DNA from: Tetradesmus obliquus
Lineage: Eukaryota > Chlorophyta > Chlorophyceae > Sphaeropleales > Scenedesmaceae
Reading direction: 5' to 3'
NCBI GenBank assembly: GCA_030272155.1
Contig: CP126196.1
Span: forward strand, 5,642,501 to 5,706,500
DNA length: 64,000 bases
The notes under the pieces were generated by a model. It was not told the origin of the DNA. It saw nothing but the letters and a program-made list of their open reading frames with translations, and did not search any database. Of the stretch, positions 1 to 64,000 are shown piece after piece (position 1 is the stretch's first letter; the number at the start of each line of letters is the position of its first letter). A program made the translations under genes and the position numbers.

Positions 1-229
1 TCAGATAGTACACCTGCGGCGGCCCTCCCTTGAGGGCACCTGCATCACCATATGGGTAGACGCCAGCTGCCCTGTGCACTTGATGCAGCAGCGGCGCCCC
101 CGCGTAGCTCGTGCTGTGATTGTACATGTCTAGCGAGCAAGCTGACCTGAACGCAGTTGACGGCCAGTCCGCTCACATCCCACATCCCACATTACACACA
201 GCCATGCCCCACAGCCGTCCCGCCCGCAC

Positions 230-1050
230 CTGCTGCAGCAGCGGCGCCGCCAGCCGCAGCCGCCTGCTGAACCCATGGTCGCCTGTGGCTGCCAGGTGCA
301 GCACCGCAGCGGGCGTGTGGCGGCCACTGAACAGCGGTTGGCTGCCCCGCTGCAGCTGGGTGGCGCCCAGGCCTGCTGCAGGCATCAGCAGCTGCACGCG
401 GCCGCGCCTGCTCTCCGCAGGCAGCGCGTCATAGATGCGGTTCACGCAGGGCGTCCTGCAAGAGCAGCACAGCATGGCACGGCAGTGCAGGCAGCACAGC
501 ATGGCACGGCAGTGCAGGCAGCACAGCAGGCGTTCACTGCCGGTAAGTGTTGCATTGCAGGCAGTGCGGGGCCAGGCCAGTCAGTGGGATGCAGACCCAC
601 AAGCCAGGGCCAGATTCGGCTGCTGGTCAGTGCTGCAACTCAAAGTCGCTGTGAACCTGCAGCTGCCATATAACACAGCTTCCTGCTGTTAATAACAAGC
701 AACCCAAGCCATAGGCAGTGGTTGGGCGGGGCACACTGACGTACTGTCAAATCCTGCTGCTCCGGCACTACTGGCAGCGAGTGATGCTGCTGCACGCTGC
801 ATGTGCGTGAGTGGCTGCTGCGGCAAGTGGCTGCTGTTGCTCCAGCACTACTACCAGCAGGTGATGCTGCATGCGGCATGCTGTTGCATGCTGCATGCTG
901 CTGCATGCTGCATGCTGTTGCATGCTGCATGCTGCTGCATGCTGGATGCGTAACTGCTGCAGGGCCTGGTGCTGCGCACCTGTAGCTGCCCTCGTACAGC
1001 ATGTAGGGCACACCCTCCCAGCTGCCCTGCTGCAGCAGCTTCCACTCCAC
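230..1050 (-). CDS. ABHD18: ABHD18-like alpha/beta-hydrolase, two internal exons (3' part off window)
   Basis: Two exons on the minus strand join in phase. Exon 1050..980 begins after a CTGCAG acceptor (VEWKLLQQGSWEG...YEGSYR) and ends at a GTGCGC donor. Exon 455..230 follows a TTGCAG acceptor (TPCVNRIYDALPAESRRGRV ... HLAATGDHGFSRRLRLA) and ends at GTGCGG. The order 'EWxLL..G.W, EGxFRxPC, IYDALPxESR, HLAxTGDHxFxRR' is the hallmark of the ABHD18 (DUF2048) family of uncharacterised alpha/beta-hydrolases. HLAxTGDH precedes the strand leading to the nucleophile elbow, which is not in the window. The exons that would carry the LENPYYG-type motif, the Gly-x-Ser-x-Gly elbow and the C-terminal half must lie left of base 1; nothing in 1..130 reads like them convincingly. 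The first exon was not identified. The family is known; the substrate is not. Sure of family, unsure of full structure. Confidence 0.5.
862..948. repeat. Minisatellite of TGCATGCTGC units in an ABHD18-like intron
   Basis: About 85 bases alternate gctgcatgctgctgcatgc and gctgttgcatgctgcatgc. They form a ~20-base tandem array inside the intron between the two recognised ABHD18-like exons. The many short ORFs crossing it on both strands are artefacts of the repeat. Confidence 0.5.
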
Positions 1051-1139
1051 CTGCAGGCGTAGTGGAGTTGTATGTTAATTGTGTTGCAGCAGATTGGTCT
1101 AGACATGTCGGGCATCAGCAATGCGCTTTGGACGCTACA

Positions 1140-1181
1140 CCCGTCATCAGGCTGCAGCAGCTTCCACTGCACCTGCAGGCA
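1140..1181 (-). repeat. Second copy of the start of the ABHD18-like exon
   Basis: The sequence just upstream (in the gene's sense) of the real exon start repeats its acceptor and first codons: CTGCAG acceptor then VQWKLLQP, versus VEWKLLQQ at 1050. The plus-strand 27-base match is ctgcagcagcttccact.cacctgcagg at about 1030 and 1151. The copy loses similarity after about eight codons, so it is probably a non-functional duplicate, the same kind of event seen in the phosphatase and COG7 genes. Confidence 0.5.
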
Positions 1182-1448
1182 CAGCTCATCCATATGTGCC
1201 AGGCACCCCATAAAGGGTACGACACCAGCAGGAGTGTGCGCGCACAGTGCCTGTCTACCACGACAGTATCCTTGAATTTGGTGCCCTGAACCAGCTTGCC
1301 TGGCATGCCCTGGCAGACACCTTGACCAGCAGATAACAACTGGTGTGCTGGCTGCATGGCGCTACAGATGCTGACGTTCTGACTGATGATGGAAAGTAAG
1401 CGCGGCAAGCGATATAGCTTCACTGGTTTGAGGTGCAAATGCTGCCAA

Positions 1449-1486
<38 letters not shown>

Positions 1487-2482
1487 CAAGAGGTATTACC
1501 CTGCCTTGCTCTGCAACTCACTTACATGCTTGGCAAGGTGTCTAATCGTCGCCATTCTGCATGTTTGCTCACCTTTATGCCCTCGTTCGCTCATGCCCCC
1601 TGCTTGGTCACCAGGCTGGCACCATTGCACTCAGTGCACCCACCAGTGACTGGTGGGTGCCAGGTGATGGCACTGCAGCATCACCGCAGCTAGGGTCCCA
1701 TCGACGTTCAGCCAAGCTGCCAGCAATGAACGGATCCCTACAATACGCTGATCAGTACTTAAAGCCTCACTTGGGGAAACGGCCCTCCAGGGGCCCGTCG
1801 AGTTGTGTCACGAATGCTGTGGCAGCGCAGATACATCAAACAGTCCCGGTTTGGCACGCATCAGAGACCAGAGCACGCAGCATCGGCCGTGCTGCCGCCC
1901 TGTGTCATTCCTGGTCAAAGCTGTCCGCGACAGAGGGCCTGTGTGGCGTGTTGAACCTATTTTATGTGCTTTTTATGGCGTTCGAAGTCAAATACGGGTT
2001 CTAACAACAATTTTGACCGCATGGCCCCACGTGCCTCCACATGCACGACCCACATGAACGAGCTTAGCACCAGCCCTGTGGTGTACACACCAGCCCTGAC
2101 AGTGAGGCAGGCGGTTTGTCAACATGCTTCCCAAAGCAAGCACGCTTGGAGCTCTACTCTGCCCTTCGCTATGTTCTTCAGGCCCTAGTTCGTGGACAAA
2201 GCCTTCCAGAAATGGCGAGTTATTATGTTTGGCTGTGTTCAGGACAACAACAGCACACGACCTTATGCTTCCCCGTCAGGCGGTGCGTGTATCGGGTGGA
2301 CCCATTGGCGAAAGCGTTTGTTGCTGCACTGCTTGGGCAAACCAGATAGCCTGTTCGATGAACCGCAGCATCAGCTGCTTGTGCATTTTGTTTAATCTCG
2401 TGCGCTTGTTCTGTGCTGGAGCCTGACAGCATGCTGCTGCTGCTGCTGCTGTGCTGGCTGCCTGCTGCTCTACGCCACACAG

Positions 2483-3810
2483 GCACGTCAACTATAACTC
2501 CAAGGCCGTTGACAACGTGTCTATGCGCCTGGACCTCGTCATATGGCTGGCGTGCTGGGCCTTGCAAATGCTGACAGCACTGTGCTGCCTCGCAGCCCTG
2601 CTGGCGCTTGCGCTGCACTGGCGGTACCCAGATTCCTACACAGCCATCATCACTGCACGGTGCATGCTGACCCTGCCGTACATTTAGCAGTTTGCAGTCA
2701 GGGCCACGCAGCTGAGCGGACCCGTGTCAGCTGCGGTGCTGCACCTGCTGGTGCAGTCGGGCGCGCTGCACAACTGTGTGGGTCGCTGTTCTTCCTGGAT
2801 GGCGTGTAGGTGCGTGGCCAGCAGAAGAGCAGAGCAGTGGGCGCCTGTATAACACGCGCTGCAGCGCTGAAGCACAGCAAAAATGCAGCGGCAGCAGAGC
2901 ATTGTCGGTCAAAGCAAAGCACGGCAGTTTGCACACATAAGTTGCAGCCTGGCTGTGCAGCAGTTCCAGGCTCCACGCATCGCATCGTCATTCAAATTCG
3001 CATGTCGCCTGATGTGACAAAGCTGTGAACTCCTCCGCGCCGCACCCTGCTGCTGCTGCTGCTGCCTCCCTGCGTCGCTGCGTGTTGCCTCTGCAGCTGC
3101 CGTCAACTCTCTGGTGGGCCTTGCAGAGTTCAGATCCACTGTGCGGCCCTCCTGCAGCCAGCTGCTGGCTGGCCGTTTGCTGAGTCAGCAGCTTGGCGGC
3201 GGCTGGCAGCAGCTCTGGACAAAGCGGCGGCTGGCGTGTTCTGGCGCAAGCTGCAGCAGCCGGAGCTTGCGCTTGCACAGTGCAGCACCACTGTCAGCAG
3301 CATGTAGGTGCGCAGCAGTAGCAGCTTCCATACCATTGTCAAATCGCTAATCAGCCATAGCAATGATCAACCCCGCGCCGTACTAGAGCGGCAATGGCTG
3401 GGGCAGCGTGCAGTGTCAGCAGGCGAGCACAGGCCCATGCGCAGCGCCAGCAGCAGCATACAACAGTGTGCCAAACACCGTGACAGAACTTAGGCCTCGT
3501 GCACACGGCTGTGGGCAGCGGGGTCCAACTTTCAGTGTCAGGGCTGAGGCAGTGTTTAATCAAACGCAAGTGTGTCAGCTGCCAGCTGACCGTGTATGCA
3601 CAGTGCACACAGACGATTCTAAAGCAAGCGCTTGCGCTGCCGTGCTTGTGCAGGTGCTGCTGTCGTGTGTGTCCGTATAAAAATAATAATGCCACTTTCC
3701 TGATTGAGCGTGGCTACCGGCTGTGCTTCGAGCAGCAGCAGCTGCCGGCATCCGTGGCAGCCATGCAGGGCCATGTGTGCCCCCTGCCCTGGTGGCTGGA
3801 GCTGCCTCAG
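2483..3810 (+). CDS. Possible exons of an unrecognised + strand gene
   Basis: Three stretches look more coding-like than their surroundings but I recognise no family. One is 2483-2685, after a CACACAG acceptor, containing a strongly hydrophobic segment (LVIWLACWALQMLTALCCLA) that could be one or two membrane helices. A second follows a TTTGCAG acceptor at 2698. A third ends at 3810 with a good GTGGGT donor (IERGYRLCFEQQQLPASV ... WLELPQ). I cannot chain these with matching phases or name a start or stop. A membrane protein lying head-to-head with the ABHD18-like gene is possible; a chance reading of GC-rich intron sequence is the alternative. Confidence 0.5.
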
Positions 3811-5363
3811 GTGGGTGAGGACGTCTGAATTAACGTTGGAGGTTGAACCGACATGCTATCACTGTTTGCAGCGCAGCTGGACAGTATCAGTGGGGAATGA
3901 GTGGCCGCAGCGGGGTCAGCGGCGGCTGTCTGCAGCTGGAGGTCGTGTGCTGTGCAGCACAGGCGGCAATGGCCTTGCTGGGCTCAGCTTACTCTGGCAA
4001 CTCCTCATCTGCATCCTGCTTCTTCTTGCACAAATGTGTGATACGTGGTAGGGGCAACTTGCATGCAAGTGCAGTATCCAGTTTAAGCTTGTTGCCCTGC
4101 CCCTGCCCCTTCCTCTGGTGCTGCGCAGGTGCTGCTGCAGCTGTGGGTGCGCTGGTGCTGACCTGGCTGGCTGCAGGAGCTTGGTATGGCTTGGTGACAG
4201 CTGCGTGAAACACGCCAAACATCCAGCAGCAGCAGCAGCAGCCTGCCTGTGGCAGGCAGCGCTTCTGTGAAAGCAGAATCCAAATGCGTCATCAAGCTCT
4301 GCTGCTGCTGCTGCTGGCTGCTGGCTGCTGGTGTGTGTCCGGCACAGCTGCAGAGACAGCTGGCTGGTTTGCTGCTGTGGGTGGGCATGTAGTGTGCTGT
4401 GTGTTGCCAAGCAACGTAGTACTAATGTGCTGGGTTCTGGCTCATTTTCAGGGCGGGATCTGCCGCTGATTGAACATATGGCAGTGCGCAAGAACATGTG
4501 AAGGAGGCCGGGGGCGGGGGGCCGGAGTTCGCATGTCGCTTGTCTGTCGCATCAGCTTGTCCGGCACTGTGGTGTTGTGTCTAGCAAGCTCTCAACGCAT
4601 GCATAACTCGGATTCAAGTGAGCACAGGGATGCACTTGTGGGAAACGGGCCATGGCTGGGCAGTTTGGATGGCAGGTGGATGCGGTTGTGGCCTGGGCTG
4701 CTCAGCTGTGGCTTGTGCAGTTGTGTGTCTGCTGGTGCTGCAGCAATGAACGCATACAGGTATGCGCGGTTGCATCCGTGAAGATTTTGTATGCACGGCA
4801 TGCGGAGAATCGCTACTGCCGCTGCTAGCAGTGCCATGCTGTTGGTTGTCACGTGCCTGCAACAGGGCAGGGGTGCTGGGTGTGCTGCTGATGTGAGCAG
4901 GACGGCGGCCGCGGCTGCTGGCACTCACTTGGGCCGTGCATCATGGCAGGTTGAAGGACTCGGGAAGCTGGCAAGCGGCCCTGCTGGACTAGCTCCCCAG
5001 TATTGCGGTCTCCTCAGAGGCTGCTGTGGCACTGGATGCATCTGCTATCTGTTGCTCTTGCTTGCTAATTTGACGTGTCAAGCGTGTTGTTATGTTGCGC
5101 ACTGGCTACAATACTGAGCGGGACGGCGCTGACCAGGTGTTGTTATGATTGCAGGTAATACTAGACGACATAGGAGCAGAAGCAGGAGCTGCACATGCTA
5201 ATCTGAGCTTCAGCAGCCATGGTGGCCTTTCGGGGGACCACTTCTTGCCATGTGAGTGCGCATTATGTTGCATGATGCTTATGCTTGTAATGAATGCAAT
5301 TCGGCAACTTTCTTTATATAGGGTTCAGCGCAACGTGTAAGAAGTTTCAGCGTGCACGTTGCT

Positions 5364-5406
5364 GGCGTCCTTTGGGATCCTGGCTTTGTCTAGAATTTAT
5401 CATTTT
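5364..5406 (+). repeat. Dispersed ~43-base repeat, copy 1
   Basis: Contains a perfect 24-base core (GGGATCCTGGCTTTGTCTAG plus AATT) found again at 41982-42005. Weaker similarity runs on both sides (GCGTC.TT before, TCATTT after). It probably marks the end of an otherwise unrecognised mobile element. Confidence 0.5.
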
Positions 5407-5478
5407 AAATCACATCACATCACATCGCATCACATCACATCGAACCAGATCAGGATACATCAAATCACATCATATCAG
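5403..5478 (+). repeat. (ATCAC)n pentanucleotide microsatellite
   Basis: Imperfect run of catcacatcacatcacatcg-type units beginning right after the dispersed repeat copy at 5364-5406. No coding signal. Confidence 0.5.
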
Positions 5479-6045
5479 CCACTGGACCTCCGCAGGAACA
5501 ATCACCGTGATGTCAAGTATTCATTGCAGTAGCAAGACGCCCTGCCCTCAGCACTGCCCCAGCTCAACACCCAGCACACAACACAGCACAAACTCCAGTT
5601 GTACACCCTTCCAAGCGCATCAGCCGCACCAGCGAAGCACCGTATACTCAGAGATCACATTAGTTATTGCACACCTGTATGGTGTAGATGAAGCACAGCT
5701 AGCGCCAAACATGGCCGCCGTGTTTCGGTGGCCAAGCTGCATTGCTGACAGCTGGCTAAAAGCTCACACACAGCCCACCGGCCCAAAATGCACCCTCCCT
5801 GACAGCACACAGGCCACTACTTAGCGGCCCAGCTGCCATGATGCATCTCCCTCATGCCAGGTTCCGCAACACACAGGGCAACAGTGGGCAGCACTGCTGT
5901 GCAAATGGCACTTGCAGCCCTTGCAGGTGTATGCAGTGCAGCTGAGCATACCACCTCACAGCTCGCCACATGGCTTAGGATAGTCAGCTGCAGCTGACAG
6001 ATGTGTGCAGCGGACAACCAGACGCTGCGCTGCCGCAACCAGCAG

Positions 6046-6474
6046 CTACGCCTGCAGCACAACAGGTTTGCCAGGGGCGCTGCTGCTGCTGCAGCGCTTG
6101 CGTGCACTGCTGGCCTTTGTGCGGCCCGCTGCCACAGCAGCAGCAGCAGCAGCAGCAGGTGCCGCCGCCGCAGATGCAGAGCCTGTTTCCCTGCCTGCTG
6201 CTGGGGCAGCTGCGGGGGCCTCAGCTGCCACTGCATCGCCGTCAGTGTGCACAGCTGGAGCAGTACATGCAGCTGTGGCGGGCGTTGACGCCCTGCTGCT
6301 GCCCACTTTGGCAGCTCCGCCTGCTGCTGCAGTTGAGGCAGTACCCGCTACTGCGAGAACAGCGTCCACCCGTGCCACAGCTGCAAGCTGCTGCTGCTGT
6401 TGCTTCTGGCTGCCGGCACTGCCGCCAGCGCTGCTAACACTGCATAAGCTGCTGCTGCCACGTACGGCAGAGGC

Positions 6475-6516
<42 letters not shown>

Positions 6517-7725
6517 ATTGGTTGATGTCCCTGACCGGCTAGCTTTTCTGCTGTTTCCTTGCGGCTGCTTGCTATGCACGTGCTGCGCTTCCACCTGCTG
6601 CTGCTGCTGCCGCCGCTGGCGTTTGCCATCTGCCCCTGCTGTTGCTGCCTTTTTGCTGCTCGGCGCATCGCTGCTCCGCTTGCGCTTCTTGCTGCCGGCC
6701 TGCACAGGCGCTGCTGTGGGTGGCGGCGGCGCTGGCCGCACAGCCACTGGCGTGTAGATGTAGTCCTTTGCAATGGGCCGCGGCCGCCACGCACCCTGCA
6801 CCAAGCAAGCCATGGCAGCAGCACTTGCAGGTCAGCAAGAGACCCGCAGCTCGTAACAGCCATCAGACTGTGCTGTACAGCGGCCGTGAACAGGAGTTGC
6901 TGCGAGATGGAGTGTTCTGCGGCTGCTGCCGCTGCTGCCAGCTTGCCGCACCTTCTTCCTTTGCAGCTGGGTCCAGTGCTCATTCTTGTAGGAGTGCGTC
7001 CAGATGCGGGGTGAGCCCAGCGGCAGCTTGAACAGCTGCTGCCCGGGCACGTGCACCCACCGCAGCATCACCAGGCGCTTGCGCTCCTCCACACGCACCT
7101 GCGGTGACATGCGAGAGAGGCCTAGGCAGAGAGTATGATGTAGGGAACAGCGCAACAGCGGGACCCAAATGACAACTGGAGCTGCGAGGGAGACGACGCA
7201 AACAGTTGCGCAGGCAGCTGCAGCATGCTCAGCATGCAACGTGTGCTTGCCAAAAAGAAGTCGCATCCCTATTTATGTTGCTGTTGCTGCTGCTGGCGGT
7301 GTTGGGTAAGCAGGCGCTGAATCAGCAGCTGCGCTTCACCACGGCCGCGCTGATCTGAAACAGTGAGCCCTCACCACCACTAAGATGCGTGATTGCTTCA
7401 TGCGGCAGTTTGTTGCTGGCTGTACATTCCCCAACCTATACGTCAGCAGCATCAATCTGCACACAATCAACCCCTCGCCTGCAGGCCCTGCAGGACTCAG
7501 GCTGCTTAGCTGCTGTCGCTGCGGCTGCTGGTGCTGAACGAAGCACAACATACAGCTGTGTTGTGCTGTGCTGTGCTGCGCTGTGCTGTGCCTCACCACG
7601 ACCGCCCTGTAGTACTCTGGCCTGCTGGGGTTGCAGCCCTCCAGCAGCACCATCGGCTTCTGGGGAAAGCCCAGCCCCGTGTGCCAGCCATTCTCAAACA
7701 CCTGGTCATCATTGGCCATGCCGGG
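6046..7725 (-). CDS. Unrecognised poly-Gln nuclear-type protein, three exons seen
   Basis: Three exons join in phase 0. 7725..7597 follows an AATCCAG acceptor and ends at GTGAGG (WHTGLGFPQKPMVLLEG ... RPEYYRAVV). 7098..6952 follows ACCGCAG and ends at GTGCGG (VRVEERKRLVMLRWVHVPG ... THSYKNEHWTQLQ). 6795..6046 follows GGTGCAG and ends at a TAG. The first two make a compact, aromatic-rich ~90-residue block (YYRAVVVRVEERKRLVMLRW) that looks like a small beta-rich reader-type domain, but I cannot name it. The last exon is low complexity: a KKRKR basic cluster (likely nuclear import), a 12-residue poly-Gln run at 6477-6514, then Ala-rich sequence and a basic C-terminus. Upstream exons are probably missing from this model; a frame at 8283..8014 starting MGLPCTLKAAAG is a weak candidate. 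Nuclear location is inferred. Confidence 0.5.
6477..6514 (+). repeat. (CTG)n tract encoding poly-Gln on the minus strand
   Basis: About 12 uninterrupted CTG units, read as CAG (Gln) in the last exon of the nuclear-type protein at 6046-7725. It is one of many CTG/CAG runs of 7-13 units in the window; others lie at 1452-1484, 18905-18950, 22155-22188, 24803-24852, 32462-32504, 35631-35720 and 42489-42522. Confidence 0.5.
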
Positions 7726-7743
7726 CTGGATTGACCAGGGGGC

Positions 7744-7833
7744 GGGGTGGATCAGCAAGTTGGCAAACCTGCCGACAGCAATATATGCAAAGGGCCGGGG
7801 TGGATCAGCAAGTTGGCAAACCTGCAGACAGAC
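7744..7833 (+). repeat. Tandem duplication of ~36 bases beside an exon acceptor
   Basis: ggggtggatcagcaagttgg followed by caaacctgc.gacag occurs at 7744 and again at 7798, with a further short caaacctgcagacag echo. It lies just upstream (in sense) of the 7725 exon start of the nuclear-type protein gene. Confidence 0.5.
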
Positions 7834-8299
7834 AAACCTGCAGACAGCTGCTGTTGTGGCTGTTGGTGTCTATTGTGTGGTGGGAGCGCCGCTGCTGCGC
7901 TAAGCTGGCAGCAGCTGCTGCTCAGCTGGCTGCATGTGCTGCGACCATGCGGATGCTACTGCTTGCTAACTCTCATGGTGATCTCTGCAAGCACTTGCAT
8001 AGCAGATGTTGAGTTAAGAGCAGCAATGGGGCGTGTTTGGAGCAACGAGACAGCAGCGCTGCTTCACTGTGCAGCAGGCATTGTGCAGGCAACAGCAAGG
8101 CCAGCAGCAGGGCCGGCCTAGCTGTATGACGCGCAGCTGACTGCACAGTGGCTTGACAATGTTTGATGCGCGTTTGTTTTGCGGTGCATCATGCTCTTGA
8201 CGTTGCTTGCCTGCCTGGTTTTGTTGTGCTGCCAGCAGGCGGTCCAGTCCTGCTGCTGCCTTGAGAGTGCAAGGCAACCCCACTTAGATGGTCTTCTTT

Positions 8300-11200
8300 A
8301 GATCGCAGCAGGCTTAGAAGCAGGGGGTATCGTCAGGCAAGAGTGTGCGGGGGCGAGATGGGACCGTTGAAGACACTGCGAGCGCGTGCAGCACCTTATG
8401 AACCACACCTATATAGTCTCAGCTGCAAAGGTTCCAACAGTCATCAAGGGTACCCCAAGCCTTCAGACGGGTGTCACCGGGTGTTATGTTCAAATCGTCG
8501 CAAGCGAGGGTTCCTCCAGGACGTTTCGGGTGATTTCGCGAGTAAAGCAGGACATTCAAATGGTGAACAGAAGTAACTCCATACGATATACCGTTGTTGA
8601 TTGGTATCAACACCCTACACGAGCTGTCACCAGGCGTGCAGCGCTCTGAGCCCCTGACAGTCACTGGCCCTTTAGAGTAGACAGCAGCTGCACCACTGAG
8701 TGGTGCCAGCTGCAGATCGGTCTGCCAGTACACCTGCAGCTGCAGCTGCTGCTGCTGCTGCTGGCTCCTCAAGCAGCACCTGGCAGCTGACAGCATCAGC
8801 ACCGCAGGCAGCATCACAGGGCACAGTCAGTCAGGAAGAGCCACGCATCACCGCGAGCCAGGGCCTGGCAGGGTGACATGGCAGGGAAACATTACAAACT
8901 ATGTGCTGAGCACACAGCGGTAGCACAGCAGGAAAGGGAAAAAACAGCAGGAAAAAAGGTGTCAATCAGGGAGGGCCCACGCCACAGAAAGAGTATGCGC
9001 CCAAGTGTTTCTGCATCCCAACCGGCTCAGTGTTGGTGCCCATCTTTAATGCAGCATGGCCCAGCAGTACTCTGCTGTCAGGGCGCTGGACGGTCACAGC
9101 AGTGGCAGGGATCTGTACAAGAGGTGTAAGGAGTACGCAGCTGGTGCACATGAGTCAGCCCTGTTAGCAGCATCCACCCCAGCACACCATCAGTCTCAAC
9201 ATTATTTTCAAGGGCGGTGACTGTGCGCGGGCTGTGATGACACATTGGAAGCAGTTCATTACGGCAACGCGTCAAGCACTACATGCACAAGCGCCTCATG
9301 AGGCACAGCTGCGCACATGCTGATCAGAATGTGCACAGCCACATGTACACAGGCGGCTGCCACCCACGTTGCGGTACTGTTGCTCTCCACTGCAGCAGTT
9401 GTACTGCCATGATCATGCAGGAACAGGTGGCACCAGCAGGGCAACGGCTGTGTGCCGTGAGGTGCTGCAGCCAGCCAGCAGGCTCGTGTCCTGCAACAGA
9501 CAATACAGCACAAGCCATGCACGCGTATGGGTGTTTCGCTCTCAAAAACCGCCGCCTCATCTGCACTTGCGGCCTGCGATATCACATGTACAGCAATTGC
9601 CCATTTTGCTGTTGCGGCAAGAGCTGTGTGTCCAAAGGCTGCACAATGATGCATGCTGTTGTTGCCCTTTATTGTTTGCCTGCTGGCAAGGTGCTGTCAC
9701 AAATATGCGGTGACAGCAGCACAGCAACAGCTTGCCACCCATCTTCCCTGCAATGCTTGACCGCCTGACACTGACGTGGCGCTTGTCAGGCATCTGCACA
9801 CCAAGAACCACCAGGTCTTCAGTTTAGTGAGTCGGCTGCGGCGCTACGGCTTGCTGCGCCTAATGGCTGCCCGACAGTGGAAAGGTAGAGTTCGCTGCTT
9901 ACTCGACATCTTCATGATGCCGCATGCTGGCAGCTACTCGCTGACTATCTGCATCACTGGAAATTACGGTGGTCTCAGATCTGCGCCAAACCATGCAGCC
10001 TGGTCTACATGAACGCAACAGTGAGCCTGCTCGGCTGATGCTCGGCTTGTTACCCGATGTGCAGATATGCTCAATGCACAACGTGGGCGAAACTGAAGAC
10101 ATCGCACTCGATGCCGCTCTCGACTATGTACCCGGCTTGGATCGATTATCCAGCTCAGCAGTACACGTCATATCATACCCTGAAACACGTGGATATGGGG
10201 CATGTGCCAGGACAGCAGTGATAGCCACAACAATGAGATGCACACACCAGATACAATAGGTCAACACCCTAATGGGGCGCGACACAGTTTCGTCCATATC
10301 TGCAGAACTGCTGTGCGTGAGCGCAGCTCTTGCAGCATATCAGGTGAACCCCCTTGGCACGGCAGACATCACGCACATTCATTCATGGCTGTGGTCATCA
10401 GCATTGTCGCGCGGCGCGTACAGCTGCTATACATTGGTTGCAGTATGGTGTTCATGTGAGCGCCACAGTGCCAATGTGCTGTCCCGGCAGCCCGCACACT
10501 GCTTCACAATCAAGGACGTGCCTCATTGCATTGTGTGTGCTGCTTGCGCTGCCGAAGTCACGCACTGTCTGCCATATAAAGCCTGCAGCAGCTTCAGCGT
10601 CTGATGATGTTGGCTGTTGACCGCCTGGCCAATGGTGATGGTGTGTGCGGCCATATGGCTGCCCATGACTGCTGGCGGTGCATGCTGGCATGACTGTAAA
10701 CAAAAGCATCAAGATGGCATCCAGTGCATGCCCAGCAGCAGTACATGCGCTTGGTCTTTAAAATAGGACTGGCAGAAACACGGCTCAGGGACAGCCCCAC
10801 TTGAGAGTGCAACCCGACTATGCCGCATTAAAGCTGCAGAGTACTCACGCATTGCATTGCATGCATGAGCGCCTAATGCGTTGACTGCAACAGACGAGCA
10901 TATGCCAGGCAGCTGGCGCGTTGCCATACCTATCGGCCGTGAGTGATGCTGGCGGTGCATGCAGGGCATTTGCAGGGCAGGCGCCCGCCATGCACAAGGA
11001 AGGCTGCTGGCTGCAACATCCTGCTGGAGCACTCACAGTGGTGCGTGGCATGTTCAATGCGTACTTCGCAGCCACTGCATTATGCAACTCTCTTGAAGTC
11101 TTTGCTGGCATTGTGATCATGGCACCAGTCGTGCAGCTCACCTGTCGGTGGCTGCCAGTTTGTTACCTTTTGATGGACAATGGCACACTGCACATCATGC

Positions 11201-14200
11201 TGCTGCATTGCCCTAAAGCCATTAACGATGATTGATGCCAGCACTGCAGCTGTTCTGTCCACAGCAGCTGCACGTGTGTATTTGTTGGGTCCCATCACCA
11301 GTACTTTCGGTTAGTGTACGAATCTGTACACAACCATCTTGCAGTGTCCTTACAACCTTGTGGGGAGGTGCGTAGGCACAGTGGGTCGGTAGCCACTTGC
11401 TGTTGTTGCCTAAAAGCAGGAATACTTGAACCTGTATTGACACTCATTGCAGCCGCCGCCGTAACTCTTCCAGCACGGGTTGCTGGCTAGTTTGGATCTG
11501 TACATAATGGTGTGCACAGGGTGGTGCGGACGGCCGTCTTTTGACTGCGCCTGAGCGCATGAGGTGGCACCGGCATGGCCTTCGCGCTTGCCTGCAAGAC
11601 CATCCTGCATCTTGCATGCTTGCTTGTCATCAAGCCGCAGCTGCTGTGTTGCTGCGGCGACGAAAAGCACAGTGCAGCATACCTGCAACGTTGCAAACGT
11701 CAGGGCATGACTGAGGTGTTGAGGCCCACATGTGACAGTGGCAAGCAGCCATAATTTGCTGGGAGTGCTGCACGTCTCTTTGCTACCCGTCAGCCGATGC
11801 CAGCTAGCTGAATTGTTCACTGACGGCAGCTGCATGTTAGCCCTGTTTGTACTGACAGTGTTGTTGGACTGCTAGTAATTGGTGGTCACGGCTGGACGTA
11901 TCGGTGTGCGCGTCCGAGAGCCCTCATAGATTGCGGGGTTGCACAATGTGGCATGAAGTAAACTATACATAGTAAAGGTAATCAGTCTGCAGCACAGCGC
12001 AGCACAGCCCTAGCTAGGTCTGGCGCTGCCCTCGCTGACATACCAGCTGCACGCTCTGTGTTGTGCGCTAGCCATGCCTAGCGTAGGTTCGTGCTGCAGA
12101 AGTGAGTCTGCAGATTGACGGGGCTGCTGTTCTGCAGTGAATTCATTGCTGGAACCCAGTCATGACACCTGCTCAGCTGGTCACTGGTATAGGCAGCTGC
12201 TTGCAATGCTTGTCATGCAGCGCAGGGCTCGCACTCTGCGCCTTGGGTCATCAACCCAGCCGGATACCATTGCCAGTTGGCGAACCTGCTGCAGCTACAC
12301 TTGAGCCAAGTCAATGTCAGTGCAGTTTAGTCTACTAGACGTAGTTCGAAAGCTGCTGCTCTGTTCCTGATTGAGCATGTTACAAGAAGGGACCATGCTG
12401 GCTGTAACAGATGGCAGGTTCAGCGTACGGGTGCAGCGAGGGCCTGTCAGATGCAATACACATTCGCTGCCGTGTGCCCCAACCTGCAACCAGCTACTTC
12501 CCCATCACATGGCAACACTGACAGGCACATGAAGAAGCCATGCCACTCAGCAGCGGGCAATGCCATCGCCTCCGCACCTCACTGCAGCAACATTACAGGG
12601 GGGACATACCAGCACCACCGATCTGCGCGCAGTACACCATGTGCCAGTGCAGCAGCCATGCGTGTATTGCCAGCCGTGAGCTATGTGGCAAGGCGGCTGG
12701 CTTCTGGTCCGGCACCTGCCAGGATAAGGTTGATGTAATTGTCGCATCTACACACTGCTGCTGCTGCTGCTGCTGTTGTTCCTCGACATCATCCTTGAAA
12801 CCTTATCCATCGATCAGGCCAAAGTACTCTAAATAGGCTCGCCATAATCATACCTAACAAGCCAAATGTAAGCGTGCTGTGATATGCCATCTGCCTGTTG
12901 TGTTGGGCAGAACACAGCATCACATCACCAGTAATACTAGAACAATGCAATATGGCTGGCTGATAGTACAAGTGCCACGCAACGTAGTCTGGTAGTTCAC
13001 ACGCGTAAACAACAGCACCATGCTACTAAACAATTCTGACAACACACAGTGCTGGACTGCAGCTGTGCTGCACTGCATGCTGTAGCGGGCATCCATTGAC
13101 ACAGGAAGCTGCAGCACACCCCTTAGGCAGGTGGCTGCTGCTTGACACAGCCCTCATGAGCTGGTAGGTGCCAGCATAACATGGACGCCTCACACTTGAC
13201 AGGCGTGCACGCCTGGTGACAGGCGTGCACGTGGTGCGGTGGATTCACCTGTACCACAAGGAAACTGCAAACAAGAAGTTGATGTTCTCCAAGCACACAC
13301 GGCGCGGCATGGCGTGCCTTTAACAAAAAGACCACATGCCGCAAGCCTAAACACAAACCAGATGATGCTGATGCAATCAAGAGCCGCCATTGAACATACC
13401 AACATTGGGCTGCCATGCATAAGGAACCAGAGAATAACCCAGCCTAGCTTGATCAACCGCGGCTGCCTCCACATAACGGCATGTCAGCCACGGCAGGTGC
13501 ATGGTTGCCTGCACTTGTGCACTTGTGTGCACTACAACAGCCAGGCCACTGGCCCTCCTCACCTTGGCAGCACCCTAGGACATGCCAACACACATCAGGA
13601 GTTTCGCATGTGATGCACACTGGCGCTAGCTGGGAAGTAACAGTGCTGCAGTTGAAACGTGCATGGCTGGGCAGGGCCGCCGCTGAGGCCACCAGGCTGC
13701 ACCAGATCATCCACAGCAGCTGCAAAGCATGCCACAGAGCTGACATGTCAGCAAACAGTCAACGCGCTGCGCGGCATATCAGCTGGCTGATGCGTGCAAC
13801 ATTGCAAGCAGCAGCAGTGTACTTCCAACACATACAAGCTGTTTGTCACTGTCACAGGTTTGTTGATGAAGTGCGGTTTCGTCTGCGTGACACCCAGGAC
13901 AGCTCGAGCCAGGTGATGCATCCAGGAGCCTGCCTTGCGCAGCGCAGCACTGGGCCTGCAGCTGGCGCTTGGCCTGCAGTGCACCAGCGCCACTGCTAGT
14001 ACATGCGGCGTGCAGTAAGAAGGGCACCAGGCCAGCTTGCTGGGTGATGCCGGTCAATGTTTGTTGCACAGCTGCTTGCCAAGCCCGCACGCTCAATGGG
14101 AGATCCTAGAAGCCACAATGCCAAAGTGCATCATGAAGCGGGGATTCAACAGAGCTGATGATGTGTCAGCTTATCAAGGGTACTCAATGCTGCAACAATG

Positions 14201-15090
14201 CACCAGATGATGCAGGGATGGTGCGTCCCAATGACCATGTAGCAGGCACATAGCAGTAAGTGTGAGAGCCAAGGTGCTGCTCCACAAAGAGGCGTCACAT
14301 GCAGCGCGATTGGCGACAGTTTCAAGTGCTGCACCATGCCACAGACAGACACTGATGCTGTGTTGCATGACACTGGTGGCACACACTGCTACAAACTGTC
14401 CAATGCAGCTGCAAGCGTTGCGCACCGCTGCCAGTTGGCTAGGCAGCACCAGAAGCATCCGCACCACACGAACCAGACATCACTGATCCTTCAATAACCA
14501 ATCCATCACATCTTCAACCTCCGTGAACTGATGCAAGCTGTTTTCTGCTCTCCAACGTCAAACGAGTTGGCAGCACACCACCACCATCCGCTGCACTTCC
14601 CACAGGCCTCACAGATAACCTGGCCGATTTTCATAACACAACGTGCATGCAAAATGAAATCGCATGTTTCAAATCAAAAAAAGCCAGGTGCCGATAAGCA
14701 GCAGGCCATGTGCAGGCAGTTATGCGAGGTGTGCAGCTCCAATGCTCCCAGCTGCAGCAACACATGCTCACACACACGTCCTCTTCACGAGCGATACCAA
14801 AAGTCCAGAACAATGCAAAAACAACAAAACCAGATAAAAAACAGAATGTACGGGGTTTTTAGATCGCATCATCTAAAAAACACTCATCAATGCACCTGTT
14901 GCAATCAAAGCAAAAGAGCTACTTTTTTTTTAAAAAAATTTTATAGAAACCTTTTGGGCTCACAAACTGCGACTGTTTTGATGCGGCAATAAGTGTAACA
15001 TGCGCCTCTGGACTGCCAAGTAAGAAGAGCCCTTTTACACGCAGCTCTTTCAGCAAACGCTACCATCGTCACTCCGCTTGTGTTGCTCTT
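8300..15090. other. 6.8 kb without a recognisable gene
   Basis: Only short ORFs are open here and none carries a domain I recognise. The frame at 8386-8649 (+) has balanced amino-acid composition (VPTVIKGTPSLQTGVTGCYV) but no identifiable homology or splice partner. Cys-rich frames near 9500 and hydrophobic frames near 11100 look like decayed coding sequence of repeats. A 15-base direct repeat (tgacaggcgtgcacg) sits at 13195-13235. AT-rich sequence with A and T homopolymers lies at 14830-14950. Confidence 0.5.
11470..11700 (-). repeat. Fragment of a dispersed coding-like repeat (related to 59720-59870)
   Basis: The minus-strand frame VCCTVLFVAAATQQL...KQACKMQDGLAGKR resembles MCCTVLADATTTELA...TQHARCRTVWQIAQR at 59863..59720. 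The nucleotide match includes ccatcctgcatcttgcatgc versus ccgtcctgcatcttgcatgc and a shared agcacagtgcagca. Family not identified; probably a decayed mobile element. Confidence 0.5.
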
Positions 15091-15097
15091 ACGCCCT

Positions 15098-15854
15098 CTA
15101 GCTCATGTGCTGCTGCGGTGCTGCAGCTCCTACTGCTGCAGCTGCTGCTGCACGCCTCCTGGGCCGCACAATGGTGTTGCTGCTGCTGCCGCTGCTGCTG
15201 GCCAAGCTGGCAGCAGGCCCTGCAGCGCGTGGCAGCATGCGCTCCCGCAGGTGGCGACGTGCCAGCTGCAGGTGCGTCGCTGCTGCTGCTGCAGCGCCAG
15301 CATCAGGGACTCTGTTGCGCGCTGCGCTGGTGCGAAGGATGTTCGCAGCCGCCTGCATTGCAGTGGCAGCTGCTGTGATGGCCGCGGCCTCCCTTGTGTT
15401 GGCGTCAGCTGCGCCGGCCTCGTCCACTCGCATGTTGTGCACACTGGAGCCCATCGCTGCCAGAGCTGCATCAAATGTTACCATGCTTGGTGTAGCAGGA
15501 TAGTCCGGATCGGGCTGTGAGAAGGCCCAGAGGATTGTGCTGTTGAACCACACCAGTGTGTAGCCGGCAAACAGCGTTGCGGTAGCAGCAGATGGCGAAG
15601 TGCAGCCGCCCCGCGCCAGGAACGCACGCAGGGCCTCCAGCATTTCCGCGTGAAGCTCCTGGTAGGGAGGCGGCATGCTGGCTTGCCGTGCTAGATCTTC
15701 AGCATGAGAAAGAGCAATAGCTGCAGCAGCTGTGTTGCCCTGCATGAGCAGTAGCTCTGCTGCTGGCCGCATGTCCTGCGCGGGGTTGAGTCCTTGCATG
15801 TTGGGCGATGCACGCTTGGGGTCAATGGCCGGGTGCTTGGGCTTGGTCAACGCC
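15098..15854 (-). CDS. Hypothetical protein, large terminal exon
   Basis: An exon of 757 bases follows a CTCTTGCAG acceptor at 15855 and ends at a TAG at 15100-15098. It encodes about 251 residues. The first ~100 are helical and Ala/Leu-rich (AAELLLMQGNTAAAAIALSH, PPPYQELHAEMLEALRAFLA) and could be a TPR-like or all-alpha fold. A hydrophobic segment (ATATLFAGYTLVWFNSTILW) may be a membrane helix. The rest is Ala-rich helix and a basic tail (RPRRRAAAAA). The exon begins with one base completing an Arg codon, so at least one upstream exon exists. A frame at about 16140-16035 (ASPGSALLQSLMGHLEPIMH) is exon-like but its phase does not fit. Function unknown. Confidence 0.5.
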
Positions 15855-15869
15855 CTGCAAGAGGAAGGC

Positions 15870-18370
15870 AGACATGGCATGCAGGCAGTGTTGGTACTCG
15901 GTCAATGCAGGCCACAACACTGGGGGTCACCAGCGCCCTCAGGGCAGATCTGCCTTGATGAAGCCTTCTAAAAGGCTTCTGCTGCTAGCAGCGCCGCTGC
16001 TGCTGCCAATGTTGACGCTGCCTGTGATGTTTGACTGGATTACTTGCAGATCTAATGTGTATGAGTGCATTATAGGCTCCAAATGGCCCATCAAACTCTG
16101 GAGAAGGGCGCTCCCTGGTGATGCATCACTGCGATAGGCTGGTTGTTACTGTGGTAATTGGCCTATCTGTCGGTAAAACAGTGACCCAGACCAGCACAGC
16201 GGTGCTTAGATGCCAGTGAAAGCATACGTTGGTGCAGTTGATCACTTATCGAGCCACATCAAGCTGATGCATGCAGCGCTTTAGCATCACAGCGTGCGAG
16301 ATGTGGTCACTGCCGTTGGCTGGACTTCGCCCACTCACCGCTGTTCCTTCAGAGTTGTGGCCGAAAGTATCAGTCGCCTCAGCCGAAAAAAAAGATGCGT
16401 TGGTCGCCCGTTGCAGGCATGCAGCGAGGGGTCAGCTGGGTGTGGGGGGTTGCAAGCACTACAAGAGCAGCGAACAGGACCTTGAGCAGACACAAACAAT
16501 ATTCTAAACAGATTCACAGTATACCGTTGACATTACTTGGGGGCGCACCACAAGCCACCGTAGGGGGGGGGGGGTGACACGGGTTTGGCAGAACCCCCCT
16601 TCACCCTAGCCGAAAGTGGCTATTATCGTCATGTGAATTCAGGAATATACCTTACCTCCCTAGCTTAAACTCCCTTGGGCCGGACTCCGCCCCCCGGGGG
16701 ATGAATGGTGGAAGATTCTGCTTGCACACTGTGCACAGCGGCTGTCACAGCATGGTGCTTTACGTGGTTTGAAAGGGCCAAAGCAACATTGTGGATTTTC
16801 AACTTTAAGCACCGTGAAGCAAAATAGTGAATTTTTTTGAAGAAATCAAAGCACAGTATTGGATGGCCAGGTCCTAAGCCAAGCTTCTGACTGACCGACT
16901 GACCTTGTTCCTCTTTAGTAATGGGTTTCTAGGGGTAGGAGGACCATGCCCGGACCCTTGCCCCAGCACCCAACCGGACGTCACACGGAAAGGCACAATC
17001 GCTGTGTCAGTGCCTTCATAGTAGTTTTAAACATATAATCGATCTTTCTTGGGTCGAATTTGTGCTGTCGTGTGCTTATCGCGATGAGTACTGCTGACCT
17101 GTTCTGTGCACCTCGCGGCCTGCGGGCACTCGAATCAGGCGTCAGCAACTCGTCAAACCGTGCTTAACCTTCAATAATAAACTATTATATCATTAAGTAG
17201 CGTTTGCCAGCGCTTCTGCTTGTGCTGTTCAGCAACCTTCATCCGCGCCTCTCATGCTGCTGCTCGCCATGCAGGCTAATGGCAGGCCACCGCAGCATAA
17301 AGATGCCCCTGCAGCGACTGCTGAGGAAGGTTAGAACTGCCAACAGTTCGAAAGCAGCAGTGATTATCAGGCTGTGGGAGGAGTTCAAGGATATCTCAAG
17401 GATGCTGGACAACTTCCACGGCAGCCATCGCCAGAAGATACTACGTGGAGAGCAGCAGAAAGTGTACCAGGCAATTGGTGCGAAGATGGATTACGTGTAA
17501 CTGATCAATGGACACTGAGACGTGCACACAACCTTGTGGCAAGCAGAAGTGCTTACATTCGGTGACTAGAAACAGATGCCAGAATCGCTGGCCAACACCA
17601 TGCTGCTGGCCTGCTGTGGCAGTATATCAGCCTGATGCAAACGAGTGCATACACACGCTGCAAAGGGCCATATACTGCATTGTGCAAGCAACACAAGCAG
17701 CTTCAGCGCCTGATCGTGCATTGCAGAAATAAGCAAAAACATATGGATCTGCTTCAAAGGACACACTGCATATCTGAGCTGCTGAAAACAGTGAACACGA
17801 TTTAGCACAGCTACCCTACACACTTTGTATACAAATGCTGCCAGGAAGAAAGCTTCAGCTGTGATCACGCAGGCATCGCCAGTGCTATTGCTGCTACATG
17901 CAGCAAGGCGATGCACAGGCAAACACAACCCCTGACACCTGCAGACTGCAGCCCGCCTGGCCAGCTGCAGCTCCAGTGAATAGAACATGCTGCCAATCAG
18001 TCCAGTACTTGTTTCAATCATCAGAGCGGTACAGGGTGATGTACAAGTTCACCAGGGTGTGCAGTACAACATCTCGCCAGCTTGCAGTACTCGGTCACAT
18101 CGAACAACTTCAACAGGTGCTGACAATGAGCACAGTTGAACAGATGCAGTTCACAGTAATATGCATGTTGTGTCTGCAGCACACAGTTGAATCACAGTAT
18201 CTATAAGTTTGTGCCCACCCCCAGGAATCCCTCAATACCAATGCATATGTACATGAAGCCAACAAACACCCACACACAGGTGCAAACCTGCATGCACCTG
18301 GTTCTTGCATGCAGTGTTAAGTGAAGGCAACCCCAAAAGCAGCCACAAACACACAGCCAGTGAAAGTGGA
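15870..18370. other. 2.5 kb without a recognisable gene
   Basis: Contains a G13 homopolymer at about 16563-16575, an AT-richer stretch at 16780-17200, and a + strand frame at 17280-17500 (LMAGHRSIKMPLQRLLRKVR, IIRLWEEFKDISRMLDNFHG). That frame looks protein-like but has no recognisable domain, start or splice partner. It may be the 3' flank of the Crypton gene. Confidence 0.5.
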
Positions 18371-18377
18371 GTAATTT

Positions 18378-18915
18378 CTACTGCTGCTCAGCCCCTGGTG
18401 CCTCTGCCTCTTCTGCTGCCAGCCTAGCTGCAGCTGCTGCATGAGCCTGTGCAGTCAGGTGCTCCCTGAACTGGCAGATTGACATAGGCTTGCTTGACTT
18501 GGGGTTGGGGTTTGGCAGCGCCAGCCGCTCCTCATCCAGCTTCTGCGCTGCTGCCACCATGTCCACCTGGACACCCCGCCTGCCCAGCCTCCGCTGAGCG
18601 TCCACCAGCTGCTCCTGCTTCTCCTCCAGCGCAGTCAGCAGCACCATGTACTCGCTCCAACGCTGCTTGGAACCGCCTGCCCGCCAGCTGTGGCTGCCGT
18701 CATCCTCCATCTGCTTGATGGTGTGGCCTGCAGCCACCTCGCTGTGGTGGGGCTGCACTGCATACCAGTGGGCCAGCGCCTCCATGCTGGTGTGCACGCT
18801 GAGGCCTTAGGAAGGGCTTGACACTGTTCTTGCTGGGCTGCTTCTGCTGCTGCTGCTGCTGCTGCTTCTGGTGCTGCTGCTGCACCCCCGGCTTCACCCA
18901 TGCCATGGTCCTCAC

Positions 18916-18947
<32 letters not shown>

Positions 18948-21689
18948 ATCCCTGCACAGCTGCAACCCTGCTGCCCCTGCGTGATTAGCTGTCCCATATC
19001 CAGCAGAACCTCCAGGAGTCCATCTATTGGGACAGACCCTCCAGCACCTGCCGTGGTGGCGGTGCGTGCCCCAGCTGCTCCCAGCGCCGCTGCAGCAGCT
19101 CCCTGGGCTGTGATGTGCGGCAGCGCAATCTCACCCAGGGGCTCAATTGTTCCCATCCCCTGCAACAAACTGCTGCCAAACTGACGGCCCTGCTGCTGCT
19201 ACTGCTGCTGCCGCGCTTGAGCCTGCCTACGTGCTTGCCGTGTCTGCAGCAGCAGCTGCCACTCTTCGTCTGACAATCCAGGCGGCCGCTGCTGCTGCTG
19301 CCTCAGCTGCACCACCAGGTGCCACTCGGCGTCTGATAGCCCAGGCGGCCGTTCATCGCTCTGCTGCTGCAGCGGCTGCTGCTGCTGCAGCGGCTGCTGG
19401 TCCTGCACAAATGGCAGCTGGTCCTCCCTGCCTGTCATGAAGGCAGTGAAGTGGTGACCACCGGGCGTCAAGGTGGCAGCCGTACGGCCAGCCACCTCAT
19501 GCAGGAGGTGCACTGCACCGCTGGGTGTGCACAGCAGCTGCCCCTGGCCCGCAGCTGCTGCTGCAAAGCTTGCAGCACTGCCAAAGCAGTCGTCATGATG
19601 CTACACATCCTGCTGCTGGGCCTCCTGCTCTTCCAGCTCTAGCTGCTGCAGCTGCTCCTGTATCCGCTGCTACTGCTCTGGAGAAGGTGGTAGCTCACCT
19701 GCTGCCATAGCCTGCAGGTTCTGCACCACAACGTCTGGCAAAGTGCCTGCGCCTGCTTCTGCTGCAGCATCTCCAGCTGCCGCTGTTGCCGCAGCGGCAG
19801 CAGCTGCTGCGCCTGCTGCTGTGGTGTCGGCGGCAGCTGCTGCGCCTGCTGCTGTGGTGTCGGCGGCAGCTGCTGCGCCTGTTGCTGTGGCATTGGCGGC
19901 AGCTGCTGCGCCTGCTGCTGTGGCGTCAGCTGCTGCCGGGGCTGCTGTTGTGCCACGTGTCAGCTCCCGCAGCAGCTTCTCAAAGCCCCGCCAGTTCAGC
20001 TCTGCAGCACTGGTGAAGGCAGCCATGCACTGCTCCTGCATCTGCTGCACGCTCTGCTGAATCTGCTCCTTGACAGTGAGGGGGCGCTGGCCGGCGAACT
20101 TGCCCAAGCGCTTGCCGTTCTTGTAGCTGAACAGCAGGTCCCTGCAGGAGTTGGTAGAAAAACGCACGCTGTCTGAGAAAGAAACATGGCATCCGGAGCA
20201 TCACGTCGGCAAGCATTGCATCTTTACTGCTACAGCAACTGCGCTGATGCCTGTTGGCTGCTGCAGGCTGCGCTGGTGCTGCCTTGTTGCTGCAGGCCGC
20301 ACTGGTGCTGCTTTGCTGCTACAAGCTGCGCTGAAGCAATGCAACGCCACAATGATGGAACTGCTTGAAGGTGATGTGTGTGACAGATGGGGCGAATAAA
20401 CAAGCAGCAACATGTCAAATGCTGGCATACATTGCGTTCAGGCGGTCGCCTCATTGGCTCCATCCTTGCCGCCCCACCTGAAGCTGGCGTAGCCCATCAG
20501 CAGCTTGTGGATGGGGTTGTCAGGGAACTGCTCAGCCAGCTCCAGCGCGTCTTGCACCACCATGACTGCCCCCATGCGCAGCAGCCGTGCCACAGCTGCA
20601 GCCTCTGGCGCCACCCTGCCAGAGCGTGGGCCAGCAGCTGCTGCCTGCTGCGCAGCAGCTGCCTCTGCCTCAAGCTCCTTCAGGCCAGGGAACAGGCCAC
20701 AGATCAGCTCCAGCGGCACACCCACATGGAAGCGCTCAGCCCAGTAGCCGCTGAAGTCCTTCTGCGCTGCTCCAGGCCAGAAGCCCAGCGCCAGCAGCGC
20801 CTCAGGGGTGAAGCCAGGCACTATGTAGGAGGTGCCAAATGAGTCCAGCAGCCAGTGGCCGATGCGCTGGATGACCTGAGAAGGCAGCAACCACACAGAG
20901 CGCCTCATGTCAGGGTCAAATGTGCCGGTGAAGTCCCAGGAGACCAGCACAGCCCTGTTGACAACGGGCAAAGAAACGCTTGCCAAAGTAACCAATCGGT
21001 CAGAAAAAAGAATCTGTACCCGGACAAGCCGTTTATCCTTGCTGGAAAGTCAACGAGCTCAACTGAGGGTTTTGTGAGATAACAACTTTCATTTTTGGAT
21101 AACAACTTTCATGTTTTATATTGGTGTACTCCAACGAAGCAAAGCATTTAGTGCTGTCATTAACGTTTCACACACAGAATGTAGCGCACGATGATGCGCA
21201 GCAAGCCTGCACTGCCTCGGCCGGAGAGGAGCAAAGGCTTGTCTGAGCAGTGCTGGTACAGCTTCCCCTACTACACTGAAAGACCAATGTACAGCCAAGC
21301 TGCTGCCTCTGCAAACAACACAAGCAGAGCCAAATCTTGCACCTATTACACTAGCAGCATTCAGCTGATCATCATTTAAATCCACAGCACAGCCTAGCTG
21401 TGCCTCACATGTGCTGAAGGCGTATTCTGCTAACATATCCAGCTGCTGTACCCTGCAAGCAGTGCGACATGCTTGACGTGCTATATGCAGCCGCATGCAC
21501 GTGCTGTATCACGAGCAGCCCTGGCGTATTGGTGGCCCAGTTGCCCACACTCACCTCAAGCGACACGCCCATCTCGTACATGGCCTGGGCCGCAAACACG
21601 CGCAGCTCATGGGTCACCTTGGAGGGAGCCACACCCAGCAGCTTGTAGAGCTTCTTCATCAGCTCAGCATGGTTGCTTGGGGTCATCTC
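18378..21689 (-). CDS. Crypton-type tyrosine recombinase gene with GCR1_C-like C-terminus
   Basis: Exons on the minus strand in order follow. 21689 (or 21694)..21555 (MTPSNHAELMKKLYKLLG ... THELRVFAAQAMYEMGVSLE) ends at GTGAGT. 20875..20478 (VIQRIGHWLLDSFGTSYIVP ... EQFPDNPIHKLLMGYASF) lies between CTCAG and GTGGGG. 20141..about 19699 (RDLLFSYKNGKRLGKFAGQR). A Gln/Ala-rich linker runs through about 19600-18850, and the last exon ends at 18378. The His-x-x-Arg (THELR), the G[HN]W motif and the Tyr of SYIVP match the tyrosine-recombinase core of Cryptons. The next ~100 residues match the Ndc10_II-like region, and the C-terminal WRAGGSKQRWSEYMVLLTAL matches the GCR1_C DNA-binding domain. The N-terminal arm with the first catalytic Arg is not found upstream; instead phosphatase exons lie there. 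The linker frame holds three in-frame TAGs (19672-19670, 19603-19601, 19201-19199) and no TAA or TGA. Probably 5'-truncated, or a chimera. Confidence 0.5.
19795..19935 (+). repeat. 33-base coding minisatellite in the Crypton gene
   Basis: Four near-identical units of gctgctgtggtgtcggcggc plus agctgctgcgcct stand in tandem. On the minus strand they read as an in-frame 11-residue repeat GAAAAADTTAA. Variation between units suggests recent slippage. Confidence 0.5.
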
Positions 21690-21994
21690 CTTGCCTTGTG
21701 AACATCAAGAGGAGCAGCAGCAGCAGCAGCACAGCCACAAAACAGAAAAATGTGAACAGCTGCACTGGTGTTGGCTGCAGATGCTGCCAAACCTCCCAAC
21801 AACCACAGGCAACATCATGTATGACAGATTGAGCAGTAGCAGCAGCAGCAGTTGCAGCAGGAGCTGTGGCAGCAGCAGCAAGCGAGATGGCTGCGCCCTG
21901 GCGCTGCTGCAGCACAATCTGCATCTACTTTGAAGCGGGCTGCAACTGCCGCCTGCTGCTGCTGCTGCTGCTGCTGCCGGAACCTGGACTAAAC

Positions 21995-22153
21995 CTGGAA
22001 CGAGTACAGGTCAATCTCACGCAGCGAGGGCAGCGTGACGCTGCGCAGGCCCATGCTGCTGCTGCTGCTGCTGTTGTTAACTTGACACACCTGGAACGAG
22101 TACAGGTCAATGTCGCGCAGCGAGGGCAGCGTGATCCTGCGCAGGCCCATGCC

Positions 22154-22189
<36 letters not shown>

Positions 22190-22353
22190 TAAACTGAAAT
22201 GGAATGAGTACAAATTAATTCACGCAGCGAGGGCAGCGTCACGCTGCGCAGGCTTGTGCCCCAGCTGCTGCTGCTACTGTCAGATACGCACCTGGAACAT
22301 GTACAGGTCAATCTCGTGCAGCGAGGGCAGCGTCACGCTGCGCAGGCCCATGC
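21995..22353 (-). repeat. Four tandem copies of the end of phosphatase exon 2
   Basis: Copies at about 22353-22292, 22257-22197, 22152-22091 and 22053-21995 each read [M]xLRxxTLPSLxEIDLYxFQ (the 22257 copy is damaged), matching REIDLYSFQ at the end of the real exon 2. Three end in CAG followed by GT (GTGCGT, GTGTGT, GTTTAG). All share a SVTLPSL segment that the functional exon lacks. Spacing is 95-121 bases. Most are preceded in sense by CAG runs. Confidence 0.5.
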
Positions 22354-22412
22354 CGCCGCCGCCGCTGCTGCTGCTGCTGCTGCTGCTGCTAACTTAAGTA
22401 CGTTTGATTTAC

Positions 22413-23429
22413 CTGGAATGAGTACAGGTCGATCTCGCGCATGCCCATGCCGGCTGTGATGATGTCAGCTGTCTGCGTGGCGCGCGTGAGCAGGCTGACA
22501 TACAGCGTGTCATACTTCTGCACATCGTCCGCCAGCTGCAGCAGCAAAGAACAGGCAAGGCAAGGCCATGTCAGCATGCAGCGCAGGGTTGAGCAGGGAT
22601 CGCGGAGTTTCACAGGGCGGGTGCAGCAATAGGGGCAGTGGGTGGCAGGAGTGAGCAAGTCTGGCGGATGCTGAGCAGCATGTTACTTCTGCAAACCAGC
22701 TGCAGCTGCAGATAAGTAAACAGCCAGATGCAGGGTAGCGTATCAGCTGGGTGTGCAGCAGCATCAAGTTTTCTGGAGCTCCATACGTGACGTGCTGCTT
22801 GCAGGAATAAGGGATCTGCTGCAGTGGCCGACGCTGCACACCGACACTGCGGCCCCAGCGAGCCATGTCAGCAAGCTGTTGGGGGCATTCACGAGCTCAA
22901 TTACAAACATGCAGCTTACGTTGAAGGCATATGTTGTCTGGCATTGTCTGACGTCTGTGCTGCATGGTGCAGCTGACCTGGCAAGGACTGCTGCTGCAAG
23001 GATACTGGCCCAGCAGTACAACACGTTTTTGCCAGGCTGCAACATCTCTTTCTATTTCCTTCAGATACCCTGCTCCTCTATAGCAGTCCTCACCATGTCC
23101 CTGGTAGTCTCAGCCTGGGCAATGCCCTTGGGTGTCAAGCAGGAATAGTTGCTGCTGCCCTGAATGCGGCCCTCCGCGTTCCATGTGCTCTGACCGTGGC
23201 GTACTAGTACCACCCTTCTACTTGTTTTGATGGGCGGCAGAGGCACAGGAGGCAGATCCTTACGATCTTCCAGTGAGCTAAACTCATCACTGCCTTTCCA
23301 CTCGAAGGCGCTAGCTGCAACCTCCGTGACTGCAGCCGAAGCGACAACACATCGTATAATTTGCTGTTGCCGGCCTTGCCAGCCAATGCATTGGCTGGGT
23401 GAGCCGCTGCAGGACCGAGTCAGCAGCAT
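22413..23429 (-). CDS. Plastid 2-carboxy-D-arabinitol-1-phosphatase-like, 5' half only
   Basis: Exon 1 23429..23094 starts at ATG and ends at GTGAGG. Exon 2 22535..22413 follows GCTGCAG and ends at GTAAAT. Both are phase 0. The first ~45 residues (MLLTRSCSGSPSQCIGWQGR...) look like a chloroplast transit peptide. RRVVLVRHGQSTWNAEGRIQ holds the RHG catalytic histidine of the histidine-phosphatase (phosphoglycerate-mutase) superfamily. QGSSNYSCLTPKGIAQAETT, YVSLLTRATQTADII and REIDLYSFQ follow the pattern of plant carboxyarabinitol-1-phosphate phosphatase, which removes the tight-binding Rubisco inhibitor in the stroma. The family continues GLLKxEGKEKFG..., a WQEDP segment and a second-histidine block (VVAHN); none is present downstream. 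Instead exon-2-end copies and then Crypton exons follow. Either the gene is truncated by the Crypton or the remaining exons lie outside the window. Divergent from COG7. Confidence 0.5.
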
Positions 23430-23931
23430 GTCGTGACACTCCCGATCACGGTGCCTGATGCATACGGACTGAAAGGCTTCCTGTAATCTGAAAAGGAACT
23501 AACTTTGACAGTTCCTGGTCGACGGATCATTGATCCCTTGAAGGGTGCCTGGGCTTGTTATTCGGTAGCTTACTGTTGTTAGTCATTTCGTTGCACACAT
23601 GTGATCAGCTGTACAGGTTATTCGAATAACGAAGGGTGGACACTTTACGATGGCACCTGCATGCTGACAACAGGCCATGGGTGAAACCAACCTGCGTCTC
23701 TCACTACAGTAGCAGTTGTTGTGGTTGGCAGAATTGTCGTATCATAGTCCATCTTTGCAAAGACGTTTTCCACAGCAGAATCTTTCTGTATATTCTGTCT
23801 CTACTTTCAAAGCATCACGTCCCCTCCACACCTGCATCTGGAGAAGACAGCAACAGCAGCAGCAGCAGATTCTGCTGGGGCCCGCGCACAGCAAGGCGCA
23901 ACACGCAGCAATGCAGTGACAAGCAGCCAGC
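23430..23931. promoter_or_regulatory. Shared promoter region between divergent phosphatase and COG7 genes
   Basis: The start codons of the phosphatase (23429, -) and COG7 (23932, +) are 502 bases apart and no other gene lies between, so this segment must hold both promoters and 5' UTRs. No clear TATA box is visible. The most conspicuous signal is a perfect 14-base palindrome at 23617-23630. Confidence 0.5.
23617..23630. promoter_or_regulatory. Perfect palindrome GTTATTCGAATAAC
   Basis: A 14-base perfect palindrome near the centre of the bidirectional intergenic region; a partial echo (GTTATTCGGTA) lies at 23553. It could be a binding site for a homodimeric regulator. The assignment is inferred from symmetry and position only. 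Confidence 0.5.
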
Positions 23932-26900
23932 ATGACTGACTTGGCAGCATTCGCTGAGGAGGGTGTCGATTCGAAGGCCTGGATCAATGAAGCCTGTGCA
24001 GGCGAGTCTGGGTTGCGGGGCTGGGCCAAGTGAATGCTTCACTTGGAGCAGAGTTGACAGTTGCACTGCCCTATCCCCCTAGAAGCACATCTGCTGGCAC
24101 TACTGCAGCAAGGGCCGCGCAGTGCAGTGGCTTACCATTCATAAGTTACATGAGAATGCAATGGATAACCCCACCAAACAGGCCCAAAGCAGCTGTAGGC
24201 CTGAAACCTTTAGCAGCTGCAGCACCTGCAGTAGCAGACAAACAAAGCGCACAAGCAGTGTGTCACGCCACTGTTGTCTCGCACACATCCAGACCTCTTC
24301 AGACACAGCGGCTACATATGTTACTTCTCTGCAGATGCAGGAAAACAGCACACTGGCACTCCACAGCACTGTCGTTTGGCGTGATGCTTTTGTTGTTTTT
24401 TGATGCTTATGCTGCTTTCCTGCAAGCGCAAGCAACCACCAACCGCGCCCCTCGAGCGCTTCCTCGCTGCGCTGGAGATGCAGCAGAACAGCACACTGGA
24501 ACTCCACAGCACTGCCCGTTTTTGTTTTTGTTGTTTCTGTTGCTGCTGCTGTTGTTCTGCAAGCAAGCAAGCCCCCCGCTGAGCCCTTGGAGCGCGTTCT
24601 TGCTGCGCTAGAGATAGCGCCAGACTTACACTCAACAGCACTGCTGCTGCTGCTGCTTGTCCTGCAAGCAAAGGCAAGCCTCCTGCAGGACCGCTCGAGC
24701 GCTTCCTGGCTGAGCTGGAGATTCGGCTGCAGCTTGGGGTAGAGGAGGTTGAGATGTGCTGTGCATGATGCAGCAAACAAGCAGACTAACAGTCAGTTGC
24801 GCTACCTGCTGCTGCTGCTGCTGCCGCTGCTGCTGCTGCTGCTGCTGCTGCTGCGTTTCCTGCAAGCAGGCAAGCCACCAGCCGAGCCCCTGGAGCGTTT
24901 TCTTGCTGAGCTGGAGGAGCGGCTGCAGCTTGGGGCTGAGGAGGTTGAAGGCGGCCTGAGCGAAGTCTGTGGGGCTGCGCTGCGGCGCGTGCCTTTTGCG
25001 CTGCAGGTGATTGGAAGGCCGAGAGGGGACGTGGGCGCACTGCAGGTGGGTCATAGATGGGTGCTGGTGGTTTTTGTACTTGGGGCTTTGGTGGTGGCAC
25101 GAGCGCGCTGCAGGAGGGTGCGGCGTGTGGGCTGGCTGTGGTCGCCTGTGTTAGGATGCCATTTGCGGCCCTGATGAGGTGCAGGTCCCTGGCGAAGTGC
25201 GCGGCGCTGCGGCGCGTGCCACTCGCGCTGCAGGGTTTTGAAACGCTGAGAGGGGATGTGCGCGCTCTGCAGGTGGGTGACAGGGTCGTAGGACAGTTGC
25301 AGGATGGGTGTGGAATCGCTATTGAGATGGAGACATATGGCACAGGGATGTTGTTGCATCTGAAAGCCAGGTGGTTGGTGGGAGGAGCCACAGCTCTGCT
25401 TGGGTTTCTGCTCATGCTGCAATTGTACTGCTGCTGCTGCTGCTGCTGCTGGTGCCGCTGTAGCCCCTGCAGGGGTCCACGCGCGGGCTGTTGGGCTCAG
25501 TAGCGGCGGACGCTGATGCAGCAGCCGCATCTGCGGCGCCGCTGGCCGCGCCGCACACCGCGCGCACAAACATGGAGGTATGCGTGGCTGCGCACATGTA
25601 ATCTGAGGCAGGCTGACGAGCACATGGCCGTGCTGTTCTGTTCTGATGTGGGACGGGCCCTAGTATGCTGCTCATCGCTTGCATGCGGCACTTGGCCAGC
25701 AGTGCACACAGCTGCAGTGCGATCTTTTCCATGGCTGCATGCAGTGCCAGCTGCATCACATCCAGCATGCCGATTATCGCCGCTCGCTGTGCTGTTGCTA
25801 GGCGGGCTGCGCCACGCTGCGCGAGGCTGCAGAGCTGAGAAGCGCCTTCAGGCGCTGATTGCCAAAACATGCTGCTTCCCTGCCACGCATTGCACCAACA
25901 TCTCGCACGTTTGTGTTTCATCTGCTGTGCTGCCTTTCCAATTAGGTGGAATGCGCCACACTGCGCGAGGCTGCAGAGCTGAGCGGCGCCTTCAGGCGCA
26001 AATTGCCAAACGTGCTGCTTCCCTGCCACGCAATGCACCAACATCTCGCACATATAGTGTTTCATCTGCTGTGCTGCCTTTCCAATCAGGCGGGTTGCGC
26101 CACGCTGCGCGAGGCTGCAGAGCTCAGCCGCGCCTTCAGGCGTGTGGAGGAGGTGTTTGCTGCTGGAGACCTACCCCGCGTGGCTGACATGCTGCGCAGC
26201 ATGGCGCGCAGGTGAGACAGGCGCTTCTGCTGTATAAGCATGCGTGCCTTTGGTACGCTTTGGTTGGGAACTGGTTCTGTTCTGCCAGCTGGCGCTCGTT
26301 TGGTGGTTCACTGTAAATGTCAAAAACGTGCTTTGTGTACCCAACCCTGATTTCAAAGCGGTGCATAAGTTCTTGTCGGGCGCGTGGAGGGGCTGTTCGC
26401 GGCTGGGGACCTGCCACGTGTTGCGGACATGCTGTACAGCATCAAGCGCAGGTGCGCAGGTGGGGAGGGTTATGCTGTCGCATGGCAAAGCGTGCTGCTC
26501 CGCTGGGGGTTTCTCTTCTGTGAAGCTGTACATCGCCATGTGGCTTCACGTCTGCTGCTGCTGCTGCTGCTGCTGGTGTCTCTTCTGCCGCAGCCTCGCC
26601 TTGGTAGGCGATGTGCTTGAGTTCCGTGAGGGCCGCGGGCGGCTGACAGGGCTGGAGGACCGGCTGCAGCGGCGCGTGGAGGGGCGGCTGGCTGATGCGC
26701 TACAGGTTTGTATGGGCTGTGCATTTCGATTGTGATGCGGGCGGGAGGGGCTTGCTGCACTGCTGCTGCCGCACTGCCGGCTGGTTGCAGCAGGAGTGGG
26801 TTTGGTGTGTGTGTGTGGGGGGGGGGGGAGGGGAGCCAAGCGGCGTCCGGCACAGCTGTGCATGCTGTCGTGCCGGATGGGTTGGGGTTGGCCGTGGCAG

Positions 26901-29900
26901 GCTGGCTGGGCTGGAGGACCGCCTGCAGCAGCGCGTGAAGGGGCGCCTAGCTGATGCACTGCAGGTTTGCATGTGGAATGTGCAGTGTGGTTGTGCTAGC
27001 TCCTGTGTGGGATGGGGGTGGGGGAGGCAGCTGCAGCGGAGCGTGGAGGGCCGGCGGGCAGATGCGCTGCAGGTAAAACACAGCAGCAGCAGCAGCAGCA
27101 GCAGCAGGCAGGCAGGCGAGTTTGGGTGGGAATACAGGCGGTTGGGCGACGCGCTGCACGTGTGCGTGTGGAGGGGGAGGGATGCTGCACGCTGAGCAGA
27201 TGCGATCCGCAGCGCCTCAGCCAGCAGCACACCCAGCAATAACCCCAGCCATGCACACAAAATTTACCCCACAGCCACCTCGGCATGCCGGCACTGCCCA
27301 TACAAACAGACAAAGGAAGCATATTTTCTGTCATGCTGTGCCACGTGCAGGCCAATGCCAGCCAAGAGGTGTCCTCCCTGGCAGCGCTGCTGCTGGCAGT
27401 GGGCCGCTACAGCAGCCTAGAAGCTGCATACGTTGCCAGCGGCATGCCGCTTGTCTCAGCTATGTGGGATGAGGCAGCAGCCATGCTGGCGGGCTGCAGC
27501 GCAGCAGCAGCGGCAGCAGCAGCAGGCAGCTGAGCTGGTGGGGTGGGCGGCGGCTGGCTGCTGCTGCTGTACAATGGACCGATGATTTTGTTGGAAGGGG
27601 ATGCAGCGTGGCTGGCAGGGTGCCTGCCGGGGCAGCAGCGGCAGCTGCTGGTGGCGGTCACGGTTGCCGCGTTTGAAGAGGTGGGCTGTGTGGTTGCTTC
27701 TAGTGCAAAGCAGCATCATGCAGGGTGTTTCATGCGTCAAAACTCACTGCTACCAGCTGACTTGGTTTGCAGCTCAACCATTTGTTGAGAGAGCAGCTGG
27801 CAGCCCTGCACGCACATCCAGCTGGTCCATATCTGCACGGACTTGCCGCTGCCTTGTCTGCTATTGCTGAATCAATGGATTGGTTGCTTTGCAGCTTATC
27901 AAGTCGCTGCGGGAGAGGCTGGCGGCGCTGCACAGCAGCCGGCTGGTCTGCGGTCACACCTAATTCTCTGCTGCCTCACCTCCTGCTGCAATTTTGGTGT
28001 ATGATTTGCAGCTCAGCAAGTCGCTGCGGAAGAGGCTGGCAGCGCTGCACAGCAGCCGGCTGCTGGCGGGGCTGCTGGCTGCACGGCGGCTGCGCGAGCT
28101 GCTGGCGGCAGCAGCACCGGCAGCACCGGCAGCAGCAGCAGCAGCAGGCGATAAGGGTGGCTCTGCTGATGGCGCCGTGGTGCTGAAGCTGTTGAGGCTG
28201 GCTCTGGAGCCTGTGGAGCAACAGGTGGGAGCGCGGTTGCTTGTTTGGTTGATTATTTTGATTACTTTTGTGGCTGCTGGTTGCTACATAGTGACATAGC
28301 GGGTGCATTCTGTGCGCCGGGTGCCAGGCGACACCCTGCTGGCTGCACGGCGGCTGCGGGAGCTGCTGGCAGCAGCAGCAGCAGCATTGGCAGCAACAGC
28401 AGCAGCAGGCGAGGGTGCTGCTGATGGCGCTGTGGTGCTGAAGCTGGCTCTGGAGCCCGTGGAGCAGCAGGTGAGAGCGGCCGCTTCCCAAGCTGCTGTA
28501 TGATGTTGAATGTGTCAAACGCGTGCATTGTGTGTGCCGGTGTGTGCGGGTGTGTGCGCGCCTGCTCGTGCGGACATGCATGTGTGCTATCTCTATTGGG
28601 CGTGCTGTGTGTCTTGCATATAGTTATGAGTGTGCGCGCGTGCACGTGTGCGTGTGTATGTGTGCGTATGTGCGCGCGCGTGCGCAGGCGTGCGTGCATG
28701 CGCATTTGTGCGTGTGTGCGCGTGTGTGCGCGCATGTGCTCGCATGCTTGCGCATGTGTATCTGTGAGCGTGTGCGCGTGCGTGTGTGCGCGTGTGTATG
28801 TGTGTACGTGTGTGCGTGCGTGTGTGCATGCGTGCGTGCGCACTTGTATGTGTGCGTGTGTGCGCGCGCGTGCGTAGGCGCGTGTGCGTGCACATGTGTA
28901 TGTGTGTGCGGGTGTAAGCATGCGTGCGTGCGCGTGTGTATGTGTGCGCGCGTGCGTGCAACTTGTCCAGTCATATTTAAGAGTAAAAGTATGTACACAA
29001 CAAACATTGCGAGGTCCATGCGTTGCATGTATCATGTGTGTCATGTGCCTGTGTCACCGCGGATCAGCCGCTACACTCCACTGCAGGAGCCGTTCGTCAC
29101 TGCAGCACATTGCAAGGTTTGGCGTGTGCGTGCTGAAAGCTTTCATGTCACTAGGTGGCCTAGTAGGCCAATTCTAACCTGCAAGCCAGGTGGGTGGCCA
29201 ATGTGCATGATGCCCATGAGTGTTGCATATCTCGGGAAAACCCCGGTATGAGCACCTGTCGGCAGGCCCCCTTCATGGACACCCGCAACAATGAGGGTGT
29301 GCATGTGCACGCTAGAAGTATGCACACGGGAGGCATGCACGCTGGGATGATGCACTTTAACAGTGTGCACACCGCATGGTTTGCTTGTGTCCCGTCTGCA
29401 GATCAGCCGCTACACGTCACTTGAGGAGCCAGTCATCTCCGCAGCACTCTCCGCACCCCTGCCCATCAACGCAGCAGCAGCAGCAAACCCCAAAGCCTCC
29501 CCTGGCAGTGCTGCCGACTCAGCAGTAGCAGCAGCAGCAGCGGATGCTGAGGAGCTGGAGCAGGATGTAGCACAGAAAATGGCTGCAGCGGTGTATGCTG
29601 CTTTTGCTGCGCTGTGGGGCGTGGTGGAGCGATGCATGCAGCTGACTGGTGGCACTGAGCTGCCTGGGCTGCTGGCAAGTTTGGATAAGCAGCTGGCTGG
29701 GTACCTGCAGAGGCTGCAGGCGGCTGTGGGCATCATCAATGGCAGGTGAGTGGCTTGCTGTTGAACTGTGTTGTGCTGTGCCGGCTGAACTTGAAATGGA
29801 TGTGCTTAATGGTGATACCAGATGTAGCTGATGCAGGCCGCTGTGTTTGTGTTGCCCAAGGGCAGGATGCGGCCGCCTCATACCGCGGCGTTGGCAGCGA

Positions 29901-32900
29901 TGAATGGCAACACAGCAGGTGCAGCCTTGCCATGACAGGTAGCTGGTGCACTCATAGTTGCACTAAACGTTTCAATTGAAACGAAACGTTTCGTTTCTAA
30001 ACGCGTTTAAAACGCCAGTGCCTTGACTGAAACGCTGCTGAAACGCTGCTGAAACGCCATGTCACAGTATGCACTGTAGAGGCATGTAGAGGCCAGGTAC
30101 ACCTATGCTTTGCCTTTTAAATGCTTTTATATCATTGTTTCCAGTCTTTATAGTCAATACTTGACCCCAGAACTGTGCCTGCCGGGCTTTGAGGGCTGTC
30201 AAGGTAGTTGACAGCAGTACGGCTATAACACTTGAACATACTTGGCGATTGTCGCGTGACACATCTTCACAAAGTCACGATGAATCAACGTGTCAGTGCG
30301 TGATCTACTGATTACACATGATATCGTGTGAGTGTGTTGATGGTCACGGACCACGTGCCGCGAGGCACCACTGCACAGCAGCTGGAGGGCTTGCCCATAC
30401 TGGTGACTGATGGGACAACAAAAGGTGTTCAGACAACATCAACGATATAAAGTAAATGTTACGAATATCCCCGAGTACCTGAACGGGCTGCTAGGCCGAG
30501 TAACAAGGGGTTCTGCATTCAAACGCCTGAGCCCCACTAGAGCTGCCGTTTAGATACAGCGTTTCACACTGAAAGCGTTTAAAACGCGCGTTTTAAACGT
30601 TTCGTTTCGTTTCATAAACAGCCTGACCCCACGTTTAGTGCAACTATGGGTGCACTGGTGGGATGCCACCAACTTGTGCTGTGCTTTGGATGCTGCTGGT
30701 TATGGCTCAGCCGGCAGGACTTATGTCGCTGCCTTGTCATACACATCTAGGGCCTGCCACTACTTGTTGTTGCTGCTGCTCCTGTTGCTTGCTGCCGTGT
30801 CAAACCAATCGATCAAGTCAGGTACACCGGACTCTGCTAACACACATCCCAAGTTTTCTTGCACCCCGCCACTCAAGATTTCTTTTTTGTTCTACATGTG
30901 TAAGGCCTGCAACCACCTCTTGTTGCGCCTGCCCCTGCTGCGTCCTATTCCCACCACTCCAACCAATACCACACAGGTACACCTGCCTCGCTGCAGCAGC
31001 CTCACCCGCTGCTGACGTCAGCGTCATGCTGCAGCTGGTGCTGCTGGCTCGCCACATCAGCAGCAAACTCAACGCCCTCGAGACACACCTGCGCAGCACA
31101 CTCGCACAAACCATACCATGCCTGCAAGCCTTAGCAGCTGCAGGGCTACCACCGCTAGGATTGCCACCACCTGCTGTAGCAGCAGGCAGCAACAGCAGGG
31201 TGCGCCTGCTGCGGCAGTTGCAGCGGCGGCTGAGCTGCTGCCGCTGCGGCTGGCGGCGTTTCCGAACAAGCTGCCGCCGCTAGCCAAGCTGCAGGCTGCT
31301 GCTGCGAGCTCGCGCTTCATGTCGCTGCCATCAGCAACTGTCGCAGGTGCGCAAAGCATGTAAATAAAGGTTGTGTATGATTCTGCTGTATGTGGTGTGT
31401 TGTGATGGCGATCTGAAGCAGCAGCAAGGGCTAGACAGCCGCATCCTCTGCGCATAGATTAGGTAGCTATCAGTGGTGCACAGCTGTCTGCGTTTCCGAA
31501 CAAGCTGCCGCCGCTGGCCAAGCTGCAGGGTGCCGCTGCAACAGTCGCAGGTGCGAAGCGTATCAACACATGTGTCCCTTTACACATGCTTGTTCTACTG
31601 TATATGGCTCAGTAATGTCGGACAATTGTCAAGGAGCAGCACTGGCTGCAACTGCAGCGTTCCCACACCATGAGATAGGTGGCAAATCTTGCTCAATAGA
31701 TCAACGTGTTGGCTGAGGTCCTGCCACCAGCGCCCCTGCTGACTGAAGTGCAGAAAGGACTGACTTGCTGCTGCTGCTGCAGGTGGCGCCCTGTGCGAGG
31801 CCATATCTGCGGCTGTGTACGACGCGCTGCTGGCGCCAGTGGTGGCTGCGCTGGCACCTGCTGCTGCATTGATGCCAATACAACTGCTGCTGCTGCTGCT
31901 GCAGGTGGCGTGCTGTGCGACGCCGTATCTGCTGCCGTGTACGATGCGCTGCTGGCGCCAGTGGTGGCGCTGCTGGCGCCTGTTGCTGCACATTTTCCAA
32001 CACTGTTGTTGCTGCTGCTGCTGCTGCTGCTGGTTCAGGTGGCGCGCTGTGTGAGGCCATCTCTGCTGCCGTGTATGATGCGCTGCTCGCTCCAGTGGCA
32101 GCGTTGGCGCCCCTGCCTGGCTTGCCTGACTGGGCTGGGGCAGGCAGCGGCACAGGCGTGATGCCGGGAGCAGGTGAGTTTGGCAGTTGTATGGATGTAT
32201 GTGTGGATGTATGTATGGATGCCAGCTGCTTGGGGTTGCTGGTGCAGGCTTGAGCAGTATTGTGGGGCACTGGCATGACCACCTGCTACTGCAGCCACTG
32301 CGTTTTGGCAGCTTGCCAGCACATCACAACCCTGCATAGCACTTGGCGCAAGCAGGGTCGACAAGTCGGCAAGTACTCTGCTTTGAATGCTTGTATGAGG
32401 GTCTGGTCAGCAGCTTTCGTGGCAGGCAGTTGTACAGCAAGTTCCAACATGAGCCCTGTGTTGCTGCTGCTGCTGCTGCTCCTGCTGCTGCTGCTGCTGC
32501 TGCAGGTGCTGTGGTGCCGTCTTTCAGCGCCTACCCACTTCCTGCCGTAACTGCTGTTGGTGCGTTGATGAAAGGGTGCCGTGCTGCTGCTGCTTACTTT
32601 CATTTGCAGCGGCATGTGTGAAGCTTGCATTGCGTGACCAGATGGTATCAAGGTGATAAATAGTCTCAGCTGTCCTGTGTGTGGTGTGTACCTCACGTGC
32701 GCCCGCTTTTCTGTGCTGCCGCCAGGGGGGTACTTGAAAAGCCTGTTGTTGCCTTCTTTTGGGGTGCATACCCTTCTTGATCCTGCCTTTCTGTTGAGCT
32801 ATGTACCGACTCCAGTGATGTGTGCTGCTGCTGCCAGGGGAGTACCTGATGGCGCTGCCGCAGCAGCTGGAGGTGCTCATGGGAGGTGAGGCAGCAGCAG

Positions 32901-34929
32901 CAGCGGGCGGCGGCAGCCAAGAGGCAGCTGCACTGCAGGCGGAAGCAGCAGAAGGGGATGAGCTGGCTGCAGAATGGCTGGACAGGGTGAGCAGTGTTTC
33001 AGGGCGGTGCTGTGGGTTATGGGTGTGGGGTAAGCAGAAGAGGCTGCATTACTGCAGCAGGCAGCGAAGGCAGCAAGGCTGCCGAGGGGCTGGACGGGCT
33101 TGAGCTGGGATCGCACTTGCTTGTTGCACCAACGTCCTCGTGGCACCCAGCAAGTCAGCCAGCCTGCTGCCCTCTTGTACGTGTTGTATGTGTACTGCTA
33201 CTCCCTATCCAAGCCATTGTTGCCAAGATATGCCCAAATGTGCAATTGTATCCTGCAGGTGGTGCAGTGGGCTGGGTTGTTGTATGTGGATTCGCTGCTG
33301 CAGATCAATTCTCTATCACGGTCCGGCTGTGCTCAGCTGGCGGCAGACGCTGCCCTTGCACCCTCCCCTTCCCAGGTCGTCGGTCTTTGTATGTGCGCTG
33401 TTGTAGATTCAATTCTCCGTCTAACTCCAGCCAATCAACATGTCGCCTTGCTGCGCAAAACGTATGCTGCAGGCGGCGCAGGCCTGCTATACGCCGAGGC
33501 CCTGCTGCAGATCAAAACTCTGTCTCCATCCGGCGGCGTGCAGCTGGCAGCAGATGCAGAGTACATCGCCAACGTGATGGCAGCACTGGCAGTGGCGCCG
33601 CCGCCCGCGCTGGTCACTGCGCAGCTGTTTGCTGCTGCGCCTGCTGATGCGTTTGGCAGCCTTGCGGAGGGTGCGCTGGCGGGCGGCAGCGCAGACATGA
33701 AGGTGGGCGGCATTTGTGACTCTGTTGTTTGTTTGCTGCTTTGTGCTGTGGAAAGGCTTTTGCATCAGGTGACTGTAGCCTCCCTTTAGTTAAAGCTGGA
33801 GGGCACGCGGCGCCGGCGAGCAGCTGGCAGCAGATGCAGAGTACATCTCCAGTGTGATGGCAGCACTGGCAGTGGCGCCGCTACCTGCCCTCGTGACTGC
33901 GCAGTTGTTTGCTGCTACGCCTGCTGATGCGTTTGGCAGCCTGAGAGAGAGGTCTGTTACAGGGGTAGGCAAGCTATCACCCTAGAGTGAGTCACTTGCC
34001 CCTCTTTCAGTTCACATATCGTGAGAACCAGATAGCAAGCCACAAGATGCCACCAAAGTAAACTCCGGCAGCCTGGCGGAGGGTGCGCTGGCGGGCGGCA
34101 GCGCAGACATGAAGGTGAGAGGGGCAGGTTGTGGGCTGCTTGTATTTTGTTAAGCAGGCACCGTAGCTTAATTGGTAGAGCACTGGCTTTAGGTCGGGAG
34201 GTGCGGGTTTGAATCCCGCCGGTGTCGCCCCTCGCGGTCAGGAACCAGTGGCAGTAGGTCTGATCCCTGCTGTGGTGACCGATGAAATGGGGAGCGAGCG
34301 CTAAAAACTGGTACGGGTTCGTCCCGGTAGGAAGGCGCGTATGGGGTAGAATGTAGGTTGCGTGATCCGCACTAGTGCGCACACACGTAGCCTCCAACGG
34401 GCGCCCCTAAGAAAGGTTGAGACCGCTCTCCACATGTGGTGTGCACGACCGAAAGGCACCGTGGATTGCACTATGGTCTGGCTGCAGGTATCTGCTGTGG
34501 GTCGCTCTACAAGAGTTGATGGCCATAGAGTGCTATGGCGAGTGTAGCCGCTTAGGCCGCCTTGGCCCATAAACTTACGCGCCAAGCCCATCAAAGCTCG
34601 GCCCGCGTAGCTATTTCTATTCCTGTTATGCCGAGGTTTGCGCTACCACATGCCGCGCCTGCTAGCAGGTCTGGCAGCCTAGCGGGGGCCGCACAATACG
34701 ATTGTGTGCATACAGCAGGTAATCATATCAGTCTATTGGTTCGCTAGAGCTGCTGTGTTGATGTTGATGTCGCCCTTGTGTTCTGCAGGTGCTGAAGGCC
34801 ATTGCTGCAATGCGCGGCATTGAGTGGAGCGAAGCAGCAGCCATGGCAGCAGCAGCGAGTGCCAGCCAAGACAGTGCAGCAGCAGCAGCAGCAGCGCAGC
34901 AGCAGCCTGATGGCGACGAGCTGCTGTAG
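23932..34929 (+). CDS. COG7: Conserved oligomeric Golgi complex subunit 7 (COG7)
   Basis: Exons by homology and splice signals: 23932-24001, 24870-25044, 25473-25577, 26090-26211, 26594-26705, 27351-27680, 28012-28224, 29402-29745, about 30995-31345, 32039-32173, 32505-32559, 32838-32986, 33259-33375 and/or 33473-33702, 34789-34929 (TAG). The start [20 protein letters not shown] matches the COG7 N-terminus (F..DDFDxKEWIN). [91 protein letters not shown] and [12 protein letters not shown] follow COG7 in order to its C-terminus. COG7 is a lobe-B subunit of the COG tether for retrograde intra-Golgi vesicles. Exon 1 seems to use a GC donor (CAG then GCGAGT). The 27351-27680 frame has a TGA at 27531-27533 between two conserved blocks, so a small unrecognised intron is likely there. 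Many exons have extra tandem copies, listed separately; which are spliced is unknown. Confidence 0.5.
24433..24755 (+). repeat. Three upstream copies of the COG7 exon-2 start
   Basis: Copies at about 24433-24486 ([17 protein letters not shown]), 24563-24616 ([18 protein letters not shown]) and 24669-24755 ([20 protein letters not shown]) precede the functional [20 protein letters not shown] at 24870. Each follows a gcaag/gcag-type acceptor context. The third, nearest copy is longest and closest in sequence; the first two also carry a related intron segment (cagcacactggcactccaca-like). Confidence 0.5.
25187..25272 (+). repeat. Second copy of the COG7 exon-2 end
   Basis: [29 protein letters not shown] follows a GTGCAG acceptor and ends at GTGGGT, duplicating [13 protein letters not shown]...RGDVGALQ at the end of exon 2 (to 25044, also GTGGGT). 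The copy has both splice sites, so it could be an alternative or cassette exon. Confidence 0.5.
25803..26005 (+). repeat. Two upstream copies of COG7 [16 protein letters not shown] exon with its intron
   Basis: Copies starting near 25811 and 25954 precede the functional exon (start 26090). The period is 143-145 bases and includes intron sequence: ctgcttccctgccacgca.t and ttcatctgctgtgctgcctt occur in each unit. Copy 1 ends in TGA soon after FRR; copy 2 reads on as KLPN. Intron identity is high, so the event is recent. Confidence 0.5.
26383..26451 (+). repeat. Second copy of the COG7 [13 protein letters not shown] exon end
   Basis: [23 protein letters not shown] ends at CAG then GTGCGC, duplicating [18 protein letters not shown] at the end of exon 26090-26211 (GTGAGA). 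It has a donor but no clear acceptor. Confidence 0.5.
26898..27072 (+). repeat. Two further copies of the COG7 [19 protein letters not shown] exon end
   Basis: [21 protein letters not shown] ends at 26963 (GTTTGC) and [16 protein letters not shown] ends at 27072 (GTAAAA). The functional exon ends at 26705 (GTTTGT). Each downstream copy keeps the 3' end and donor and loses more of its 5' part. Confidence 0.5.
27773..27950 (+). repeat. Two upstream copies of the COG7 [15 protein letters not shown] exon
   Basis: Copies begin after TTTGCAG at 27773 ([20 protein letters not shown]) and 27895 ([18 protein letters not shown]); the exon used in the model begins after the same TTTGCAG at 28012 ([20 protein letters not shown]). 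The period is about 120 bases. All three keep an acceptor. Confidence 0.5.
28338..28471 (+). repeat. Second copy of the COG7 [13 protein letters not shown]...LALEPVEQQ exon end
   Basis: [39 protein letters not shown] ends at CAG then GTGAGA, duplicating the second half of exon 28012-28224 (GTGGGA). Poly-Ala length differs between copies. Confidence 0.5.
28505..28965 (+). repeat. ~460-base TG/CG alternating purine-pyrimidine tract in a COG7 intron
   Basis: Irregular (TGTGCG)n/(TGTGTA)n/(GCATGC)n sequence, almost wholly alternating purine-pyrimidine. Such sequence is known to favour left-handed Z-DNA. It generates long Cys/Val- and His/Thr-rich ORFs on both strands that are artefacts. Confidence 0.5.
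29060..29118 (+). repeat. Upstream copy of the COG7 ISRYTxLxEP exon start
   Basis: [19 protein letters not shown] at 29060-29118 resembles [17 protein letters not shown] after the GTCTGCAG acceptor at 29402. The upstream copy lacks a clean acceptor (gcggatcag) but ends at GTTTGG. Confidence 0.5.
29946..30655. mobile_element. Non-autonomous TIR element in a COG7 intron
   Basis: A 710-base segment has inverted ends GTGCACYCATAGTTGCACTA plus AACGT (left at 29946, right complement at 30655). Clusters of AAACG/CGTTT motifs follow just inside both ends (aaacgtttcgtttc; cgttttaaacgtttcg), and three tgaaacgctgc units stand near 30030-30058. No coding frame is recognisable. A TG dinucleotide flanks both sides as a possible target duplication, but the superfamily cannot be assigned. 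Many AAACG subterminal motifs suggest transposase binding sites (inference). Confidence 0.5.
31485..31555 (+). repeat. Second copy of the COG7 [12 protein letters not shown] exon segment
   Basis: ctgcgtttccgaacaagctg ccgccgctggccaagctgcag repeats the segment at about 31255-31292 ([12 protein letters not shown]) and ends again in an ACAGTCGCAG-type sequence (gcaactgtcgcaggtgcg versus gcaacagtcgcaggtgcg). Confidence 0.5.
31783..32000 (+). repeat. Two upstream copies of the COG7 [18 protein letters not shown] exon
   Basis: Copies start at 31783 and 31904; the modelled exon starts at 32039. Each follows a (CTG)n or CTG-rich run ending in CAG (TTCAG in the last). They read [40 protein letters not shown] and [20 protein letters not shown]. 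All three keep frame and acceptor; only the last continues to a conserved donor (GTGAGT at 32174). The period is 121-135 bases. Confidence 0.5.
32725..32775 (+). repeat. Decayed upstream copy of the COG7 GEYLMALP exon start
   Basis: gccgccagg then [12 protein letters not shown] at about 32725 resembles gctgccagg then [11 protein letters not shown] at 32838, preceded in both by a TGTGCTGC-type stretch. Similarity is short. Confidence 0.5.
33795..34114 (+). repeat. Third copy of the COG7 QLAADAEYI...GGSADMK exon, interrupted
   Basis: [20 protein letters not shown] repeats the exon at 33473-33702 ([20 protein letters not shown]); an earlier partial copy is at 33259-33350 ([14 protein letters not shown]...QLAADA). 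This third copy is split by a 124-base insertion with an 8-base target duplication (33935-34074) and ends at 34114 with the same ATGAAG then GTGAGA donor. Confidence 0.5.
33935..34074 (+). mobile_element. 124-base insertion with 8-base target-site duplication
   Basis: GGCAGCCT occurs at 33935-33942 and at 34067-34074, bracketing 124 bases absent from the sister exon copy (TTTGGCAGCCTTGCGGAGG at about 33652). The insert starts GAGAGAGAGG and ends AAACTCC, with only weak terminal inverted similarity. An 8-base duplication is typical of hAT-type or introner-like insertion; the family is not established. Confidence 0.5.
34157..34227 (+). tRNA. tRNA-like sequence with possible UUA anticodon, or SINE head
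   Basis: A 7-bp acceptor stem pairs (GGCACCG with CGGTGTC, one G-U). TA, a D-arm (GCTT...GAGC with AATTGGTA loop) and a T-arm (GCGGG TTTGAAT CCCGC) are all canonical, so A-box and B-box promoters are present. The anticodon arm is one or two bases short: a 4-bp stem CTGG/TCGG with a 7-base loop CTTTAGG gives anticodon UUA, which would read UAA/UAG. A 5-bp stem leaves only a 5-base loop. It sits in the last COG7 intron, same strand. It may be a tRNA pseudogene, the head of a tRNA-derived SINE (downstream 34230-34740 is unlike other intron sequence), or an unusual suppressor-type tRNA. Confidence 0.5.
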
Positions 34930-35581
34930 AGAGGCGCTTGGCAGTGGCTCAAAACCACGCAGCAGGGTCCGCAGCAACAGCTTCTAGCAGCGCGAGCTGT
35001 GAACTTTGTCAACAGAGAGGATCGCAGTATGTTCCTTGCGGCTGACACTGCTGGTGCGTGGTCCCACCGGTGTGGTGTGGTGTGTTGTTCCCTGCGAGCT
35101 TCTCAGTGCGTGTGCGCAGTGTGCTGATGTGACGAGCCACCACTCCCGCCATAGTGGCATGCAGCAGTGTAACAAATGACACATGACTGTAACAAGTTAC
35201 TTTGCTTGGAGCCTTGCCAGCAGCCTGCCTGAGGCAGTGCTTGCAGCTGCATGAGGCACTCAGCCTTTGCACAACCACTCATTTGAAAAGTTGCACAATC
35301 CAATACTGGGGTGTGCAGCCTGCACAGGTGCAAGGTCCAGAGCTGCCAGGCGATTTGTGTCGAGGCAGCTGCAGTGGCCAGACACTCAGTGTCACACAGA
35401 GCCTGTAAGGTAGAGGCAGGCACCCGCCTACCGGTGTGCTCACAATCACCGTTACCATGATCATGGTTATGACCAACAGCACACAGTGTAATGGCCACAC
35501 CTGTGGCCTCAACATGTCATCCTGCATAAGCGACTACTCTAAAGGCTAGGGCAGCCACTGCACAAAGCCTTGTCAAGCCAA

Positions 35582-36474
35582 TCATGACGCAGCTACCTGG
35601 TCGTGTCTATCCTGCTGCGGGTCATGGCGGTGCTGCTGCTGCTGCTGCTGCTGCTGCTCAAGCTGTTGCTGCTGCTCATGTTGCTGCTGCTCATGTTGCT
35701 GCTGCTGCTGCTGCTGCTGCATCAGATGCATCGCACCCCCAAGCTGCTGCAAGCTGTCTGCCTGCTGCCGCGGCTGCCGTGCTGCTGCTGCCATCGCTGC
35801 CAGCTGCTCAAGGTGAGGGCTCAGCTGCCTGCTTGTGGCCAACAGCTGTTGCCCAGAGTTAACCAGGCCAGCAGCAACACCCTGCATGCATGCAGCATGC
35901 CCATGCACAGTGTCAGCAGTTGCGCACAGGAGCAGCAGGTTTTGCTCGCTGCAGGCACAGCCACAGCAGCACTGTGCAGTACAGTAAAAGCATTAGATGA
36001 AAGCTTAGGTGGCTGGTGGTGCAGCAGCATTGCAGCAGCGTTGTCAACTTGCTGACCAGCATGGCACATAGGATGCAGGAGCTGCAGCTGGTGTACTTGC
36101 GCTGATCCACGGTTGGCAGAGCTGGTGACTGCCACACATGCTGACCCTGACCGGTGAAACAGTCTCATTCAATACGTTTGTACGCAGCTGGTGTGGGCAA
36201 GCAGCTGTGGCATAACAGGCCTGCTGCGAATCAGGTGTGATGCGCTGTTGCTGCTGCTGTTGCTGGTCCTAATGCTGTTGCTGCTGAGCCACGTGGCCTA
36301 GCGAGGCCAGCAGGCTCCTAAAGTAATGCTGCCCATTACCTGCAGCTGTTGGGCTGCGGCCTGGTGCAGCAGCACGTTCTCCAAATCGTACGAAGCCACG
36401 GTATGCGAGGACTGCACGCTGTTGCTTGCGAAAGATTGAAGCTCGCTGCCTATGACGCCGGCCGCCTCATTCAT
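35582..36474 (-). CDS. Small unrecognised protein gene
   Basis: Exon 1 36474..36340 starts at ATG (MNEAAGVIGSELQSFASNSV ... LLHQAAAQQLQ) and ends at GTAATG. The last exon 35881..35582 follows a CATGCAG acceptor in phase 0 (GVAAGLVNSGQQLLATSRQL SPHLEQLAAM) and ends at TGA after a Gln-rich tail. Joined directly it is about 144 residues, all helical with a coiled-coil look. A middle exon near 36090-35940 is possible (QLQLLHPMCHAGQQVDNAAA frame). The size and helical nature would suit a small complex subunit, but no family is recognised. It converges with COG7 (650 bases apart, tail to tail). Confidence 0.5.
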
Positions 36475-36721
36475 GCTCGTTTATAACTTAATAGAGGTGT
36501 CCGATACTTGAACCCAAGAGCGAGCTGGCTTGCTCACGGCAGCAGCACAGGCAGGACAACTGCAGGTACAGATGCGGATGCTGCAGGAGGGGACTTGCCA
36601 GGGTGTGGTTCTGCAGCAGCTTTTGGTTGAAACGTGGCTTGGATCAGTGTGATGTTGGCTTTGCTGCCCATACAGCATCATCAGAGCCTGCAGGCAAGGG
36701 TGGTCACTTTAGGGTTTTGAG

Positions 36722-37517
36722 TTAAGGGGGAAAGATGGTATTAGCATTCCTAAGCCGCCAGGCGCCTGCTGGCGCTAAAAGTCTGTTTATGGGCATCTTA
36801 TACTATAATATAAACATCCTGTCAAGACTGGGCCGGACCTTGAAGTTTGCACTTGAGTGAGTTCGCACTTGAAGTGAGTTCCTTGCTGCTGTTCCCCGTA
36901 CTGCTACTGTCAACTGCCGACAGCTACTCCAGTGATTTGGGACGCCTGGGAGCTGTAGCCAGCAGGCCTAGCTGTACTAGCACTCATATTATCACAAAAT
37001 ATGACTGATATGAGACTGCTAGCCTTCCATGTGCTACATGCGATGCTCACCGACAGGCCTGCCGTCGTAAGGGCCCCCGTGTTCAGCCAAACAACTACCG
37101 AATTGAATGTCGTCCAGTAGATAGAATGAATAGCTGGTAAAGATCATTTTGATGCAGTGCTGCCCAATCCTATTCGGCCAGGAGTGCCACGCCGTGTTCG
37201 TGCACTGCGATCGGACAGAGCAGGTCTGGCCGAGTAGGATGGCTTCAGCGTTTCTTTTACAACACTTTTTTACAAACCCAGGGATTACGACTCTGCAATC
37301 TCAGGCCGAACGGTAAATTTTTGATCCCGCTGCCCATGTCTACTGTCATGCATGCAGCAGGTCTCAGCCAGCCATACTGGTGCCTGGCCCCCGGCCCCAT
37401 CGACCTTACCCGCCGAAGAGGAGTCATAACTTAAATAATGTTTGAGTGAATGTGTGCAGTTGTGGCGCTTGTGTTGAGTTTCCCAGCACCCCAGTCAATA
37501 CCATCTTTCCCCCTTCA
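36722..37517. mobile_element. TTAA-type non-autonomous TIR element, copy A
   Basis: Begins TTAA-GGGGGAAAGATGGTATTA and ends TAATACCATCTTTCCCCC-like then TTCA (a mutated TTAA). The interior matches copy B at 38141 over most of its length, strongest in the last ~200 bases (CATGCATGCAGCAGGTCTCA). No transposase frame. TTAA target duplications are typical of piggyBac, but the GGGGGAAAG terminus is not the usual one, so the superfamily is inferred only. Confidence 0.5.
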
Positions 37518-37678
37518 AAAAATTGACTGTATGGTTGTGGTGCCGGGCAAATAGGTGGCTTGCAGGTAAACACACCTCAGGCAAGCTATTATTGAGCACA
37601 CATCTCAGCTACGCGCTGCAATAGAGCCACTCAAGGTGCCCTTGAGGCACTGCAGCACTCTGTCCTCAGGCAGTCTAA

Positions 37679-37999
37679 AGGCTCGTTTCTGCGGCGTTGT
37701 GGAAGTGTTGTGGAAGGCTTGCCACAACGAATTGTGTTTCTGCAGCGTTGTGGAGCCTCGTTGTGGAGAGCGATAGCGTTGTGGAATTTCCCACCACCTC
37801 CGTGGGTAGTGTGGAGAAGTGTGGCGTTGTGGAAGGGAGAACAGCAGTGGCCAGGCCAAATAACAGTCGTCTTCCACAAAGCTCCACAACGCTGGTAGAA
37901 ATGAAATCGTTGTGGACAGCTCCACAACCCAGCGTGTTGGAAAGGTTCCACAACCACTGAGCGTTGTGGTAAGTGTTGTTGTGGTGCAGAAACGGGCCT
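37679..37999. mobile_element. Harbinger-type MITE
   Basis: A 321-base element has terminal inverted repeats AGGCTCGTTTCTGC / AGGCCCGTTTCTGC (13 of 14 match) and a perfect TAA target duplication on each side (37676-37678 and 38000-38002). A 3-base TWA duplication with a GGCCCGTTT-like terminus is the PIF/Harbinger MITE signature. The interior is packed with GTTGTGGA and its complement, so it can fold extensively. No coding capacity. Confidence 0.5.
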
Positions 38000-38140
38000 T
38001 AAGTTGGCAACCGTGCAGGCATTGCTGCAGCGCTGGTAAGTCCCATCTGCGAGCCGCTGGTTGCTTCTTTTACGCAGTCCCAGTCCTGTGCTAGTGATGC
38101 CAAGGTGACTTATTGGTGTCACTCAGATCATGCCATCATG

Positions 38141-38930
38141 TTAAGGGGGAAGGATGGTATTAGAGTTCCAGAGCCACCAGGGGCCTGCTGGCTGTGAAGT
38201 GTGCAAATTACTACACCTTATATCATATTAACACCATCCTATCGATGCTGGGCCGAAACTTGAAGGTTGCATCAGTACCCGGCACATGCTGGGGTCAGTG
38301 CCTTGCTGCTGTCGCCAGCAGTACTACTGTCAAATGTCGACAGCTGCTGCAGTAGTCTAAGACGCCTCGGAGCTGCAGCCAACGGTCGCAACGTTTATAA
38401 TAGTACAATTATGAACTGTACAAGGCTTTTGAGCGTTTAATGAGCTGTCTGCGATGCTCACCGCCCGGCCATTTATCATCAAGGCCCGCGTGTGGAGCCA
38501 AAAATCTGCCGAATTGAGCGGCGTCCAGCAAATAGATCGGTTAGCACGCTAGACTATTTTGACGAAGAGCTGCTCGATCCTGTTCGGCCAGGAGTTCCAG
38601 GCCGTGTTGATGCACAGGGATCGGGCAGAGCAAGTCTGGCCGAATAGGATGGCTTCAGCGTTTCACAATACATTCTTACAATACCAGGGATCATGATTCT
38701 GCGATTCCAGGCCGAACGGTAAATTATTGAGCCCGCTGCCCATATCTACTGTCATGCATGCAGCAGGTCTCAGCCAGCCTTACTGGTGCCTGGCCCCCGG
38801 CCACATAGACCTTTGGCGCCGTAGAGGCATCCAAACATACATGAAATTTGTAAATATGTGTGCACTTGTGGCGCTTTTGCCAGAAATTGTGTTTCCCAGC
38901 ACCCCAGTTAATACCATCTTTCCCCCTTAA
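38141..38930. mobile_element. TTAA-type non-autonomous TIR element, copy B
   Basis: A 790-base element, TTAAGGGGGAAGGATGGTAT ... AATACCATCTTTCCCCCTTA A, with intact TTAA at both ends. Same orientation and nearly the same length as copy A, about 620 bases away, with clear but imperfect identity, so the pair is not a very recent duplication. Confidence 0.5.
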
Positions 38931-38939
38931 CAAAAAGGA

Positions 38940-40219
38940 GCAGTCCATCTGATAAAGACACCCTCAAACCCATTCCACACTGTCTGCCTGGCATACAATG
39001 CAGAAGTCGCTGTCACTGTGGCACCATCAAAAGTAAGTGCCCTGGCTTTTGAACCGGCGCCTTGCAAAATCACCAAGTATTGATAGCCACCTTGTGCAGG
39101 CGCTGCTTGCTGCCAACAGCGTCACTTGTGCAGTTCACTTTCAGCCGCTGGTCATGACGACGGGCGGATCTGTGAGACATTGGCTGGACACAAAACTCCA
39201 TTGTTTTGTAAAGGAAGTAAGCAGGATTGCAGATTGGGACGGCGCTGGCGCGCTGGCATGCACCACACAGCCACAGCGACAGTCACTGAGTTTTAGCCCA
39301 TGAATGGAACCCTGGCTGCAATGCAGCAATGCAACCACTATAGTGGGACTGGCTGTGTGCACCAGGCTTGGTTGATTGGAGTTTGCAGTAGCACTCGCGG
39401 GCTGCCTGTGAGACGTATTTATTGGTTTCTTGACTTGCATGGAGCTGCGGTTCATGACAGCAGCAGACCCACCAGTCGGCAATGCTCACCACCGTCACTG
39501 CGCAGTGTGCAGCACTGCTGCATGCGGCATGCTGCAGTGGCTTTGGACAGTGCAGTGGTGTACTAGTGGTGTTTCCTGCACGCTCTGCTATGATAGATGA
39601 TCAAGCCGAAAATGTGCGTAGGTTGTTTGCTAATGGCGGGCACCTGCCGTAGCCTGAGCCGCGCCTTCAAACCTTAGTGCGGGTGCTGGCACTAGCACTA
39701 GTGTGGGTTGTATTAGAACGAATTCAAACACCCACCGAGTCCTGAGGACGACATTGGTTGCATAACTGCGCATGTCACAGCGCAGCGCATGTCAAGCAAA
39801 GCTGGGCCTGAAGACTCCTCGTCCTGCAGTTACCAGGAGCTCGCCCCAACCCATGCGCGCTCCTCCCGGAGCCCCACCCCACACAGCCCAAACCCCGGCA
39901 CCAAACAACCCGAATGAGGACTTTTTTGGGTTGTTACGAGGGGGAGCAAAACCCTACTGGCTGGCCATACACAGCAATCAAGCGAACCTGACTGCCGGAG
40001 GCCTATGGCACTGCTGTCACCAGCAAGACACGCAAACACCCCTATACAGGAGGTGCCCATCACCCGGACCAAAAAAAAAAGCAGGGGAGTTGAACCCCCA
40101 CACCCTCTTGGTGTGCTACAACTCAATTGCATGCTGCCCACACCCGACCGACACTCAGTGCCAGCCGCCCCAATAAAGGAGTGTATATATACCCTAAACC
40201 CTAAACGCCCTACACCCTA

Positions 40220-40268
<49 letters not shown>

Positions 40269-40530
40269 CAGTGTCTTGGACAGGGGGAAACGCCGCACCA
40301 AACCCCAGGAAAATTGCACACCCCAGTCAGCTGCTCCATTAAAACAGTCTAATCACAGCTGCGTAGCAAACAAAATCAGCCATCTGAAAAGATCGCTGGC
40401 GCAGGTAGTACACATCCTCATATGTACTGGAGGGCATGCGCATGGCAAAGCACATCATCATTAGCCCACACAAAACACTAGCCATTACTGGGCCACATCA
40501 TGTAACTGCGATGGTGAACAAATCATGTAA
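38940..40530. other. 1.6 kb without a gene
   Basis: No frame with recognisable protein features. Holds a telomere-like motif and a TA microsatellite at 40191-40265. Confidence 0.5.
40191..40265 (+). repeat. Interstitial telomere-like CCCTAAA stretch followed by (TA)n
   Basis: Two perfect CCCTAAA units at 40191-40206, then degenerate ccctacaccctataccc units, then about 20 TA repeats. CCCTAAA is the plant-type telomere repeat also found in Scenedesmus-type algae (Chlamydomonas differs). It may be a healed break or chance short repeat. Confidence 0.5.
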
Positions 40531-40533
40531 CTT

Positions 40534-41942
40534 CTACGAGCTCTTCATACTCACTGTCACTGTCAGGAACGATATCAATGTCATCTGAACTGTCGAACAC
40601 CCCGAGAGGCTCTCATCCTCCAGCCAAGCTGCCGCTCCGTCATACTTAAGTGCTTTCTCATACACTTTGTAATCGTCATCACTCTTTGTAGGCGTGTCGT
40701 CATCTGTATGCACCCCCGTGTTCTCCAGCTGTGCTATCAGCTGCGCTTGCTGCCTTGCTTGCTGCCGCTGCTGAACATCTTCCTCCCGTTCAAAGCTAAC
40801 AGGGAAAGGCTGAGCCTGTGCTGGCAGACTCAGCACCCTGATCCCAAGGCTCTCAAAGCTCTGTCATCTGCCACGGCTGCGTTAACTGCTGACTGGTCCT
40901 CAGCTGCCCGGAGCTGGCCCAGCTGCTCGTGCACCTCAGAGATTCTACTATATAGATCCGCAACCTGCTGCCTGGCTGCGTCCCGCTCCAAGCATAATGC
41001 CGCTGCCTGCTACTCCAGCTCATGTTGCAAGGCTGTTCGCTGCTGGTCATACTCACCCTGCAGCGTTTGCATGCGGGCAATGCATGCATCCACTGCCTCC
41101 TGCTGTGCTGCCCGCTTCCGCTGAGCCTGTGTCAGCTGTGAAGCCGCACGCCGCCAAGCTTTGCCCCGAGGCGGCCTGCCTGTATGCTGTTGTGGCTGCT
41201 GCTGTGGCTGATGTTGTACTGGCTGCTGCTGCACGGGTTGCTGCTGCTGCTGCTGCTGCTGTTGCTGTTGCTGTTACTGCTACGGCTGCGGCACCTGGTG
41301 TAGCTGCTTTTATTCACCGCCACGTATCTGCTGCTGCTGCTGCTGCTGCTGCTCATTTGCGGCTATTTGCTGCTGCAACTGACGCACCTGCTGCTGTTCC
41401 AGACCTGCTCGTCGCTGTTTGCTAAGGGCTAGCAGCATGTCTGCCATCTGCGGTTTGACGAATGCACGCGTCATCTGTCGCATGGTCTCAAGCGCCGCGC
41501 GCTGGTTGCGACGCCACACCCCAGCAGCTACTTGACCAGCTGCCTGTACTGCTGCGTCCGCTGCTGCATCTGCTGCAGCTGCTTCAGCAGCTCGTATAGC
41601 AGCTGCCATCTAAATGACATCCAGCTGTGGCTGTGGGGCTGCTGCGGGCTTGCTGACGAGGCTGCTCCCTGGGAATGGCCGCTGTTCTTGCACAAAGTAG
41701 CAGCCTTGCGTTGAGCCTCCTAGTGTGTCTGTTATGTAGCTTTGCGCTGGTGGGGCACTATGGTTGCCGACTGCAATCACCTTGCTGAGCTGCACTGAGA
41801 TCTTCACCATGCCCGGCACCCCAGGCCATTGCAGCAGGCATGGGATGCGCACCAGCTCCTCGTTGTAAGTCCTCCACTGGAGCGTCGGGCAGACGCTCCG
41901 CGTATGCTGCAGCAGGCATGCAGGCACAACATGGCTCAGCAT
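40534..41942 (-). pseudogene. Coiled-coil protein locus with broken or unresolved frames
   Basis: Continuous protein-like sequence on the minus strand, in order: WRTYNEELVRIPCLLQWPGV (about 41880), an Ala-rich helix with MTRAFVKPQMADMLLALSKQ (about 41450), a basic segment GRPPRGKAWRRAASQLTQAQ (about 41180), a long coiled coil RKRAAQQEAVDACIARMQTL through RDAARQQVADLYSRISEVHE, then PVSFEREEDVQQRQQARQQA and an acidic tail DSSDDIDIVPDSDSEYEELV ending at TGA near 40534. The frame changes more than once and contains TAG codons, so it is either a gene with introns I could not place or a decayed copy. The basic region before the coiled coil recalls a bZIP but lacks the conserved Asn/Arg spacing. Not recognised. 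Confidence 0.5.
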
Positions 41943-41973
41943 TGCTTGAAGGTGCGCAGCTGTGCATGACCAG

Positions 41974-42015
41974 CGTCATTCGGGATCCTGGCTTTGTCTA
42001 GAATTCGTCATTTCA
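41974..42015 (+). repeat. Dispersed ~43-base repeat, copy 2
   Basis: Second occurrence of the GGGATCCTGGCTTTGTCTAG core with flanking similarity to 5364-5406. Confidence 0.5.
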
Positions 42016-42019
42016 CAAC

Positions 42020-42486
42020 ACTCGTCAGCTGGGCTGGCATGTAGGCAAAGCATTTATTTGGCAGCACCCATACCTCTAAGCATTGCTGAATCATGAGACC
42101 CCCGGCCATAAGTCTCTTGATGCTCCAAGTGGGGTGACATGCAGGCGCAACAGGCAGAAAGCACACCATCACGCGATGGACATACGTGTGGGCACAGAGA
42201 AGTGTGCAGGGCAGCGGGGTTGTTGGCTTGCCCTGGACGGGCAGCCGCGACACCGTGTCGCAGTGGATTGAGTGCAGTGCACACAGCCTTCATGTTGCCT
42301 TGGTAGACAGCAGAGAAGAGCCCATCTGGATGTACTGCTTCAGGGCTTGGGAAATGTGCCAAAACTCTTAAATCAAGAATGAGAATGCAAGTTTAGTAGT
42401 TTAGTAGTTTGTGCAGTTTGAGTTTGAAAGCAGTGCACGAGAGTGTCAGCTGCTGCAGTACTTGTTCCTTTGACGACAATTGTTGG

Positions 42487-42521
<35 letters not shown>

Positions 42522-45500
42522 CTGCTGCTGCTTTTGCCGAAACGATGGTGCTGTGCAGCTGTTGCAATAGTATGAACGCGGTTCCTGCCAGCGTCCGCTG
42601 CAGATCGTGCGAGTTATCATGATCGAGGGGCTGTTGAACAGGCCACACACCGTGCTGCTGGTGCTGTTGCTGGTTCAAGCTTGCTGCCACTGCTGGTTCT
42701 GTATTGCATAGGAAACTCTTTCACACCGCATCGATGGTAATTCAAAATATATGCTGTTGTCGGGTGTGAAAGCGTGCGGTAAGAGGTTGTGCCACCTTCA
42801 GCATACGCCCAGGGTGCAAGCGTCCATTGGGCACAATGTGGGGCAAGCGCCTCATTTGGTGAATAACTTCTGCCTGCAAGAATCCCATATACATGCCCGA
42901 TGCGCGATCCGACAAGGTCAACGTTTTAGTATGCTTTTATCATTACCATCAGCGTCGCTGAAGCACCGCAAGAGTGCCTAGAAGAAAGTCTGCAGATTTT
43001 CCGGCCCGGAATTATGGAGAATCCACCTGAGTCGAAACTTGCAATCATTTGCCCTGCAGTGGCTTGTGCCCCGCTAACATTTGATGTGCATTGCTCGATC
43101 AACACTGGCACTCAAGTCTTTTAAGTTTCTTCGTGTTTGCCGTGCTGATTGATTGACAAAGCCCAGAGATTTGCGCGCCTGCACCGGGCCAGGATTTTGC
43201 GCAATGGCTCACTTGAATTGAAGTGTCCAGTTTCAAAATGAGCAGGTTTGCACGAGTGGAACGTCTACCATTGACCAGCTTACTTTGTTTGTCATGTTGC
43301 TTCCAGCTTGGCAGCTGACTACCCATCAGAGGGGGTGGCATGTCAAGTTTGAGATCGAAACCTCAGGCTTGGGCGCTGCTGTGAGATGTCATCTCAGATG
43401 TCATGAATGACCGCTCATGCCCTGAGTGACGCGTGGAAGTTTCACCCGTCGTGAAGGCGAGTCACCAATAAGTTTGCTTCAGAAAACTCAGCAGCAAAGC
43501 TGATCAGTGCAGGCTGCTACATGGTGCAAGAATTTGCATCGGAGCTTCATTGAGCACCAGTGCTGCACACACGTACACCACGGCTGCTCTGCGCAGTCAA
43601 ATAGTGGTTCAATTGAGCAAGTGCCGCGTCATGCAGCTGCTCCTGCAGACAACAGCTACAATGCATATCCGGGCATCATCTGCTGCTGAACTACTCCACA
43701 ACAACCCTAACCATAAACCAGCAAACACTGAAAGCAAGCTTGGCCTTTCCGTGGCCATGATCAGGGTGTTGCCAAGTTATCACAGCAGGCCACCTAAAGC
43801 TGACTCCTGAAAAATGACAATTGCAGACACCTTTGATGCAGCATGCCTCCTTCAAGCGTCAGAGCACGCCCAAGAGCAAGGCTGACCCGAAGTTTGCGAC
43901 TGCATGGTGCAGATACCCCATGCTCTCCTTGATGCGCTAGAAAGAAACAGCTGCGCATATCCGATCCAATACTCATATGCCTCAACTTACTCATTTACAC
44001 ACGTGCTCAATTACGTATGTTGTGTCATTAGGCAAATCAAGCCATGATGTGTTGGTGCAGTGGTCGTCGTGCATTGTAGAAGTTCACATTGTGAATGTGC
44101 CATCACTCATTGCTGGTGCCACAGGACGAGGCTGGCCATTCATTATACACATGGTGATGCAGCGACAAATGCTTTTGTTCATTGCCGCTCCCATGTAAAA
44201 ACGGCAGCTGCATCGAAGCACACCCTTCTTCTAGCACTGAACATCACCACCATTGACTGTAGCAGAATCCAGACTCAATCTAATAGAGCTCAAAGCATGG
44301 AAGGCAGCAGAAACATGTTTCACTTTGCACCAGAACAACACCTGCTCCTGAATGTATGTAGGACCTCAAGCAGCACACCATTGACCATATGCTCCGGTTG
44401 CTCTGCCAATCCATACAGCACAATCATCATGCCAGCGACACCCAAGACAGGTGGGCAACACACATGCGTGCTTTCTTTGACAAACATGAACACCGAAAAG
44501 CTACTACGCTGCGTTGTGCTGAAGGAGGGGAAGCCGCCACAGCAAATGGTCACAGTCTTTCCAGTACTGTCGACGGGAACGGGTCACAGCAAACCGTGAG
44601 TGATCACGACTAGCGCACATGACCCAGCACGCCTGCCATGCCACACAGTACAGGCTCAGGCTGCACATCTCATCTCAACAGACGTGCATGCTACATTGGC
44701 TATCAGCAGCCTAGTCAAGCACACAACACATCACTGTCACAGCAGGTGACACCTAAGCGTTTAACATGCATGTCCGCCCGCTGAAGAGCCGTTCTGTGTG
44801 TACAGAGGAGCTGCATAAGGTTATGCATGTTACTGCAAAATACGTGTTGGCAGCAGCATCATGTTCACAGCCTGCAGTCCCAATAGGTCCAAGAAGCACG
44901 CAACAAGTGACCTGCGTAGCACCAGCAGCAGCTCATGGTGTACAGGCATGCAAAACACACACACTGCAAGCAATAAAACCTGGTCGTGACGCAGCTGCAT
45001 CATGGCATATAGAAATCCAGCTGCTGCAGGTCGCCACAAATCATCAGATGTAGCGCTGCACAAGCCACGCCATCAAGAATCACGTTGTCGCGCCACATGT
45101 CGTGGCAGACTCTGAAACTACAGCGTGCTCCTGGCTGATCCATAGCATGTTGCAGTGTACACTGGCAGCAAAGCATGGCACGGCATAGCCTCATAGCAGC
45201 ATCTTGCATGTATGTAATGTAACAATACACAGCATAGCTTAGTGTCACTGAGCATAACACAATGATATCACTTGCGTTGTACAACTGCATATGCAGCCAC
45301 TAGAGACAGTGCATAAGCAGACTAACCTGGAACTGCAGCAGAACATGCGGGCCATGTAGAGAGACGCTGCACTCGTAGCATCCAAATCAACCGCTACACA
45401 ACAGCAAATGAAATCCATAACAACCAGGCGTATCACCTGTGTTATGACAACCTATATAACTTCACACACAAGGACGAAGCTTTTTCGGGCCGAGCATCAG

Positions 45501-45840
45501 CTGCAAGGTTTAGGCGCTTCATGCACCAGAGGATGATAGTGATTGCAATCTAATTTTTAATAAACATGCAGTACTGTGGATGAGGGCCGACCAAATTCAC
45601 CCACTCATATGCCTTTGATTGAACTAGCCAACCTTCAACATTGTGCATACTACTGGCCGTGTATAGTAGAATCATGTACTGGTGCCTTTCACGCAGCAAC
45701 TGCTGCACATCATCGTTGCTTCTGCTGCCAGTTCCACGCCGCCTCTGCGGGCAGGTGAACACACATATGTTCGCCTCCGTCTGCATGCTTTGCAGCGTCA
45801 CAGCCCGTGGCGTAGCACCTGTGTGATTGGCACTCATTGT
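42020..45840. other. 3.8 kb without a recognisable gene
   Basis: Short ORFs only. A (CTG)n run lies at 42489-42522. The minus-strand frame at 44553-44320 (TICCGGFPSFSTTQRSSFSV) is protein-like in composition but not recognised. This may include the 3' UTR of the AP2 gene. Confidence 0.5.
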
Positions 45841-45846
45841 GCTGTT

Positions 45847-47343
45847 TCAAGCAGTCAGACAACTGTTGGTATGGAGCCTAAGCACACTCCTCAGTTCAGC
45901 CACCTGTTGCTGCAGCTCCTGAATCATCACTAGCTGCTGCTGCATTTGACGCTGGTAGCTAGCCCTGGCGGCTGCTGCCATCTGACACTGCTGTGCTACC
46001 TTCTGCTGCTGCTGCTCATGCATCTGCAAAAGCATTGAGAGCTGCTGGAACAGGGACTGCCGCAGTGGCACAGGCAGTGTGTCTGCTGGCACACTAGCAG
46101 CTGTGCTCGTACTGCTGTTGAAAGGTGGCAATTGCACGTCTGCTGCTGTCGCTGCTGCCACTTCCACACTGCCGCTGCTGTTGACATCCGTGGGGCTCAA
46201 ATGCAGGGATGCAGCTGCATGTGGCATCAAGTTCTGGTCAGCCCAATTTTGCAGAGCGCTCCGACCAGCAGTGGCTACCTGCAGGTGCGGGGTTTGCAAG
46301 TAGGCGGACTCCTGTCCTGGCCTGGGTGCAAGACCGTGCACCACGCCAAAGGTAGGCGGCTGTTGGACAAGCATGGACATCTGCTTGGTGCCTGCACTGT
46401 TGCTGGCAGGCCAGTCTTGCAGGACCTGCTGACAGTCCAGTCCAGAGGGATGTGTGAGCAAAGATGAGCCAACATCAGGCATCTCCGCTGCTGTTACGCT
46501 CGGCCCGGGCCCTGCTGCTGCTGCTCCTGCTGCAGCTGCTGCTGCTGCTGGGGGCGTCACTGTAGGAGAGCCGCAATGCATCACTTGCCACAGCCCTGAG
46601 CTCATGACCATGCTTTGTTGGTGTGGCAAGGCAGCCGTGTAATGCGTCAGATTGTCACTTGAGCCAGCTGCAGCCGCGGCCAGCCTGCTGGAGGGGCTGC
46701 CAGCAGCACTGCCTGTCAGGCCTTTCCCTGACATTACAGCACTGCCAAGGCTGTCATTCAGCGCTGCGTTTGCCTTGGCCAGCAGGGCGTGGTGACCCTT
46801 TTGACCCGTAGGCTTTGACACCCCTGCAAGCTGCAGGTTTGTGCTGGAGCTGCGCGGGCGAGACTGGCTGATTGACTGGCCGCGTATCACAGCACATGCT
46901 GCCGGCCTTGGCCCTGCACTGCACCGGCGCAGCGGAATGGATACTGATGCAGCTGCAGCCGCTGCTCCATTCAAAGGTCCACTGGCGTCACTAACCAACT
47001 GCGGCAGCAGCATTTGATGCTGCTGACACAGCGGCTGCTGCAGCCCTGGCTGCCCGGCAGTATCCAGGCTGTGCCAGTCTGGCACTGCATGCTCTGTCCC
47101 CGTCAGCGACAGCCAGTCGTACAGCCCCTGCTCCACCTCCTCTAGTCCAGGCAAACCTGCCGTGGATGCGGCAAGCTCCAGGCCGCTGGGCTGCAGCGGC
47201 AGTTGCAGAGAGGCACTGCCACCAACGGCCATGTCGGCAGGCTCTATAGCTCGATCATGCTGCGTGCCGCTACTGGCGTTCATCAGCTCCGGCCAGCTCA
47301 ACAGCCTGGCGTGCAGGGCGCTTGAGGCATAACTCACGCCGTC

Positions 47344-47376
<33 letters not shown>

Positions 47377-48690
47377 CGCTGCGTCTCCTGCTTGTGGTGT
47401 TGGCGGTGCTGCTGATGCCTTTTCAGTCTGCAGCGCTTTTACCACATGTGGGTCCGGCACTGCAGCAGGGGGCGGAGCTGGCGCTGACGGCAGAGGTGGT
47501 GCCTCTTGCGCTGCTGCCGCTTGCTCAGCTGCGAAGGTCCCTGCCTCTGCAGCGGCCTCCTCTGCCTCTGCTGCTGCATCAGGGTTATCTTGCAGAAACT
47601 GCTGTAATTTTGACTCCACTGCTGGGTTGTTCAGCGGGTGTGTTCCTGGCCAGTAGTTGGTCTTCTTGCGGCCAGGAGCCAGCCTAATCACAGCCTGTGG
47701 AAAAGAGGCAAGTGTAAGTTGCTCAGCTGGGACAATCTTGTGCAGAATAGCTTGTACTGGCATGCAGACTAATAAGTAGCACACTTCTCAAACTTTGCAC
47801 TTGCCGTCTGACTTGCACTTCCGGCTTACTTGGCTGCACAATTATGTGTCCACAGTTCATTGCAAACAGTAAGTCTGCACAAGAAGAACCTCGACCTGTT
47901 GTTAATGTTGTTTCATACCGTCATCAGCTGGCAGGTAGGCAACCTTTTGGTATGCCGGAGCGCAACACACAAGCAAAGCACGGCTCAATGAGTCTGACTG
48001 GGGTCAACACTCTGATCCACTCTGATCCACTCAAGCGCCGTACTGTACCATACATATTTAAAATAACTGCCTGCTGTCATGCCTGCACTTGGCATTGTGT
48101 CAGGCGGCGTTTCCCACTGTACTCAAACCACACCACATATGCCTACCTGGTCGTATGCAAGGCGAGCCGCATGCGCATCTGTGAACCTGTGAGGGTCAGC
48201 AGGAGGAAGACACAGCAAGAGAGGGTTTTGGCAGCAACACAGATGCACCAATAAGCCAATGCCCTTCTTGATGCTGTTTCCAACACCAAGCGTCTACACT
48301 GCTGCAGTTCAGCACTAACACAGCCATCAAGTCTTATCTGGATCTTCTGGCTGTGAAGCCTCAATGCAAAGGTTCGCATATCTGGACCGGTGTAAGTTTC
48401 ATATCCAGCTGATGCAACAAATCTGAGAGGTCCTCGCCACATGCGCCGACTGTGAGCCTAGCACATTTGCCGAAACAAGGGACGCGGGCCCGTGCACGGT
48501 GCACTAGAGGCTGGGCAAGCGGTCTACAAGCAAACGCGCACCTTCCTAAATTCACTATCTTCGAGTGCCATCGGTAGCGGACTTTGAAGCGCTTGTTTCC
48601 TCTGGAGTTGTCTAGCGTCACGCCGATGCCACACTGGTCCTTGAGTTTCGTCTGCCATGGTTGCAGATCAAGGCTGTTTTCTGCCTCCAT
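45847..48690 (-). CDS. AP2-domain transcription factor, three exons
   Basis: Exons 48690..48542 (ATG start, donor GTGCGC), 48186..48147 (acceptor CTCACAG, donor GTAGGC) and 47694..45847 (acceptor TTCCACAG, TGA stop) join in phase to about 678 residues. The AP2/ERF DNA-binding domain spans roughly residues 18-75 and is split by both introns: CGIGVTLDNSRGNKRFKVRY (strands 1-2), IVNLGRFTDAHAARLAYDQ (strand 3 and helix; NLGRF and AARLAYD are the family signature) and AVIRLAPGRKKTNYWPG (domain end, like xxKTNFP). The usual YRG element is replaced by CGI. The rest is Ala/Ser/Gln/Pro-rich, typical of an activation region, with a Gln-rich coiled coil at the C-terminus (QRQMQQQLVMIQELQQQVAE). AP2 proteins bind GC-rich DNA motifs in the nucleus. 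Upstream is AT-rich sequence, likely the promoter. Confidence 0.5.
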
Positions 48691-48699
48691 ATAGCTAGT

Positions 48700-50700
48700 A
48701 CGTATGCCTGGATAATATAATGATAAAAAATGTTAAGCGCAGCCTGAAATGGAGAACCATCATCCGCACGCTGTGCAACATTGCTTCAAGGCAGAGTTGC
48801 CGCCCTGACTAAATACTACTTGCAATCCGCGAAAGTGAAGTGACAAGGAGCGACCCGGAGAAACTTTAGCTGTACATGTGGTGGGCAAGCTGATGTTTGG
48901 TATCGGTGAAAATGTTACGTTGTCAGCTCCAATCCGCCGCTCCTACATTGCACCTATACACCTGGCTGAAGCTCCGGAACTAGAAGTGCGGCTTGCATCC
49001 GGCCACTGATACTTCAATCATGGTGAAGAGGGAACAGAAATCTCAAGCAGCTCTGAAGACTTGCATCTTGTCAAGCGTCGCATTTCACGTGCTGTCAGCT
49101 GAATATTTGCATAAAGATGAAACACTACAGCGACAGATACACCTGCAACGACTTCGATACTAGAACTGGGTGCAGCCGTCCCTCAATCACGTACTGGGTT
49201 CGCGCAAAAAGTCAAAAAATCAAAATATGATTGCGAGACTCCGTATTCGGAGACAAGACGCAAATTGCGAACCAACAATAGAGTTGAATAAGCTGCCGTG
49301 GAAGGAGGAATCCATGTGTTTTAATGGGGCGATTGCTAAAACAACCTGAACACACGCGAATTTAAGCAAATTAAAGAAACAAAGAATAATTGTTCAAGTC
49401 TGAGCACCCGCGAACCTATTGCGCGACTACGGCTGCCTTATATAGGATGAGAGCTCCCTGTTCCTTGACCACAGTTTTGTATGTTGAAGTTCAAGTTTAA
49501 TTGCTTAAGCCTTCAGTTTAGCTGTTCTGTTGAGATCACAAATCAAAGGGAATGTGGCTCCTGGAGCTTTGGTCAGCGCCGATCATCGTGCGAACAAACC
49601 GAAATTAATGTTTGGTCAATGAATTGTAATTCTAGTAAAACCTTATGTAACCATACGTAATGTTCGCACTGTTGGGCTTTGCAGGGCGGTAGTCACAAGC
49701 CTTGTGAAGGGTCAGGTACAGCTGGGTATGCTTGGTTGATGTTGATGTTTGAATGTCAACCTCCATCAGATGTCAACATGGGTGTTGCTACAGCGCTGCA
49801 AGGATGGAGCTACGCATTGAATAGGAACAGAGTGGAGTTAACATTGTTGTTGTTGTTGTTGTTGTTGCTTTTGCAAAATTAGGGAGTCTCGACTCCGTAC
49901 AGTGGGGTAGGGTACGAACCTAGCATCCCAGATATGAGACAAAGCCACATAGCACACAAACAGAAAGCCATGCTGGCACAGCAACCTGCTGCTTGTGGTA
50001 GGTACAGCAAGGCACAGCTGCTGAACCTGCTGCCTTGGTTTGCTTGCATGTCAGCTGTCCTGCAGGCACCTCACCTGCTTGCAGCGCCCGCTCCAAACTG
50101 CTAGTTTTTTCCAGCTCCGGAATTCAGCGTGATCACACAAGATGAATGTCTGCAGGAGAGTGTGTGGACTGGCAGCACTCAACCAACTGTGCTCAACCAC
50201 CCTAGCTGCACACGCGCAGCAGCTGCCTGTAATGCTGAAACGTTGATCGGTGATAAGCAACAAGATTAGCAGCAGCAGCGCAGCGCACAACGTACAGGGC
50301 CAGACAGCAGACCGCAACAACAGCGGCAGGGCACTTGGCACACCACAACTGCAGAGCCTGATCAGCCAGCAAGTGCTGCCCAGAAGTAGAACCGGTTACA
50401 TAAATACATATGTGCAGGCAGCAGCGCCCTATAGCAGCAGAAATTAGCAGATAACAGACCCGCGAAAATTCAAAGAGTCGGGGCGTAACAGGTGGTTTGC
50501 AGGCACTTTACTCAAGTTACACAGCACCATACATAGTGGCTCAAATTGATTTGGATTCGTTGTTAAAAATTGCATTTAATGAGTATGCTACCTTTGCGCT
50601 ACTTTTGTACCAGTGCCTAGTGAAGGCTGGTCAAACTCCAGGTTGCTGCAAACATTTGGTTGACCTGACATGTTATTTCTGTTTGCACTGCTAGCAGAAG
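48700..50700. other. AT-richer 2 kb intergenic stretch
   Basis: Lower GC than the neighbours and no coding frame. Probably the AP2 gene's promoter and the left flank of the transposase element. Contains a small hairpin (gactccgtattcggagac, about 49229) and a (TTG)n microsatellite at about 49842-49868. Confidence 0.5.
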
Positions 50701-50731
50701 CACAGCTAACTCCTGCATATGTTTTGAATCC

Positions 50732-52926
50732 ATGGCTGCAGGGTGGCTGTCCATGGTGCGCAAGCACCCTTTGGGATGGGAGAGCAACCGCAAGTCAACG
50801 GGCGCGCGGGTGGCGGCGGTGGTGGCGGTGCTCACAATGCTAGCCATCGCCGGCAGTCCAAAGGGTGCGGCAGGCTATTACAGAGTACACTTTCCAAAGC
50901 ATGCTGCTCAAATCAAACAGGACCTGAATTCCTTCTGCATGACCCACTACAAGAACTTCAAGCAGTATGGCACGGTGGCAACTCCCAAGCACAAGGGCAG
51001 ACCCCCAAAAGTCCCAGATGACGTGGCATTAAAGGCCAGTGAAACATTCAAAGCTGGCAAGGTAGTCAAGGCCTACCCAAGTGCAGAAGCAAATAAGAAA
51101 GTCGACGTGCATGTATGGTGGACATCAATCAAACTTGCTTGTCAAAATGAAAATGAGTACCTGGGTGGCCTATGCAGGAAGTACAACATCAGGCCCAAGC
51201 AACTGCTGAAGCGCATGAAAGCTGTTGACCCCAACCTGGTGCGCAGAAGAATAGATGTGAAGATGCACCTGACAGACAAGCAGAAAGACAGGAGAAAGGC
51301 TGCAGCAGAGAGGCTCTACAAGATGTTCCAGGATGAGCCAGACTTGCTGAGCAGAATTTATTTTGTTGATGAGTGCAAACTCTGGATGTCCAACCTAGCA
51401 GGCGGCGCCATCAAGGTGTATTGCGATGCACATGATGCAAACGTACATGCTGTGCTACCATGCAAGTGGATGCGCAACGGCCAGGACAACAAACCAGTCA
51501 AGCTACACTTTGTGTGCGCCGTCAACGCGGTGCACGGCGCTGTCTACTGCAAGTTCACCACCGGCACAACAGACAACATTGACCACGTTGGCAACCCCAA
51601 CACACCATACTATGTGAGTGTGTGCTGCTATTAGTTAGATGCGCGCCATTGAAAGACATGTCAGCTGTTGCGTTCTGTGTACACACAATGTGGCAGTGCA
51701 TCTCGCAGTGCCTCAGGGAAGGCGCGCTGCACACCGCGGCCTGCGCTGACCATAACAGCAGAGTAGCTTGGTGACAGCACAATGACACCACCCCCAGCAG
51801 CAAGCTGGAAACCAGTCTCCAGGGAATCTTGCCAGTCACTTTCACATGTGCGCACCCGCAGCACACTGCCGCCTGCTGGCAGGAACTTGGCATACTCAGC
51901 AGCACAGAAGGCAACGTCGCGCTGCAACAGCTTCTCTGTGCTGTTGTCATACATACCATTGTCATGGCATGTCCCATCTGCTTGAATCAGCACGCTGCGC
52001 TGCGCATGCAAGAAATCGACCCGGCCGCGCCACCACCCTACTGCCACTTGCGCGCACATGCTGTCACATATTCCCAACCTGTACAGCTTGCGCATCAGCT
52101 GCTCCTCACTTGCAGGCATGTTGCGTGCGCCTGTGCCACCCACTTTAGGCATCAAACATGCACACTGCTTGCACTCCAGAGCTGCTTCAGTTGCGGCAGC
52201 GCGCGGCTCGCAGAACTTGAAGTGCTGCACACCTGGCAGGCAGCCCGTCATGGCCCAGAACAGTGGCCGCTTGCGTATCCCCAAGCTGATGATCCTGGGC
52301 CTGCTTTTACCATCTGCCTCAAGCCTGATGAATGGGCGTCCCTTCGCATCCACTTGCACATTCAGCTGCGCTGCTGCTAACAAGGCTTTCCGCTGCCAAC
52401 ACAGCAAAACCTGCACCTGCAGTTGAAGAGGCAGAAGAAGAAGAAGAACGTGAAGGCCAAGAGCATGACACAACTGGAGTTTGTCCACTGCATGAAGGAG
52501 CTTGCAGAGAAGGCTAACCAACAGCAGCGCGCGCGCGGCACTACGCCGCTGTACATCTTCGACAACCCCAGTGTTCATGTCGGGCAGGATGCCGCAGAGC
52601 TCCTAGCTGCAGTTGGCATCAGCCCAGAGCAGGTGCTGCAAATTGCACCCTACTCCCCAGACTTCAACCAGCCCATTGAGCATGCATTCGGCAGCCTCAA
52701 GGCTAGCTTCCGCAACCATCTGTACGACACCTACCAGCTGACTGGTGCAGATGTATCACCGCGTGATCTGCAGCGGACGCTGCGTGACATACTCATGAAC
52801 ATCACACCTGCCTCTGTCATGGCTGATGCACTGAGGCTGCCAGATTTGTGGGATGTGGTGCGCAGCAGGCTGGACAGGGTGTTTGTATGCCGTGACAACA
52901 AGCAGCGCACGGGCAGCAGCAGCTGA
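50732..52926 (+). CDS. Tc1/mariner-IS630-like DDE transposase, one intron
   Basis: Exon 1 50732..51613 (ATG; donor GTGAGT) and exon 2 52423..52926 (acceptor CACCTGCAG; TGA) join in phase 0 to about 461 residues. GRPPKVPDDVALKASETF and LCRKYNIRPKQLLKRMK are helix-turn-helix-like; HLTDKQKDRRKAAAERLYKM precedes the catalytic core as in Tc1/mariner. First Asp in YFVDECKLWMSN, second in LYIFDNPSVH, Glu in YSPDFNQPIEHAFG. There are 38 residues between the second Asp and the Glu (DD38E spacing by count). The frame is open and the triad complete, so it may be recently active. Terminal repeats were not identified. The 809-base intron contains an antisense ORF with an endonuclease-like domain. Confidence 0.5.
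51661..52394 (-). CDS. Antisense endonuclease-like (Vsr/DUF559-type) ORF inside the transposase intron
   Basis: An open minus-strand frame ends at TGA 51661. A likely acceptor (GTGTTGGCAG) puts its start near 52394; the frame stays open to 52578, but that part overlaps exon 2 of the transposase and looks like its shadow. Protein: LNVQVDAKGRPFIRLEADGK, a CxxC-type pair (FCEP...ECKQCACL), then SEEQLMRKLYRLG, GRVDFLHAQRSVLIQADGTC H, LLQRDVAFCAAEYAKFLPAG GSVLRV. This order (E..L..L; VDF; [IE]xDGxxH; RD; VLRV) is the pattern of very-short-patch-repair/DUF559-type PD-(D/E)XK nucleases; here the usual Glu before the xDG is Gln (IQADG), so catalysis is uncertain. No Met at a sensible start, so an upstream exon beyond the transposase exon 2 is possible. 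It could be an element-encoded accessory nuclease. Confidence 0.5.
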
Positions 52927-52999
52927 CAAGCTCGCTGAAACAACTGCTGAAAACGCTGTGTCATAAGCTGCTGGCAACAACTCGATGAAAGATAGGCAA

Positions 53000-55900
53000 A
53001 CGATCCCACAATGTGCTATGTGATAGGACCTGTCACAGGCAACGTGACATGGTGATGCTCAGTCAGCTGCACACCGCCTGCAACCAACAATGTCGCTCTT
53101 GCTGTGTAAGTTCAACCCTGCTGCTAGCATATGCTGCTGACTGAGATGATATTCCTCAACGCGCCTGCTCGCGACACCAGCAGATAGCTTGCAAGTTGGC
53201 AGCCTGCACAATAATTGCAGCAGCGGCGAGCAGCACAGGCAAGCATCATTGCTGCTGTCAAACCAAGCAGTTACTCGTGGCACTGCTACAGCAGAGCTGC
53301 TGCTGCCCAACATATACGTGCAAGGTGTGGTAGACCTCTTATGGCTATGTAGCCTGCCGCTGCTGCTGCTGCTATTGCTGCATCTGCTCTCAGTCCTGAA
53401 GGCACTTGCCATAATGTGACCAAGGACAACATGCGCTAGGTCTGGCAGCTGCAGCTGATGATGGGGAGTGCGTAGACTAAATGAGCATGCATGCTATCTG
53501 CTGTATAGTATCAAACCATCGACAGTGTCAGGCATGCTCCACCTGGCACGCACCTCTTGTGACAAATGCAGACTGAAGCACACAATTATGGCGCCGCACT
53601 TGGTTGTTTCCCAGATACTGTGAATGCACTGGAGAGATCTGCATCAGAACCACACATGTGGTGAGCGTTGTGCAACCTGCAGTGTTGCTGCTGCTTGCAT
53701 GCTAGCAGAGCACCGGGTGCTGCAACCCAAGTCATCAACATGCACAACATGCAATGTTGCTGCTTCTGGTGCTGCTGCTGCTGTCACTGCCGCTACCACG
53801 CCCCATGCATGCAGGGCATCTGCTGCACCGAGGCCACCTTGCTGCTCTGAAGCAAATTCACCACACAATTCTGCAGCCACTGCCACCCGGTGCCGCTGCT
53901 GTGCATTGTCATCATTCGTGGCTGTTGCCGATTCGTGGCTGTTGCCCATCTGTGGCGGCAAGTCCTGTCTCTGTAACCTGGCATCACGCTAGTGCATCTG
54001 CTGTGCATGCTGCTGATGCATGAACTGGTCACAGCACTCACAATTCGGCGTAGCACCACCGCAGTTGTTGATAGGGTACCAGTAGAACACTGCAAGGATC
54101 AAAGCGCAGTGCAAACTCCATGTTAACAGGTGCACTTGTGTACTGCAGATGTCCACCGTGTCCTGAGTCCACAAGTGCAGAGGTGCACCTCATCACAACA
54201 CACATGTATTGTAACATGCAGGCGCCCGGATGCACCTGCAGTACGCTGCACAGCACAGTGACCGATGCATTTGCGCTGCCGTTTATCACCCCTTTACAAA
54301 CAGCTGAGCCTCGTTGCTGCACTTATTTGCACTGCACATACTGTGCTGGCATGCCAGCAGGATCAAGATGAGTGTCCCTGCACACAAGCAAGTGACAGCC
54401 TGCTATTGTTGATCCAGCCTGCCCGTCCCCTTGGCACAGCTTGCTCACCTGTCGCCTGCTGCTGTGAGTGTGATTCGCTGGCAAATCGGCGTCCTGGCTA
54501 TGGGCCTCTGCACATGTGCTCCTTGGCATCCTTTGTTGTTGTGCATGCCCGCTGCTGCTGTGCAACTGCTGTCTCCATCAGCTAGTGGTTGTGTGATCAC
54601 AACGGCACCAGCAAGTACTGATGCTAGCACCTCAGCATTTGGCAGTATCTGTCATTGAAGGCGTAAGGCAATGATCTGCCCAAACCCAGCCAGATCAAGG
54701 GGCGATGTCCTTGCCTTCGCAGCAGCACTGCTGATCTAGCTGATCCGGAGCTGACACCTTGCCTTGCGCCATCAAGTTCACAAATTCGGTTCAATCTTCG
54801 TGTTTACTTCAAGTGAGCACTTCGAACACAGGGAGCAATGCAGCCCTGCAGGTGGGCTGCAGTGCCGTTCATGGCGTGCAAGCAAGCGTAGCAGTGCCGC
54901 AGTCATAAAGGCCTCAAAAACGTTGTATGTTATGACTCTGCCTCACCACGGCTACGTTCGCCATGGGGTCCTCGACCCCCGGGTGGGCTGTCAAGTCTCG
55001 AACCTCGATGTTTGAACAAGTGACCAGAGATCGACTGATGCTTTGGCCTGCAAATCATACGGTATGAAATGTTTTGTTGCATAGCCGTTGTCATACAGTG
55101 TTAGCAGCAAGCACTGCCAATGACACATCAAGTGCTGAGCCAGCCATGAAGGCTTCCAGTACAAGGCCACGGAACACTGACAGTTTTCAAAGTAGCTATA
55201 TAAAACTTTTGCAAATGATTGGAATACCTGCATCGCTGGTGCATTAACCCTTAGGGCCTGCCAGTTAGGTGCAGGGCAAATTGGCTCAGGGGGGCCTTCT
55301 GCAGGGTACTGGTGCCGCTGCACACATGTACTATTTTTTTTCAACTATAGCATGCACAGGACTGTTGATTCAAAGGAACACCTACAGGTTTTGTCGGCGG
55401 TCACTTACAGCCATCCACAACATGGTCTTGTGGATGCATGGTGGGGTGCTTGTGGATGAGTTAACTCACGTTGAGGACATTCTGTGGATGCTTTTTGCCA
55501 TAGTGGTTGTTGCCTGGTATGAAGCCATCCGGCCACCTCCCACCCTTCCCAGCCCCTACGAGGCACTTTATCACATTTTTTACATTGAGAAGTATTGTTT
55601 CGTGACGTGCTATGTGGAAATACCTGTCCTCAAACTCTGGCAAAGTCAAAACCCACAACCCAAAGCACCAGAAGCCATTGAACCTGGCGATGAGGTAGAA
55701 CTGGACGTCGTAATTTGCACAATTGCTGCGCTACAACGTTACAAGTTTCACGAGGCAGCATATGTGGCCTGATTCGACGTATTCAGAGACTGTTACTGCT
55801 CCACGACGCTCTCCAATGCCTGCGTCTCGCGCGCTCAAACTTCAGCTATAAAGGGCGCCGTCTAGCTGTTCAGTGCAGTAACACAACGCTGGCCGCCGCT

Positions 55901-57170
55901 GCTTCAGTAGCTTCAGAGCAATTCGAGTCGGAAGAGCTCTTCCTCGAGCTCGAGCCGGTGGCTATGCTGTTGTGGTTGTGCTATATGTCGTGCGCTGCTG
56001 TGCTGCTGCCGCTGCTGCGCTTCAATCCTGCAGTTGCTGCTGTTGGTGGTATGCTTGCACAAAAACGAGTGTTTGCTGGTTCTGCTGCACACGCTGCTGC
56101 GCTTCCTGTGCCGGCTTCTGGGGTGGACTACGCGAGCCATACGGTGATCATTGGTGCAGGAAACTGCTGTCAACTGCTAGGGCAGCTTACCACCACATGG
56201 CAGTAGTGCTGCTGTGAAATGGCCTATCTTGCGGTGCTTGCTGCTGCTGCTACCACTGGCAGGCACTGCATCCGACCAGCTCATTGCAACCTACGGCATC
56301 TATATGTAATAGTCTGCAGTGGCACTCTGTTCAGATGCTGCTGCACCTGCATGCATTAGACCCTGTTATCACTGCCTGCAGGCAGCTGCATCGATACGAT
56401 GCAGCTGCATCGTATCAACTTACTGCTCAGCTGCAGACATGAACTTTGGGTTTTTGCATTTTTTATGATGATCAAGTTATTTATTGCTTGTCTAGAGTAC
56501 CCGTGAATTATGTTTCTGGCTCGCGTAGTGCGTGCAATGCTCGAAGCACCTGAAGCAGCCTCCGGGAAGCCCATGCCATGATGGCATCTGTGCGTATGCG
56601 TACATCGCTGTACTTGCACAAAGAGAAACAACAAGTTAAATGAAGAACACGAAATTAAGTTTTGCATTTTCTGCAGAATCTGACTATCCTTGGGCTCCGC
56701 CGAATTCGTGATGCTTCTGCACCCTCGGTACCTCAGCTGATCAGCTCATGAGCAGGGCCGTGCAGTGGCTGCATCAGCTGACTCTGACGTTTGACATAGG
56801 TTTTGTTGTGATTGAACTAAAAAACTCATGTAATTTTATCTACAGCATCAGACCGCATCTACAGCATCGGTATCGGACTTGGCTGGAGCAGCCAGCAGCA
56901 CATATGTGTGTGATGCATCGATGTGATTTCACGAGACTTTTCTGCTGCCTGCTTCTTGAAGCTACAAGCTTGCATCCCTCGCGGCATTGATATCTAGAAC
57001 GCCACGTCAAATTAAAAATTTCCTTGACGCCGCACAAACATAGCAATCTTGTTTGGACTGCGTACGTTCTGACGTCAGAACGAAGAAAGCTACATGGGGA
57101 GCCCGCTGATGGCCTTCCCTTCGTCTGTCGCGACCGGCATTTAGGACAGTAATTATCACCTTGATATTAT
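53000..57170. other. 4.2 kb with only unrecognised frames
   Basis: The best frames are + 55350-55772 (HVEDILWMLFAIVVVAWYEA, YIEKYCFVTCYVEIPVLKLW; ends TGA) and + 55855-56206 (SEELFLELEPVAMLLWLCYM). Both are protein-like with hydrophobic segments, but have no family match and no firm splice sites. A minus frame at 55344-54991 (KHFIPYDLQAKASVDLWSLV) could be a transposase remnant but is too short to assign. Confidence 0.5.
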
Positions 57171-57176
57171 TTGCAG

Positions 57177-59474
57177 CAACTAAAACATATTTATTATGCC
57201 GTTGTCAAGCAGGAGGTTTTTGAATCTGGTAATCACAGCGACCAAGCAGCTGCTGCAGCATCATCAGAACCAGATGGGGAAGTGTGGAGCATCATGTTGC
57301 CTCATTCAAGATTCAGAGATGACTTCCGCGTGGCCTGCAAGCTGTTGCAGGTCTCTTGCAGTACTGCATCAGCCGTGCACACACAGATGGCAGGAAAGCT
57401 AGCTGTGCAGCTGACAGCCAGCAGCCTGGCCAGGGCGCAGCAGTTTGCTGGCTGGATGCAGCACAACAGCATTCTGCTGCACAGTGTGCGTGTCTCCTTC
57501 ACGGAGGCTGACAGATGCCCCTGGGTGGTGTCAACAGCAGTTGAGGGTGCGGCAGCCGCAGTCCAGGCAGTACGCGGAGGTCTGGCACTACTTGCAGCAA
57601 CACCATCTCCACCGCCACCATTGGCGGCAGCAACAGCAGCGCCAGCAGCACCAGCGGCAACAGGAGCACCTGCATTTGCAGTTGCGACTGGCGTGCGTGC
57701 GTTCACGGCACGCGGTGTGCTCACCAGCAGCGCTAGCAGCCTCACAGCATCACTGCACGGGGTGGCTGGGCAGCTGACGCACTTTGAGCTGGGCATGCTG
57801 CTGTGTATGCAGCGTCATCAGTGGGGTGAGACCGCAGCTCCATTCACGCCAGACCCTGCAGGCCTTGCTGTGCTTGCAGCGATGACTGCGCTGCGCTCGC
57901 TTGTGCTGCACCAGCCGTGTGACGTGGAGCCAAACATGGCCGGCTGCTTGTGGCCTGCCCTGCAAGACTGCCTGCAGCAGTGTGTGGCCGGCATGACGCA
58001 GCTCACACGCCTGGAGCTGCCATTGCAGCCGGGGGACTCAAGCAGCTTCAGCTTGCTGCTGCAGTGCCTTCCTGACAGCTTGCAGGAGCTGCAGCTAGGA
58101 GCAGATGCAGCAGGGCAGCAGGACGAGGGTGCCAACGCATTTGAGGCAGCAGCGGCTGCAGAGGTGGGTCACGCGACTCGCATTAGGGGTTGGCACTATA
58201 AGACTCCCTGCTGTCAGAACCTGGTCCGCATGCGGGCGCTTTGATGTGAAATGCATGCCTCGCAGGCAGTTTCTGTATGCAGTCCTTGAACAAAAACAGC
58301 GCTGCGCTTAGCGCGGCTAAAAGCATCGATATTGATTTGAGTTATCAATACCTACCATTGTTCACGACACCTGTTACAGCTGATGCTCTGCCTGCAAATA
58401 CTCTTCTGCACTGCAGCTGAGTCGCTCGGTGCACTGTCAGCTGGGGACAGTATGAGTGGGCAGCCGCTTTCAAAACGTGTGTGACGTGCATACTTTCATG
58501 TCAGCAGCCGCCACCAGACATGTCAGCTGCGCACAGCTGCAGCACTGCATGCGTGTATGAGGCATCACACCAGTTGCCTTGAAAATCCAACGCCCCGATG
58601 TATCTTGGCTGCCGCGATGCAGGTGCTGCAGGGCCGTCAGCAGCTCCACTTCGACTTGTCGCACCTGACTGCCCTCACCAAGCTGCAGCTGTCAGCATTT
58701 GCGCCGGTTGTGACGGGCGACCAGCTGCCGCGCAGCCTGCTGCAGCTGCAGCTGCGGCAGTGCTTTGACGTGCAGCCGCTGCTGCAGCTCAGCCAGCTGC
58801 AGGCCGTGGCGCTGCGCCCCAGCACCATCCCCGCACACCAGCTGATGGAGCTGACGCAACTGACGTGCCTGACATCAGTGCAGCTGTTCTACGAGGGCGG
58901 CTACCAGCAGTGCGGGAGCTTCACCCACTGGAGCGGCGAGCGCCTCGCGGAGCAGGCAGCTGTGTGGGCCAAGCTGCCGCTCAACAGCCTTGGCTTGTAT
59001 GAGGGCTCAGGGCCGTACGAGGGTGGCGAATTTGATCCATTGGGACGTAGGCCGTGCACTGCTTGTGTGACACAGCTGCAGCAGCTGCACAGGCTGACAA
59101 GCCTCAGCTTGCATTGGCCGCTGGAGGTCGACGTGCTGACTGAGATAGGGCAGCTGCAGCAGCTGCGCTGCCTGTCGGTCCGCTGGGACTGGTTCGATGA
59201 GTATTTGGGCTCAAAGTGGGCGGAGCGCACGCCCGCAGAGCTGATGGAGTGTGCTGACATGGTTCTGAAAGTGATGCACGCCTTTGCCGGCTTGCCGCGG
59301 CTGCAGGAGCTGTCCTGGCTCTGTGATGAGGAACGGGACCTGTGCCTGAGCCTGGCTGGCTTGAGGAACGTGCTGCAGCAGCTGGGGCAGCGCGGCCAGT
59401 CGAGTGATGGCAGGCTGTCCGTTGACGAGCTGGCTGGGCTGGTGGAGCTGCACATGGAGCAATGCGGGGACTAA
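57177..59474 (+). CDS. Leucine-rich-repeat protein, two exons seen
   Basis: Exon 57177..58163 (acceptor TTTGCAG, donor GTGGGT) and exon 58623..59474 (acceptor GATGCAG, TAA stop) are both phase 0; a small exon between them is possible. The first begins QLKHIYYAVVKQEVFESGNH and has HSRFRDDFRVACKLLQ, then a [20 protein letters not shown] linker. From about residue 190 on, LRR-type LxxLxL units appear: LTRLELPL, LQELQLG, LTALTKLQLS, LLQLQLRQC, LTCLTSVQLF, LTSLSLHWP, LQQLRCLSV, LPRLQELSW. They are spaced 22-28 residues apart or more. Such proteins act in binding other proteins, often as ubiquitin-ligase adaptors, but no F-box is visible; an upstream exon (no Met here) could carry one. Ends LVELHMEQCGD. 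Confidence 0.5.
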
Positions 59475-59719
59475 TCATGCACTGAGTCCAGAGAATATCC
59501 AGATAATAACTGTAGGTGGTTGCACGACGAGCCTGTCATCGGCTTGGAACCGTTGTGCAACCCTCTAATTGTGGCTCATGAGGAGTCGGAAGTCGCACTC
59601 ATACAGCTGCTACCATCATTCATTCAGTGTCATTGGCGTTGTTTGTTAATGTTAGTCCCATGCATACACCACATGGTGCGCAAGACTGACCCCTGGCTGC
59701 AGTGTGTACATGTGGCCAT

Positions 59720-59870
59720 ATGCCACCATGGTGGCACAGGTGGTGGCACTTGGCGTTGCCTTTGTGCTATCTGCCAGACCGTCCTGCATCTTGCATGCTG
59801 GGTTGATATCCAAACCTTGGCTAGTTCAGTTGTTGTGGCGTCAGCAAGCACAGTGCAGCACACCTGCTAG
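59720..59870 (-). repeat. Fragment of a dispersed coding-like repeat (related to 11470-11700)
   Basis: See the copy at 11470-11700. It lies directly upstream of the LINE tail, so it may belong to the insertion target or to an older element. Confidence 0.5.
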
Positions 59871-59883
59871 GTCTTCATTACAT

Positions 59884-60430
59884 GGAGTGACAAAGCGGCC
59901 AAGGGGCCGGCCTCTAGTCCGGTGGACAGATTGTGTACACAACGATTTGCAGCAACTAGAACTCCCCCATCAGATGGATGACCTTCGTGGTTACTGTCGC
60001 ATGAGGGGTGCATGGCGGTTTATGGTATACAGGGTTACCCACTCTTGTGCTGTAGGGGCTCCTATGAGGATTTCCCGCTCATCCTCCCATTCTTACAGGC
60101 AGCAGCAGTCACTTTTGCGACAGCAGCGCCTACAGCAGATGTACCCGGCCTCAAACGAGCCATTCATGATTGCTGGTGTGGGCTGGCAGTGTCCTTGCGG
60201 AAGGATTCACCCAACACGGGAATGCACTGACGCGGTGGTCCAGCTCAGGGCCATCAGCGATTGAGAGACCTGCTTATTCTTCTGTGTTTGAAGGTTCTGG
60301 CCGTATCTGTCCCTGGCTTGGGGGTTTGCCCCCTCTGGTCAGGAACTACCTGAGGTGGTTCGGGAGTGGCTGCCTTTCTGGGGCCCCTCTTGCTAGCAAA
60401 ACGTGTAATTGGTTGATTGATTGAACAATC
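59884..60430 (+). mobile_element. LINE 3' end (ORF2 C-terminus and tail)
   Basis: RPRGRPLVRWTDCVHNDLQQ, ELPHQMDDLRGYCRMRGAWR and FMVYRVTH match the conserved segment after the reverse transcriptase of many LINE ORF2 proteins (GRPxxRWxDxI...W...A.DR..WR). A CPCGRIHPTREC zinc-knuckle-like end and a TGA at 60262-60264 follow, then ~160 bases of 3' UTR ending in ttggttgattgattgaacaa, a short TTGA-type tail. Typical 5'-truncated LINE insertion; the reverse-transcriptase core is absent. Confidence 0.5.
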
Positions 60431-60439
60431 CCAGTAAGT

Positions 60440-60836
60440 GCATAATTTGCAATTCAATAAGCCTTATTGCAGGCTGCAGCTGGCACCCACGCGGCCTACT
60501 CCTCAGGGGGAAGAAAGCTCATTTGCATGCAACCATCGTTGCTAACATGAGTGCAAAGCTGACGTGTACTAATGAACATTACTTGCACGACAAGCACTTG
60601 GCTCAGTGTTAGAGGGTAGTTACATGTGGTGCTTGCACTATCTCATTCGGGTAGCCACAGGTGAGCGCATGGTCTGAGCAACAAAAGAGAGAGAACACCA
60701 AATTCACAGTGTACACAGCCGCGTGTCAAAATCTCTAGCGTGCAGAGTCCAGAAACGTCTTACTGTGCACGGTAATCAGGGCAGCCAAACGTTCTGAATC
60801 AGTCGAGTACGGCAAACACACCTGCACACACACCTG

Positions 60837-60893
<57 letters not shown>

Positions 60894-62190
60894 GCACGCA
60901 CGCACGCACGCACGCACCAGATACCCGGCTTCCCCTCCCCCCCCCCACCCCACCCCCCCACCCCCCCCCCCCCCCCCCCGCCGCCACCACCACCACCACC
61001 AGAAGTGTGCGTGCTTGATTCAAAGCCAAATCTATACATGCACCGTCTTTCACGTGCGTGGCACCAACTCAACCCAGCTGACCAAGACCCCCAACTGCCG
61101 CATGGTGGGCAGGCCATGGCACATGCCGGCACAACTGAAATGTGCTGCAGCGGCACACATGCGCAAAACAAACCGACTTCTGCTGCTGTTCTTCAGAAAG
61201 CTGCAGCCACCAGGATGCCAAGCATCCGCTGAGCAGCAGAACACATGCCAGGATCCACATGCACCTACCCTCTTTCATATGGGGGTTGTAAGTGCATCAT
61301 GTGCACGAGCAGTGTTGTGATGGTATTAGTACTGTTTCACACCATATGAATAAAACCAAGGTTGGATGGTACATAGCCATGCTAATCCAGCAACTGGGGC
61401 GACAATGCTCTGTCTGACCTGAGCCCGTGCATCAAGGCGATACATTGAAGGACTGACTGTATGCAGCATGATTCAATCTGTATGTGCCGTGGCAGCCACC
61501 ACCAGCACTTCACAACACACTGCTAAGCTCAAGGCTGTGTTCATCCTGCTGATTCCCTATGCTTCTCTTGCTTGATGTACCGAACGTCGCATGCGTCTAT
61601 GAAATGTTCTGCAAACACAAAAGGCTTGATCATCAGCAACAATCGGCAGGCATGTGCATGGTGCTAGCCTGTGGTAGCGGCCAATCACAGCATTCCCAGT
61701 GCAATGCACACGTGTAGTCTCTGCGTTGCCTGTACTGAATAGGTACCACCCCACCAACGTAGCTGCCAACAGCTCCAAGGCATGACTAGAGACATTGATA
61801 TGCACGAACAAACATATGATGGCTAACCTCTTGGGGCAGCTGGCGTGTGGTGTACCAGGGCCAAGCATTTACTGACATCGCAAGAGCTGAGACAGCCCAA
61901 GCGTCAGCTGTTCCTAATGCGCCACAGTATCCAACCATTGGTGCGCCTAATCACACCTACACCACGTTATGCACACCCGGCTTGATGACAGCTGCTGCAC
62001 AAAGCCTGGCACATGCCTAGCATGTAAATGACCACGGTGTTGCTGCGAATCATTTGCAACATGACACATAAATGATTTTCTGGTATTCACCTTCACCAGG
62101 GCTGTTATATATCACTTCCGTATGCTGCAAAAGGCCCACTACTTGTATCTGCAGCCTCCACATGTAACAATTGCAAACCATATGCTCTCC
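60440..62190. other. 1.7 kb without a gene
   Basis: Short ORFs only. Contains (CA)n, (CGCA)n and poly-C tracts at 60837-60980. Likely the 3' flank of the Gln-rich gene that ends at 62195. Confidence 0.5.
60837..60980 (+). repeat. (CA)n, (CGCA)n and poly-C tract
   Basis: About 25 CA units at 60841-60890, about 7 ACGC units to 60915, then C-rich homopolymer at 60937-60979 and (CCACCA)n. ORFs rich in Val/Cys and Gly crossing it on the minus strand are artefacts. Confidence 0.5.
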
Positions 62191-62194
62191 ACAG

Positions 62195-64000
62195 TCACAG
62201 CTGCTCATAGCCGCTGGCCTGTTGAAACAGCATGCCACTAAAGCTGCCCACGGTTGGGCTTGCAAGGTAGCTGCCTACACTGTGCCCAGTTGGCACAACC
62301 AGCTCTGCAGGTGCCAACTGCTGGTGAACCATAGACTCATGCTGTGATGTGAGCAGGGTCTGCATACTGCCTGGCAGCAATGCAGCCACCGTCAAACCTG
62401 ATCCTTGAAACAACTGGCTGCAAACTGCCTGCTCCGTTGACACTGCAGGCGATGCTGCTGCTAGCACAGTTGACGGTTGCTGCTGCTGCTGCTGCTGCAG
62501 TGTCAGCAATGGCAACTGATGATCATGCTGTTGCTGCATCATTGAGAAATTAGCCATGCTGTTGGTGTAATCGCTTGGAGACACCCAAAACTGCTGCTGC
62601 TGCTGCTGCTGAAATTGCTGCGGCAGCAACTCAGGTTGCTGTGGTGGCTGCGACAGCAGCAGCTGCTGCATTTGCTGGTCAACCCCCGTGTGTGCACTTT
62701 GTGTTAGCAGCATATAGTTGGGTTGCTGCTGCCGCTGCTGCTGCTGCTGCTGCTGCTGCTGAGCGGTCATAGCAACTGGCACTTGCAGCTGTTGCGGGGT
62801 GTTGATAGAACCTGTAATGAACTGATGTTGTGGCTGCCAACTCACATGCTGTTGTTGCTGCTGCCACGGGAAGCCAAAGGGTTCCAGCCCAGGAGGCTCC
62901 AGATCATATGGCAGCATGTGTGCGGACTGCTGTTGTTGCTGGCTTTGCTGCTGCTCTTGTGGCTGCATCGACAGCTGCAGTAGTTCTGTGCTGTGTTGTT
63001 TTTCAAAATGCCACTGCTCAAGCAGCAGCCGTGGCTGTTGCTGTTGCTGCGGCTGCTGCTGCTGCAGCACCAGCTGCTGCTGCTGCTGCTGCGGCAGCAG
63101 CGGCGTCGGAAACAGCTGCTGCTGCTGCTGCTGCGGCGGCGGCGATGGCTGCTGCTGCTGCTGCTGCTGCTCCTGCTGCTGCTGCCGCTGCTTCAGCTCT
63201 GCTTCCACCTGACCAAGCACTGGCCCATCACCCTGCATTGGCTTCAACGAGCCGTCAGCCAGTTGCTGGTAAGCCTGCATACTACCGTCTGGAAGCTGCA
63301 AATACACAACTGTCACTGTCAAAATGGAAGCACCTGCCATTGGCGACAATGCATCAGAGCTTGAGTTTTTGTCCCCCTGCACAGTCATCTGCTGCTGTTG
63401 GTGCTGCTGTTCCTGCTGTTGTTGCTGTTGCTGCTGCTGCTCCTGCTGCTGCTGCTGCAGCTGCTCCTCCTCCTCCTCCTCCTGCTGTTTTTGCTTTGAG
63501 AACACGCCTGCTGGCTGCTGCTGTTCTGGTTGTTGTTGCCGGGGTGTGTGGTGCAGCTGGTGTAGCTCAGGCTGCTCAGACATTAACTGCTGCTGCTGCT
63601 GCTGCAGCTGGTGTTGATGTGGCATCTCCTGTGCCGTATGCTGAACTGGTGGCAGCTGCAGCTGTGGTCCTTCTGGTGATGTCGTACTTTGCTGCTGCTG
63701 CTGCTGCTGCTGCTGCTTTTGCTCCTGCTGCACCCGTGGGTTTGGTTGCTTCAAGTGCTGCTCAGCCAGCGGTGACATGTGACACTGCTGCTGTTGCTTC
63801 TGTGGCGGCATGTTTGTTGTTGAGATGTTGCTGTTGCTGCATCTACCGCTCATGCTGCCACCACTGATGCTGTTGCTGCCACCACTGATGTTGTTGCTGC
63901 TGATGCTGCTGTGGCCGTGGTGCGTAACCACACCCGCGCTCTGCTGTGGGGCACTCTCCCACCCAAGGCCCCTGCCAGCTCCCTGGTTAGCTCTGGAGCC
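62195..64000 (-). CDS. Gln-rich protein, C-terminal part (gene continues off right edge)
   Basis: The frame is open from the window edge (64000) to TGA at 62195, giving about 601 residues. It starts GSRANQGAGRGLGWESAPQQ and is dominated by Gln runs of 5-10 (CAG, read as CTG on the plus strand), with an EEEEEE block, a conserved-looking segment LTVTVVYLQLPDGSMQAYQQ LADGSL, and a less biased C-terminus (LVVPTGHSVGSYLASPTVGS FSGMLFQQASGYEQL). The composition is like activation domains of algal transcription factors such as the AP2 protein in this window, but no DNA-binding domain is visible; it could lie in exons to the right. No Met is needed for a start here. Confidence 0.5.
   Translation of the reverse strand, partial: GSRANQGAGRGLGWESAPQQSAGVVTHHGHSSISSNNISGGSNSISGGSMSGRCSNSNISTTNMPPQKQQQQCHMSPLAEQHLKQPNPRVQQEQKQQQQQQQQQSTTSPEGPQLQLPPVQHTAQEMPHQHQLQQQQQQLMSEQPELHQLHHTPRQQQPEQQQPAGVFSKQKQQEEEEEEQLQQQQQEQQQQQQQQQEQQHQQQQMTVQGDKNSSSDALSPMAGASILTVTVVYLQLPDGSMQAYQQLADGSLKPMQGDGPVLGQVEAELKQRQQQQEQQQQQQQPSPPPQQQQQQLFPTPLLPQQQQQQLVLQQQQPQQQQQPRLLLEQWHFEKQHSTELLQLSMQPQEQQQSQQQQQSAHMLPYDLEPPGLEPFGFPWQQQQQHVSWQPQHQFITGSINTPQQLQVPVAMTAQQQQQQQQQRQQQPNYMLLTQSAHTGVDQQMQQLLLSQPPQQPELLPQQFQQQQQQQFWVSPSDYTNSMANFSMMQQQHDHQLPLLTLQQQQQQQPSTVLAAASPAVSTEQAVCSQLFQGSGLTVAALLPGSMQTLLTSQHESMVHQQLAPAELVVPTGHSVGSYLASPTVGSFSGMLFQQASGYEQL

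Follow-up and report, generated by a model that had tools for sequence, protein, structure and literature searches.

Introns are known to be gained by tandem duplication, which in a case from potato crossed an intron-exon boundary (PMC4974935 and PMC3443670, in excerpt). The Dscam arrays are built from duplicated, alternatively spliced exons (PMC3236188, in excerpt). Small tandem duplications are also made by fill-in synthesis at staggered breaks (PMC8355091, in excerpt). A search of the open-licence literature found nothing on duplicated exons in Scenedesmus or on partial exon duplication in Chlamydomonas. Each Dscam copy is equipped with both splice sites. The present study describes a COG7 gene of Tetradesmus obliquus in which many exons are accompanied by tandem copies, all of them partial.

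Partial exon copies at two COG7 loci

The stretch of DNA that was analysed, here called the window, comprises 64 kb (C6:5642501-5706500) of a genome of 104.66 Mb in 17 contigs. The gene at 23.9-34.9 kb of the window was identified as COG7. By a genome search with a 301-base query from this gene, we detected a second COG7 locus on contig C12, which is collinear with about 21.95-38.1 kb of the window and holds an intact COG7 paralogue of 14 exons and 850 aa (Pfam COG7 at residues 3-815 of the model, E 1.6e-90). At both loci, the donor of exon 1 is a GC site (CAG/GCGAGT, window 24001/24002).

Self-comparison of the window revealed 22 close direct pairs, defined as less than 3 kb apart with E<=1e-6 after removal of low complexity, and 18 of these lie within 24329-34117. 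Counted in six 10-kb bins and one 4-kb bin, the pairs are distributed as 0, 0, 16, 6, 0, 0, 0. Of the remaining ones, three come from a short array upstream of COG7 (21941-22441) whose units measure about 100 bp and which is also present at the C12 locus. The last is a pair of tandem copies, about 800 bp in size, 75% identical and 1.4 kb apart (36721-38935). Since the 10 kb of COG7 gave 18 pairs and each of 20 shuffles in 10-bp blocks gave none, chance and low complexity can be rejected as explanations. The tandem exon-segment copies seen by the initial annotation are real, with at least 17 extra pieces. Nine of its eleven named segments were recovered at the number it had given by blastn with the paralogue exons, the third copy of GLEDRLQ being incomplete (exon bases 71-112 only). 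The other two, KSLR and ISRYT, needed other evidence: for KSLR two of three copies were found in this way and a degenerate third in other comparisons, and for ISRYT the full exon alone was found, with an upstream copy recognised by eye (Table 1).

With the C12 exons as queries at both loci, we counted 17 extra pieces for the window copy and 26 for the intact gene on C12. They are carried by exons 2, 4, 5, 7, 9, 10 and 13 in the window (7/14) and by exons 2, 4-10 and 12 at C12 (9/14), so that the number and place of the pieces differ between the two loci. The median length is 67 bp (range 41-152), and the difference to the respective exon amounts to 0-32%, two pieces being identical to it. Two exon 6 pieces at C12, which lie 238 bp apart, are identical not only to the exon but also to at least its next 60 intron bases; the duplication process therefore has been active recently. 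Without exception, the 22 exon-start pieces precede the full exon and the 21 exon-end pieces follow it.

Table 1. Exons and exon pieces of the COG7 gene in the window; positions are those of the window, and exon bases are counted in the matched exon.
Feature	Exon bases	Position	Strand	Remark
Exon 1		23932..24001	+	extra copy none found
Exon 2 5' piece	1-54	24432..24484	+	upstream of full exon 2
Exon 2 5' piece	1-49	24567..24615	+	
Exon 2 5' piece	1-79	24674..24752	+	
Full exon 2		24870..25045	+	
Exon 2 3' piece	105-176	25201..25272	+	partly included in GenBank model P0021
Full exon 3		25473..25577	+	extra copy none found
Exon 4 5' piece	1-54	25802..25855	+	
Exon 4 5' piece	7-54	25952..25999	+	
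Full exon 4		26090..26211	+	
Exon 4 3' piece	47-113	26376..26442	+	
Full exon 5		26594..26705	+	
Exon 5 3' piece	20-112	26870..26964	+	frame broken
Exon 5 3' piece	71-112	27031..27072	+	
Full exon 6		27351..27680	+	in-frame TGA at 27531-27533
Exon 7 5' piece, degenerate		27763..27823	+	61% to reference copy; counterpart aligns in paralogue
Exon 7 5' piece	6-51	27900..27945	+	its frame forms end part of GenBank model P0021
Full exon 7		28012..28224	+	
Exon 7 3' piece	59-216	28319..28470	+	
Exon 8 5' piece, degenerate (ISRYT copy)		about 29063..29112	+	by eye; below blastn threshold; outside counts
Full exon 8		29402..29745	+	
Full exon 9		30977..31346	+	7-bp deletion vs paralogue
Exon 9 3' piece	287-338	31490..31541	+	
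Exon 10 5' piece	1-76	31783..31858	+	
Exon 10 5' piece, second	1-76	31905..31980	+	
Full exon 10		32039..32173	+	
Full exon 11		32506..32559	+	extra copy none found
Full exon 12		32838..32985	+	extra copy none found at window locus
Exon 13 5' piece	1-92	33259..33350	+	
Full exon 13		33473..33702	+	paralogue's first 7 bases deleted here
Exon 13 piece	69-198	33814..33943	+	downstream
Exon 13 3' piece	190-237	34067..34114	+	98% identical to full exon
Exon 14 with stop codon		34789..34929	+	extra copy none found

To the initial annotation the gene in the window seemed alive. In our comparison it is probably dead, a recent pseudogene, because exon 6 contains an in-frame TGA at the place of a sense codon in the C12 paralogue, 7-bp deletions are found in coding exons 9 and 13, and the sole GenBank model found for it by protein searches (P0021) is only 195 aa long. 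The deletion in exon 9 is lighter evidence of decay, since four T. obliquus COG7 models (P0002-P0005) omit that part. P0021 takes in the 3' piece of exon 2 and terminates in a 5' piece of exon 7, as matched by eye. Judged by their differences to C12 at the three codon positions (45, 26 and 149), the full exons in the window still show the sign of long past constraint.

Two introns of this gene hold additional sequences. An insertion in intron 13 (34157-34700) resembles a tRNA at its head (Rfam tRNA, 53.9 bits; ARAGORN anticodon TTA); a genome search listed 14 matches including itself, of which five others are long (334-467 query bases, 83-87%) and none lies at the C12 COG7 locus. On these features it is classified as a dispersed, SINE-like repeat. 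Intron 8 is some 690 bp longer than its C12 counterpart between aligned blocks, and the extra stretch (about 29950-30650), with inverted ends noted by eye (TAGTTGCACTAAACGT and its complement), is probably a small DNA transposon.

Exon pieces in further genes and over the genome

For the distribution over the genome, we sampled 10-kb stretches at 25 fixed places, 20 on C1-C10 and five on C11 and C13-C16. At least one close pair was present in 13 of the first 20 stretches and at least 19 pairs in four of them, and all of the last five stretches had at least 18 pairs. Altogether, nine of the 25 stretches hold at least 18 repeat pairs, or seven without two low-GC ones of satellite-like look (L027 and L031, GC below 0.5). 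The repeats of L029-L033 entered as pair counts only, without gene assignment. Two stretches were chosen from the seven for closer analysis. One (L023) holds UPF1 (Regulator of nonsense transcripts 1, E 7e-193), with 18 pieces on 11 of 12 exon stretches, which were set by eye and two of which adjoin; the other (L024) holds a CWC22 homolog (E 3e-23), with 16 pieces on 6 of 7 exon stretches. Five short open stretches (three in L024, the others in L016 and L014) gave no match in Pfam. An effect confined to COG7 is ruled out by the sampled stretches together with UPF1 and CWC22. The claim that this genome duplicates exon segments in place stands for COG7 and at least two further genes. The pattern is patchy over the genome. 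A COG7 model of Scenedesmus sp. NREL 46B-D3 (P0006) repeats, by eye, both the start of exon 9 and the end of exon 13, and this kind of duplication may therefore predate T. obliquus.

In each of the genes studied, half or more of the exons bear one to nine partial copies, and the spacing between copies, that is the unit length, is 107-308 bp. All 77 pieces adjoin their exon on the same strand and on the side predicted by tandem duplication, with start pieces upstream and end pieces downstream (COG7 43/43, UPF1 18/18, CWC22 16/16, three unrelated genes). None of the 77 is a whole exon, and the initial annotation has to be corrected in this respect, every counted copy being partial. Random placing of equal unit lengths would give 1.9 whole-exon copies in the window COG7, 3.2 in the C12 COG7 and 1.3 in UPF1, with probabilities of 0.12, 0.029 and 0.21 of finding none; as a sign of purging, the absence of whole-exon duplications is suggestive only.

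Divergence of the pieces and of their intron flanks

Between the two COG7 loci, 98 of 651 sites differ in the pieces (15.1%), close to the 657 of 3890 in introns (16.9%) and unlike the 208 of 2388 in coding sequence (8.7%). Changes private to the COG7 pieces number 24/625, 27/656 and 28/417 at codon positions 1-3 (p 0.08 against equal rates), whereas those private to the full exons number 9/372, 3/384 and 24/284 (p 4e-7); the two patterns differ (Fisher p 0.002). An earlier polarised count had shown a third-position excess in the pieces of both C6 (24/374, 22/389, 63/319) and C12 (26/580, 20/601, 49/480), but it was set aside for private changes because changes of the full exons before the locus split were mixed in. 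For UPF1, where four exons with two pieces each could be used, piece-private changes are 8/5/10 by codon position, and changes common to both pieces versus the full exon are 0/0/7. The unpolarised piece-to-exon differences are 17, 11 and 49 (p 0.036 against 1:1:2), these UPF1 counts all being made with gapped alignment. CWC22 gave 6/204, 5/206 and 15/163 piece-private changes and 10, 10 and 51 piece-to-exon differences. Summed by hand over the three genes, third positions account for 53 of 128 private changes in pieces and for 34 of 47 in full exons. In-frame stops are present in one of 18 UPF1 pieces and in two of the 43 pieces of COG7, each of which also has an indel. That the pieces evolve more freely than the full exons can thus be regarded as shown in part: they appear near neutral in COG7, less clearly so in UPF1 and not in CWC22, where a third-position bias remains. 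The check on substitution patterns proposed by the initial annotation has a different outcome for each gene.

Its suggestion that the copies are silent holds for most of them by appearance, but a few turn up as in-frame micro-exons in GenBank models. The models P0003 and P0004 of the intact gene contain 15 and 12 extra residues which match 3' pieces of exons 6 and 5, and these two as well as P0021 place a piece beside the full exon, in frame. By our reading, a CAG inside the piece would serve as acceptor.

For a piece that is 95% identical to its exon, one would expect nearly the same similarity in the adjoining intron, but this is often otherwise: many pieces are 90-98% identical to the exon, yet the intron next to them is unrecognisable. 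In COG7, flank similarity at z>=3 was detected for 17/22 upstream and 5/18 downstream pieces (22/40 in total, leaving out the 3 of 43 pieces that stop short of the exon edge), and control flanks between the paralogues were similar in 20/26 cases. The corresponding values are 3/9 and 2/9 in UPF1 (5/18 in total) and 3/10 and 2/6 in CWC22 (5/16). Similarity often stops about 3-12 bp from the splice site, even in pieces of 94-98% identity. Among 180 pairs from 19 sampled stretches, the C12 locus and the window, similarity over the whole unit was found in 2 of 46 pairs at >=90% identity versus 52 of 134 below 90%, a contrast that is partly bias because alignments reaching into introns have lower mean identity. 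Pairs restricted to introns make up 0/21 in C6 and 4/47 in C12, whereas random placing gives 59-65%. This near lack may in part reflect a faster fading of intron copies, since there both copies drift.

Tandem duplication predicts that the ancestral intron follows the last 3' piece. For exons 2, 6, 7, 8 and 12, the intron after the last 3' piece of one locus does match the one that follows the full exon at the other locus (z 43, 12.7, 9.1, 4.3 and 7.8, respectively; for exon 2 it is the intron behind the 3' piece in the window). Exon 13 showed nothing in this comparison (z 0.4), and exons 4, 5 and 9 have 3' pieces at both loci. However, under tandem duplication a copy of this intron should be found behind the full exon, too, and that copy is mostly unrecognisable. 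An example is exon 2, where the spacer after the full exon is unlike the ancestral intron (z 0.1) although that intron is still about 86% alike between the loci. Exchange between exons and their pieces would explain such a contrast of exon and intron, but COG7 is without sign of it since the locus split: at 37 site-matched positions the pieces do not track their own locus (Mantel-Haenszel, 65 observed versus 65.0 expected). Conversion after the split was thus not seen, and recombination is unsupported in COG7.

Origin of the pieces and comparison with known systems

We favour, with a probability of roughly 0.6, an origin of the pieces by small local tandem duplications of which one break lies within an exon and the second within the intron next to it, mostly hidden by splicing. 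Small tandem duplications would arise often, with copies 107-308 bp apart. A duplication with these breaks would preserve one intact exon together with its two splice sites and add a piece inside the intron that has an acceptor only (upstream) or a donor only (downstream); partial copies on fixed sides are the consequence, exactly as seen. The spliceosome would mostly pass over such half exons, and selection may therefore tolerate these duplications, whereas whole-exon duplications with both sites would enter the mRNA and be purged. From then on the pieces would drift, far less constrained in their coding than full exons, and decay slowly. The least secure step is the last one, in which exon parts would be kept alike after the introns have diverged, most simply by recombination between stretches of exon that are still similar. 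The density of CTG/CAG is higher in exons than in introns (116 vs 75, 118 vs 87 and 80 vs 67 per kb) but could not be tied to breakpoints.

The behaviour of the flanks leaves room for a different reading of the boundaries. It is conceivable, though we consider it doubtful, that the copies are bounded by the splice sites, the exon ends being copied or kept alike and the intron a few bases away not. A stricter version, in which an unknown process copies the exon end into the neighbouring intron and halts at the splice site, so that the intron flank is never copied, seems to us somewhat less probable still. The abrupt ends of similarity near the splice sites, the scarcity of intron-only pairs and the spacer of exon 2 are in its favour. 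But the side rule is a natural mark of tandem duplication for which no such process is needed, some pieces do share intron, as the two exon 6 pieces of the paralogue with their at least 60 bases, and we know of no enzyme that copies exon ends up to the splice site. That selection maintains the pieces, because they serve as alternative micro-exons or tune splicing as decoys, is rather improbable. Three GenBank models with 3' pieces in frame, the mostly third-position changes of CWC22, the similar leaning of the UPF1 piece-to-exon differences and the small number of in-frame stops would fit it, whereas COG7 pieces diverge at the rate of introns with private changes near equal by codon position, the private changes of UPF1 are of the same kind, and the pieces differ in number and place between the COG7 loci.

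The mutually exclusive exons proposed by the initial annotation are very improbable: the copies are exon-like, in tandem and often keep one splice site, but this reading is unsupported because not one of the 77 is whole. Still harder to credit is a mobile element or introner whose insertion into exons would leave long duplicated target sites. The order of full exon, unrelated spacer and exon piece with ancestral intron does resemble such an insertion, but none of the three spacers searched has a match other than itself, except that one also matches the paralogue (in a search that skips very common words), and COG7 piece lengths vary; a dispersed multi-copy family is thus unsupported for these three spacers. 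Assembly error, to which tandem repeats are prone, has an equally slight chance, as nearly all copies differ from their exon, the second COG7 locus and two other genes follow the same side rule, and the Scenedesmus sp. NREL 46B-D3 model repeats exon ends as well.

Local duplication of exon ends is common in the genes studied, affecting 7 and 9 of the 14 COG7 exons, 11/12 UPF1 stretches and 6/7 CWC22 stretches. The pieces are natural cases of graded age for how splicing shields genes from partial exons and how introns grow, as well as for the birth of micro-exons and for exon parts that stay alike while introns diverge. Automatic gene models in T. obliquus may include exon pieces. If the copies were indeed bounded by splice sites, either a genome-wide exchange between exons and silent pieces would renew live exons in part from silent ones or an unknown process would recognise exon ends, and the introns of T. 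obliquus would largely be graveyards of neighbouring exons.

Among the described systems, the potato case is similar in that the duplication there took in an intron end together with the beginning of the exon behind it, with use of a cryptic site and copies in tandem. As described in the excerpts, however, it comprises a single duplication and a single new intron, whereas half or more of the exons in T. obliquus have one to nine partial copies, mostly apparently unused (PMC4974935, PMC3443670). Dscam-type exons are likewise tandem exon-like copies, separated by introns of about 100-200 bp, but according to the excerpt whole exons are copied there and none of the T. obliquus copies is whole (PMC3236188). 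Fill-in at staggered breaks, which in general gives rise to short tandem duplications, could be the starting event here; the duplications in the excerpted account are below 100 bp and from the human genome, whereas the units in T. obliquus are longer and tied to exons (PMC8355091).
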